IMG/VR virus record: IMGVR_UViG_3300046512_000236
Coordinates: 1 to 36,691 of that record
DNA from: a virus
Strand: one strand, 5' to 3'
Length of the DNA: 36,691 nt
Shown piece after piece: positions 1 to 36,691 of the stretch; position 1 is the stretch's first letter; each line of letters begins with the position of its first letter. The notes beneath the pieces are model-generated. The model did not search any database and was not told the DNA's origin. It saw only the letters and a list, made by a program, of their open reading frames with translations. The position numbers were made by a program, and so were the translations under genes.

Positions 1-127
1 TCGCGCGTGTGGCTGATAGACGGCGACCGCCAACAGACGAGCATCACGGCCATTACGGGCCGCGCCGAAAGTGGCAAGCCCATGATCGCGGCCGCCGCGT
101 ACGCGGATGGCGCGACGCTGCGCGCCC
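1..127. repeat. Terminal direct repeat, left copy (circularity overlap)
   Basis: These 127 bases are identical to the last 127 bases of the window. The length equals a common maximum assembly k-mer, so this is most simply an assembly overlap of a circular molecule and not a biological terminal redundancy. Closing the circle removes one copy and restores an intact parA frame. Confidence 0.93.
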
Positions 128-567
128 AGGTGACGCAGCAGGGCGGAGGCTTCGACCATATCGTGATCGACGCAGGCGGCCGCGATTCGAGCGCCCTGCG
201 AGCCGCGCTGACGGTGTCCGATGTCGTGCTGATTCCCTTCCTTCCCCGTTCCTTCGATCTGTGGGCGATCGACGACATGGCGCAGCTGCTCGAACAGACC
301 CGCGCCGTGCATGACATTCGCGCCCTGGCGTTTCTGAACTCGGCCGACCCCCAGGGCAAAGACAACGTGGAGGCCGTCGAGGCCGTAAAGGGCGTCCAGG
401 GGATCGAGCTGTTGCCGGCGACGCTGAACCGTCGCAAGGCGTTCGCCCATGCCAGCGGCGCAGGGATGCACGTCGACGAGTACAAGCCGCGCGACGCATT
501 CGCCTGCAAGGAAGTGCGCGAGCTGGTGCGCGCCACATTCGATGCCATGGATTCCGTATCAGCTTAA
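1..567 (+). CDS. parA: ParA partition ATPase, C-terminal part (gene continues from 36463)
   Basis: This is the distal part of a ParA/MinD-family Walker ATPase that drives plasmid segregation on the nucleoid. The frame is open from base 1 and joins in phase with the start at 36463, giving 222 aa in total. Visible here are the second aspartate motif (LIDGDRQQT, Walker A') and Walker B (HIVIDAGG). The short length without an N-terminal helix-turn-helix fits the type Ib ParA/ParF subgroup, whose partner is a small RHH protein, and such a protein follows at 616. The stop lies 48 bp before that gene. The fold call is firm; the subtype is inferred from length and partner. Confidence 0.95.
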   Translation, partial: SRVWLIDGDRQQTSITAITGRAESGKPMIAAAAYADGATLRAQVTQQGGGFDHIVIDAGGRDSSALRAALTVSDVVLIPFLPRSFDLWAIDDMAQLLEQTRAVHDIRALAFLNSADPQGKDNVEAVEAVKGVQGIELLPATLNRRKAFAHASGAGMHVDEYKPRDAFACKEVRELVRATFDAMDSVSA

Positions 568-615
568 TTGCAAAGCGATATCAAGTAACCATCAATACGA
601 TAGCGAGTTAATACT
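568..615 (+). promoter_or_regulatory. parA-parB spacer with GATATCAAGTA motif
   Basis: The spacer carries GATATCAAGTA at 577-587, identical to 36402-36412 in front of parA, plus a looser ATCAATA nearby. It is a candidate binding site for the downstream RHH protein, acting as operator or centromere. A weak -35-like TTGCAA lies at 568-573 without a convincing -10. Confidence 0.5.
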
Positions 616-909
616 ATGGGACTGACAAAGAAGCCTGCGCGCGCCGCCAACATCGACGCATTCATCCAGGGCGCCCCGGACGCGGTCCCGGCGCCGACCG
701 CCCAGGCGCCGGTAGCGGCCAGGCCAGCGGCCGCACCGATCGCGGAGCCGGCCCCGAAAGCGAGCCGCAAGCAAGGCATCAGCGTAACTATGCAACCCGC
801 GTTGCTCGCGCAGCTCGACGACACGGCGCAACGCATGGGCCTCAGCCGTGCGGCCGCGATTTCCCTGGCCGTGTCTCGCCTGGTGGCGAGCGAGGGAGCC
901 GCGAAATGA
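616..909 (+). CDS. parB: Small RHH (CopG-like) centromere-binding partner of ParA
   Basis: A 97-aa protein with two parts. Residues 1-55 are basic and very rich in Ala/Pro, probably flexible. Residues 56-92 (GISVTMQPALLAQLDD... LSRAAAISLAVSRLV) have the beta-alpha-alpha pattern of CopG/ribbon-helix-helix DNA-binding proteins. This is the design of ParG-type centromere-binding factors of type Ib partition systems, where the mobile N-terminus stimulates ParA ATPase and the RHH binds parS and represses the par promoter. The gene follows parA and overlaps the next gene by ATGA. It shows no resemblance to classic HTH ParB/Spo0J. Function is inferred from context plus the RHH. Confidence 0.8.
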   Translation: MGLTKKPARAANIDAFIQGAPDAVPAPTAQAPVAARPAAAPIAEPAPKASRKQGISVTMQPALLAQLDDTAQRMGLSRAAAISLAVSRLVASEGAAK

Positions 910-1556
910 GCGGGTACCGTTTGATCGAGGAATCGCCCGAAGACAAGCGCCGCGCCCAGGAGCAGTGGGAGCGGGAGATCCGGGAGACGAGCGAGCGCCA
1001 GGAGAGGGCGCACGACGAAGGCCTGCCGGCATTGGCGCGTCTGTTCAAGATCGCCCAGGGAGACAGTGGGCAATGCCGTCACGTCGCCGCCTTTCTTCTC
1101 GGCCTCTACAACGGGGCTCGGTTCCCGTTTGATCTGACAGACTTCCGCGCGGTCGATGTCGCGATCTGTGAGGACATGCTCCTGGTGCTGCGTATGGATA
1201 GCCATTTGCGCGCGGAGGTCCATACGTACTTCCCGAACGGCAATCAGGCATTCGAGCAGCTGGCGAACGATTGGCAGCTGCATAGCAAGGCATGGGCGCC
1301 GACCGACAACGGCATGAGTCGGCAGCGCGACGGCTACATGTGTTTCATTGAACCGATGGTGACGGATAGCGGCGAACTCGGGTGGCAGTGGTACGTCCAG
1401 GAGGGCGGCGGTTGGGCCTGGCGCGGCGGTAGCGAAGTCAAACGCGTGGCCGAGGGGAAAATCCACTATGCCAGTAGCTACGGCGCGCGCTACGCCAAAG
1501 AGGCGATCGACGAATGGTTCGAGCGAGGGGGCGAGAACCCGCACGCCGACCAATGA
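906..1556 (+). CDS. Conserved plasmid-type protein, third gene of par operon (DUF7673-like segment)
   Basis: A 216-aa soluble protein translationally coupled to the RHH gene through an ATGA overlap (906-909). Residues 1-38 are highly charged and probably helical. Residues 40-100 (LARLFKIAQGDSGQCRHVAAFLLGLYN... FDLTDFRAVDVAI) resemble, from memory, a domain common in proteins encoded next to plasmid partition genes and listed as DUF7673. The C-terminal half is rich in Trp/Gly with no recognised motif. The position suggests an accessory maintenance role, but no activity can be assigned. The stop overlaps the A-tract of a minus-strand terminator. Confidence 0.75.
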   Translation: MSGYRLIEESPEDKRRAQEQWEREIRETSERQERAHDEGLPALARLFKIAQGDSGQCRHVAAFLLGLYNGARFPFDLTDFRAVDVAICEDMLLVLRMDSHLRAEVHTYFPNGNQAFEQLANDWQLHSKAWAPTDNGMSRQRDGYMCFIEPMVTDSGELGWQWYVQEGGGWAWRGGSEVKRVAEGKIHYASSYGARYAKEAIDEWFERGGENPHADQ

Positions 1557-1577
1557 AAAAAGGCCGCAAGCGCGGCC
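1556..1577 (-). terminator. Rho-independent terminator of the minus-strand early operon
   Basis: Read on the minus strand, a GGCCGC...GCGGCC stem (1562-1567 with 1572-1577) is followed by six T (complement of 1556-1561). It lies downstream of the last minus-strand gene (stop at 1627) and overlaps the stop codon of the converging plus-strand gene. Confidence 0.75.
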
Positions 1578-1593
1578 AATAGGGGAGGGGAGA

Positions 1594-1627
1594 GGGGCCG
1601 CCAGGCATTGCGCCGGCGGCCCCTTTT
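1594..1627 (+). terminator. Rho-independent terminator of the par operon
   Basis: A perfect 9-bp stem GGGGCCGCC/GGCGGCCCC (1594-1602 with 1615-1623) followed by TTTT. It lies 37 bp after the stop of the third par gene and abuts the stop of the converging gene at 1627, so the two operons end in back-to-back terminators. Confidence 0.75.
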
Positions 1628-1881
1628 CATTGAAGCGGGCGCTTCGTGGCGATCCACGTGCGCCGCGCGTCGATCAGCTCCTGGTCGAGCAGCTCGTGCC
1701 GGTCGCATTGGCGCCAGGTGTCGGACGGTAGCCAGTAGTACGAGAGGCCGGACCAGAACGCACAGCGCCCCCATCCGATCGCGGCATAGTCGCGGTCAAA
1801 TTCACGCAGGCGTTCGTTGCCTTCCTCGGCCTCGCGCGGTTGCAGCGTGAAGTTCTTGCAGGTAACGCACTGCACTTTCAT
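1627..1881 (-). CDS. Small cysteine-rich protein, possible zinc-binding
   Basis: An 84-aa protein with paired cysteines near the N-terminus (VQCVTCKNF), a further Cys in GRCAFW and another in RQCDRHE, a four-Cys arrangement that could hold one zinc ion. Many short phage and plasmid proteins share this CxxC...C...C layout without known function. The ATG at 1881 has a GAGG element about 7 nt upstream and overlaps the preceding stop by ATGA, so it was preferred to the longer frame starting at 1953. It is the last gene of the operon before the terminator at 1556-1577. Confidence 0.7.
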   Translation of the reverse strand: MKVQCVTCKNFTLQPREAEEGNERLREFDRDYAAIGWGRCAFWSGLSYYWLPSDTWRQCDRHELLDQELIDARRTWIATKRPLQ

Positions 1882-2195
1882 TGGGAGGCCTCGATACGCA
1901 TGGTTTCGGTATGCGTGCGAGCAGTCTTGCCGGCGCCTGTCGTCACGCTCCATTCGTTTGTCGTGCTGGTCTGGCTTTGGGGGCAGCGCGAAAAATAGAG
2001 CCAGCGGTCGGCGGGCTTGAACGCATAAACCTTGCAGCCGTCTGCGCCTTCGCTGACAAGACGCGGTTTGGCGTCCGCGCGCCGTTGGGCGGCAGCTTCC
2101 TCGCGCTGGCGCTTATTCCAGTCTGATGTTTCGACGAGGTAGCAAAAGCCGATCAGTGTTGCCAGGCAGATAAGAACGGCGAGAAATCCTTTCAT
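1878..2195 (-). CDS. Small membrane-anchored protein of unknown function
   Basis: A 105-aa protein. Residues 2-22 form one hydrophobic helix (GFLAVLICLATLIGFCYLV), followed by a charged stretch (NKRQREEAAAQRRADAKPR) and a C-terminal domain with two cysteines (DGCKVYAF... YFSRCPQ). This suggests an N-in anchor with the C-terminal domain in the periplasm, and the two Cys might pair there. The C-terminal pattern recalls short phage proteins of the DUF4884 kind, but that comparison is from memory and weak. It overlaps both neighbours by ATGA. A role in superinfection exclusion or the envelope is possible but unsupported. Confidence 0.7.
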   Translation of the reverse strand: MKGFLAVLICLATLIGFCYLVETSDWNKRQREEAAAQRRADAKPRLVSEGADGCKVYAFKPADRWLYFSRCPQSQTSTTNEWSVTTGAGKTARTHTETMRIEASQ

Positions 2196-2623
2196 TGCGC
2201 AGCCCTCGGTGCTCGGTGCATCAGGACACTTGCGGCGAGCTGCTCCCTCCTGGTCGTCGCAGTTTGCAGCTCGTCGGCAAGGTCCAGGCCTCGGCCGATC
2301 GCGCGGAACTCGGCTTCGCTGCACCCGAACCGTCGCAGCTCGGTATAGCGGTGGCCGATCGCGCAAAGAGCATGCACAGCGGTCGCGAGCGCGTCGCGCA
2401 GCTCGTCGTTATCTGGGTGGTGGCGCACGGCTAGAACCGAGGCCTCATTAATGCGGTACTTGAGCGTTTTCCAGGCGTCGCGATCGGCGGTGCCGTCGAG
2501 CAGCTTGTCGAGCTGCACGTGCGGCTTGAGCTGAAGCATCGTGCTTTCGGAGCGGGTGTTGCCGTAGATGCTCGGTAGGTTGACGGCCTTTCGGCGGGAC
2601 TGAGGGATGCGAGGGCGGGCCAT
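2192..2623 (-). CDS. Conserved hypothetical protein of the early operon
   Basis: A 143-aa protein starting 2 nt after the primase stop and ending in an ATGA overlap with the next gene. The N-terminus is basic (MARPRIPQSRRKAVNLP). The rest looks all-helical (DAWKTLKYRINEASVLAVRH... LRDALATAVHALCAIGHRY... LDLADELQTATTRREQLAASV). No enzymatic motif is visible. The tight coupling to the primase suggests a replication-associated or early function. The start is supported by the abutting gene junction, although an internal ATG 28 codons in (at 2539) is possible. Confidence 0.7.
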   Translation of the reverse strand: MARPRIPQSRRKAVNLPSIYGNTRSESTMLQLKPHVQLDKLLDGTADRDAWKTLKYRINEASVLAVRHHPDNDELRDALATAVHALCAIGHRYTELRRFGCSEAEFRAIGRGLDLADELQTATTRREQLAASVLMHRAPRAAQ

Positions 2624-2625
2624 GA

Positions 2626-5388
2626 TTAGTTCTCGTTCGGTTGATCGGTGCGGACGCCGACAGAGAGGCCAAATTGGGCCAGGGCATCGAGGGAGAACGC
2701 GCTCAGGTGGCGGATGCGGCGGGATAGGATCGTGCGCTCGATTTCCCCGCCGTGGTCGACCAGGACGCCCGCGTGTTCCAGCTGGCGCTTAAATACGCCG
2801 GCCGTCTTGACAGGGAGCGCGTTCCATTTCTCGCGCAGGGCGTTGGACGTGGAAATGTGGTCGATGATGTGAGCGGGCCGGATGAGCAGCTGCACGTCCT
2901 CGCCGACACGCTCGAACCGGAACGGATGCTTGAAGTTGCCCGCGTCGATTTCCGACAGCGCGGTTTCCATGATCCAGACCCACGGGGCGCGGTCGCTGCT
3001 CGTTTCCTTGATGTGGCTGTTCATTTCGGCGAGCAGGTCGCGGCCGAGGTTGCCTTCGCCTGGGTGCATGCCGGCGAACTCGGCCAGGTAGCGCCAGGCG
3101 AGCAGCATCGCCGCGTAGTTGCCGGCCATGCGTTTGGCGCCGTCATCGTCGGGCGGGGCCATGCTGTTGTCGAGGCAGTGGTCGCGCAGCTCGCGATATT
3201 TTTCCAGGACCGCCAGCCGATCGAGGCCAGCCAGGAATTCGAGCCATTGACGCACGGGGAAGCGTGGCAGGTCGTCGGGGATCATCGGCCCTTTCTTCGC
3301 CAATCGGGTGCGCACCAGCTTGCCGAGCAGGCTACGCGCGGGCACGTCCTCGCCGGCGAGCAGTACGGGCGCCGACAGCAGGTACTCGGTCATTTCGGAT
3401 CCACGCTTGGTGACCGTGTACTGGTAGTTCTCTTGCAGCAGGCCGATCGCCTTGTCGATGATCTTTTGATCGCGGGCGCTGATTTCTTCCCATCCGATCG
3501 GGTGGCTGGTGTGGCTGATACTGGTCAGCATGCGGAACTCTGTTTGCAGGCTTTGACCGGACAGCATGGTGAAAGCGATCGTGCGTTCCAGGCGCTTGAT
3601 AAGCGTCGATTTGCCGGCGCCCTTGTCGGCCTGCAACATCATGTGCGGCCAGAACCCGAGGATGGCTTTCAGGTGGCCGCCCAACGCCCATACGAGGGCC
3701 ATAGCGGCCGCGCTGTGGCCGAACGTCTCCTGGTATGCGGAAATGACGCGGCGGGCGTCAGCGACAGGGCCAGAGGGGAACGTGAGGTTGCTGTAGGGGC
3801 ACTGCTTTTCGGCGTCGGTAAAGAAGCAGTCCGGGCCTTCGTTCACGGCGAGCTGGCCTTCGCGCCAGGCCAGGCCGACAAAGTTCGCGGCATTGCGGGC
3901 GCCCAGGTGCGCGGTGCGCTCCAGGATGTTGAGCATTCGCGAGAATTGGGCCGGTTGCCAGATGGGGCCGAACTTGTTCCATTGCTGCATGTTGTGGAGC
4001 TGGTCATCGAGCAGCACGCGGCGGGTCAGCTTCGCTCCGTGGCGGGGCGTTTGGACCGTTACAGCGAAGTAATCGACCGGCGCCTGGTCAGGGTCGCCGG
4101 TCATCGTTGCGGCGGCGCTGGCGACCGATACGCGGCTCAGGGAGGCAACGCGGAAGCCGGCGAGGTCGGAGTAGACCGGAGTCTCGTCGCTTTCATCGCC
4201 CTTGCGTTCCATCTTTGCGATGTAGCTCGTGAAGTCCAGGCGCGAGCGGAACCGCCAGTACTGCGCGAAATCATGGTCGGGCAGTGGCACGCGTGAGCGG
4301 CCGCCCCTGCGGCTTTCCTTCGTGCCGCCCATGCCTGCGATGAGCCACGGCTCGTATGTTTCCAGGGCCTTGCGCAGCTCGTCGGCGCTAGTCGCCGTCA
4401 GGTAGTCGTTGACATCGTTAATCGAGGCCTTGTCGGCATCGAGCCAGTCGGTTTGATCGACCATGATCGCGCCGATGTTCAGGGCGGTCAGGCGCTCGTA
4501 GAGAATCCACGCGGCCTCGGGGCCGGGGCGCTGATAGGCCTTGTGGTGCCCAGGCGGGAACGCGTCGTCGTTGTCCATGCAAATGACGGCTTGCTTGCCA
4601 CGCAGGAAAGAAAGGTCGAGCTGCGCCGCGTTGCCGATGCCGCGAATAGACACGGCCGCCGTGCGGTACATGTTGCAGCTGTCGATCGACAGGGCATTGA
4701 TCGAGCTTTCGACCAGGTACACACGTTCGGCGCTGGCGAGCTTGCGCGGGTCGGCGGTCCAATAAATCCCCTCTTTCTCGCCGTGCGTCTGCGTCTTCAC
4801 GTCGCCATTGATGGCGGGGTCCAGGAACCGCATGTCGACGGCGACGACCTGGCCGAAAGCGTTGCGCACGATGAAGGCCGCGGCGTCGCCGCCATAGCCC
4901 ACGTCGCCGCTTTTTTTCTTGTCGCTTTTCCAGTCGTTAAAGCCCAGGGTGCGGGCCTTGATAGCGGCGGTGATGGCGCTCTCGGAAATGCCACGGCCTT
5001 GCAGGTATTCGCGGGCACGCTCGGCTTCGCGGATGCACTTGTCGGCGATGTACTCGACCTGGCTCTTTTGCTTCGGCGCTTCCTGTTGTTGCGGACGGTC
5101 GAGAGGGATCGCGTACGCATCGTGGAGCCAGCGCATCGCGTCGGCCTTCGTGCCGCCTTGCACGAGCATGACCAGGTCGATGTGGTCGCCGCCGCAGTCG
5201 CCGCTGTGGTCCTTCCAGCCGGTACCGTACCGTGCGTGGTTGACGTAGATCGAGAGCGACGGATTCTTGTCGGGGTGCAGCGGGGAGTGGTACAGCGCGT
5301 CGTCGCCGCCCTTGCCCCGCTTGATGCCAAGCCTTGCCGCCAGTTCATGCAGGTCAATTTGGCGTTTCAGTTCTTGGATTGAAGCCAT
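2626..5388 (-). CDS. Primase-helicase: degenerate CHC2 zinc finger, TOPRIM, P-loop ATPase
   Basis: A 920-aa replication protein. Residues 12-75 match a DnaG-type CHC2 finger (HSPLHPDKNPSLSI... CGGDHIDLV), but the first Cys position is Ser and the second Cys pair is mostly lost, leaving H34, H38, H61 and C65 as possible ligands. TOPRIM elements follow at about 225-275 (YLVESSINAL; VICMDNDD). A Walker A motif (ADKGAGKSTL) lies near residue 590, inside a C-terminal helicase-like ATPase half. The layout recalls P4 alpha-type and ICE/plasmid primase-helicases. P2 itself has no such protein and relies on gpA plus host factors. It probably primes and unwinds during plasmid or lytic replication. The start at 5388 has only a weak GAG element upstream. 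Confidence 0.88.
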   Translation of the reverse strand: MASIQELKRQIDLHELAARLGIKRGKGGDDALYHSPLHPDKNPSLSIYVNHARYGTGWKDHSGDCGGDHIDLVMLVQGGTKADAMRWLHDAYAIPLDRPQQQEAPKQKSQVEYIADKCIREAERAREYLQGRGISESAITAAIKARTLGFNDWKSDKKKSGDVGYGGDAAAFIVRNAFGQVVAVDMRFLDPAINGDVKTQTHGEKEGIYWTADPRKLASAERVYLVESSINALSIDSCNMYRTAAVSIRGIGNAAQLDLSFLRGKQAVICMDNDDAFPPGHHKAYQRPGPEAAWILYERLTALNIGAIMVDQTDWLDADKASINDVNDYLTATSADELRKALETYEPWLIAGMGGTKESRRGGRSRVPLPDHDFAQYWRFRSRLDFTSYIAKMERKGDESDETPVYSDLAGFRVASLSRVSVASAAATMTGDPDQAPVDYFAVTVQTPRHGAKLTRRVLLDDQLHNMQQWNKFGPIWQPAQFSRMLNILERTAHLGARNAANFVGLAWREGQLAVNEGPDCFFTDAEKQCPYSNLTFPSGPVADARRVISAYQETFGHSAAAMALVWALGGHLKAILGFWPHMMLQADKGAGKSTLIKRLERTIAFTMLSGQSLQTEFRMLTSISHTSHPIGWEEISARDQKIIDKAIGLLQENYQYTVTKRGSEMTEYLLSAPVLLAGEDVPARSLLGKLVRTRLAKKGPMIPDDLPRFPVRQWLEFLAGLDRLAVLEKYRELRDHCLDNSMAPPDDDGAKRMAGNYAAMLLAWRYLAEFAGMHPGEGNLGRDLLAEMNSHIKETSSDRAPWVWIMETALSEIDAGNFKHPFRFERVGEDVQLLIRPAHIIDHISTSNALREKWNALPVKTAGVFKRQLEHAGVLVDHGGEIERTILSRRIRHLSAFSLDALAQFGLSVGVRTDQPNEN

Positions 5389-5426
5389 GTCTCGTGTCTT
5401 ACAAAAAAATGGACGAACGAATCCAA

Positions 5427-5450
5427 CGCCCAGGGCCGGGGCCTTGGGCG
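5427..5450. other. Strong hairpin in the leader of the primase gene
   Basis: CGCCCAGGGC and GCCTTGGGCG form a 10-bp stem with one mismatch around a 4-nt loop. It lies in the 107-bp gap between the upstream gene stop (5496) and the primase ATG (5388). On the minus strand a seven-T run occurs about 18 nt after the stem, too far for a standard terminator. It may modulate readthrough, but this is speculative. Confidence 0.45.
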
Positions 5451-5495
5451 AGGGGGGTGTTTCCTTCGGGTTCTCAGTGCGTCAGAGCGACGCGG

Positions 5496-5831
5496 TTAGG
5501 GCACGTATTCGACGATGTCGGCGACCGGGATAGCGCGGGTGCGGCGCGTGGCCGGATCGACTAGGAACAGCATGTGGCTCGTCGTCTTCGAGCAGTCGAT
5601 GTACGGCGCGTTCTTCACGGCTTGCAGCTCGCCCAGGGCGATGATCGTTGCGTTCTCGGCCGTGTAGCTCGATACCTCGAACTTGTCGACCAAATAGGCG
5701 GTGCAGCGTTGAAGGATCGTGGCACTACCAAGGGGCACGCTGTCATGCTGGTGTTTAACCAGGTATTCGAGCGCCCCGGTGTGGAGCATGATGGACCGTT
5801 TGTGCAGGTCCGCACTTTGCTGTGGGGTCAT
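5496..5831 (-). CDS. Hypothetical protein downstream of ogr
   Basis: A 111-aa protein whose ATG at 5831 overlaps the ogr stop by ATGA, the reason for preferring it to the longer open frame upstream, which runs through ogr out of phase. The N-terminal half is helical and polar (MTPQQSADLHKRSIMLHTG... LVKHQHDSV). The C-terminal half reads like mixed alpha/beta (TSHMLFLVDPATRRTRAIPV). No motif is recognised. Genomic position ties it to early lytic expression. Confidence 0.7.
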   Translation of the reverse strand: MTPQQSADLHKRSIMLHTGALEYLVKHQHDSVPLGSATILQRCTAYLVDKFEVSSYTAENATIIALGELQAVKNAPYIDCSKTTSHMLFLVDPATRRTRAIPVADIVEYVP

Positions 5832-6085
5832 TGGGCGGGCAACAGTTCGAGCTGCTTCATCAGGCGCTCGCGCACGACTTGCGAAATCGGCAGGAGCACG
5901 GAGGGGTTCGGCTTGGCCGAGGGGGAAAGGGTGCGCGTGGCCTCGGCCGTGACGATGAATGTGTGGCCGCATTCGGGATCGGTGCATACGTACGTGATTT
6001 CGCGCATGGTCCGGGTCATTCGCTGGCTGGTGCGAATGGCAGAGCGCGTATCGCAGTGCGGACAATCGAAATGAATGTTGGACAT
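5828..6085 (-). CDS. ogr: Ogr/Delta-family zinc-finger activator of late transcription
   Basis: An 85-aa protein with cysteines at 8, 11, 34 and 39, exactly the CX2C-X22-CX4C spacing of the Ogr/Delta/B family, with the usual context (CPHC... YVCTDPECGHTF). In P2 and P4 this protein binds dyads near -55 of late promoters and contacts the RNA polymerase alpha subunit to start capsid, lysis and tail transcription. Here it probably activates the O, P and V operons. In P2, ogr sits after gene D in the late region. Here it is the second gene of the minus-strand early operon, between an RHH gene and the primase. Confidence 0.93.
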   Translation of the reverse strand: MSNIHFDCPHCDTRSAIRTSQRMTRTMREITYVCTDPECGHTFIVTAEATRTLSPSAKPNPSVLLPISQVVRERLMKQLELLPAQ

Positions 6086-6110
6086 GGAGCGTGTGGTATC
6101 CAGGCTACGA

Positions 6111-6149
6111 ATTAAGCGACGTCAAAATCAGATTCAAGGCGCGCTTAAT
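6111..6149. repeat. Inverted repeat ATTAAGCG/CGCTTAAT upstream of ogr
   Basis: Perfect 8-bp arms at 6111-6118 and 6142-6149 flank the end of the RHH gene (stop at 6134) and lie 26 bp or more before the ogr start. It could be an operator for an ogr-specific promoter or a weak transcript-stabilising hairpin. No T-run follows it. Confidence 0.35.
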
Positions 6150-6343
6150 GCTGGGCGTTCACTTAAATAGGCCGCCAGGCCGCGTCGATAGATAATTGCG
6201 CCCATGGCCGACACTGCGCGGTGGTCAGCTTTCGCCAACGCGGCTAGTTGCTCGTTTTCCTCGGCACTAAGCGGGATCGGTACGCGTTTCGTCGTTGACG
6301 GTTCGTCAACAGAGGCGCGGGGAGTGTGGGTAGGTCTTTGCAT
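6134..6343 (-). CDS. Small RHH DNA-binding protein, first gene of early operon (Cro/Cox-position)
   Basis: A 69-aa protein with a Pro/Thr-rich N-terminus and a segment (KRVPIPLSAEENEQLAALAK... VSAMGAIIYRRGLAAYLSE) with the strand-helix-helix spacing of Arc/CopG ribbon-helix-helix proteins. It is the first gene leftward from the switch region, facing the CI-like repressor, the position held by Cro or Cox in other temperate phages, so a role in lytic commitment is inferred. The ATG at 6343 was chosen because the region upstream contains a TATAAT box at 6381-6386. No good Shine-Dalgarno is visible. Confidence 0.65.
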   Translation of the reverse strand: MQRPTHTPRASVDEPSTTKRVPIPLSAEENEQLAALAKADHRAVSAMGAIIYRRGLAAYLSERPALSAP

Positions 6344-6437
6344 AACGTAACAAGTCGATACAAAGTGTAACGATCTGTAAATTATAGGCCTTTCACTTCC
6401 CTTACGCACTACTTTTTGCAAACTTCAAATTAGAGAA
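6344..6437. promoter_or_regulatory. Divergent switch region between early operon and CI repressor
   Basis: On the minus strand a perfect -10 TATAAT lies at 6386-6381, about 38 nt before the RHH gene, with no recognisable -35. Downstream of it GTAAC/GTAAA elements start at 6347, 6367 and 6377, spaced by 20 and 10 bp (helical phase), with an inverted TTAC at 6402. These are candidate operator half-sites for the repressor or the RHH protein. A promoter for the repressor gene could not be fixed. Confidence 0.5.
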
Positions 6438-7091
6438 ATGGACCAGAATCAAGCCCTTGTTCGCGATATCGTTGACAGAATGAAAAGCGTAGTGGGCGTA
6501 TCGAAAGATGTTGATCTGGCCGACCATCTCGGCGGGGCGCGCAGTTCGCTTTCGGTATGGAAAAAGCGAGGCAGCATCCCGCTTGACGAGTGCATGCGTA
6601 TTGCGACAGAGCAAAACGTCAGCCTCGATTGGTTGATCCTCGGGAGAGGGGAACCGGAACTGTTATCTGCGCCGCGCGATGCGAGCCGCGACGCGCTGTT
6701 TGTCGACTTGCCGCTGTTCGATATGGGCACGGAAACAACAGACCCGGTGCAGGAGGCGTGGTGGACGATGCCGCGCTCCTGGTTGTTGCAGGAGGGGTTG
6801 CCGGTAGAGGATGCGGCGATTTTGCGCGTGGCCGGCGATGGGCACGCGGGCGGCATCGAGGACGGTCAGATGGTGCTAATTGACCGTCGACACCGCCCGA
6901 ACGATGGCGTGTACCTGGTGCGATTCGGCGGGGCGCTGCGCATCAAGCGCGTGCAGCATAGGGTCGACAGCTCGCTGTTGTTGACCTCGGACAACGACGC
7001 CTACGAGCGCGACCAGGTGAACGGCGACGTGGCCGCCGCCGACTTTGAAATCATCGGGTATTGCTACGCCGCCTTTCGCCGCGTCCGCTGA
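6438..7091 (+). CDS. CI-type prophage repressor with an apparently inactive S24 peptidase domain
   Basis: A 217-aa repressor. Residues 5-72 match the Phage_CI_repr helix-turn-helix type (VDLADHLGGARSSLSVWKKR... VSLDWLILGRGEPE). Residues 85-215 match the LexA/CI S24 fold (ILRVAGDG... IEDGQMVLID... GVYLVRFGGALRIKRV). S24 peptidases carry the nucleophile in a GDSM context. Here residues 133-136 read GDGH, so the Ser is Gly135, while the general-base Lys (K170) is kept. The linker shows no Ala-Gly or Cys-Gly cleavage site. RecA-stimulated self-cleavage is therefore unlikely, so an antirepressor or another trigger may be needed. The gene diverges from the early operon and its last 28 bp overlap the converging recombinase gene. 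Confidence 0.88.
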   Translation: MDQNQALVRDIVDRMKSVVGVSKDVDLADHLGGARSSLSVWKKRGSIPLDECMRIATEQNVSLDWLILGRGEPELLSAPRDASRDALFVDLPLFDMGTETTDPVQEAWWTMPRSWLLQEGLPVEDAAILRVAGDGHAGGIEDGQMVLIDRRHRPNDGVYLVRFGGALRIKRVQHRVDSSLLLTSDNDAYERDQVNGDVAAADFEIIGYCYAAFRRVR

Positions 7092-7723
7092 CCTGGTGCA
7101 ACGGCCTTCTTTTTCGCGGCTCTTTGCAGTGAGTTGTAGAGCGTCGCGCGGCTGACCCCGTATCGAGCTGCAACGCTCGTAACGGTGATGTCAGGATCGT
7201 TAGAGGCGAGCAGGGCCTCGACCTCGCGCAATGCGCGGTCATCGAGCTTCGGAGGCCTGCCGCCCATCCTTCCCCGAGCACGCGCCGCCTTGAGGCCTGC
7301 GGCCGTGTTCTCCGCGATGATTTCCCGCTGGAATTGCGCGAGCGACGCCATGACGCCCAGGAACAACCGACCCTGCGGCGTAGTGGTGTCGATGCGCTCG
7401 TTCAAACTTTCGAACCCAATTCTGCGAGCGTCCAGCTCGGCGACGATGCGCACCAGGTCGGCCAGCGAACGGCCGAGCCGGTCGAGGCGCCACACGACCA
7501 GAGTGTCGCCGGCGCGCAGGGCACGCAGCACGTTTGCCAGCTCGGGGCGCGCGGCCGCGCTCTTTCCGCTCTGCTTCTCCTGGTAGAACTGAACGCACCC
7601 CGCGCTGCGCAGGGCGTCGAGCTGCATGTCGAGGTTCTGGTCGGCCGTGGATACGCGGGCATAGCCAATGCGTATGCCGCCGCTGACGATATCGCGCGTT
7701 GCACGGTCTGCGGGGTCACGCAT
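7064..7723 (-). CDS. Serine recombinase, resolvase/invertase family (probable multimer resolvase)
   Basis: A 219-aa protein. The resolvase catalytic domain begins at about residue 17 (IRIGYARVSTADQNLDMQL) with nucleophile Ser25 and the conserved arginine motif WRLDRLGRS. The hinge and C-terminal helix-turn-helix are intact (TVTSVAARYGVSRATLYNSL). The length is normal for the Tn3-resolvase/Hin group. On a plasmid prophage the likely task is resolving multimers so that partition works. No inverted segment is seen at the tail-fibre gene, arguing against a host-range invertase. The ATG at 7723 overlaps the upstream stop by 8 nt; a longer open frame upstream is out-of-frame readthrough. The 3' end overlaps the repressor gene tail to tail. 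Confidence 0.9.
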   Translation of the reverse strand: MRDPADRATRDIVSGGIRIGYARVSTADQNLDMQLDALRSAGCVQFYQEKQSGKSAAARPELANVLRALRAGDTLVVWRLDRLGRSLADLVRIVAELDARRIGFESLNERIDTTTPQGRLFLGVMASLAQFQREIIAENTAAGLKAARARGRMGGRPPKLDDRALREVEALLASNDPDITVTSVAARYGVSRATLYNSLQRAAKKKAVAPGQRTRRKAA

Positions 7724-8108
7724 GGTGGCCTCTGTGGTTCCCCGCCTGAATGGAGCGCATTGCCGCGACGCCGACGATGGCGCGTCGACGAGCTGCGGCC
7801 GCGTCATGCCGGATCGTTTCCACGCAGAGCATGTCGTCCAGGCGGACAGCGATGTATGTTGGGAATTCTTCGACGACAGCGCCGAGGGAAACGGCCAGGC
7901 GATCGGCGTCAGCATCCTGTTCGAGAGGCGCCCATTCGCGCCATATGCCGTCGCCATGCTTGCGCGTCCAGTGGTTGGGGGTTCTGTCGGGGTAGTCGGA
8001 CATAACCGCGCCAGCGGCCTTTGCCGCAAGGCGCAGTAGCTCGGCATCCCCCTCGTACCCCTTGCCGGCGCGGCGGCCGACGCCCCGAATGACCAGGTCG
8101 TTAATCAT
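7716..8108 (-). CDS. Phage-type hypothetical protein (DUF2591-like pattern)
   Basis: A 130-aa protein overlapping both neighbours by 8 nt. The centre (GIWREWAPLEQDADADRLAVSLG) resembles the recurring W.PL.D..DAlrLav pattern of small accessory proteins found near the right arm of many temperate phages, some filed as DUF2591. That comparison is from memory. The function is unknown. The start at 8108 is fixed by the ATGATTAA overlap with the upstream stop. Confidence 0.65.
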   Translation of the reverse strand: MINDLVIRGVGRRAGKGYEGDAELLRLAAKAAGAVMSDYPDRTPNHWTRKHGDGIWREWAPLEQDADADRLAVSLGAVVEEFPTYIAVRLDDMLCVETIRHDAAAARRRAIVGVAAMRSIQAGNHRGHHA

Positions 8109-8460
8109 CGCGCGCCCCCTGCGTTGCCAGGGCCGCGCGCCAGAGCACCTCGGCGCCGCCCCGCCATCCGTAGTCGCGGAACGCAGCTTGCACCTGCTCC
8201 GACTTCCATACGGATTCAAACGCGTCAGACATGACCGGGATAGCAGGCGCCTGGTTCAGCAGCTCGCGCAGCTCGTGCCGCGCTTCCTCGACCTCGTCGC
8301 CCACCATTTCGCCGTCGCCGTTCTCCCACCCCGTAAAGCCAGGAGCCTCGCACCCTTCGACCAGGCGGTCGAGGGAGTCGAGCAGACGCCGTGCGGCCTG
8401 ACTGATCGTCGGCGCGCGGCGCACCTGGTCGGGGTCCACGGTGAGGGCCGGGTTACCCAT
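8101..8460 (-). CDS. Hypothetical acidic helical protein
   Basis: A 119-aa protein, acidic and helix-rich (SQAARRLLDSLDRLVEG... DEVEEARHELRELLNQ), ending with a tryptophan-containing segment (VWKSEQVQAAFRDYGWRGG). No domain is recognised. The ATG at 8460 is preceded by a GGGGG run and overlaps the upstream stop by 8 nt. An in-frame ATG at 8472 is the alternative. It lies in the four-gene operon that ends with the recombinase. Confidence 0.6.
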   Translation of the reverse strand: MGNPALTVDPDQVRRAPTISQAARRLLDSLDRLVEGCEAPGFTGWENGDGEMVGDEVEEARHELRELLNQAPAIPVMSDAFESVWKSEQVQAAFRDYGWRGGAEVLWRAALATQGARDD

Positions 8461-8737
8461 GGCGGCCCCCATTCTCGGCAATGCGCTGTAGGGTCGTTGT
8501 AACCGTTCGCGCCATGTGCTTGATCGCGGCCGCGAGATCGTCGCCATAGATGATCGTGCGCTCCATGTGGCCGGTTAATGGCGAGGGGTTGTCGACTACC
8601 AGGGCCAGGCGCTTGCCTATTAGGTAGAGGCCGGTGGGAGGGGCATCGGGCAACGCCGGGTGAGGCCGGCGCCCTGCGCGTTTGGCTCGCATCTTCATAG
8701 CGTCTAATAACTCCTTTGAGAACCGTTTTCCATACAT
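8453..8737 (-). CDS. Hypothetical basic protein, first gene of recombinase operon
   Basis: A 94-aa protein with a strongly basic N-terminus (MYGKRFSKELLDAMKMRAKRAGRR) and a beta-like centre (GLYLIGKRLALVVDN), function unknown. The ATG at 8737 sits only five bases after a TATAGT hexamer (complement of 8743-8748), so transcription from that box would start at or next to the start codon. No Shine-Dalgarno is present. This makes a leaderless mRNA possible, or the start could be internal (Met15). Confidence 0.6.
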   Translation of the reverse strand: MYGKRFSKELLDAMKMRAKRAGRRPHPALPDAPPTGLYLIGKRLALVVDNPSPLTGHMERTIIYGDDLAAAIKHMARTVTTTLQRIAENGGRHG

Positions 8738-8773
8738 AGAAAACTATACAGGGTTGTTAGACAGCGCGGGCAG

Positions 8774-8800
8774 AAAAAAGGCCTGCACGCGGCAGGCCTT
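8774..8800 (-). terminator. Rho-independent terminator of the brnTA cassette
   Basis: AAGGCCTGC/GCAGGCCTT (8778-8786 with 8792-8800) forms a 9-bp stem. On the minus strand it leads into TTTTTT. It lies 28 bp after the last gene of the toxin-antitoxin cassette and just before the next minus-strand operon. Confidence 0.85.
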
Positions 8801-8827
8801 CGGTATGTGTATAGAAACGATGGTTTT

Positions 8828-9022
8828 TTAGACAATGGGGAACGGGTTGTCGGGGACTTCTCGCGCGGTTTCGAGAAGGCCCATCCCCGTGAACCCGTAG
8901 CCAGCGGCGCGGAGCGTTCGCTTTGCTTCCTGGCTCTCGACCAGCATGCGTACGATCAGTGCGGCCGCCTCGGCATCGCCGGCCGCACTGACGACCAAGG
9001 CGCGAAAGTTCTCGGGCGTCAT
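8828..9022 (-). CDS. Small unknown protein, third gene of brnTA cassette
   Basis: A 64-aa acidic protein (MTPENFRALVVSAAGDAEAAALIV... ending DNPFPIV), probably helical. It starts 2 nt after the brnA stop and is followed by the cassette terminator, so it must be cotranscribed with the toxin and antitoxin. It resembles no BrnT, BrnA or other toxin-antitoxin family known to me. It may be an accessory regulator or an independent small gene. Confidence 0.65.
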   Translation of the reverse strand: MTPENFRALVVSAAGDAEAAALIVRMLVESQEAKRTLRAAGYGFTGMGLLETAREVPDNPFPIV

Positions 9023-9024
9023 GG

Positions 9025-9372
9025 TTAGCGCGGCAGCAGGCGGTGCGACTTCGCATAGGCGCGCAGTGCATCGTTCATGCGTGTTTGCCAGCCGTCGCCG
9101 GTGGCCTTGAATGCGTCGACCACGTCGCGATCGGCGCGCATGGTGAGCGGCACCTTGCGCTCGGATTCCGGCAGGGCAGGGCGGCCGCGCCGCTTCATCA
9201 GCGCGTCGGCGCGCTCCTGGCCGAGCAGCTCGGGCAACACGTCACGGGCGGGGCGCATCGAGGCCAGTTGCGCGTCGGTCAGGGGCGGGCTATCGGGGTC
9301 CGATTCGGCCGCGCGGGTGAGCGCCGCGTCTTCGGCGTCGGTCGGGATGTGGAATTTACGCTTGGTCGACAT
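9025..9372 (-). CDS. brnA: BrnA-type antitoxin (RHH, autorepressor)
   Basis: A 115-aa protein. The N-terminal part is acidic and probably wraps the toxin. The C-terminal part (GRPALPESERKVPLTMRADRDVVDAFKATGDGWQTRMNDALR is the key span, residues about 62-105) is typical of BrnA: a beta strand after GRP followed by two helices with the GxGWQTRMN signature of this RHH group. BrnA neutralises BrnT and represses the operon by binding a palindrome in the promoter. The gene overlaps brnT by 17 nt, the usual toxin-first order. Confidence 0.92.
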   Translation of the reverse strand: MSTKRKFHIPTDAEDAALTRAAESDPDSPPLTDAQLASMRPARDVLPELLGQERADALMKRRGRPALPESERKVPLTMRADRDVVDAFKATGDGWQTRMNDALRAYAKSHRLLPR

Positions 9373-9625
9373 AGATTTTTACCTCGCGGCGGTTAGCTTT
9401 GCGCAGGCTGATTGCGCGGAGATTGGCGCCCCGCATCGTGAACACGAGAACATAGATGCGGTCGCCAATCGGGCCGGTGGCGATGTACCGTTGCTCGCCG
9501 TAGTTCTCGCGAGTGTCGGCGGAAATCTGCGCCACTTCCATTTCGAACGATTCGGCCAGTGCCAGCGAAACGCCGTGCTTGGCGCGGTTGATTTGGTCTT
9601 TGGATGGGTCGAATTCGATCGGCAT
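9356..9625 (-). CDS. brnT: BrnT-type ribonuclease toxin
   Basis: An 89-aa protein with the BrnT pattern: FDPSKDQINRAKHGVSLALA at the N-terminus, a central GDRIYVLVFTMRG strand pair and the terminal RAISLRKANRREVKIY. BrnT folds like RelE and cleaves RNA; BrnA blocks it. The ATG at 9625 begins the conserved region. A longer frame upstream would read through the promoter. The promoter's -10 lies only 6-7 nt before this ATG and no Shine-Dalgarno is visible, so a leaderless mRNA is likely. It probably serves plasmid maintenance or anti-phage defence. Confidence 0.93.
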   Translation of the reverse strand: MPIEFDPSKDQINRAKHGVSLALAESFEMEVAQISADTRENYGEQRYIATGPIGDRIYVLVFTMRGANLRAISLRKANRREVKIYVDQA

Positions 9626-9631
9626 GTAATA

Positions 9632-9660
9632 AGTGTACGTACATATATTAGGCTTGGCAA
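9632..9660 (-). promoter_or_regulatory. brnT promoter with palindromic operator TGTACGTACA
   Basis: On the minus strand TTGCCA (9660-9655), a 17-bp spacer and TACACT (9637-9632) form a sigma70-like promoter. The perfect palindrome TGTACGTACA at 9634-9643 covers the -10, the position expected for an autorepressing BrnA site. A second CGTACG lies at 9673-9678. Confidence 0.7.
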
Positions 9661-9678
9661 GGAATATTTGCACGTACG

Positions 9679-9702
9679 AAAAAGCCGGGTCATGCCCCGG
9701 CT
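9679..9702 (-). terminator. Rho-independent terminator after the tail operon
   Basis: An AGCCGGG/CCCGGCT stem (9683-9689 with 9696-9702), followed on the minus strand by TTTTT (complement of 9679-9683). It lies 42 bp downstream of the gene D stop and separates the late tail operon from the brnTA promoter. Confidence 0.85.
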
Positions 9703-9743
9703 TGTGTGTTGTGGCCTTGCCACGTTCGGTTCGCCTGAAACAC

Positions 9744-10778
9744 CTACCTGCCGCCCTTTCGGAAGTGCGAGCGGTGCCGCGCGGCCTCCGGGTCGTCGCG
9801 CACCTCGAACTCGCAATCGGACGTGTAGCCGCTGTTGCTGATGTTGTGCGAAACCTCCTTGAGTAACCAGGACGTGTCGTCGATCTCGGGCTTCCACCCG
9901 GAAAGCGAAACCGGCATTTCGGGGAACAGATCAGGAATGCCCAGCGCCAGGGTCAGCGACATGGTCGCCTGGCCGCGCTTGACGCGGTTGTACTCAGCGG
10001 TCGCAGCGGCCTCGGCCTCCCTCTGCGTCGCGTACCCCTCGGGAAGCACCTTCATGTTCTTGTTGCTCTCGCCGCCGACCACAACGGACAAGCGTTTCTT
10101 CTTCCCGTTTGAGTAATAGTAGGCGCGGACGCCATCGTACGATTCGCGCTCGGCGACGTGATAGCGGTGGCGGTCGCCATCGCGGCGCGTGATGTTCAGC
10201 TCGGGCAGTTCCTTGCCGCTTGCGGTTGTCCCCTGGCCGATTGGCATAAAGAGCAGGTGATCGTCCTTCACAGTCATGACCGCGTCGTAACGCTTGCCAA
10301 GGCGGCGAAGGAAAGACATGTCGCTTTCGTTCGATTGGTCGATGTGAGAAATAACAGTTTTCGCGAGCTTGTCGGCCACACGTGGATCCAGCTTGTACCG
10401 CTTCGCGATCGTCGACACGATGTCGCCGATTCTGTTGTTGTGCCAGCTCTTTTCTCGACGCTCCGACATGCCTTGCGACATAGACACACTGCGGCCGCGC
10501 ACTGTGATGGTGTCCGGGGCGCCAGCATACTCGGCCTCGTCGATCTTGAAGCGGCCCTTGCTGACCATGCCGCTGTCTTCCCACCCGAACGCCACGTCCA
10601 GGACGGCGCCGCGCGATGGGATGGCGAGCATGCCGTCGCTATCGTTAAGCGCGATGGTCAGCTCGTCGGCGGCGTCCTCGCGGCTTTCACGCAGGTTCAG
10701 GTTAATGAGGCGGGGGGCCATGGTGCTCGTAAGGTCTTTGCCATCGAGCGTGATGCTGTAGATAGGCATGCGCGCCAT
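9744..10778 (-). CDS. D: Late control protein GpD (tail hub)
   Basis: A 344-aa protein matching the phage_GPD (P2 gene D) family: N-terminal PIYSITLDGKDLT, the central SNESDMSFLRRLGKRYDAVMTVKDDHLLF, and a C-terminal baseplate-hub domain. The P2 protein is about 387 aa. GpD forms the hub, related to T4 gp27 and VgrG, on which the V spike sits. It is the last gene of the tail operon, as in P2, and is followed by a terminator. In P2, ogr follows D; here it does not. Confidence 0.93.
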   Translation of the reverse strand: MARMPIYSITLDGKDLTSTMAPRLINLNLRESREDAADELTIALNDSDGMLAIPSRGAVLDVAFGWEDSGMVSKGRFKIDEAEYAGAPDTITVRGRSVSMSQGMSERREKSWHNNRIGDIVSTIAKRYKLDPRVADKLAKTVISHIDQSNESDMSFLRRLGKRYDAVMTVKDDHLLFMPIGQGTTASGKELPELNITRRDGDRHRYHVAERESYDGVRAYYYSNGKKKRLSVVVGGESNKNMKVLPEGYATQREAEAAATAEYNRVKRGQATMSLTLALGIPDLFPEMPVSLSGWKPEIDDTSWLLKEVSHNISNSGYTSDCEFEVRDDPEAARHRSHFRKGGR

Positions 10779-10783
10779 GCTTG

Positions 10784-11377
10784 CTAGTCTCCAATGATGC
10801 CGCCGATCGCGCCGCTTGCCGCGCTTGCGGCCTGGCTGGCGGCGTTCTTGACGTAGCTCGCCGCGTCCGCGCTGATCGTGCTTAGATAGCCCTTCGCGCT
10901 ATTCACGGCTCCCTGGGCGGCATTGAGGTATCCGCGCGCCTCGGCGAGATATCCGGCAGAGCCGTCCAGGCTCATGCCCTGGCCGGCGGGGGATGCCAGG
11001 TCGTCGTCGGTGCGCTTGAGGTTGATCGTGAAGTCGATGCGGCGCGGGGTGCCGTCCTTAGTGAAGTACGTTTGCTCGGTGTCCAGGCCTTCGATAAGCC
11101 AGGCGCCGTACACATATCCCGAGCCGTCGACCAGGGCGTACGCCTCGCCGAGATCGCCCATGTACCGCAGTGTTTCTATAGAGGCGGTCGTGCCCTTGAA
11201 TTCAGGCACAAGGACGCCGTTTAGCGAGATGGTGTCGTCCCCCTGGCCGGTGTATTGCGCTGCGGGCCTGTCGCCCACTCGCGGGTTGCTTGGGTGGTTC
11301 CAGGAGGCCGAGCGCCGGAGTTGCTGATAGGCGATCGTATCCAGGCTGAAAACGAATTGTCCGAGGCACATCATCAT
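10784..11377 (-). CDS. U: Tail protein GpU (tail terminator)
   Basis: A 197-aa protein of the P2 GpU family (MMMCLGQFVFSLDTIAYQ... SWNHPSNPRVGDRPAAQYTGQGDD... LNGVLVPEF). GpU caps and ends the tail tube. It is longer than P2 U (159 aa) because of an Ala/Gly/Ser-rich C-terminal tail (residues about 160-197). The first of three tandem ATGs at 11377 was chosen because AAGGAGA lies 8 nt upstream. A much longer frame running into T is out-of-frame with T and not real. Confidence 0.93.
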   Translation of the reverse strand: MMMCLGQFVFSLDTIAYQQLRRSASWNHPSNPRVGDRPAAQYTGQGDDTISLNGVLVPEFKGTTASIETLRYMGDLGEAYALVDGSGYVYGAWLIEGLDTEQTYFTKDGTPRRIDFTINLKRTDDDLASPAGQGMSLDGSAGYLAEARGYLNAAQGAVNSAKGYLSTISADAASYVKNAASQAASAASGAIGGIIGD

Positions 11378-11394
11378 GGCCGTGTTCTCCTTGT

Positions 11395-13998
11395 TCAGTC
11401 CGAGAATCGGGAGAGCGCGCGCGATTGCTTGGCGCGCTCGAACTTCTCCAATTCGACGCGGACAGCTTGCGCCAGCTCGTCGACGTTCATTTCTCGGGCC
11501 ATGGCGTTGATCGTGATTTGGTAGGTGACGGCGGCAACGCCGGCGCCGGTTGACGAGCCAGGCGAGGGGGCGGCCGGCGGGCGAAGGTCGAGCGGTTGCT
11601 GCACGGCCCCGAAACCAGCGCCAGGCGTGACCGCGCTCTTTCCCGGCTGAAACTCGGTGGTCGCCACGTCCGCAAGGTTTCGGGCCGCCTGGGCCACGGA
11701 ACCCTGTTCCTCTGTGATGCCCTGGGCGGCGCCCTGCGACACGTACCCTCCCAGCTCGGCCATGACCCGGCTCGGGCTGTGGATGTCCATTTTTCCCTTG
11801 AACCAGCCGGCGATGCCATCGGCCACACTCGAAATGGCCGAGCGCACACTGTCGACGCCGCTCAGGATGCCGTTGACCAGGCCGGCCAGGATGTTTGCCC
11901 CGAACTCGGTGAACTTGCCGGGGAGCGTGACGCCAAACCAGGACATGACAGCGGCGAACGCCTGGTAGAACATGCCCAGCGGCGACCAGTTCAGGATCAG
12001 CGCGGCAATGCCGGACAAGCCGCCCGAGGCCGCTTGTTGGATTTGCGTCCACAGGCCGGCGAAGAACGCCTTGATCGGCTCCCAGTACTGAATGATGAGC
12101 AGGGCGGCCACGGCGATAGCGGTCACGGCGAGGCCGATCGGGTTCATCAGCAGTGCGCGGCCGATGAATAGAATCCCATTGGCGACAAATCTCAATGCAG
12201 TACCCATGCCACCGAGGACGCGCATGAACAAGCTACCCTCCGCGCCGAGTGCCGTAATGCCGAATTGAAGCATCGCGAGCGGGCCGAGGATGCCGGCAGC
12301 TGCGATCGCCAGGCCGCCCAGGGCAATGAGCAAAATCCCGGTGATGGCGATTACCTTCATGATGGCGCCCGCCGTGGCGGGGTTCTCGCGCGCCCATGCG
12401 CCCAGGCTTTGCGCAACGTTGCCGATCCACTCGGTAACGGCTTTCAGCTCGGGCGCGATGGCCTCGCCGAACGCGACCATCGAGTTAGTGAACGTGCCGC
12501 TTGCTGCTTCCCACAGGTTCTTGAGCGTACCGAGCTGCTTGTTGACGCGCTCCTGTAGCGAGGCCTGCGCCGCCATCTTGGCCTGCACCTCGGCGTAGCC
12601 ATCCGCCCCCTTCTCGACCAGGAGCGACACAACCTGCAACGTTTCGGCGTCGTCGCCGAAAATCGCCTTGACCACGTTGACGCGCTTCTCGGTGGTCAGG
12701 CTCTTAAGCCTTTCGAGCTGCTTGAACATGTTGTCCAGGCCGCCGAACTCGCCCTTGCCATCGGTGAAATTTAGCTTGATGCCGTCTTTCTTCAGGAGGT
12801 CGTTTCCGTCCTCCATCTTCTTCTTGTCGAACCCGGCTTGAAATACCTTGCGCAGCGCGTTGCCTGCGGCCTCGCCCTTCATGCCGGCCTGGTCGGCCAT
12901 GACCAGGAACGGCGCAAGTGCCTTCGCCCCTTCCAGGCCCTTGAGCTTGACGGTATCCATGGCTGACGAGAGCTTCGAGAACCCTTGCAGCATGTTGTTG
13001 TCGTCGACGCCCAGGTAGAACGATTTCTGGATGACGTCCATCAGCGACAGCATGTCGCCCTCGCTGGTGCGCGTGGCGTCTTGCAGCTTGGCGGCGAACT
13101 CGGCCGCCTCGTCGGGCGTCTTCTTGAGCTGCACGGCCAGGTAGGCGGTTGCCTCGCCCATGCCGCCAAGGATGGCTTTCGCGCTGATACCCTGGCGCGT
13201 AAGCATCGTCATCATGTTCTGGAAATCGGCCGTGGTGCCTGGCAGCTTGTCCCCTAGCTTCATCGCCAGGGCGTTGATCTTCCCAAATTCCTCGGGCACG
13301 ACGCCGCCGGCGCGCATGAGGGCGACGCTTAGGTTCGTCGCGGCGTCCTCGGCCTGGGCATACGCGGCCACAGGAACGGCCACGGCGCCTGTCGCAGCTG
13401 CGCCGGTAGCCGTGGCCCAAGCGCCGCCGCTGGCGAGTGATCCAGCGACGGCCTTTCTGGCGTTCATCTTGTCGCGAGCTTCGCCAAGCTTGCGGGTGCG
13501 CGCGGCCAGCTGGTCGAGCTGGCGTTTTTGCGCTTCCATGGCCATCGTGGTTGACACGACCTTTGCGCGGAGATCCCACTCTGCGGCCGCCAGGTTGCGC
13601 GTGTCGACACCAGCGCCGGCGAGCTTGGCACGCAAGCTTTGAGCCGTGGCGACGTTGTTCGAATGCTCTGCGGCCAGCTTGGCGGCCGCACGCTGGGCGG
13701 CGTTGAGGTCGCGGGCCATCGCCTTTGTCGGCGGGCCGCTGGCGCCCAGCGCGGTCGCCAGCCGGTTGACCTTTAGTTGTGCATCGGAAAGCGCGGACCC
13801 CGAGGCCCTGGCGTTCGCTTCGAGCTGGCGGAACGTGCCGATATCCTTCTGCGCATCAGACAACGCCTTGAGCTGGTCGCGCGATTCCTTGAACGATTTC
13901 GCCAGGTCGCGGCCGCCGGCCATGGTGCGTTTCAGGGGGCCAGTGATGCGGTCGACGTAGTCGAACAGCACGCGCAGCTTGAGGTCGTTTGATGCCAT
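11395..13998 (-). CDS. T: Tail tape measure protein GpT
   Basis: An 867-aa tape measure protein that sets tail length and is ejected with DNA. The N-terminus (KLRVLFDYVDRITGPLKRTMAGGRDLAKSF is the span) matches P2-like TMPs. Long Ala-rich coiled coils occupy residues 30-190. A TMP signature region lies at about 220-500 (VPEEFGKINALAMKLGDKLPGT). Hydrophobic helices occur at about 555-590 and 610-665. It starts within the stop of the E' frame (TGATG overlap), the normal P2 arrangement after E+E'. Confidence 0.93.
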   Translation of the reverse strand: MASNDLKLRVLFDYVDRITGPLKRTMAGGRDLAKSFKESRDQLKALSDAQKDIGTFRQLEANARASGSALSDAQLKVNRLATALGASGPPTKAMARDLNAAQRAAAKLAAEHSNNVATAQSLRAKLAGAGVDTRNLAAAEWDLRAKVVSTTMAMEAQKRQLDQLAARTRKLGEARDKMNARKAVAGSLASGGAWATATGAAATGAVAVPVAAYAQAEDAATNLSVALMRAGGVVPEEFGKINALAMKLGDKLPGTTADFQNMMTMLTRQGISAKAILGGMGEATAYLAVQLKKTPDEAAEFAAKLQDATRTSEGDMLSLMDVIQKSFYLGVDDNNMLQGFSKLSSAMDTVKLKGLEGAKALAPFLVMADQAGMKGEAAGNALRKVFQAGFDKKKMEDGNDLLKKDGIKLNFTDGKGEFGGLDNMFKQLERLKSLTTEKRVNVVKAIFGDDAETLQVVSLLVEKGADGYAEVQAKMAAQASLQERVNKQLGTLKNLWEAASGTFTNSMVAFGEAIAPELKAVTEWIGNVAQSLGAWARENPATAGAIMKVIAITGILLIALGGLAIAAAGILGPLAMLQFGITALGAEGSLFMRVLGGMGTALRFVANGILFIGRALLMNPIGLAVTAIAVAALLIIQYWEPIKAFFAGLWTQIQQAASGGLSGIAALILNWSPLGMFYQAFAAVMSWFGVTLPGKFTEFGANILAGLVNGILSGVDSVRSAISSVADGIAGWFKGKMDIHSPSRVMAELGGYVSQGAAQGITEEQGSVAQAARNLADVATTEFQPGKSAVTPGAGFGAVQQPLDLRPPAAPSPGSSTGAGVAAVTYQITINAMAREMNVDELAQAVRVELEKFERAKQSRALSRFSD

Positions 13999-14192
13999 CA
14001 GTCGTTTCCGCTTCGGATTCGGGCGCGTTCGCGCCAGCTCATAAGTTCACCCAGGGACATTTCGCCTAGTTCCTGGCGGCTCAGTCGCAGGACCGCCAGG
14101 ATGTCGGCCTCTGCGTCCTCTACATCGTTTGCGAGTCGATGTTTGCTTTCGCGTGCTTCGGCAGCAAAAAACCGCCGATTACACCTCCGCAT
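13998..14192 (-). CDS. E': GpE' frame, expressed as GpE+E' by -1 frameshift
   Basis: This overlapping frame encodes the C-terminal extension of the tail assembly chaperone. In P2, E' is made only as an E-E' fusion by -1 ribosomal slippage. Here a fusion through the slippery site at 14165-14171 would contain E residues 1-110 plus 55 residues (beginning AAEARESKHRLAND and ending RARIRSGND), 165 aa in all. An internal ATG at 14192 exists but lies before the slip site and has no clear ribosome-binding site. The E' stop overlaps the T start. Confidence 0.85.
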   Translation of the reverse strand: MRRCNRRFFAAEARESKHRLANDVEDAEADILAVLRLSRQELGEMSLGELMSWRERARIRSGND

Positions 14193-14494
14193 TGCAGGAG
14201 GTCGGCAGGGTCCATCGCCTCGGCCTCTTGGCGCGTGACCATGGGCGAGGAAATGCGCGGGATGAGCTGCGTCAGCGCGACGACATCGAGGTTGGCCAGG
14301 GCGTTGAGCGTCAGGCCGCGCAGCTCGCCCGAGGAGGGACGGCGGAACGAAACCGAGGTGATGAGCTGCTTGCCGCGAACAATGTGGCTGTCCAGGACGA
14401 CAGTATTCGGATCAGCGGCCGGCGCTACGGCTGCAGTGTCGGGTGCGTCGATGGCGGTGGCGTCGGCGTTTGCTGCGTTCTCTTGCGTGTTCAT
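14120..14494 (-). CDS. E: Tail assembly chaperone GpE
   Basis: A 124-aa protein of the P2 GpE family, with an Ala-rich N-terminal segment followed by the conserved core (VRGKQLITSVSFRRPSSGELRG is the key span; LDVVALTQLIPRISSP). GpE and the frameshifted GpE+E' chaperone the tape measure during tube assembly, like lambda gpG/gpGT. It sits between FII and T as in P2. The N-terminal 30 residues (many Ala/Asp) look longer than in P2 E (91 aa). Confidence 0.9.
   Translation of the reverse strand: MNTQENAANADATAIDAPDTAAVAPAADPNTVVLDSHIVRGKQLITSVSFRRPSSGELRGLTLNALANLDVVALTQLIPRISSPMVTRQEAEAMDPADLLQCGGVIGGFLLPKHAKANIDSQTM
14165..14171 (-). other. -1 frameshift slippery heptamer T TTT TTG in gene E
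   Basis: On the minus strand GGT TTT TTG in the E frame contains the heptamer T_TTT_TTG, the same type used for P2 E/E'. Slipping back one base leads directly into the E' frame (next codons GCT GCC GAA). This is site plus frame geometry only; frameshifting was not measured. Confidence 0.88.
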
Positions 14495-14563
14495 GGCTAT
14501 CTATCCAGGTGGTGAGGGGAGGTTGCCGCCCGCGCCTGGCGGGCGGCGTGCATTGCTTCGGGC

Positions 14564-15073
14564 TTAGATGCCCAGGGCGGAGCGGAACTTCGAGAGCAGG
14601 TCGATACCTCCGATGTTCTCGATCATGTTGACGAAATCGAACTCCATCAGCGTCTCGCCGTTCATGCTGATCTTGTAGTAGCTGGCGCCGCTCGTGACCT
14701 TGAACTCGGTGTCTTCGCCGCTCTTGGCCGAGCCGGGGTCGACTTCCTTGTGGCGGCCGCGAATGACGATCTCGACCGCATCGACGCTGTCGGAGTCTTC
14801 GCGCTGGTAGGCGCCAGCGAAACGCAGCTGCACAGCGTCGTGCCGCAGTGCGCCGTATTGCGTGAGCACGTCCTTCATGAAGCCGCCGGCGGTCCACTCG
14901 CAGGTGATCGCCTCTTGGCCGAGGTCGATCGGCACGGGGCCGCTCATGCCGCCGGCGCGGAAGTCTTCCATTTTGCGAGTCAGCTTCGGCAGCGCGAACT
15001 CGACGATTTCGCCGGCGTACTTATCGCCGTTGTGGAACAACATGAAGTGTTTGAGCTTTGCGGGCAGAGACAT
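14564..15073 (-). CDS. FII: Major tail tube protein GpFII
   Basis: A 169-aa protein of the P2 FII family (MSLPAKLKHFMLFHNGDKYAG... VEFALPKLTRKMEDFRAGGM). P2 FII is 172 aa. It polymerises to form the inner tube through which DNA passes. A strong AGGAGA Shine-Dalgarno lies 8 nt before the ATG, fitting high expression. It follows the sheath gene directly. Confidence 0.95.
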   Translation of the reverse strand: MSLPAKLKHFMLFHNGDKYAGEIVEFALPKLTRKMEDFRAGGMSGPVPIDLGQEAITCEWTAGGFMKDVLTQYGALRHDAVQLRFAGAYQREDSDSVDAVEIVIRGRHKEVDPGSAKSGEDTEFKVTSGASYYKISMNGETLMEFDFVNMIENIGGIDLLSKFRSALGI

Positions 15074-15100
15074 GCGTGGTTCTCCTGGTTATGTCTGCAA

Positions 15101-16279
15101 TCAGTTGTTGCCGTTGACGCGCGTTGCGAAGTCCATCAGGTAGCGGTCGGTGATCCGCTGGATGAAATTCAGGTTTTCGAGCGGCGGTACCGGCGTGTAG
15201 TCGTAGTCGATTGCGAGCTGGCCGTTCTTCAGCTGCTCGACGCTGTTCGCGGCCTCGTCGTACCAGGCGGAACCGCCGATCAAGTAGCCCTTGCTGACCC
15301 ACTCGCGGAACTTCGCGTTGATGCCTTCGATAATGTCCTTCACCAGCGAAGGGGTCATCGGCTTGTCGACGGCCCACATGTGCGCCTCGGCCATGGTGTC
15401 AGCCATGACCTGCGCGGTGCGGGTGTAGTTCTCGAACGCGAACAGCGGATCCTCGGAGCAGGTCCGGCTACCCCAGAACCGATAGCCGCCCGAGCGAATC
15501 AGCGTCGTGACTTGCTTGCTATTCAGGTAGCCGGCATCCGTCGCGGGGTCTTGCAAGTCCCAGAACACGTCGCGCGAAATGCCGGTCGGGCCGTTGACGA
15601 CCACGTTCGACAGCGTCTTATGCCAGCCGACGTTCTCGTCGATCTTGGCGCGCAGGCCTAGGGCGAAAGCCGAGGACGGCACAACCACATCCTTGTTCTC
15701 GACCGTGCTCCAAGCCAGGAACTCCGGCCAGATAGGCATGATTTCGCGCTGGCCGAAACCGTCGCGGTACGTCGCGGCCTCTTCCTTCGTCTTGGCGGTA
15801 TCGCAGCCCACATAGGCGAAACCGCGCAGCTTCTGCGCCAGGGCGGCGAGCGCGGTCGCCACGGGCAGCGGATCCAGCAGCGGAGCGCCGAGGATTTTCG
15901 GCTTCACGCCCAGGGACGATTGCGCCTGCAACAGCGCCTTCATGCCGGTGTACTTGCCTTCGGCCGTGGTGGTGCCGATGACGTTGCTCGTGGTTTCTGC
16001 GGCGTCCTCGCCGTCGGGCACGCGAACAACCACGATCAGCGGCTTGGCGTTGAGCTGGATGGCTTCGAGCGCGGTTTTCAGCGTGCCCTTAGTGCCGGCC
16101 TTGCCGATCGCGGCGTTGACATTGGTAACGAGTACGGCCTTGTCGAGCGGGAACGTTGCTGCGTCAGCGTCCTCGGCGGTGGCGATCAGGCCGATGATCG
16201 CGGTAGACACTGCGGTAATGGGGCGGGTGCCATCGTTGACTTCGGTGACACGTACGCCGTGGTGGTATTCCGTGGGCAT
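15101..16279 (-). CDS. FI: Tail sheath protein GpFI
   Basis: A 392-aa contractile sheath protein (P2 FI is 396 aa). Conserved spans include YHHGVRVTEVNDGTRPI, the central FVGCDTAKTKEEAATYRDGFG-type region, YRFWGSRTCSEDPLFAFENY and the C-terminal NFIQRITDRYLMDF. AGGAG precedes the ATG by 9 nt. In P2, FI begins its own operon, whereas here only 6 bp separate it from the upstream hydrolase gene, so it is part of the longer tail operon. Confidence 0.95.
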   Translation of the reverse strand: MPTEYHHGVRVTEVNDGTRPITAVSTAIIGLIATAEDADAATFPLDKAVLVTNVNAAIGKAGTKGTLKTALEAIQLNAKPLIVVVRVPDGEDAAETTSNVIGTTTAEGKYTGMKALLQAQSSLGVKPKILGAPLLDPLPVATALAALAQKLRGFAYVGCDTAKTKEEAATYRDGFGQREIMPIWPEFLAWSTVENKDVVVPSSAFALGLRAKIDENVGWHKTLSNVVVNGPTGISRDVFWDLQDPATDAGYLNSKQVTTLIRSGGYRFWGSRTCSEDPLFAFENYTRTAQVMADTMAEAHMWAVDKPMTPSLVKDIIEGINAKFREWVSKGYLIGGSAWYDEAANSVEQLKNGQLAIDYDYTPVPPLENLNFIQRITDRYLMDFATRVNGNN

Positions 16280-16285
16280 GTTCGC

Positions 16286-16774
16286 TTACTCCTGGTTGGA
16301 CAGAGGGTGAAAGGATTTGAGGGGGGCGGCGTCGGCCTGGTCGGCCGGCAGCAGCATCCACAGGTGTTGCGGCGTCACGCGGCGGACGACCTCCGCGCGC
16401 AGCAGCGGTTGACCGGCGGCCATGAACGACCAGGCGGCGTACTCGGAGCAGAACCAGGCGCCCAGCGCCTGCCAGTCCCGGCGCAGCGCCAGGCCGACCA
16501 GGGCCGTGTAGTCGTACGGCTTGCCGAGCTGCGACGCAGCCGCCGCGATGACGGCCGCCGGGTCACGCGCCGGCAGGTCGACGAACGCATAGTCCGCGGC
16601 TCGTGCAATCGCATCGGCCAGCGGAGCGCGGCGTACGCCGTGCAGGGCGACCGCCTCGAGCACGCTTTCGCCGTCGACCAGGGCGACGTGGGACCAGCGC
16701 GACCAGGTCGCCGCGCGGATAAGCGCGGAGAGCGGCCAGCGGGTCGTCGAGAACATCAGGCGAACTGTCGACAT
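16286..16774 (-). CDS. Permuted NlpC/P60-like cysteine hydrolase (YiiX/YebB type)
   Basis: A 162-aa protein with a histidine in WSHVAL (H29) ahead of a cysteine in AWFCSEYAAW (C109), the reversed His-then-Cys order of the permuted papain-like YaeF/YiiX group, with the LGKPYDYTALVG segment between. Such enzymes hydrolyse peptide or acyl amide bonds. Inside a tail operon, between tail-fibre and sheath genes, it might loosen peptidoglycan during entry or modify the fibre. The ATG at 16774 sits 2 bp after the previous stop. A longer open frame upstream runs through the fibre-assembly gene in another frame and was rejected. Confidence 0.75.
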   Translation of the reverse strand: MSTVRLMFSTTRWPLSALIRAATWSRWSHVALVDGESVLEAVALHGVRRAPLADAIARAADYAFVDLPARDPAAVIAAAASQLGKPYDYTALVGLALRRDWQALGAWFCSEYAAWSFMAAGQPLLRAEVVRRVTPQHLWMLLPADQADAAPLKSFHPLSNQE

Positions 16775-16776
16775 GG

Positions 16777-17358
16777 TCAGCTCTTGGCGTTGCCGAGGTT
16801 TTGGACCATGTGCGCGATAGCTGCGCAGACGATGTCGGCGGCCTCCTCTGCCGCCTCGGCCGTCAGTGCGTTGCGTACCTGTTCCTTCGCCTTCAAGCGA
16901 ACGTCGCGGATGGCATAGAGCGCGCCGTTCCATGCGGCCGCCTCGGCAATGATGTTTTCGGCCGCCTGCTTCGCAGTCCATTGCTTCGCTTCGGCCCAGC
17001 TCTTGACGGACATGGGCACGTCGCCCGCGTAGCCGGCGGCCGCAAACGTCTTGGCCTCTGCCTGAGCAATCTGATACTCAGCAGCGCGCAGCGGGTCGCC
17101 AGCCACGGCCAGGCGAGCCGCGTCGGCGGTACGGTCGATGCGGTCGAGCAGCATTGCGCGCACCTGGCCGAGCGACAGCGGCGCGGGGTCGACCGCAACA
17201 GGCCGGCCGTTCTGGTCCGGCTCGATCGATGCGCCGCGCGAGCGCTGCGCCTGCATGAGCGCTTCATGTTCTTCGTCGGACACCTCTACGGCATCGCTCG
17301 GAATTGCGGCGCCGAAAATGTCCGGGTGAAAGAATCGGGGGTGTTTGTAGAACCACAT
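16777..17358 (-). CDS. Tail fibre assembly protein (G-position)
   Basis: A 193-aa protein directly after the tail-fibre gene, where P2 carries the fibre chaperone G. The N-terminus (MWFYKHPRFFHPDIFGAAIP... VEVSDEEHEALMQAQ) matches phage tail-assembly/fibre proteins that begin with a short beta motif and a VSDEEHxALL segment. The C-terminus is long and helical (TAKQAAENIIAEAAAWNGALYAIRDVRL). It probably helps the preceding fibre fold and attach. Identification rests on motif style and position. Confidence 0.72.
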   Translation of the reverse strand: MWFYKHPRFFHPDIFGAAIPSDAVEVSDEEHEALMQAQRSRGASIEPDQNGRPVAVDPAPLSLGQVRAMLLDRIDRTADAARLAVAGDPLRAAEYQIAQAEAKTFAAAGYAGDVPMSVKSWAEAKQWTAKQAAENIIAEAAAWNGALYAIRDVRLKAKEQVRNALTAEAAEEAADIVCAAIAHMVQNLGNAKS

Positions 17359-17373
17359 GTTGCGGATCTCTCC

Positions 17374-19131
17374 TTAGTAACCGAGTGCGCGCCAGTTGAC
17401 CGTCATGCCAACGGGCGAACCATTCGTGTAGGAATAAACAGGGAAGCCCCACGGTTGCCATAGCCCGGTGCTGACAGTTGAGTCGCTTGCGGCGGCATTG
17501 GCAGTAACAAGCACGTCGAGAACCCCGTTGGGGAAGGAAGTCGGGAACGAGACGGATGCGCCGCCGGCGGCGGTCGACACTGTTCCCCATTGCTCGATGA
17601 CGCCGCTCGGGCGTTTCTCCCAGCCATTCCCCGCCAGCGATGCCGCGAACGAGCTGGAATAGCGCAGAGCCTCGCGGCCGCCGACGACATACCAGTTCAC
17701 ACCATTGCTGACCAACACCAGGTCATTGAGATAGCCGAGGGGGATCGAGGTGACACCGCTTGCCGGCGTGCCATAGATCAGGTTCGTCCCGGATCGCGAA
17801 AGCGTTGCGGTTAGCGTGGTGACGCTAAGAAACTCAAGGCGGGTGCCGGCAGGAACGGTGGAAGCGTCGGGAAGGGTGAGCGCGACGGCAGACGCAGCGG
17901 CGACTACAACCGTGCTCCCACAGTACGAGACAGGAATGGCGCCGGAAGCCGCGACAACGTTCCAGGCGGAAGACTGCATGCCCGCGCGCCGAACGGCTTC
18001 CATCGTCGCCAATTTGGTGCTTGCATCGAACTGTTGCGGCGTCGGGGCGGTCGGCGAGCCAGTGAGAGCGGGGGAAGCAAGCGGGGCCTTCAGCGCAAGG
18101 GCGGCGGTCAGATTCGCGGCAAGGTTCGCATCGTTGCTCAGTGCGGCGGCCAGCTCGGCGAGCGTGTCGAGCTGACCGGGTGCGGCGCCAACCAGCGCGG
18201 CGACAGCGGCCGCGACAAACGCGGTGCTCGCCGCCTGGCGGGTGGCCGTGCCGAGCGGAGCCGTGTCGACCCTGGGAATCCCGGCGAAGTCCGGGGAATC
18301 CAGCGGCGCGAAGTAACCAGCGCCTACCCGCTTGAATGCGATCGGGGTGGCGCCGACGATGATCGGGCCGTCCGTGGTCAGTTGCCACACGGAATCGCCG
18401 TTGATCGCGCCTTGCTCGACCGGAACCAGCATTCCGGCGGTCACGTCCAGGCCGCTGTCCGCATCGGTCGCACGCGACCAGGCGCCGGCCGCCGCGAGGT
18501 AGATCCCGTTGTCCTTCGCGCCCGCCTGGTCTTTGACCAGGACGCGGGCGCCGGCGGTCAATGCGACCGTGTCGATGGTTTGCAGGCCAGAGAGAGCGGC
18601 GAGGGGGGCGGTAGTAGCGACCAGAGCAGATTGTTTCGCGTCGCGCTTGTCCAGCTCGGCGGCGATCTGCGTGTCAACGTACGACCGCGTCGCGAGCACG
18701 ATGGATGGATCAACCTTCAGCTCGACAGTCGCGCCGCTGGTATTCAGGCAGACCAGGCGAATGACCTGGGTGCGCGCCGAGCCTTCGGCCATCACGGGCT
18801 TGTACGTCTCCGGGATGTTCGCGTAGTAGCACAGGGTGCCGTCTTCGGAATGGATGCCAGCCTCGCGAATCCACCAGCCGCCCTCAGTCTCGGGGATGAC
18901 TTGCTCGGCAATGAATTGGCTCGCGTTGTTAGGGTCTTCCGTAAGCGAATTGATGGCGGCGCGCCGGCGCTCATTGATGAGCGTCGTTCGATCGCGGTTC
19001 GGAATCGGCAAGGCGCCATTGCCGTCGCCCACGGACATTGCCGTGAATTTCAGGGGGACGCCGAGCGCCTGGGCGTTGGCGAGTTTGGCCTCGCCAGCAG
19101 CGGTAGGGATGAGGTAGTAGATTTGCGCCAT
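17374..19131 (-). CDS. H: Tail fibre protein GpH (host recognition)
   Basis: A 585-aa fibre. Residues 1-150 form the conserved attachment domain of P2-like fibres (MAQIYYLIPTAAGEAKLANA... LKFTAMSVGDGNG... ETEGGWWIREAGIHSEDG). The middle has short repeats typical of shaft segments (RVDTAPLGTATRQAASTAFVAAAVAALVG is the key span). The distal 150 residues (ending VNWRALGY) are the likely receptor-binding tip and the part most prone to exchange. It is shorter than P2 H (669 aa). No inversion crossover sites or duplicate tips were found nearby. Confidence 0.92.
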   Translation of the reverse strand: MAQIYYLIPTAAGEAKLANAQALGVPLKFTAMSVGDGNGALPIPNRDRTTLINERRRAAINSLTEDPNNASQFIAEQVIPETEGGWWIREAGIHSEDGTLCYYANIPETYKPVMAEGSARTQVIRLVCLNTSGATVELKVDPSIVLATRSYVDTQIAAELDKRDAKQSALVATTAPLAALSGLQTIDTVALTAGARVLVKDQAGAKDNGIYLAAAGAWSRATDADSGLDVTAGMLVPVEQGAINGDSVWQLTTDGPIIVGATPIAFKRVGAGYFAPLDSPDFAGIPRVDTAPLGTATRQAASTAFVAAAVAALVGAAPGQLDTLAELAAALSNDANLAANLTAALALKAPLASPALTGSPTAPTPQQFDASTKLATMEAVRRAGMQSSAWNVVAASGAIPVSYCGSTVVVAAASAVALTLPDASTVPAGTRLEFLSVTTLTATLSRSGTNLIYGTPASGVTSIPLGYLNDLVLVSNGVNWYVVGGREALRYSSSFAASLAGNGWEKRPSGVIEQWGTVSTAAGGASVSFPTSFPNGVLDVLVTANAAASDSTVSTGLWQPWGFPVYSYTNGSPVGMTVNWRALGY

Positions 19132-19134
19132 GGC

Positions 19135-19752
19135 TCAGAGGGGGTTGACGGTGATCGTGTCGACCAGGTGCGCGGCGCCGGCATAGAGCGACGCGCCGGC
19201 GACCTCGACGGGTTCCGGGGAATACGGGTAGACGGTGATGACATCGCCGAGCAGCGGCGCGCCGGTGTAGCGCACGGCACCGCGTGTCTCGACGCTGATA
19301 GCGAGGCCGGTCAAGTGTTGCGACAGGCGCTTCGCGTCATTGATGAGCCGTTCCAGCTCCTGGTACATCTCTTCGGTGATGCCGGTGTCCAGGACGCCCA
19401 CGTCGAGCTTGAACGTGCCCCGTGGCCCCTCGGGTTGCATCTGGTGCCATTCCATGACCCGGATTAGGTAGCCCAACGGCTCGACCGCGCGGCGGATCGC
19501 GGCGATGGTTCCTTTGCGGCGGTGGATTTCATAGGACGCCGCAACTACCGCGCGCTTGGTGGCGACAGACCAGGACGCGTCCCACCGATCAACCGAGAAC
19601 GACCAGGCGAGAAACGGCAGCAGCGCCTCGGGGCACGTCTGCGGGTTCCACAGGTCGCGCAGCGGGATTGCCACGCCGTCCTGCGCCTCGGCGTTGATTT
19701 GCGCCAGGCGACGTTCTAGGGCCGTCGCGTTTGGCGGCAGGAGGTTATTCAT
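19135..19752 (-). CDS. I: Baseplate protein GpI
   Basis: A 205-aa protein of the P2 GpI / tail_P2_I family (NNLLPPNATALERRLAQ... LRDLWNPQTCPEALLPFLAW... SYEIHRRKGTIAAIRRAV). It forms part of the baseplate wedge and links it to the fibres. The ATG at 19752 gives an 8-nt overlap with the J stop, and the conserved region begins there. An ATG four codons further upstream (19764) is possible, with no better ribosome-binding site. Confidence 0.93.
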   Translation of the reverse strand: MNNLLPPNATALERRLAQINAEAQDGVAIPLRDLWNPQTCPEALLPFLAWSFSVDRWDASWSVATKRAVVAASYEIHRRKGTIAAIRRAVEPLGYLIRVMEWHQMQPEGPRGTFKLDVGVLDTGITEEMYQELERLINDAKRLSQHLTGLAISVETRGAVRYTGAPLLGDVITVYPYSPEPVEVAGASLYAGAAHLVDTITVNPL

Positions 19753-20656
19753 CGACGCCGCCATTCGTCAGGGTTGCGCCGGTGCAGTGGCCGGCCTGCG
19801 CAGGAGATACCGCGATGTTCGCCGCCGGCGACAACAGGTCGACGCGTTCGACCCCCTCGACTTTCAGGGCGGCGATGATTGCCGAGGTGTTGATGTTGCG
19901 ACCCAGGCGGCGTTGCGTCGTGATGTAAGTGTCCAGGCGCTTGCCGGCGGCCGCCATGGCGACTTCGTTCTCGGGGCCGGCCGAGGCGAAGTACAGAACC
20001 GCGTCGACGGCGTAGTCAATGATCGCGGCGGATTGGACCGTCAGCCGGTCGCCCATCGGTCTGGTTTTCTCGGCGTTGAGCGCGGCGCGCACAACATCGA
20101 GCACGTCATCGCCTACTTCGCCGTTGCCGTCGACGCCCAGGATGGTGACGACGATATCGCACGGTTCCGGCGAGGTAGCCGTAGCGTCGGCCACGCGGCC
20201 GTCAGCGGACCGGGCGTGGAAAACATAGGCCTGGCTCGGGCCAGCCACGGACAGGCCTTCCCAGGCTTGCTGGCCGCGCTCGCGCAGGGGGCCGTCCTTC
20301 TCCATGACTGCCTCAGTGGGCGGAATAGTGGTGGTGTCCTCGGGGGTGATTTCCAGCCGTTTGACGTTCATGTTCGCGACCAGGTTGTCGAGGTCGCCGT
20401 CAACGGCGTACGCCAGCATGACGCCACGGGCGGCGTCATTCACGCGCTGGCGCCACACGATTTCCCGGTACGCCATTTCCTGAACGGCGATGGTCAACGG
20501 CTCGGATTCAAGTTCTAGGGTCGCGGCCACTTCCTCCTGGTCTTCGGCGGGGAAAAGGGCGATCAGTCCGGCCTTGCGCGTGGCAAAGATGGTTTCAAAG
20601 TCGAGCGTTTCGACGACGCCAGGAAACGGGAGTTGGGAAAGGTCGATAACACTCAT
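19745..20656 (-). CDS. J: Baseplate assembly protein GpJ
   Basis: A 303-aa protein of the baseplate J family (MSVIDLSQLPFPGVVETLDFE at the N-terminus; YREIVWRQRVNDAARGVMLAYA; LDNLVANMNVKRL). P2 J is 302 aa. It forms the wedge arms around the hub, like T4 gp6. It overlaps W and I and matches P2 gene order exactly. Confidence 0.94.
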   Translation of the reverse strand: MSVIDLSQLPFPGVVETLDFETIFATRKAGLIALFPAEDQEEVAATLELESEPLTIAVQEMAYREIVWRQRVNDAARGVMLAYAVDGDLDNLVANMNVKRLEITPEDTTTIPPTEAVMEKDGPLRERGQQAWEGLSVAGPSQAYVFHARSADGRVADATATSPEPCDIVVTILGVDGNGEVGDDVLDVVRAALNAEKTRPMGDRLTVQSAAIIDYAVDAVLYFASAGPENEVAMAAAGKRLDTYITTQRRLGRNINTSAIIAALKVEGVERVDLLSPAANIAVSPAQAGHCTGATLTNGGVDE

Positions 20657-21006
20657 TGCGAGGCCTGCGAGTTGACCGCCACGCGTACGTCGACGCGTGC
20701 TCCGGTTTCAGTGGTGTAGCCCTCGATGTCGACGTATGCCGAGCCGTCCAGGCTGTCGACGGAGAGCGAAACGCGCGTGAGCTTCAGGCGGATTTCCCAA
20801 CGCATGAGCGCCGTAGCGATGGCCGCATAGAGGCGCGTGCGCGTGGCGCCGTTGTTCGGCGCGTCCAGCAGCTCGAATACCTCGGCGCCAAACTCGCGAC
20901 GCGCCAGGCGCGAGGCAATGGGCGTCGTCACAATCTTGGCGATCGACTGGTACAGGTGAGCCAGTCCGGTGACACGGCGGCCGGTGGTCGCGTTCATTCC
21001 TTTCAT
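20653..21006 (-). CDS. W: Baseplate wedge protein GpW (gp25-like)
   Basis: A 117-aa protein of the gp25/GpW lysozyme-like baseplate family, with HLYQSIAKIVTTPIASRLARREFG near the N-terminus and the RWEIRLKLTRVSL strand motif. P2 W is 115 aa. It joins the sheath base to the wedges. The ATG at 21006 shares ATGA with the V stop, so it was preferred to the ATG three codons later. Confidence 0.93.
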   Translation of the reverse strand: MKGMNATTGRRVTGLAHLYQSIAKIVTTPIASRLARREFGAEVFELLDAPNNGATRTRLYAAIATALMRWEIRLKLTRVSLSVDSLDGSAYVDIEGYTTETGARVDVRVAVNSQASQ

Positions 21007-21647
21007 CGCGGCTTGCTAACGGCTTGGCCGTCGCCCAGTTCGATGTGGTCATGGTCCGGCAGGCTGATACCTTGCGACTTCACTTCGCCGGTGAAATCTG
21101 CCGCGCCGTCAATCTGCATCGTCTTGCCGCCGCCGGCGCCGCCCTTGCCGGTCATGCCGGATTCGAACGTGAACGGGCCTTTGACGATGACAGCGCCGGT
21201 GAACGTGCTTTCCGGCGAATCGACCGTGACGGCCTCGGCCTTCACTGCTACCGCCTGGGGCGAAATGATGTTGACCGTTCCGCCTTCCGGCAGCGTGAGG
21301 TCGAACGCGTGTGCCTCGTGGTCGTATTGCTTCACGGCGCCGTCCGGGTAGTGGCGCGTGTGCAGGTTCGGGAGATTCGAGGGGGCCGGGTGGTCGTCGG
21401 AGAAATAGCCGCGAAGCACAACGGCGTCGGCCGGCTCGCCGCCAGGGCAAAGCACCATGACCTGCTCGCCCACAATGGGCGGCAACCAATCGCGCGTGGT
21501 GCCCGCAGCGAACGCGAACCATGGAACCCATTGCGTCGTCAGCTCGCCGGTCTGCACGCGGCACAGACCTTTTTCCAGGTCGAGCGCAATTACCTCTCCT
21601 TTGCGGAGCAGGTTCAGCAGTAGGCGTTTCAGTTCGTTCGAGTCCAT
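21003..21647 (-). CDS. V: Baseplate spike protein GpV
   Basis: A 214-aa membrane-piercing spike. The N-terminal OB-fold has the conserved RKGEVIALDLEKGLCRVQTGEL and WLPPIVGEQVMVLCPGGE spans. A beta-helix follows with repeated SPQAVAVKAEAVTVDSPES-like strands. The C-terminal tip has DHDHIELGDG, the HxH iron-binding motif of P2 V (211 aa). First gene of the tail operon. No strong Shine-Dalgarno precedes the ATG, and a dyad lies 47-65 bp upstream. Confidence 0.95.
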   Translation of the reverse strand: MDSNELKRLLLNLLRKGEVIALDLEKGLCRVQTGELTTQWVPWFAFAAGTTRDWLPPIVGEQVMVLCPGGEPADAVVLRGYFSDDHPAPSNLPNLHTRHYPDGAVKQYDHEAHAFDLTLPEGGTVNIISPQAVAVKAEAVTVDSPESTFTGAVIVKGPFTFESGMTGKGGAGGGKTMQIDGAADFTGEVKSQGISLPDHDHIELGDGQAVSKPR

Positions 21648-21693
21648 GCAACGATCTTGCCGGCCTCGCGCGAGCGAAGCGAGCAGCTGGCGA

Positions 21694-21712
21694 TGTGGTG
21701 GCCGTCACCACA
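21694..21712. promoter_or_regulatory. Candidate Ogr-binding dyad upstream of V operon
   Basis: TGTGGTGGCCGTCACCACA is a perfect dyad with 7-bp arms, giving TGT-N13-ACA; the P2 Ogr site is TGT-N12-ACA. Ten bases (ATGTGGTGGC) are shared with the O/P intergenic region at 29188-29197. The centre is 56 bp from the V start codon, which would place a -55-type transcription start very close to the ATG. That distance is a weakness of the assignment. Confidence 0.45.
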
Positions 21713-21819
21713 CTCGATTCGCCAACTATTGCGGCGCGGGCGTGCCGACAATGCGATGGAACGCAGCGCGCGGGGGAGTACTCCGCGCTTCGGAAACCAC
21801 GCCACATAGACCCATAGCC

Positions 21820-22590
21820 GTGAAAGCACAACGCCGTACGACCCGCAAAGACAACGCCGAAAAATTTCCTCTCGACCAGCTGCACCAGGTCGACGCGCTC
21901 GACCTGGTGCGAGGCCTTGCGCCTCTATCCATCGACATGTTGCTGACCGATCCGCCCTATTCCTCGGGCGGCTTGCATGCGGGTTCGCGTAGGCAGTCCA
22001 CCGGCAAGAAATACATAAACTCGAAAACGAAAGCCGAGTACGCCGACTTCGATTTCGACAACATGGACCAACGCTCGTGGTCGTTCTGGTGTCACTCGTG
22101 GCTGTCGGCCGCGTACCGCGCGCTCAAACCGGGCGGCCTGGTGGTGTGCTTCATTGACTGGCGCCAGCTCGCCGCGCTGACAGACGTTGTGCAGGCCTCG
22201 GGCTTCACGATGCGGGGCATTGCCGTGTGGGATAAGACGCCTGGCCGTGCGCGGCCGCGCAAGGGCGGATTTACGCAGCAAGCCGAATTCATCGTGTGGG
22301 CGTCCAAGGGAGGCATGCAGAGCGCCGAGGTGTACCTGCCTGGCGTTTTCCCTTGCCGCCTGCCGATTCCGAAACAGCACATGACGGAAAAGCCGATCGA
22401 GCTGGCGCGCGAAGTTGTTCGCCTGGTGCGCCCTGGTGGCGTCGTGTGCGATCCGTTCTCCGGGTCCGGTACGTTCCTGGTGGCCGCCAAAGAGGCAGGC
22501 CTGCGCTTTATCGGCAGTGAGCTGAATGGGGAGTACTTCGAGGTGGCAACGGGCCGGCTCGACCAGGTCGAGGCGGCCGCCGCTACTTGA
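21820..22590 (+). CDS. DNA adenine-N6 methyltransferase, beta class (orphan)
   Basis: A protein of about 256 aa. Catalytic motif IV DPPY (TDPPYSSGG, residues 44-47) comes first, a variable region follows, then an EKPIELAREVVRLV stretch and the SAM-binding DPFSGSGTFLVAA near residue 211. IV-before-I is the beta order used by N6-adenine and N4-cytosine enzymes; DPPY favours adenine. It lies alone on the plus strand between S and V, with no restriction gene. It may protect phage DNA from host restriction or affect replication timing. Start uncertain: the GTG at 21820 begins just before the domain, and an ATG at 21751 adds 23 residues. Neither has a Shine-Dalgarno. Its 3' end overlaps the S stop. 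Confidence 0.85.
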   Translation: MKAQRRTTRKDNAEKFPLDQLHQVDALDLVRGLAPLSIDMLLTDPPYSSGGLHAGSRRQSTGKKYINSKTKAEYADFDFDNMDQRSWSFWCHSWLSAAYRALKPGGLVVCFIDWRQLAALTDVVQASGFTMRGIAVWDKTPGRARPRKGGFTQQAEFIVWASKGGMQSAEVYLPGVFPCRLPIPKQHMTEKPIELAREVVRLVRPGGVVCDPFSGSGTFLVAAKEAGLRFIGSELNGEYFEVATGRLDQVEAAAAT

Positions 22591-23053
22591 CCACGTGCCC
22601 GAGCAGGCGATCGTGGATCATTTCCAGCTCGGCGGCTGTCATGCCGAGCAGCTGGCGCACGGGATAGGTGTAGGAGGGGCCGCCGCGTGCGACCTGGCCG
22701 GCCTGTCCCTCCTGGTGGATCGACGCCAGGTAGGCCGCGCGCCCGGTGTAGCCGATCGCCAGGCCGTCGCCCGTGACCTCGACCTTGAGAAAGCGGGCCG
22801 TGCGCAGCTTGCGAAACATCGCCTGGCGCTTGATTGCACCTTTCTTGCCCCGTAACCCCTTCCCCTTCTGCAAACGCGGCTTACGGGCCGCGTACGCGCT
22901 TCCATCCGGGTTCTGTTGGGCAGCGATGCGCGCCTGGTGACTGCGGCGCAGCTCGCGGCCAATGTCCTGCATGGCCGCGCGGCGTTGGACCGGACCTAGC
23001 TTGCCCAGGAGCATGCTGGCCCAGGCTTCCAGCTCGTGCAGGTTGTCGTCCAT
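22583..23053 (-). CDS. S: Tail completion protein GpS
   Basis: A 156-aa protein of the P2 GpS / phage virion morphogenesis family (MDDNLHELEAWASMLLGKL... RAAMQDIGRELRRSHQARI... PDGSAYAARKPR). P2 S is 150 aa. It completes the head-proximal end of the tail. The ATG at 23053 lies one base after the R stop; the longer frame upstream is a readthrough of R in another phase. Last gene of the O-to-S operon, converging with the methyltransferase. Confidence 0.93.
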   Translation of the reverse strand: MDDNLHELEAWASMLLGKLGPVQRRAAMQDIGRELRRSHQARIAAQQNPDGSAYAARKPRLQKGKGLRGKKGAIKRQAMFRKLRTARFLKVEVTGDGLAIGYTGRAAYLASIHQEGQAGQVARGGPSYTYPVRQLLGMTAAELEMIHDRLLGHVVK

Positions 23054-23054
23054 G

Positions 23055-23483
23055 TCAGGCCAGGCCGTTGATGTCCCACTCGGCCTTCGGTTCGGGCTTT
23101 GCCTCGGCGACGAGCTGGCCGTCCGCATCGCGGCGCGCGATGACGCTTTCCGTGACCTTGAGCTTGATCGCCACATCGGCCGTCGCGTTGTTCAGGAACT
23201 CGACGTCGAACACCATGCCGTCTTTCTGATTGTCGCGGTTGTCGATCAGGTTGCGCTGATTCGCCTTGACCCATTCCACCACGGCCGCGAACACGATGTT
23301 CGGATCCCCGGCGAAGTCGAGCAGCAGCGCGGAGAGGGTGTATCGGTAGTTGTAGGACAGGGTGTCCCCCTGCACGGCCGCCACGGTGCCGTTGTCAGCG
23401 AATACCGACAGCTTGTCGGGATTGTCGGCCAGGTGCGGCACTGCGGCGACCAGGGCCGCGCGCAGGGTGTCGGGCTTTTTCAT
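23055..23483 (-). CDS. R: Tail completion protein GpR
   Basis: A 142-aa protein of the P2 GpR family (MKKPDTLRAALVAAVPHLADNPDKL... YNYRYTLSALLLDFAGDPN... VVEWVKANQRNL). P2 R is 155 aa. It acts with S in tail completion. Its start overlaps the Rz-like gene's stop. Confidence 0.93.
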   Translation of the reverse strand: MKKPDTLRAALVAAVPHLADNPDKLSVFADNGTVAAVQGDTLSYNYRYTLSALLLDFAGDPNIVFAAVVEWVKANQRNLIDNRDNQKDGMVFDVEFLNNATADVAIKLKVTESVIARRDADGQLVAEAKPEPKAEWDINGLA

Positions 23484-23989
23484 GGGGTAGGCTCGGCGAT
23501 GATGACGGCGCCCTGGCGGCGGAGTAGGGCCTGCAGCTCGTCTAGCTGCGCGGCGTCTGCGTGGGCGCTGGTGTAGTTTCCGGCGACGGTTGCGGCGACG
23601 GCAGAGAGCGTAAGCCCCGAGCTGGCCGCATCAGCGCCTCGGGGATTCGGATCGAGCATTGCGCCGGCGGCGGCGGCGTCGTGCAGGCGCACAAAGCCGA
23701 CAGGGATAGCGCAAGAGGCATCAGCTTGCGGCGTGACATAGCGGGGGATCTCCTTGACGATGGTGTCGCCCTTGACCTCGATCGTGCGAACGCGATCGAC
23801 GTATTGGGTGACGGTGACAACGCCGGCCTCGGTGCTGTCGAGTTGGGCGCGCAGCTGCGCGACCGTCTTCGTGGCGTCTTCGGCGCGCTCCTGGGCGTCC
23901 TGGTAGCTGTTCCAGAGCCAGGCGCCAGAGAGCACGGCCAGGGCCACAACTACCAGGGCGGCGAGAGAGAGGGCGAGCGTGCGGTTCAT
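23480..23989 (-). CDS. lysB: i-spanin (Rz/LysB-like)
   Basis: A 169-aa protein with an N-terminal inner-membrane anchor (LALSLAALVVVALAVLSGAWLW, key span) and a periplasmic coiled-coil region (YQDAQERAEDATKTVAQLRAQL) ending in a more variable domain. It is the inner subunit of the spanin complex that fuses inner and outer membranes after peptidoglycan breakdown. The ATG at 23989 overlaps the endolysin stop by ATGA. A separate lipoprotein gene lies inside it in another frame. Confidence 0.85.
   Translation of the reverse strand: MNRTLALSLAALVVVALAVLSGAWLWNSYQDAQERAEDATKTVAQLRAQLDSTEAGVVTVTQYVDRVRTIEVKGDTIVKEIPRYVTPQADASCAIPVGFVRLHDAAAAGAMLDPNPRGADAASSGLTLSAVAATVAGNYTSAHADAAQLDELQALLRRQGAVIIAEPTP
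23542..23739 (-). CDS. lysC: o-spanin lipoprotein (Rz1/LysC-like), nested inside lysB
   Basis: A 65-aa reading frame wholly inside the i-spanin gene in a different phase. It has a signal peptide (MSRRKLMPLALSLSALCAC) with a plausible lipobox LCAC and then a Pro-rich mature part (TTPPPPAQC... PQPSPETTPAPTQTP), the hallmark of Rz1 proteins. AAGGAGA lies 9 nt before the ATG at 23739, a better ribosome-binding site than chance would give inside another gene. Nested or overlapping Rz1 genes are well known in lambda and P2. Confidence 0.85.
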   Translation of the reverse strand: MSRRKLMPLALSLSALCACTTPPPPAQCSIRIPEALMRPARGLRSLPSPQPSPETTPAPTQTPRS

Positions 23990-24825
23990 GCGGCCGCCTG
24001 GTCGGATTCCGCGGCGACCTGGTCGGCCGGCTTGTCGAGGGCGCGGTACCGATCGGCGGCGCGCGACAGCTTCACGTCGTACAGGTTGGCGGCGTAGTCG
24101 GGGCCGTTGTAACCCTTGGCGAACGCGGCCCACTTGCGGCCCTTGAGCGCGGCAACCAGGGGCGGATCCACGTGCAGCAGGTATCGCACAAAGGCGTCCA
24201 GGTGCTCGGCCTCGCTCGTTTCCATGCGGCTGACGAACTCGGCCAGGCTCGTGTACTTCATGGCCGGCCAGTGGTAGCCCATGATCTGGAATGCGCCCCA
24301 GCTGCACGCCTCGCGCGCCGCCTCGGGGTGGATCTGTTCGGCTTGCGCCAGGCGAACGTACTCGGACGTGCCGCCCATGTAGCCCCCGCGCGTCTGCGAC
24401 ACGAGCTTGGGGTACTTCGCCGCGATCGGGGCCGGGTCGACGCCGTAGGCGCGCAGTCGTTTCCAGAACATGTGGCGCTCGAACAGGATCGCGGGCCGCC
24501 CGTCGGGCAGGAACCCGAGGCCGTGCGACTCCACTTCGTTGACCGCGCGCACTGTCGACACGGGCACGCCCAGGCGCAGGGCGGCGGCGGCCAGGTCGGC
24601 GTCCGTCAGGTGCTTGGGGTTGCGCATGCCGGCCATGAGCGCGATCTGCGTCTTCGGGCCATAGATGCCGTCGACGACCAGGCCTGTCGCCTTTTGCAGC
24701 GCCAGGACGGCGGCCTGGGTGGCGTCGTCGTACACGTGGGTCGGTTGCACAGCGTGGCCGGCGCGTGCCAGGCGGCGTTGCAGCAGCTCGACCTCGTTCC
24801 CGTGGGATCCGCTTCTCAGGATCAT
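23986..24825 (-). CDS. Endolysin: PG-binding domain plus N-acetylmuramidase (DUF3380)
   Basis: A 279-aa modular endolysin. Residues 1-65 form a PG_binding_1 domain (LRSGSHGNEVELLQRRLARAG... VVDGIYGPKTQIAL). Residues about 95-260 match the N-acetylmuramidase family (VNEVESHGLGFLPDGRPAILFERHMFW is the span, with the likely catalytic Glu in NEVESHG; ASCSWGAFQIMGY-like CSWGAFQIMG). No signal peptide, so export depends on the holin. P2 K is a different, smaller lysozyme, and this type is common in Burkholderia and Pseudomonas phages. Confidence 0.93.
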   Translation of the reverse strand: MILRSGSHGNEVELLQRRLARAGHAVQPTHVYDDATQAAVLALQKATGLVVDGIYGPKTQIALMAGMRNPKHLTDADLAAAALRLGVPVSTVRAVNEVESHGLGFLPDGRPAILFERHMFWKRLRAYGVDPAPIAAKYPKLVSQTRGGYMGGTSEYVRLAQAEQIHPEAAREACSWGAFQIMGYHWPAMKYTSLAEFVSRMETSEAEHLDAFVRYLLHVDPPLVAALKGRKWAAFAKGYNGPDYAANLYDVKLSRAADRYRALDKPADQVAAESDQAAA

Positions 24826-24829
24826 GGCA

Positions 24830-25102
24830 TCAGCTCCGGTGGTGCAGGAAACGCGCCACGTTGCCGCGCGTGGCGCAGACGAACAGGGCGATCAGGAGGG
24901 CGCGACCGGCCTCGAACGCGGTTACGGGCCTGGCGCTGATCGCCAGCTCGATCGCCGACCCGCCGATGACGACCAGGAGCGCCCAGGCGAGCCAGGACAC
25001 GGCGTGCCGGTGGCGGGCGCCGTTCTTGCGGTAGGCGATCAGCGCCAACGCCGCGATCAGGTAGGCCGAGAAAGTGAGGATGGCCAGGCTTGCGTGTGCC
25101 AT
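24830..25102 (-). CDS. Putative holin, three transmembrane segments
   Basis: A 90-aa protein with three hydrophobic stretches (LTFSAYLIAALALIAY; WLAWALLVVIGGSAIELAI; RALLIALFVCATRG) and a basic C-terminus, fitting three-TM phage holins (from memory, like the phage_holin_3 groups). It sits directly before the endolysin and after another holin-like gene. It may be the main holin or an antiholin of its neighbour. The ATG at 25102 follows the upstream stop immediately. Confidence 0.75.
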   Translation of the reverse strand: MAHASLAILTFSAYLIAALALIAYRKNGARHRHAVSWLAWALLVVIGGSAIELAISARPVTAFEAGRALLIALFVCATRGNVARFLHHRS

Positions 25103-25103
25103 A

Positions 25104-25454
25104 TCAGCCCCCCTTGCGGAACAGCGACAGCAGGTCGAACGACCGCACGCGTTCAATGAGCTGCAACGCAACGACGATCGCCAGAGAGGCCGCAAAGAAC
25201 GCCGCAACGCCGGTCGACGTGATGGGTGTCCAGCCGACGACCTCGGGCGCGGCAAGGTAGCCGATGACGAACGAGATAGCCAGGTAGGCGAAGCGCGCGA
25301 CAAGGCTCAAGTCCTTGGACGTGACGACGACCAGGACAGCGCCGGCGAACGCGCCGATCAGGGCGTTGCCGTCGACGCCAGGGAATAGCGCGGTGATACC
25401 TACCCCGAGCGCCGAGGCGGCCGCGCTGGCGGTGGTGGTGCCGGGTTCTGCCAT
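25104..25454 (-). CDS. Putative phage holin (larger holin-like membrane protein)
   Basis: A 116-aa protein with hydrophobic segments GNALIGAFAGAVLVVV, ARFAYLAISFVIGYLA and GVAAFFAASLAIVVALQL and a charged C-terminal tail (RVRSFDLLSLFRKGG). It resembles the putative holin placed before the lysis genes of Burkholderia-type P2 phages. The ATG at 25454 has AAGGAAA 6 nt upstream; the frame also extends to 25481 but without such support. Two adjacent holin-like genes suggest a holin/antiholin pair timing lysis. Confidence 0.75.
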   Translation of the reverse strand: MAEPGTTTASAAASALGVGITALFPGVDGNALIGAFAGAVLVVVTSKDLSLVARFAYLAISFVIGYLAAPEVVGWTPITSTGVAAFFAASLAIVVALQLIERVRSFDLLSLFRKGG

Positions 25455-25471
25455 GTCGATTTCCTTCGGGA

Positions 25472-25678
25472 TCAATCCCACAGTTGAATGAGCTTTTTCG
25501 AGGTCTGGTCAGCCTGCGCCGTGGGCAGCTCGACGACCGTTCCCAGGGGGGGGACCGGGCCGAGGTCGGCCAGGCCGGGATTCAGTTCGAGCACGACTTC
25601 GACCAGGCCGCGCGTGCGACCGAAGTGCCGGTAGACCAGCAGGTCGACGGTGTCGCCTTGTTGCGAAGCGACGCGCAT
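25472..25678 (-). CDS. X: Tail protein GpX
   Basis: A 68-aa protein of the P2 GpX family (MRVASQQGDTVDLLVYRHFG... LNPGLADLGPVPPLGTVVELP), with a LysM-like motif. P2 X is 67 aa. It is required for tail assembly, probably at the tube-baseplate junction. It follows the L stop with no gap. Confidence 0.95.
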   Translation of the reverse strand: MRVASQQGDTVDLLVYRHFGRTRGLVEVVLELNPGLADLGPVPPLGTVVELPTAQADQTSKKLIQLWD

Positions 25679-26158
25679 TTAGATCAGCTCCACGGTCATG
25701 CGGCCCACGCCTTTGATATCGCGCACGGCCCACTTGGCGTTGCGGCGGTCGTCGTCGATCGTGGTGTCGAGCTGGTCGGCCGCCTGGTGGCCGCTCTTGG
25801 TGCTGTCGAAATCGCGGTACTTCTCGACCAGGTCGGCGCGGGCGGTGTAGTAGACGGCCGTGCGATATCGCGCAAGGTTGATACTCTCGCCGCCGACCGA
25901 GGGCGCGGGAACGTCTGCGAGCTTCGCGCGGCCGAGGCTTTGCTGCGCGCCGGCGAACGTACGCAGCTCGTCGTTCGTGGCGGCCATGGCGATGACCAAG
26001 GCCTCGCGCAAACGCTCGTAGGTCACAGTGCCGTCGAGGCGGACGGCCTTGCGCACATGGGCCATGTCGACATCGGGGAACCAGCCATCGTTGGCGATCA
26101 TGCTCGCGCCGGCCGGCGCGTCCAGGGTGGTTGCGGGTGCGGTGGCGATCAGGCTCAT
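25679..26158 (-). CDS. L: Head completion protein GpL
   Basis: A 159-aa protein of the P2 GpL family (WFPDVDMAHVRKAVRLDGTVTYERLREAL is the key span; P2 L is 169 aa). It completes filled heads and forms part of the neck. The ATG at 26158 is the first in frame but has a pyrimidine-rich upstream sequence and no Shine-Dalgarno. An internal ATG at 26101 just before the conserved region is an alternative. The 104 bp between this gene and M contains nothing recognisable. Confidence 0.92.
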   Translation of the reverse strand: MSLIATAPATTLDAPAGASMIANDGWFPDVDMAHVRKAVRLDGTVTYERLREALVIAMAATNDELRTFAGAQQSLGRAKLADVPAPSVGGESINLARYRTAVYYTARADLVEKYRDFDSTKSGHQAADQLDTTIDDDRRNAKWAVRDIKGVGRMTVELI

Positions 26159-26262
26159 GGCGGGGAAAAGGTAGAAGGCGGTGGACCGGGGCGTAGGGAT
26201 CGCGTAAGCCGTTCAGGTATTGCGAAACCTCGGCCCCGGTGCCGCCTTGCCGGAGGGGCTCT

Positions 26263-27018
26263 TTACGTGCCAGTGGCGTTGCCGCCGCTGGCTTCTTGCA
26301 GCTCGCGGGCGAGCTGGTCGGATTTCTGTTTCTGCTCGGCGTCAAACTTCGCCAGGGCTTTTTCTCGGCGGCCGATTTCCTGCTTTACGCCGACAAGCGG
26401 GTTCAGCTCGGCGGCCCTGCGCAGGGCGGTAAGGGCGGCCACGTACAGCTCGCGGTTCTCGGCGGTCAGCGGGTCGACGTTCGCGGCCATGCCGTACGCT
26501 TTCAGGAGCTTGGCGCGCACCTGGTCGGGCATGTCGTGGGCGTTGGTCATGCCGCCGACATCGGCCAGGATCGAGGCCGAGAACGTGCCGCCGGCCTGCA
26601 TCGCCTTGAGGGCGACGTCCGCGAATTCCTCGGCCAGCGCCACCGGCAGCTCGCGTTGAAATTGATCGGGCAGCTTGAGGCCGTGGGCGAGCGCGTACCG
26701 GGCGATATCGAGGGCGCCGGCATAGTCGCCAGCGTCGATGCGCCATACCAGCACGGTCGCGAGCACATCGTCCTGCGCGCCACGCCCGCCGTCGAGCACG
26801 CCGGCGACATAGTCGGCGTAGTCGGGCAGCAGCTCGCGCTTGACCTCGGCCTTGCGCTCGGCGGATTGCACGTCAGCCAGGCGGACGCGATCGCTTTGGA
26901 GCTTCGCGAGCATCAGCTCGTAGCCGGTGGCGCCGGCGAGGGATTCGCCGGCGGCCACGGCCGCCGCTTGCCTTTGCGCACGAACGCGCTCGAAATGTTG
27001 GCGGGCGGGGCTGGTCAT
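26263..27018 (-). CDS. M: Terminase small subunit GpM (endonuclease subunit)
   Basis: A 251-aa protein of the P2 GpM family (MTSPARQHFERVRAQRQAAA... GATGYELMLAKLQSDRVRL... KRELLPDYADYVAGVL). P2 M is 247 aa. It recognises cos and with GpP cuts and packages DNA. It starts 2 bp after the capsid gene stop. Confidence 0.94.
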   Translation of the reverse strand: MTSPARQHFERVRAQRQAAAVAAGESLAGATGYELMLAKLQSDRVRLADVQSAERKAEVKRELLPDYADYVAGVLDGGRGAQDDVLATVLVWRIDAGDYAGALDIARYALAHGLKLPDQFQRELPVALAEEFADVALKAMQAGGTFSASILADVGGMTNAHDMPDQVRAKLLKAYGMAANVDPLTAENRELYVAALTALRRAAELNPLVGVKQEIGRREKALAKFDAEQKQKSDQLARELQEASGGNATGT

Positions 27019-27020
27019 GG

Positions 27021-28028
27021 TTACACCAGGGTGATGTTTTCAGCCACGGCGCCGGCGCCGAAGTCCTCGACCACGTACGCGTCGTTGGCCGACTCGTAGT
27101 TCTCGATCCGGTCGCGCTTCGGGTTGTCCGTCACGGTGCGGCGGCGGCTACCCTCCTGCGTGTAGATCGAGAGGTTCTTCAGCGGCGTGACAAACACCTT
27201 GCCGGCCGGGAAGAACGGAACCCGCACGGCAGGCAGGCCGCCCACGCGCTTCTGGCTGATGACGATGTCGGCGGCCAGCGTTTCGGTCGGCGCCTGCGTC
27301 TGGTTGACCAGCGGGAAGTACTTGTCGTCCAGCAGCTCACGGCCCACCACGGCGACCAGGTCGGTGCGCTCCTGGTGCCATGGGTCGACCATCTGGTTGA
27401 CCAGGTCGACGACCAGGGCGTCGATGTTCTTGTACTTCTCGCCCGCGCCGATCTTGATGAGGTTCGAGCCGGCTGCGACCTCATGCATGACGCGCTCGGG
27501 GGCCTGCTCGCGGTAGTGCTGGAGCCAGCCCTTGTTCACGTCTTGCAGCAGCGGGTTAGCGGCCTTGTTCGACGTGGCGGCGCGGCTGGTGCCGTTGAAA
27601 CCGCACATGATCCGGTCCAGCGCCTGGCGAACGATGAACGCGTCGCGCAGGAACGTCTCGAACTCCGGGTGGCGCGCCCAGGCGTCCAGGCGGGCATACG
27701 GCACATGCGAGTCCCAATTCGTTTGCTCGCAACGGTACTTGTTGCTATCGAGCGCCGAAATGTCGGTCGTTTGGCGATCCTGGGCGGCCGTGTTCGTGGT
27801 GCCTGCGATCGGACCCGTGGCGCCCACGCCGATCTTTTCGCCCTCCTGGTCGAGAACCAGGATCATGTTGATGGTCTTGAGGAACTCGCTGGTTTCCTGC
27901 ATCCGCCTTTCGAGCGTCTGTTGCACGGACGGCGCAACAGCAAACTTCTCGGTGGCGTCAGCGATCGCGTTCAGTTTCGCGATGCGTTCCAGGTAGGCGC
28001 GATACAGCACGCGGGTTTCGTTACGCAT
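27021..28028 (-). CDS. N: Major capsid protein GpN
   Basis: A 335-aa protein of the P2 GpN family (MRNETRVLYRAYLERIAKLN... FLKTINMILVLDQEGEKIGVG). P2 N is 357 aa. It forms the T=7 shell after N-terminal trimming by the GpO protease. Good ribosome-binding site GGAGAAA 6 nt upstream of the ATG. The 55-bp gap to O contains no other element. Confidence 0.95.
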   Translation of the reverse strand: MRNETRVLYRAYLERIAKLNAIADATEKFAVAPSVQQTLERRMQETSEFLKTINMILVLDQEGEKIGVGATGPIAGTTNTAAQDRQTTDISALDSNKYRCEQTNWDSHVPYARLDAWARHPEFETFLRDAFIVRQALDRIMCGFNGTSRAATSNKAANPLLQDVNKGWLQHYREQAPERVMHEVAAGSNLIKIGAGEKYKNIDALVVDLVNQMVDPWHQERTDLVAVVGRELLDDKYFPLVNQTQAPTETLAADIVISQKRVGGLPAVRVPFFPAGKVFVTPLKNLSIYTQEGSRRRTVTDNPKRDRIENYESANDAYVVEDFGAGAVAENITLV

Positions 28029-28083
28029 GGGTTGTTTCTCCGGGTGGCGTGAGGGTACGGGTTGCGGTCAGGGCGTCAGGCGA

Positions 28084-29088
28084 TCAGCAATCGGTCTGCA
28101 CGCTGTTGGATTGGCCGGTGACGTGCGGGCGTGCCGGGTCGGCTTGGGTGTTCGACAGCTTCGTTTGCAGGGCGGCGAAGTCGGTCGACGTCTTGTCGTG
28201 CGCGGCCTTCAGCTCGGCGTAGTCCGCTTGCGCCTTCGCCAGGTCGGCCGACAGCTTCGCGACCGTTTCGGACTGTTCTTTGCCGTGCGTCGCCAGCAGC
28301 TCGATCGCCTTGTTGAGGTCGGTGAAGCGTTCGGCGTCGTTCGCGTCCTTTTTGCCCAGGATAGTGGCGACGGTCGAAAACACCTTCTTGACCTGGTCGG
28401 CCACGGTGACCGTCGGTTCTTCCAGCTCGAACGAGGTTTCAATCGCGGCGGTGAACAGGTTGCTCGTGTTACGGGCCGAGAAATGCAGTGCGTCGGTTCC
28501 CAGGCTTGCCGGGGAATCGGTCACGGCCAGGCCGATCAGATAGGCTTGCTTGGTGTCCGCGAACGAGGTATTCACTTCGGCGCTCGTGTAGATTTTCTGG
28601 CGGTCCTTGTTCATCGCGACCAGGGCCGGCGTGGGTGAAATCTGCGCGAACAGCTTCATCTTGCCGCCGACTTCCTCGGCCTTGAGCGCCAGCACGTCGC
28701 CGTAGGCCTTGAAGGGGCCATCGGGCACGATGCCCTTGATGTGTTCCATGTTGACGCGCGCGCCGTACATCTGCGGGTTGTAGTTGGCGGCCATCTGCTC
28801 GATCCATGCGCGCGAGATTGTGCGGCCGTCGACCGTTGCGCCTTCGGTGGCGATCGCAAACCATTTCGTGGTCGCGTACTTTTCGACATGGGTTGCGACG
28901 GTCGAGCCAGCCATACCCAGGGCGCCGGCAGCGGCGAGCGCCTTCGTTACGCCTTCAGCCGTGAAGTCGGGAAGCAGCGTTGCGAAGCCGCCCGCGACAT
29001 GAGCTGCGGCGGCGTGCGCGTCGATTGCGAACATCGCCGCAGCAGCGATGCCGATCATCGGCAGGATTCGGAAGAAAGTGCGTTTCAT
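28084..29088 (-). CDS. O: Capsid scaffold and maturation protease GpO with unusual N-terminal extension
   Basis: A 334-aa protein. From residue 75 on it is a normal GpO: TEGATVDGRTISRAWIEQMA, MYGARVNMEHIKG, KIYTSAEV, then a scaffold coiled coil (TVAKLSADLAKAQADYAEL). The P2 catalytic residues D19, H48 and S107 correspond to D87, H116 and S169, so about 68 residues are added in front. The extension begins MKRTFFRILPMIGIAAAAMF and continues AIDAHAAAA, a textbook-looking signal peptide, then has a helix rich in Ala/Gly. TTGGAG 8 nt before the ATG at 29088 supports this start. An internal Met59 (28914) would give a conventional protein but lacks a Shine-Dalgarno. P2 O is 284 aa. Confidence 0.9.
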   Translation of the reverse strand: MKRTFFRILPMIGIAAAAMFAIDAHAAAAHVAGGFATLLPDFTAEGVTKALAAAGALGMAGSTVATHVEKYATTKWFAIATEGATVDGRTISRAWIEQMAANYNPQMYGARVNMEHIKGIVPDGPFKAYGDVLALKAEEVGGKMKLFAQISPTPALVAMNKDRQKIYTSAEVNTSFADTKQAYLIGLAVTDSPASLGTDALHFSARNTSNLFTAAIETSFELEEPTVTVADQVKKVFSTVATILGKKDANDAERFTDLNKAIELLATHGKEQSETVAKLSADLAKAQADYAELKAAHDKTSTDFAALQTKLSNTQADPARPHVTGQSNSVQTDC

Positions 29089-29166
29089 CTGTCAGGCTCC
29101 AAGCGGGTGCGGTGGTGGTGTTTGCGGTAGTGGTGTAGCGGTGTGTCCATGTTGGGCATTCGCGCG

Positions 29167-29207
29167 ATGTCCATCAATCATCGCGACATGTGGTGGCTTT
29201 CGTGACA
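29167..29207. promoter_or_regulatory. O/P divergent late promoter region with two dyads
   Basis: Between divergent O and P lie ATGTC-N13-GACAT (29167-29189) and, adjoining it, TGTGGTGGCTTTCGTGACA (29189-29207; TGT-N13-ACA). The second shares ATGTGGTGGC with the dyad upstream of V. These are candidate Ogr sites. The second is centred 110 bp from the O start and 58 bp from the P start. No -35 is visible, as expected for activator-dependent promoters. Confidence 0.5.
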
Positions 29208-29255
29208 GTCGATTACGCGTGCGTCGCGCGTGCGCGAGGCAATACGCTTGTCGGC

Positions 29256-31070
29256 ATGCTCGACCCATTCGCCCCTGATACGGCGCAGGCCTCGCAAACG
29301 ACTTGCCCCCTGCCGCCCTACCCGCCTACCTCTCTCGACACAGACCCGAGGAAGGCGGCGCGCGCCCTTTACTGGCAGGGGTGGCGCGTGTCCAGCATTG
29401 CGCGGCATCTCGACCTGAAACGCGGCACGGTCAATTCTTGGAGAGAACGCGACAAGTGGGACGAGGCCTCGGCAATCGACAAGGTCAACAGCGCGTTGGA
29501 AATCCGGCTTATTGCGCTCATTGCGAAAGAAAAGAAGGACGGCGCCGACTTCAAAGAAATTGACCTATTGGGGCGCCAGCTTGAACGCACGGCGCGCGTC
29601 ACCAAGTACGGCGAAACGGGGAAAGAGAGCGACCTGAATCCGAACATCGCCGCGCGCAACGCTGGCCCCAAGCGCAAGCCAGAGCGCAACACGATCAGCG
29701 ACGACCAGGCGAAGAAAATCCGGGAAGCGTTCCTCGATTGCCTGTTCGACTATCAAAAGGTCTGGTATCGCAACCGGGAGCAGCGCACGCGCATGGTTCT
29801 CAAGTCGCGGCAGATTGGCGCCACGTTCTATTTCGCTCGCGAGGCGCTGGTGGACGCGATCGAAACGGGCCACAACAAGATTTTTCTGTCTGCAAGCCGT
29901 TCGCAGGCCTTCATCTTCCGCAACTACATCAAGAAATTCGCGAAAGAGGCGGCAGACGTCGAGCTTGAGGGCGATCCGATCATCTTGCCCAATGGCTCGG
30001 AGCTGCGATTCCTCGGCACGAACTCGGCCACGGCACAGGGCTACCACGGCGACTTCTACTTCGACGAGTTTTTTTGGGTGCCGAAGTTCAAAGAGCTGAA
30101 CAAGCTCGCGTCGGCCATGGCAATGCACAAGCATTGGCGCAAGACGTATTTTTCGACGCCGTCGAGCATGTCGCACGAAGCCTACGCAATGTGGACCGGG
30201 AAGGACGGCCGCAAGCGCAAGAAAGACGAGGGGTTCAGCCTCGACCTTTCGCACAATGCGCTGGCCGGCGGCCTGGTGTGCGCGGATCGCAAGTGGCGCC
30301 AGATTGTGACCGTGGAGGATGCAGTAGCGGGCGGGTGCGATCTGTTCGACCTCGACGAGCTGCTCGACGAGTATTCGGAGGCCGATTACGCCAATCTGCT
30401 CATGTGTCAGTTCATCGACGACACGGCGAGCGTGTTCAAGTTTTCGGACCTGCAAGCGTGCATGGTCGATTCGTGGGTTGAGTGGGCGGCCGACTACAAG
30501 CCGTTCGCGCTGCGCCCGTTCGGCCACAAGCGGGTATGGGTCGGGTACGACCCGGCATTGACCGGCGACTCGGCCGGGTGCGTAGTGCTCGCGCCGCCGG
30601 CCGTGCCTGGCGGCAAGTTCCGCGTGCTTGAGAAACATCAGTGGCGCGGCCTCGACTTCGAGGCCCAGGCCGAGAGCATTCGCAAGATTACGCAGCGATT
30701 CAACGTCGAGTACATCGGAATCGACACCACAGGCCTGGGGGCCGCCGTGCACCAGCTCGTGAGCAAGTTCTTTCCCCAGGCCCAGGCGATCAACTACTCG
30801 CCCGAGGTTAAAAGCCGCCTGGTGCTCAAAGGCATTTCGGTTGTCAGCAAGGGCCGGCTTGAATTCGACGCGGGATGGGTCGACTTCGCGCAATCGTTCC
30901 TGGCCATCCGCAAAACGATTACCGGCAGCGGCCGGCATGTCACGTATGTGGCCGCGAGAAATGAAGAGATCGGGCACGCCGACCTGGCGTGGGCGTGCCT
31001 GCACGCACTTGGCAATGAGCCGCTAGAGGGTATGACTACCCTCAATGGCGGATTTATGGAGTTTTCCTGA
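29256..31070 (+). CDS. P: Terminase large subunit GpP (ATPase)
   Basis: A 604-aa packaging ATPase (P2 P is 590 aa). The N-terminal HTH-like element (ALYWQGWRVSSIARHLDLKRGTVNSW, key span) is typical. Walker A-like SRQIGAT lies near residue 187, Walker B FYFDEFFW near 268, and the nuclease-side acidic motifs YDPALTGDSAG and GIDTTGLG further on. The ATG at 29256 was chosen because homologues start shortly before the DPRKAARALYW segment. The frame also opens with a GTG at 29190, but that lies in the regulatory dyad. Confidence 0.94.
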   Translation: MLDPFAPDTAQASQTTCPLPPYPPTSLDTDPRKAARALYWQGWRVSSIARHLDLKRGTVNSWRERDKWDEASAIDKVNSALEIRLIALIAKEKKDGADFKEIDLLGRQLERTARVTKYGETGKESDLNPNIAARNAGPKRKPERNTISDDQAKKIREAFLDCLFDYQKVWYRNREQRTRMVLKSRQIGATFYFAREALVDAIETGHNKIFLSASRSQAFIFRNYIKKFAKEAADVELEGDPIILPNGSELRFLGTNSATAQGYHGDFYFDEFFWVPKFKELNKLASAMAMHKHWRKTYFSTPSSMSHEAYAMWTGKDGRKRKKDEGFSLDLSHNALAGGLVCADRKWRQIVTVEDAVAGGCDLFDLDELLDEYSEADYANLLMCQFIDDTASVFKFSDLQACMVDSWVEWAADYKPFALRPFGHKRVWVGYDPALTGDSAGCVVLAPPAVPGGKFRVLEKHQWRGLDFEAQAESIRKITQRFNVEYIGIDTTGLGAAVHQLVSKFFPQAQAINYSPEVKSRLVLKGISVVSKGRLEFDAGWVDFAQSFLAIRKTITGSGRHVTYVAARNEEIGHADLAWACLHALGNEPLEGMTTLNGGFMEFS

Positions 31071-32113
31071 TGAGCAAGAACAAGCGCCGCACGCCGCCGG
31101 CCGCCCCCGTGGCGCCCATGGTGTCGACCGAGAGCAAAGCCGAGGTTTTCTCCTTCGGCGAGCCTACGGCCGTGTTGGACCGCGCCGGCATCCTCGATTA
31201 CGTCGAGGCCTGGCAGAACGGCAAGTACTACGAGCCGCCGGTCAGCTTCGACGGCCTGGCGAAGACATTCCGCGCCGGTAGTCATCATTCGTCGGCGATC
31301 TATTTCAAGCGCAACGTCCTGGTGTCGACGTTCATCCCGCACAAGCTCCTGTCGCGGGAGACATTCGGCAAGTGGGCGATCGACTTTCTGACGTTCGGCA
31401 ACGGCTATCTAGAGCGCATCAGGAATCCGCTCGGCGGGACGATCCGGTTCGACGCGCCCTTGGCAAAGTACATCCGCCGCAGCTGCACAGACCTTGCCGC
31501 GTACTTCCAGCTGCGCGGCGGGTGGAAAGACCCGTTCGAATTCGAGCCTGGCCGGATCTTTCATTTGATGGAACCGGACATCAACCAGGAGGTGTACGGC
31601 CTGCCCGAGTACGTGGGCGCGTTGCATGCGGCCTGGCTGAATGAATCGGCGACGCTGTTCCGCCGGCGCTATTACGAGAACGGGAGCCATGCCGGCTTCA
31701 TTCTCTACATGACGGACCCCGCCAACAGCGAGGCCGATGTCGACGCGCTGCGCGAGGCGATGAAGAAAAGCAAGGGGCCGGGGAATTTCCGCAATCTGTT
31801 CGTGTATGCGCCCAATGGCAAGAAAGACGGCATGCAGCTCATCCCGGTTTCGGAGGTAGCAGCCAAGGACGAGTTTTTCAACATCAAGAACGTGACGCGC
31901 GACGACCTGCTCGCGGCGCATCGCGTGCCCCCTTCCCTCCTGGGCATCGTGCCCGCGCATGCCGGTGGATTCGGGTCGCCTGAAACGGCGTCTTCGGTGT
32001 ATGGCCGCAACGAGGTTAAGCCGTTGCAAGACAAGTTCCTGGCGTTGAACGAGTGGGCCGGGGAGCAAATCGTTCAGTTCGATCCGTATGTGCTCCCTTC
32101 GGTGTCAGACTAA
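31070..32113 (+). CDS. Q: Portal protein GpQ
   Basis: A 347-aa protein of the P2 GpQ / PBSX portal family (P2 Q is 344 aa): FSFGEPTAVLDRAGILDYVE, HSSAIYFKRNVLVSTFIPH, FLTFGNGYLERIRN, and the C-terminal LLAAHRVPPSLLGIVP. It forms the dodecameric DNA gate at one capsid vertex. It overlaps P by one base (TGATG). Its last codons form part of the left arm of a long inverted repeat whose right arm lies beyond the rep gene stop. Confidence 0.95.
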   Translation: MSKNKRRTPPAAPVAPMVSTESKAEVFSFGEPTAVLDRAGILDYVEAWQNGKYYEPPVSFDGLAKTFRAGSHHSSAIYFKRNVLVSTFIPHKLLSRETFGKWAIDFLTFGNGYLERIRNPLGGTIRFDAPLAKYIRRSCTDLAAYFQLRGGWKDPFEFEPGRIFHLMEPDINQEVYGLPEYVGALHAAWLNESATLFRRRYYENGSHAGFILYMTDPANSEADVDALREAMKKSKGPGNFRNLFVYAPNGKKDGMQLIPVSEVAAKDEFFNIKNVTRDDLLAAHRVPPSLLGIVPAHAGGFGSPETASSVYGRNEVKPLQDKFLALNEWAGEQIVQFDPYVLPSVSD

Positions 32114-32235
32114 CCGGGGATTTGCCCCAATAGGAAAAGGCGCCATTTCGGCGCCTTTTTCGCTGCTAACCCGTTGATTTACAACGCATGACTCGCCCTT
32201 GAACCTATTGGGGCAAATCCCCGGTTCTCTGACAC
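32102..32235. repeat. Long inverted repeat of iterons joining the ends of Q and rep
   Basis: Left arm 32102-32134 and right arm 32204-32235 are inverted copies with one substitution and one indel. Each contains the same perfect 22-bp iteron (32112-32133 and, inverted, 32205-32226) related to the iterons upstream of rep. The outer part GTGTCAGA of the left arm is inside the Q coding end. A bidirectional terminator sits between the arms. Extra iterons downstream of rep could act as copy-number (handcuffing) sites. Confidence 0.85.
32135..32159. terminator. Bidirectional terminator between portal and rep genes
   Basis: AAAAGGCGCC-N5-GGCGCCTTTT is a perfect 10-bp dyad (32135-32144 with 32150-32159) giving T-runs in both directions. 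It would stop both P-Q transcription from the left and rep transcription from the right. Confidence 0.88.
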
Positions 32236-32252
32236 GAGGTGCTTTTCGGCAC

Positions 32253-33008
32253 TCAGAAGAGGTCGCTTTGTGGGTTCTGGCGGAACTTGAAGTCGAGGCC
32301 GACAACCTTGCGGCCCTGCGTGACCGTTTCCCACTCGATCAGAAGTCCGTTCTTCTCGATCAGCTCGGCCACGGCCGGCTCGATGACACGCTTGCGCAGC
32401 TCTTTGAAGTTGCTCCGCTGGCTATCCTTCGCATCCATGGCACGGTGGAAGTCCCCGATCGAGGGGCTATAGCGCCCCGTAGCGGCCCAGGATTTCAGGC
32501 ACTCATAAAGCCGCCAGGAGTAGGCAGAGCGGAGCGCGGCCGTTTGCTTGAGCTTGTAGGACGTGAATTCTTTCCGTAGGCCGAACAGGTGTGGCACGAC
32601 CTCATGCCACCAGTGCAGCTCGACCCACCCTTCCCCCTTGTGGTACTTCACACTGCCCACCCACCGGAACTGGCATTCTTCCGGCCCCTTGGGCGTCGAC
32701 CTGGTGGTTCGGATATATCGGTTGAACAGGCTCTTGCTTGCCTGTTGTAGCTGCTCGTATGCGGCGTCGAGGCCGATCGCAAATGTCTCGGCGTACTCCA
32801 TCGCACTAAGGCGCACTGTCCAGGCGCCTTTGCGATGAATCTCGGCCATCTTTACGGAATCGTTTTTGGCAATGCAGGAGGCGATCAGGCGCTTCTCGGC
32901 AAGGCCGAGGCCGTGAGCGGCGCGGGTTAGCGCGTTGCTCATGTTGACGTTGCGCTCGACGAGCTGCGCGTCCTGGTCGATTGTGGTTGCTGCGCGCGGT
33001 GCGTTCAT
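32253..33008 (-). CDS. rep: Plasmid replication initiator, Rep_3 (RepB/RepE-like) family
   Basis: A 251-aa initiator with the two winged-helix layout of Rep_3 proteins: VERNVNMSNALTRAAHGLGLAEKRLIASCI at the N-terminus (key span), IRTTRSTPKGPEECQFRWVGSVKYH in the middle, KLKQTAALRSAYSWRLYECLKSW and the C-terminal FKELRKRVIEPAVAEL. Such proteins bind iterons as monomers to open the origin and bind an inverted half-iteron operator as dimers to repress themselves; both element types lie upstream. The ATG at 33008 has AGGGG 10 nt upstream; the frame also extends to 33047, inside the operator. This protein takes the place of the P2 gpA rolling-circle replication gene, absent here. Confidence 0.93.
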   Translation of the reverse strand: MNAPRAATTIDQDAQLVERNVNMSNALTRAAHGLGLAEKRLIASCIAKNDSVKMAEIHRKGAWTVRLSAMEYAETFAIGLDAAYEQLQQASKSLFNRYIRTTRSTPKGPEECQFRWVGSVKYHKGEGWVELHWWHEVVPHLFGLRKEFTSYKLKQTAALRSAYSWRLYECLKSWAATGRYSPSIGDFHRAMDAKDSQRSNFKELRKRVIEPAVAELIEKNGLLIEWETVTQGRKVVGLDFKFRQNPQSDLF

Positions 33009-33047
33009 TGGAGCATGACCCCTGTTATTGGTGTGCCGCAAGATCAT

Positions 33048-33070
33048 GCCCCATTACCCGCTATTGGGGC
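33048..33070. promoter_or_regulatory. Inverted half-iteron operator upstream of rep
   Basis: GCCCCATTA-N5-TATTGGGGC is an inverted repeat with one mismatch made from iteron halves. It lies 40-62 bp before the rep start, the usual place and design of a Rep-dimer autorepression operator. Confidence 0.75.
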
Positions 33071-33090
33071 AAGAAATAATTGCGCCCCAT

Positions 33091-33099
33091 TGTGGATAG
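33091..33099 (-). promoter_or_regulatory. DnaA-box-like sequence
   Basis: TGTGGATAG (complement CTATCCACA) matches the consensus DnaA box TTATCCACA at 8 of 9 positions and abuts the first iteron. Iteron plasmids often carry DnaA boxes here. Confidence 0.6.
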
Positions 33100-33184
33100 C
33101 GCCGGGGTTTTACCCCATAGACCGGGCGTTTGCCCCATTGCGCCGGGGTTTTGCCCCAATAGAACCGGGAATTCGCCCCAATAG
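33099..33184 (+). repeat. Four direct iterons (oriV core)
   Basis: Units at 33099-33120, 33121-33140, 33141-33162 and 33163-33184 share a CCGGG..TTTGCCCCA(A/T)TAG-type core, with core starts 20, 21 and 22 bp apart, about two helical turns. The same 22-bp sequence recurs at 32112 and, inverted, at 32205. This is a typical Rep_3 iteron array. Confidence 0.92.
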
Positions 33185-33223
33185 CTACCCGCAAAGCCTT
33201 ATCCGGCGCGGGTTTCAGGTGCG

Positions 33224-33251
33224 CTAAAACGGTTTTAAAACGGTTAAAACG
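33224..33251. promoter_or_regulatory. AT-rich repeats, candidate unwinding element
   Basis: Three copies of TAAAACGG/TTAAAACG-like repeats (CTAAAACGG, TTAAAACGG, TTAAAACG) form an AT-rich stretch in an otherwise GC-rich region, 40 bp beyond the iterons. This is the position expected of a DNA unwinding element. Confidence 0.6.
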
Positions 33252-33314
33252 AACTACAAGAAACCGCATGCGCGAGGGACGCGCCCTTCAACCCCACCCC
33301 GCGCCTACGGCGCC

Positions 33315-33443
33315 GCCCCCGTGAGGGGGCACAAGTGCGCGCCTGCGGCGCGACACTTGGACGAAACACCCTATCCAGATATACGAGGCCGCGCTCGCTG
33401 GCGCGGCCGTGGCATGCCACCGGCGTCGCCAGGCGACACACAC
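33315..33443. repeat. Cluster of strong hairpins and palindromes
   Basis: In order: GCCCCC-gtga-GGGGGC (33315-33330); AAGTGCGCGCC/GGCGCG(A)CACTT around a 3-nt loop (about 33333-33358); GGCCGCGC-N6-GCGCGGCC (33387-33408); the perfect palindrome GTGGCATGCCAC (33409-33420); GTCGC-N3-GCGAC (33425-33437). Such density suggests structured DNA or RNA, for example a single-strand initiation signal, resolution site or packaging signal. The role is unknown. Confidence 0.6.
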
Positions 33444-33700
33444 CAGGTACGCACGCCTCGCTCGTTCATCCGACCCGACGACCTCAGCTCTCAGAGCAAC
33501 GGCAACGCAAACCGCCGGCCAGTGGGAAAGCGCCTTCGGCGCGGCTTGCAATGGGAGGGGCGAACCCTCGACGTGCTCGATGCCCCTGTGGCTTGCACAG
33601 AGCCTCGCCATTCAATTTTTCCGCGTCAATAGACCCCACGCACGCCCAGCAGGGCCACAGAGGCGCCACGGCGCGCTAGCAGGGCCGAGGCCGCATCAAT

Positions 33701-33720
33701 GTGCCTTATGAGGCACTTTC
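33701..33720 (+). terminator. Terminator-like hairpin in the non-coding region
   Basis: GTGCCT-TATG-AGGCAC (33701-33706 with 33711-33716) is followed by TTTCATTTT. It is short, with an interrupted T-run, so only a weak candidate. It may end a transcript crossing the hairpin cluster. Confidence 0.35.
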
Positions 33721-34030
33721 ATTTTGCGAAACCGAGCCGCTTCTGCGAAATCGGAGGCCCCTCCCCGCCCGCCCTGCTCGCTTGGGGCACTGCTTTTAAC
33801 GCACCAGGTGCTGGCCGGCGGCGCGCGAGCTGGCGCGGGCTTTCGGCTGGATTTGGCTTCGGCAGAACGACGCGAAATGACGCGCGCTCGGGCCGAAATG
33901 ACGCGGTGCTGGCAGGTAGGACCGCCGACGATGGCCGGGAGAGAGAGGGATCGGCCCAGGCTCGGGCACTCGCAGAATTCCGTGGGGATACGGGGATCGA
34001 GGGGGCGGCCTCGGCAAGTGTTTGATTTGT

Positions 34031-34060
34031 AAGCGAAACTTTTCCCCCACCTATCCCCTA
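34031..34060 (-). other. Candidate cos (cohesive-end) site
   Basis: The minus strand reads GGATAGGTGGGGGAAAAG, resembling the P2 cohesive-end core GGCGAGGCGGGGAAAGCAC (9 of the first 12 positions, then the AAA run with one inserted G). Its orientation relative to Q (reading toward Q) is that of P2. It lies 1.9 kb past the Q stop, with rep and oriV between. Similarity is short, so this is a proposal. Confidence 0.35.
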
Positions 34061-34167
34061 AAACGCTCCCCGAGGGTCGGGGATTTCGGGGATGGGATTT
34101 CGAGGGGGTGAAAAAAGCCGGGGGCAGCTGGTGCCAATCCGGGGATGCGCGCTCCTTTCCTTCCCCG

Positions 34168-34216
34168 CCTTCTTTCCTTTCTCTTTCAATAATTTAGAGA
34201 GAGAAAAGAGAAAAGG
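34168..34216. repeat. Homopyrimidine-homopurine switch with dyad symmetry
   Basis: Twenty pyrimidines (34168-34187), an AT-rich AATAATTT centre and 21 purines (34196-34216) form an imperfect inverted repeat. Such tracts can melt or form triplex/hairpin structures and often occur in origins. No function is established. Confidence 0.45.
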
Positions 34217-34231
34217 CGGCGACAGCGGCAC

Positions 34232-34279
34232 GGGGAAAAACCGGGCAAAAGTGGGGAAAAACGGGGCGCTTTTGGGGAT
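34232..34279 (+). repeat. G-tract repeats at exact 21-bp spacing
   Basis: GGGGAAAAAC at 34232 and 34253 and GGGGAT at 34274 start exactly 21 bp apart, with further GGG runs between them. The period equals two helical turns, like the iterons, but the sequence differs. Nearby GGGGAT copies also occur at about 33983-34145. It could be a second protein-binding array or a G-quadruplex-prone stretch. Confidence 0.5.
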
Positions 34280-34623
34280 GGGTTCGCCTCAAAAATCAAA
34301 GACTTAGGGAGATTCACCCCAGAAAACCCCGGTTTTTGGGAGCTGCTACCCCTCCCGTAGCTGGAAACGACCGGCGCCGGCCTGGCCTCGATCCTTTCCG
34401 CCGCCGGCGGCCCGCCGCGTCGACGTCGACCAGCTCGGGCCAGCCACACAAAAATAATTTGCATTGCCGATCGGGGGGCGAAACGGTCCGGCCGCACAGG
34501 TAGGTTTTTGCAATCCCTTTCTGGGCTTGGCTTTGCGGGCGATGGCGCCTCGATGTCGACGAGCTGGCCAGGTGCTCGGCCGACGAGCTGCGGATCCGCG
34601 ATCGCCGGCGCTCTGTTGCTTGG

Positions 34624-34692
34624 TATCAACATGATATTCGTAGCATGAAAATATCAAGTTGATATCAACATGAGTTAGAGATACTATCAAGT
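34624..34692 (+). promoter_or_regulatory. Promoter of the five-gene operon with TATCAA motif cluster
   Basis: TTGATA (34659-34664), a 17-bp spacer and TACTAT (34682-34687) form a sigma70-like promoter. TATCAACATGA occurs twice (34624-34634, 34663-34673), and ATATCAAGTTGATAT forms a palindrome over the -35. TATCAAGT recurs at 34685-34692. The same -35/motif arrangement precedes parA, suggesting shared control by the par RHH protein. Confidence 0.65.
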
Positions 34693-34720
34693 CCCCACAT
34701 GTTCACCAGCGAGACACCAA

Positions 34721-34939
34721 ATGCTTAAGACGATTCAGACCCAAATGGCCGCGGCCCTGGCGAAACGCGGAATCGTGGCGGAAGTCACCTTCTGCCGCGT
34801 CGACATGGTGTCGGTGCTGGTGGAGGGCACCGAGCAGTTCGAGGCGATGAAGCGCGTTATCGCCCAAGTGCCGACGCTGGCTTTCGACAGCGAGGACCGC
34901 GACCCGATCTGCGGCCACATCGCCTTCTTCAAGTTCTGA
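34721..34939 (+). CDS. Small hypothetical protein
   Basis: A 72-aa protein (MLKTIQTQMAAALAKRGIVAEV... ending GHIAFFKF) with an apparent alpha/beta layout and an FDSEDRDPICGH segment. Not recognised. First gene after the TATCAA-motif promoter, with a leader of about 28 nt. A strong hairpin follows its stop. Coding is supported by placement, frame integrity and third-position GC. Confidence 0.65.
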   Translation: MLKTIQTQMAAALAKRGIVAEVTFCRVDMVSVLVEGTEQFEAMKRVIAQVPTLAFDSEDRDPICGHIAFFKF

Positions 34940-34949
34940 TTTCCCACCA

Positions 34950-34969
34950 GCGCCGGCCGCCGCCGGCGC
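34950..34969. other. Intergenic hairpin GCGCCGGC/GCCGGCGC
   Basis: A perfect 8-bp stem with a 4-nt loop between the first two genes of the five-gene operon, with no T-run. It may stabilise or process the transcript, leaving the first gene as a separate, more abundant message. Confidence 0.5.
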
Positions 34970-34990
34970 ACCACACCAGGAGATAAACCG

Positions 34991-35383
34991 ATGCTCGACA
35001 ACGTCACACAAGCGCAGGTCGGCCAGGACGCCGAGCGCACGCGCCAGGCTCGCGAGAGCGTGATCGAGGATTTCCGCCACTCGCTGGCGCAGCTGCAAGC
35101 GGCAAGGGCTGGCCTGGGCAATGTTCTGCTCGGCCAGGGGTTCGTAGTCGAGATTGGCGAGCTGACCGTTCGCTTCACGGTTGAAAACGGGGTGGCGACG
35201 GACCCGACGCCCTGCCCTCCGCACCAGGCGACGCGCTTTTGCCGCGAGGACGCCGAGCGCCTTGCGGCCGCCTGCCGCAACGGGCACGACGAGCCAGGCC
35301 GCGCCGTGCATGTGCGCGAGGCGATCGAGCGCGCGATATCGACGGTTAGCGGCCTCCTGGCGCGCTTTGAGGCCGAGGCCTAG
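34991..35383 (+). CDS. Hypothetical protein with coiled-coil N-terminus
   Basis: A 130-aa protein. Residues 1-45 are helical and coiled-coil-like (DAERTRQARESVIEDFRHSLAQLQAARAGL is the key span), the middle is beta-like (GFVVEIGELTVRFTVENGV), followed by two cysteines (TPCPPHQATRFC) and a helical C-terminus. A strong AGGAG precedes the ATG by 9 nt. Not recognised; function unknown. Confidence 0.7.
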   Translation: MLDNVTQAQVGQDAERTRQARESVIEDFRHSLAQLQAARAGLGNVLLGQGFVVEIGELTVRFTVENGVATDPTPCPPHQATRFCREDAERLAAACRNGHDEPGRAVHVREAIERAISTVSGLLARFEAEA

Positions 35384-35385
35384 CC

Positions 35386-35592
35386 ATGGACCGCCGCCAG
35401 TTCCGCAAGGCTCGCGTGGCGGTTCTCCGCGAGGCGTACGGGTGGACGTTTGCCGAGGACGAGATCCCAGGCGCGGCGGCCGCCCGCCGGCTTTGGGGCC
35501 AGGCGCCCGACCTACTACGGGCGCGCATGGGCGGCTTCACGACAGATGCGCGAAGCCGGATCCGGGTCTACCCGTTGCGCGTCTCGAAGTAA
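35386..35592 (+). CDS. Small basic hypothetical protein
   Basis: A 68-aa, Arg-rich protein (MDRRQFRKARVAVLREAYGW... ARMGGFTTDARSRIRVYPLRV) beginning 2 nt after the preceding stop, so probably translated by coupling. The basic charge suggests nucleic-acid contact, but no motif is recognised. Confidence 0.65.
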   Translation: MDRRQFRKARVAVLREAYGWTFAEDEIPGAAAARRLWGQAPDLLRARMGGFTTDARSRIRVYPLRVSK

Positions 35593-35603
35593 TCGCAAGT
35601 TCG

Positions 35604-35636
35604 TATCAAAACACCATTAAGACGATATCAATATGA
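35604..35636 (+). promoter_or_regulatory. TATCAA motifs before gene at 35633
   Basis: TATCAAA (35604-35610) and GATATCAATATGA (35624-35636) lie in the only gap of this gene group, the second overlapping the start codon at 35633. No good -10/-35 pair is visible. It is a member of the same motif set as the parA, parB and 34721 upstream regions. Confidence 0.5.
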
Positions 35637-35917
35637 CACGCACAAGCAGTCAAGTTAGCGCCTCGGCGCGCCAGGTGAATCCGACCCCGGTGGAGCGAAT
35701 CCGCGTTGCCCATCGCACCATCCAGGATGCCGAGAGCGCGGCGTATTGGCTGGCGCAGTACGACGCCATGGGGCCGGGCGATCGCGCCCTGGTCGACACG
35801 ATGTGGCGCGAGGCGACGGCGACCATGGCCGCCTGGGGCGTCGCGCCGGCGCGCGACGAGCGAAGCGCCGCCCTGGTGGCGGCCCTGGCGCGCTTCGTAC
35901 TGGAAAGCCGCCAATGA
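35633..35917 (+). CDS. Small hypothetical protein
   Basis: A 94-aa helical protein (VERIRVAHRTIQDAESAAYWLAQYDAMGPGDRALVD is the key span; ALVAALARFVLESRQ). No known domain. Its start codon lies inside a GATATCAATATGA motif, so a protein bound there could block translation-level access or transcription. The stop overlaps the next start by ATGA. Confidence 0.65.
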   Translation: MTRTSSQVSASARQVNPTPVERIRVAHRTIQDAESAAYWLAQYDAMGPGDRALVDTMWREATATMAAWGVAPARDERSAALVAALARFVLESRQ

Positions 35918-36381
35918 GCGCGCACCAGGTGCAAGGGCCGCGCGCCCTTCTTCTCCTGGCCTGCTCCGGGGCCAAGCTCGACCAGCCGGCGCCGGCGATC
36001 GAGCTGTATCGCGGCGTCATGTACCAGACCTACCGAACGCACGCCCGGGCCGAGGCAGCGCCCCAGGTAGTGATCCTGTCGGCCCTGCACGGGTTCGTGC
36101 CGGCCGGCGACGAGCTGGCGCCGTACGACCTGCGCATGACGGCCGAGCGCGCCGACGACATGCTGGCGCACCTCCGATCGCGAACCATGGCGCGCGTCGC
36201 CTGGCCGCGCGAAATCGGGCCGGTATTGCTCGCCGGCGGCGCGCAGTACCGACGCGTCATGCGGGCGACGATCGAGGCGCTATGGAACGGTTTCGGCACG
36301 GTGCCGGCCAGCGTGCAGGAAACGAGCGGCGGCATCGGCGAGCAACGCGCGCAGCTCGGCCGGTTTCTGCGGGAAATTTAA
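35914..36381 (+). CDS. DUF6884/YaaA-like conserved protein
   Basis: A 155-aa protein. LLLLACSGAKLDQPAPAIELYRG, then VVILSALHGFVPAGDELAPYDLRM, match from memory the pattern of DUF6884 proteins (AxxCS..K.....A..LY.g and the later SA.yGL..p...i.PYd), a group compared to YaaA and sometimes found near deazaguanine or DNA-modification genes. No biochemical role is assigned here. The ATG at 35914 overlaps the upstream stop by ATGA; a longer frame upstream is out-of-phase readthrough. Last gene before the parA promoter. Confidence 0.7.
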   Translation: MSAHQVQGPRALLLLACSGAKLDQPAPAIELYRGVMYQTYRTHARAEAAPQVVILSALHGFVPAGDELAPYDLRMTAERADDMLAHLRSRTMARVAWPREIGPVLLAGGAQYRRVMRATIEALWNGFGTVPASVQETSGGIGEQRAQLGRFLREI

Positions 36382-36428
36382 CATCAAGTGCATATCGGGT
36401 TGATATCAAGTAGACCCACACATACAAT
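36381..36428 (+). promoter_or_regulatory. parA promoter with GATATCAAGTA motif
   Basis: TTGATA (36400-36405), a 17-bp spacer and TACAAT (36423-36428) match the sigma70 consensus at five of six bases each. GATATCAAGTA (36402-36412) overlaps the -35, and ACATCAAG lies at 36381-36388. A protein bound here would repress parA, as expected for autoregulated par operons. Confidence 0.75.
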
Positions 36429-36462
36429 CGACATCGCATTAACCTAATACGAGGGGGAAAGC

Positions 36463-36691
36463 ATGATTATCACGGTAGGGAACACCAAGGGCGGCGTGGG
36501 CAAGTCCACCGCCGCACTGCAAATCGCGCTCGACCTGGCGCTCGGGCTGACGCACGGCGAGGAATCGCGCGTGTGGCTGATAGACGGCGACCGCCAACAG
36601 ACGAGCATCACGGCCATTACGGGCCGCGCCGAAAGTGGCAAGCCCATGATCGCGGCCGCCGCGTACGCGGATGGCGCGACGCTGCGCGCCC
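36463..36691 (+). CDS. parA: ParA partition ATPase, N-terminal part (gene continues at 1)
   Basis: The ATG at 36463 follows GAGGGGG by 5-6 nt. The protein opens MIITVGNTKGGVGKSTAALQ with the deviant Walker A box KGGVGKST of ParA proteins. The frame continues into the 127-base repeat and on to 567 in the left part of the window, giving one 222-aa protein when the circle is closed. The absence of an N-terminal HTH suggests that regulation is by the RHH partner, not by ParA itself. Confidence 0.95.
   Translation, partial: MIITVGNTKGGVGKSTAALQIALDLALGLTHGEESRVWLIDGDRQQTSITAITGRAESGKPMIAAAAYADGATLRA
36565..36691. repeat. Terminal direct repeat, right copy (circularity overlap)
   Basis: Identical to bases 1-127. 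It lies wholly inside parA, starting 102 nt after the start codon, so the repeat preserves the gene's frame in both directions. One copy should be removed when the circle is closed (36,564 bp). Confidence 0.93.

Follow-up and report, generated by a model that had tools for sequence, protein, structure and literature searches.

The heads of tailed phages are generally treated as cytoplasmic assemblies; T4 is the standing exception, and its membrane step is poorly understood. Procoat of the M13 type consists of a signal peptide, a short loop, a membrane segment and a basic tail, and is associated with YidC. In T4, proheads are initiated on the inner membrane and cross-links to YidC have been obtained (PMC9958956). 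The T4 gp20/gp40 initiator thus resembles what is proposed below in its site of prohead assembly and in the involvement of YidC; however, the attached protein is the portal and not a scaffold or coat protein, and the passage on it in that article describes no signal-peptide leader. The P2 scaffold and protease gpO, for which domain limits have been published (PMC7552001), starts 19 residues before its catalytic Asp (D19) and has no leader.

Among the closest known counterparts of the gene studied here are those of Kisquattuordecimvirus. GpO of phages KS14 (gp34, 345 aa), FLC5 and FLC10 has a long start in the deposited annotation, a signal-like segment that ends in ANA/A or AHA/A (the slash marks the predicted cut) and the same Shine-Dalgarno sequence, but what follows the cut has clearly diverged from that of the gene studied here; KS5, AP3 and Carl1 are annotated with a short start. 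In the KS14 genome paper, gp34 is listed in a table, at 345 aa and with its ribosome-binding site, and a text search of the paper turned up no mention of a gp34 leader (PMC3091744). A literature search, in which few subscription journals were covered, found no description of a scaffold leader.

The DNA analysed here (the window, 36,691 nucleotides) encodes a GpO of 334 aa on the minus strand (28084-29088). Its residues 74-334 match the whole Pfam profile Phage_GPO (PF05929, profile positions 1-268) with E 2.5e-92 and 309.7 bits against a cut-off of 33.6, and a PHROG search matches it to PHROG 73, head scaffolding protein. In an alignment with P2 gpO, taken from the P2 genome record, D19/H48/S107 fall on D87/H116/S169 (codons 28828-28830, 28741-28743 and 28582-28584, minus strand), and the extension therefore comprises exactly 68 residues; the Asp-His-Ser triad is invariant in alignment A3. 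As in P2, a protease domain is joined to a scaffold domain. The first (residues 74-203; 28480..28869, minus) is delimited by PF05929, the P2 alignment and an AF2 model, in which pLDDT is mostly 64-95; the linker and C-terminal helical domain (residues 204-334 plus stop; 28084..28479, minus) are placed by alignment and by AF2, with a long helix at 251-313 and a conserved DC end. A PDB fold search with the AF2 model found nothing below E 0.019. The neighbouring head genes Q, P, N, M and L are also those of P2. They include the major capsid protein gpN, which has no leader (27021..28028, minus; PHROG 70, E 3.9e-151), the terminase large subunit gpP (29190..31070, plus; PHROG 3746 from residue 47, the true start probably lying downstream of the ORF start) and the portal protein gpQ (31070..32113, plus; PHROG 68). 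An initial sequence-only reading had described a good Shine-Dalgarno sequence and a 68-residue, Sec-signal-like extension that puts the Asp at residue 87, where GpO usually starts about 19 residues before it. Its coordinates and description are right, and the comparison it proposed with GpO of Burkholderia-type phages found the leader in KS14, FLC5 and FLC10.

Architecture and translation of the GpO leader

Residues 1-26 of the leader (MKRTFFRILPMIGIAAAAMFAIDAHA; 29011..29088, minus) form a signal-peptide-like segment with a predicted cut AHA/A at 26/27, before A27. This assignment is based on an explicit rule with controls, on the architecture of relatives and on dN/dS. The rule asks for an n-region of net positive charge, 10 uncharged residues with a mean hydropathy of at least 1.9, and AXA at residues 15-36; the controls were short GpO, genes P, N, M, L and X from the same loci (any start preceded by a Shine-Dalgarno sequence being allowed) and shuffled extensions. 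The signal-peptide check advised by the sequence-only reading, run in this form, separates the classes: the pattern occurs in 59 of 60 distinct long GpO and in 4.5% of shuffled extensions, and in none of 28 short GpO or of 746 copies of the control genes (for gpN, a signal-peptide start in 0/160 copies). Across long GpO the cut motif is kept as AHA, ANA, ADA or AQA/S while the remaining leader diverges; the signal segment of Paraburkholderia unamae differs over its whole length (MKRIRIVSAGALGAAIIAAITPALAQA/S), and the segment behind it is kept. The extension is thus signal-peptide-like by sequence and may undergo export and cleavage by signal peptidase I.

After the predicted cut come about 47 Ala/Gly-rich residues (27-73; 28870..29010, minus), arranged as a procoat-like loop and a weak second hydrophobic stretch. 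The latter, residues 50-64 (ALAAAGALGMAGSTV; 28897..28941, minus), is a candidate membrane segment with a Kyte-Doolittle 15-mer value of 1.45. Over the GpO set, the hydrophobicity of this stretch is not above that of shuffles of the same region, and a Hessa-type sum is about +3.7 over 17 residues. The loop between the signal segment and the second stretch has a median length of 21 residues and a net charge of -1.20 in GpO, and the flank after the second stretch a net charge of +1.36; in leader-bearing capsid proteins (see below), the loop has a median of 14 residues and a charge of -0.71, and the flank -0.07. In the AF2 model the leader appears as low-confidence helices, with a pLDDT mostly below 50 and no confident fold. 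A close relationship to a known protein was considered and rejected: a tblastn search of phages and plasmids with the first 77 aa found nothing, and the PHROG matches were weak.

A scan of viral contigs for relatives of GpO yielded 80 loci, many of which carry the same kind of extension in frame, for example MFKRKLSLLAIAVGSMASLFAIDAHA/AATTVGAGIQHADVLGG... In 59 long-form relatives, as in the window (GGAG at 29097..29100, minus, 8 nt before the long ATG; cttGGAGcctgacagATG), a Shine-Dalgarno sequence precedes the long start, and in most of them it is GGAG with the same spacing of 8 nt; where other lineages have short forms, it usually precedes the short start. Met59 (28914), from which translation might start if the long start had been wrongly assigned, has no Shine-Dalgarno sequence upstream (ccgctgccggcgccctgggtATG) and is not conserved, and none of 59 long-form genes has a start codon with a Shine-Dalgarno sequence within the 45 codons before the catalytic motif. 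Nei-Gojobori dN/dS, calculated by divergence class, is 0.25-0.35 in the signal segment and 0.20-0.48 in the post-signal segment, 0.12-0.26 in the protease and 0.35-0.52 in the C-terminal part of GpO, in whose range the leader falls. By these values purifying selection acts on the leader as coding sequence; the start, the Shine-Dalgarno sequence and the selection together show, at the level of sequence, that the gene is built to make the leader as part of GpO. The sequence-only reading had mentioned a misassigned start, and had named two refuting conditions: translation from Met59, or an extension that relatives carry as a non-translated leader. The evidence against Met59 and the translation of the extension in relatives, under purifying selection, remove both, and a misassigned start is therefore excluded for practical purposes.

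Two further observations concern the coding of the leader. In close pairs (window 28870-29088 and relatives), pS is 0.09 in the signal segment against 0.17-0.23 in the rest of the gene, perhaps because of a codon or RNA constraint near the start. A separate small gene, fused to GpO only by chance, was also considered and rejected: no standalone copy was found in 95 short-form loci or elsewhere in the window, nor among the strong genome matches of the leader profile.

Leaders of HK97-type major capsid proteins

About 1,100 genomes in all were scanned with leader profiles. Among 398 Burkholderiaceae genomes, the GpO-leader profile gave 16 matches below 1e-9, of which 14 are GpO genes, L184 and L186 being decayed copies, and the other two (L188 and L189) are not GpO. 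In both of the latter, the leader (MMKRNYLGTFCAVAGALMASMLTIDAHA/ATTVVSSVLNHADILGALSDHG...) is followed by a coiled-coil-like segment and then by a major capsid protein of the HK97 type (E 2.6e-60 and 4.5e-63 for Pfam Phage_capsid). In order to exclude matches that rest on signal-peptide likeness, an HMM of the post-signal segment only was built from GpO alone. It matched three HK97-type capsid proteins, L201 (E 1.1e-9), L283 (E 3.7e-6) and L206 (E 1.1e-5); the scores of about 4,000 shuffled targets all stayed below 10 bits. Judged by this profile, the post-signal segment is homologous between GpO and these three proteins.

A second profile, made from the leaders of GpO and capsid proteins, was run on 399 genomes of the order and gave three matches below 1e-9: one GpO and the HK97-type capsid proteins L360 and L362, which were named as such by reading their sequence, without a profile search. 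At class level the sole match below 1e-9 was the same GpO; L366, the other class-level match listed (E 2.5e-5), matches in the signal part only. Weaker matches that were inspected, from 3.5e-5 upward, are ordinary secreted proteins. Every match below 1e-9 in the roughly 1,100 genomes is thus a capsid-assembly protein, either GpO or an HK97-type capsid protein. These comparisons show the leader to be portable, a homologous leader heading an unrelated HK97-type major capsid protein. The sequence-only reading had also named a gene fusion, and this idea fits, because the leader is a transferable module that also occurs on HK97-type capsid proteins. For the specialist, the unexpected points are that an unrelated capsid protein has this leader in common with GpO and that strong matches are confined to capsid-assembly proteins.

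A signal-like or hydrophobic leader is found in a subset of these capsid proteins (L188, L189, L201, L206, L283, L204, L290, L360 and L362); however, the proteins are unrelated to GpO and many members of their family have no leader. Relatives of L188 and L189 in IMG/VR carry several kinds of leader, or none. One kind combines a signal-like segment with H[AP]D and a hydrophobic stretch (L204, L227, L290, L346), and a second signal-like type occurs in L223, L228 and L237. Two strong, hairpin-like N-terminal hydrophobic segments are present in L230, L232, L236, L240, L242, L244, L245 and L246 (capsid gene near 3001), where they are kept over several contigs with a dN/dS of 0.20; for capsid-protein leaders overall, dN/dS is 0.20-0.43. 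On a tree of the capsid proteins, the hydrophobic leader is scattered, with 19 changes in 63 rows, no better than shuffled; these counts of gain and loss are rough because some relatives scored as having none (e.g., L205, L207, L216, L225) are probably wrong start calls. Another family of capsid leaders, with a motif of the GRYMR or YM.R.G kind in place of the signal-like segment, is seen in L208-L211, L220, L259, L285, L316, L331, L337 and L338.

Two cultured phages, Nostoc phage Nsp-JY10 and Mesorhizobium phage vB_MseS-P1, have their own versions of a leader on the capsid protein. In the database record of vB_MseS-P1, the capsid gene is labelled as a virion protein. Mass spectrometry of its virions is reported to have identified 15 virion proteins, 11 of which correspond to proteins of the RcGTA head-tail cluster (g3-9, g11-13, and g15), g5 being the gene for the major capsid protein (PMC11409702). 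Virions can therefore be made with a leader of this type. With respect to annotation, signal-peptide predictors may mark leader-bearing capsid proteins as secreted, and gene callers may cut such genes back to the usual start.

A possible membrane role and its alternatives

The presence of this leader on both GpO and an unrelated coat protein suggests that in some phages head assembly is directed to the cell membrane. We give an even chance to the view that the 68 residues, a translated, conserved and transferable scaffold leader, take the scaffold to the inner membrane, where head assembly would start. More tentatively, and at somewhat less than even, the leader may anchor both P2-type gpO and the HK97-type coat protein in the inner membrane by a signal-peptide hairpin, the scaffold itself being the anchor, which would make procapsid assembly a membrane process in these unrelated tailed phages. 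Membrane targeting, cleavage and function of the leader are what we infer here; a literature search found no experiment on its localisation or cleavage.

The likeliest route, by analogy, would be a procoat-like insertion. The signal-like segment would bring the nascent scaffold to the inner membrane, and the scaffold would insert there, through YidC or SecYEG, as a hairpin made of the signal segment, the short loop and the weak second membrane segment, while the protease and scaffold domains would stay in the cytoplasm. Signal peptidase may then remove residues 1-26. The order of elements and the loop length in GpO and capsid leaders resemble those of M13-type procoat, but the second segment of GpO is much less hydrophobic; the likeness is one of arrangement. 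The charge pattern in GpO (loop -1.2, after the second stretch +1.4) would agree with an N-out/C-in topology. The second segment of GpO may not stop translocation, because it is weakly hydrophobic and not above shuffles. Head assembly would begin at the membrane, as T4 proheads do via gp20, and the prohead would come free once the scaffold is cut by the maturation protease or the shell is completed by copies that are not anchored. Because scaffold is enclosed by the shell, no more than the initiating copies could stay anchored in the membrane. If this is true, head assembly linked to the membrane would be a strategy that recurs, given a conserved export-type leader on two unrelated scaffold systems, and the leader, AHA, YidC and signal peptidase would be simple genetic handles on why a phage wants its heads at the membrane.

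Once the readings as a misassigned start or an untranslated region fall, the membrane reading, which the sequence-only reading had raised as a possible tether of procapsids, is better supported than the others, and is held with roughly equal belief and doubt. Its most serious competitor, which we consider unlikely, is that the leader never meets a membrane: its hydrophobic helices would pack in the middle of the procapsid, aid self-association of the scaffold and later be removed by the phage protease. P2 gpO is indeed an internal scaffold that is cut at maturation (PMC7552001), the second segment is weak, and the AF2 helices at 11-35 and 44-56 have no fixed position. In capsid proteins of the HK97 type, the N-terminal scaffold segment also lies inside the shell and is removed. 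However, packing leaves unexplained why a basic n-region and AXA stand at one place in 59 of 60 proteins, and also the charge pattern of loop and flank.

The leader could alternatively be a membrane-active peptide retained in the virion as part of an N-terminal fragment, ejected with the DNA and helping it to cross the inner membrane. P2 keeps gpO 1-141 in its head as O*, and the leader is contiguous with this protease fragment. This is improbable: HK97-type phages remove and degrade the N-terminal segment, tape-measure proteins are considered to supply a channel, and cleavage at the AXA site would split the helix from the rest. A selfish or neutral fusion, in which scaffold genes picked up a spare stretch coding for a signal peptide and tolerate it although it has no role, would agree with the patchy presence of the leader and its variable post-segment; purifying selection on GpO and capsid-protein leaders and the restriction of strong matches to capsid-assembly proteins make it more improbable still. 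Export of part of the GpO pool for a task in the periplasm separate from head assembly (e.g., as a lysis or exclusion factor) could account for a signal-like segment followed by a weak stop segment, but is very hard to reconcile with a major capsid protein that has the same leader and no evident periplasmic role, or with a window that encodes its own holins and endolysin. Least credible of all is translation from Met59 behind an untranslated leader, which would give a P2-like N-terminus but is contradicted by the position of the Shine-Dalgarno sequence, by the lack of a conserved internal start and by the protein-level conservation of the leader over many relatives.

Distribution of the long form and phage-plasmid context

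Among prophage loci in genome contigs, the leader is present in 14 of 80, which belong to Paraburkholderia, Caballeronia and strains that are filed under Burkholderia; the loci of Pseudomonas, Gilliamella, Collimonas, Variovorax and others have short GpO. GpO above the Pfam cut-off was found in 57 of the 398 Burkholderiaceae genomes. The view of the sequence-only reading that a membrane-directed scaffold would be unusual is only half right: in one set of P2-like phages of Burkholderiaceae, the leader is common (12 of these 57 genomes).

In a quick tree of 133 GpO cores, the leader label needs five changes, at least four of them forced by well-supported branches, and the window GpO is placed apart from the main leader-bearing clade. 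Independent gains of the leader in GpO are not claimed, because the AU test does not reject a tree in which all long forms make up one clade (p 0.43). The decayed GpO copies L184 and L186 have kept the leader and lost much of the gene. In L135 (near 5001), GpO is fused in frame after the protease domain to a sequence resembling a late tail gene, apparently the remnant of a prophage deletion that still keeps the leader.

The window also encodes a Rep_3 plasmid replication initiator adjoining the portal gene and a serine recombinase (Resolvase), at 32253-33047 and 7064-8047, both on the minus strand. In KS14, a plasmid prophage, the Rep initiator likewise adjoins the portal (PMC3091744). By its gene content, the window is probably a P2-like phage-plasmid. 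A Rep_3 gene lies near the head genes in 11 of 57 long loci versus 0 of 75 short ones. A link between the leader and a plasmid lifestyle was considered and rejected; since most long forms have no Rep_3 and several lie in contigs much longer than a phage, the association probably reflects clade structure and not cause.
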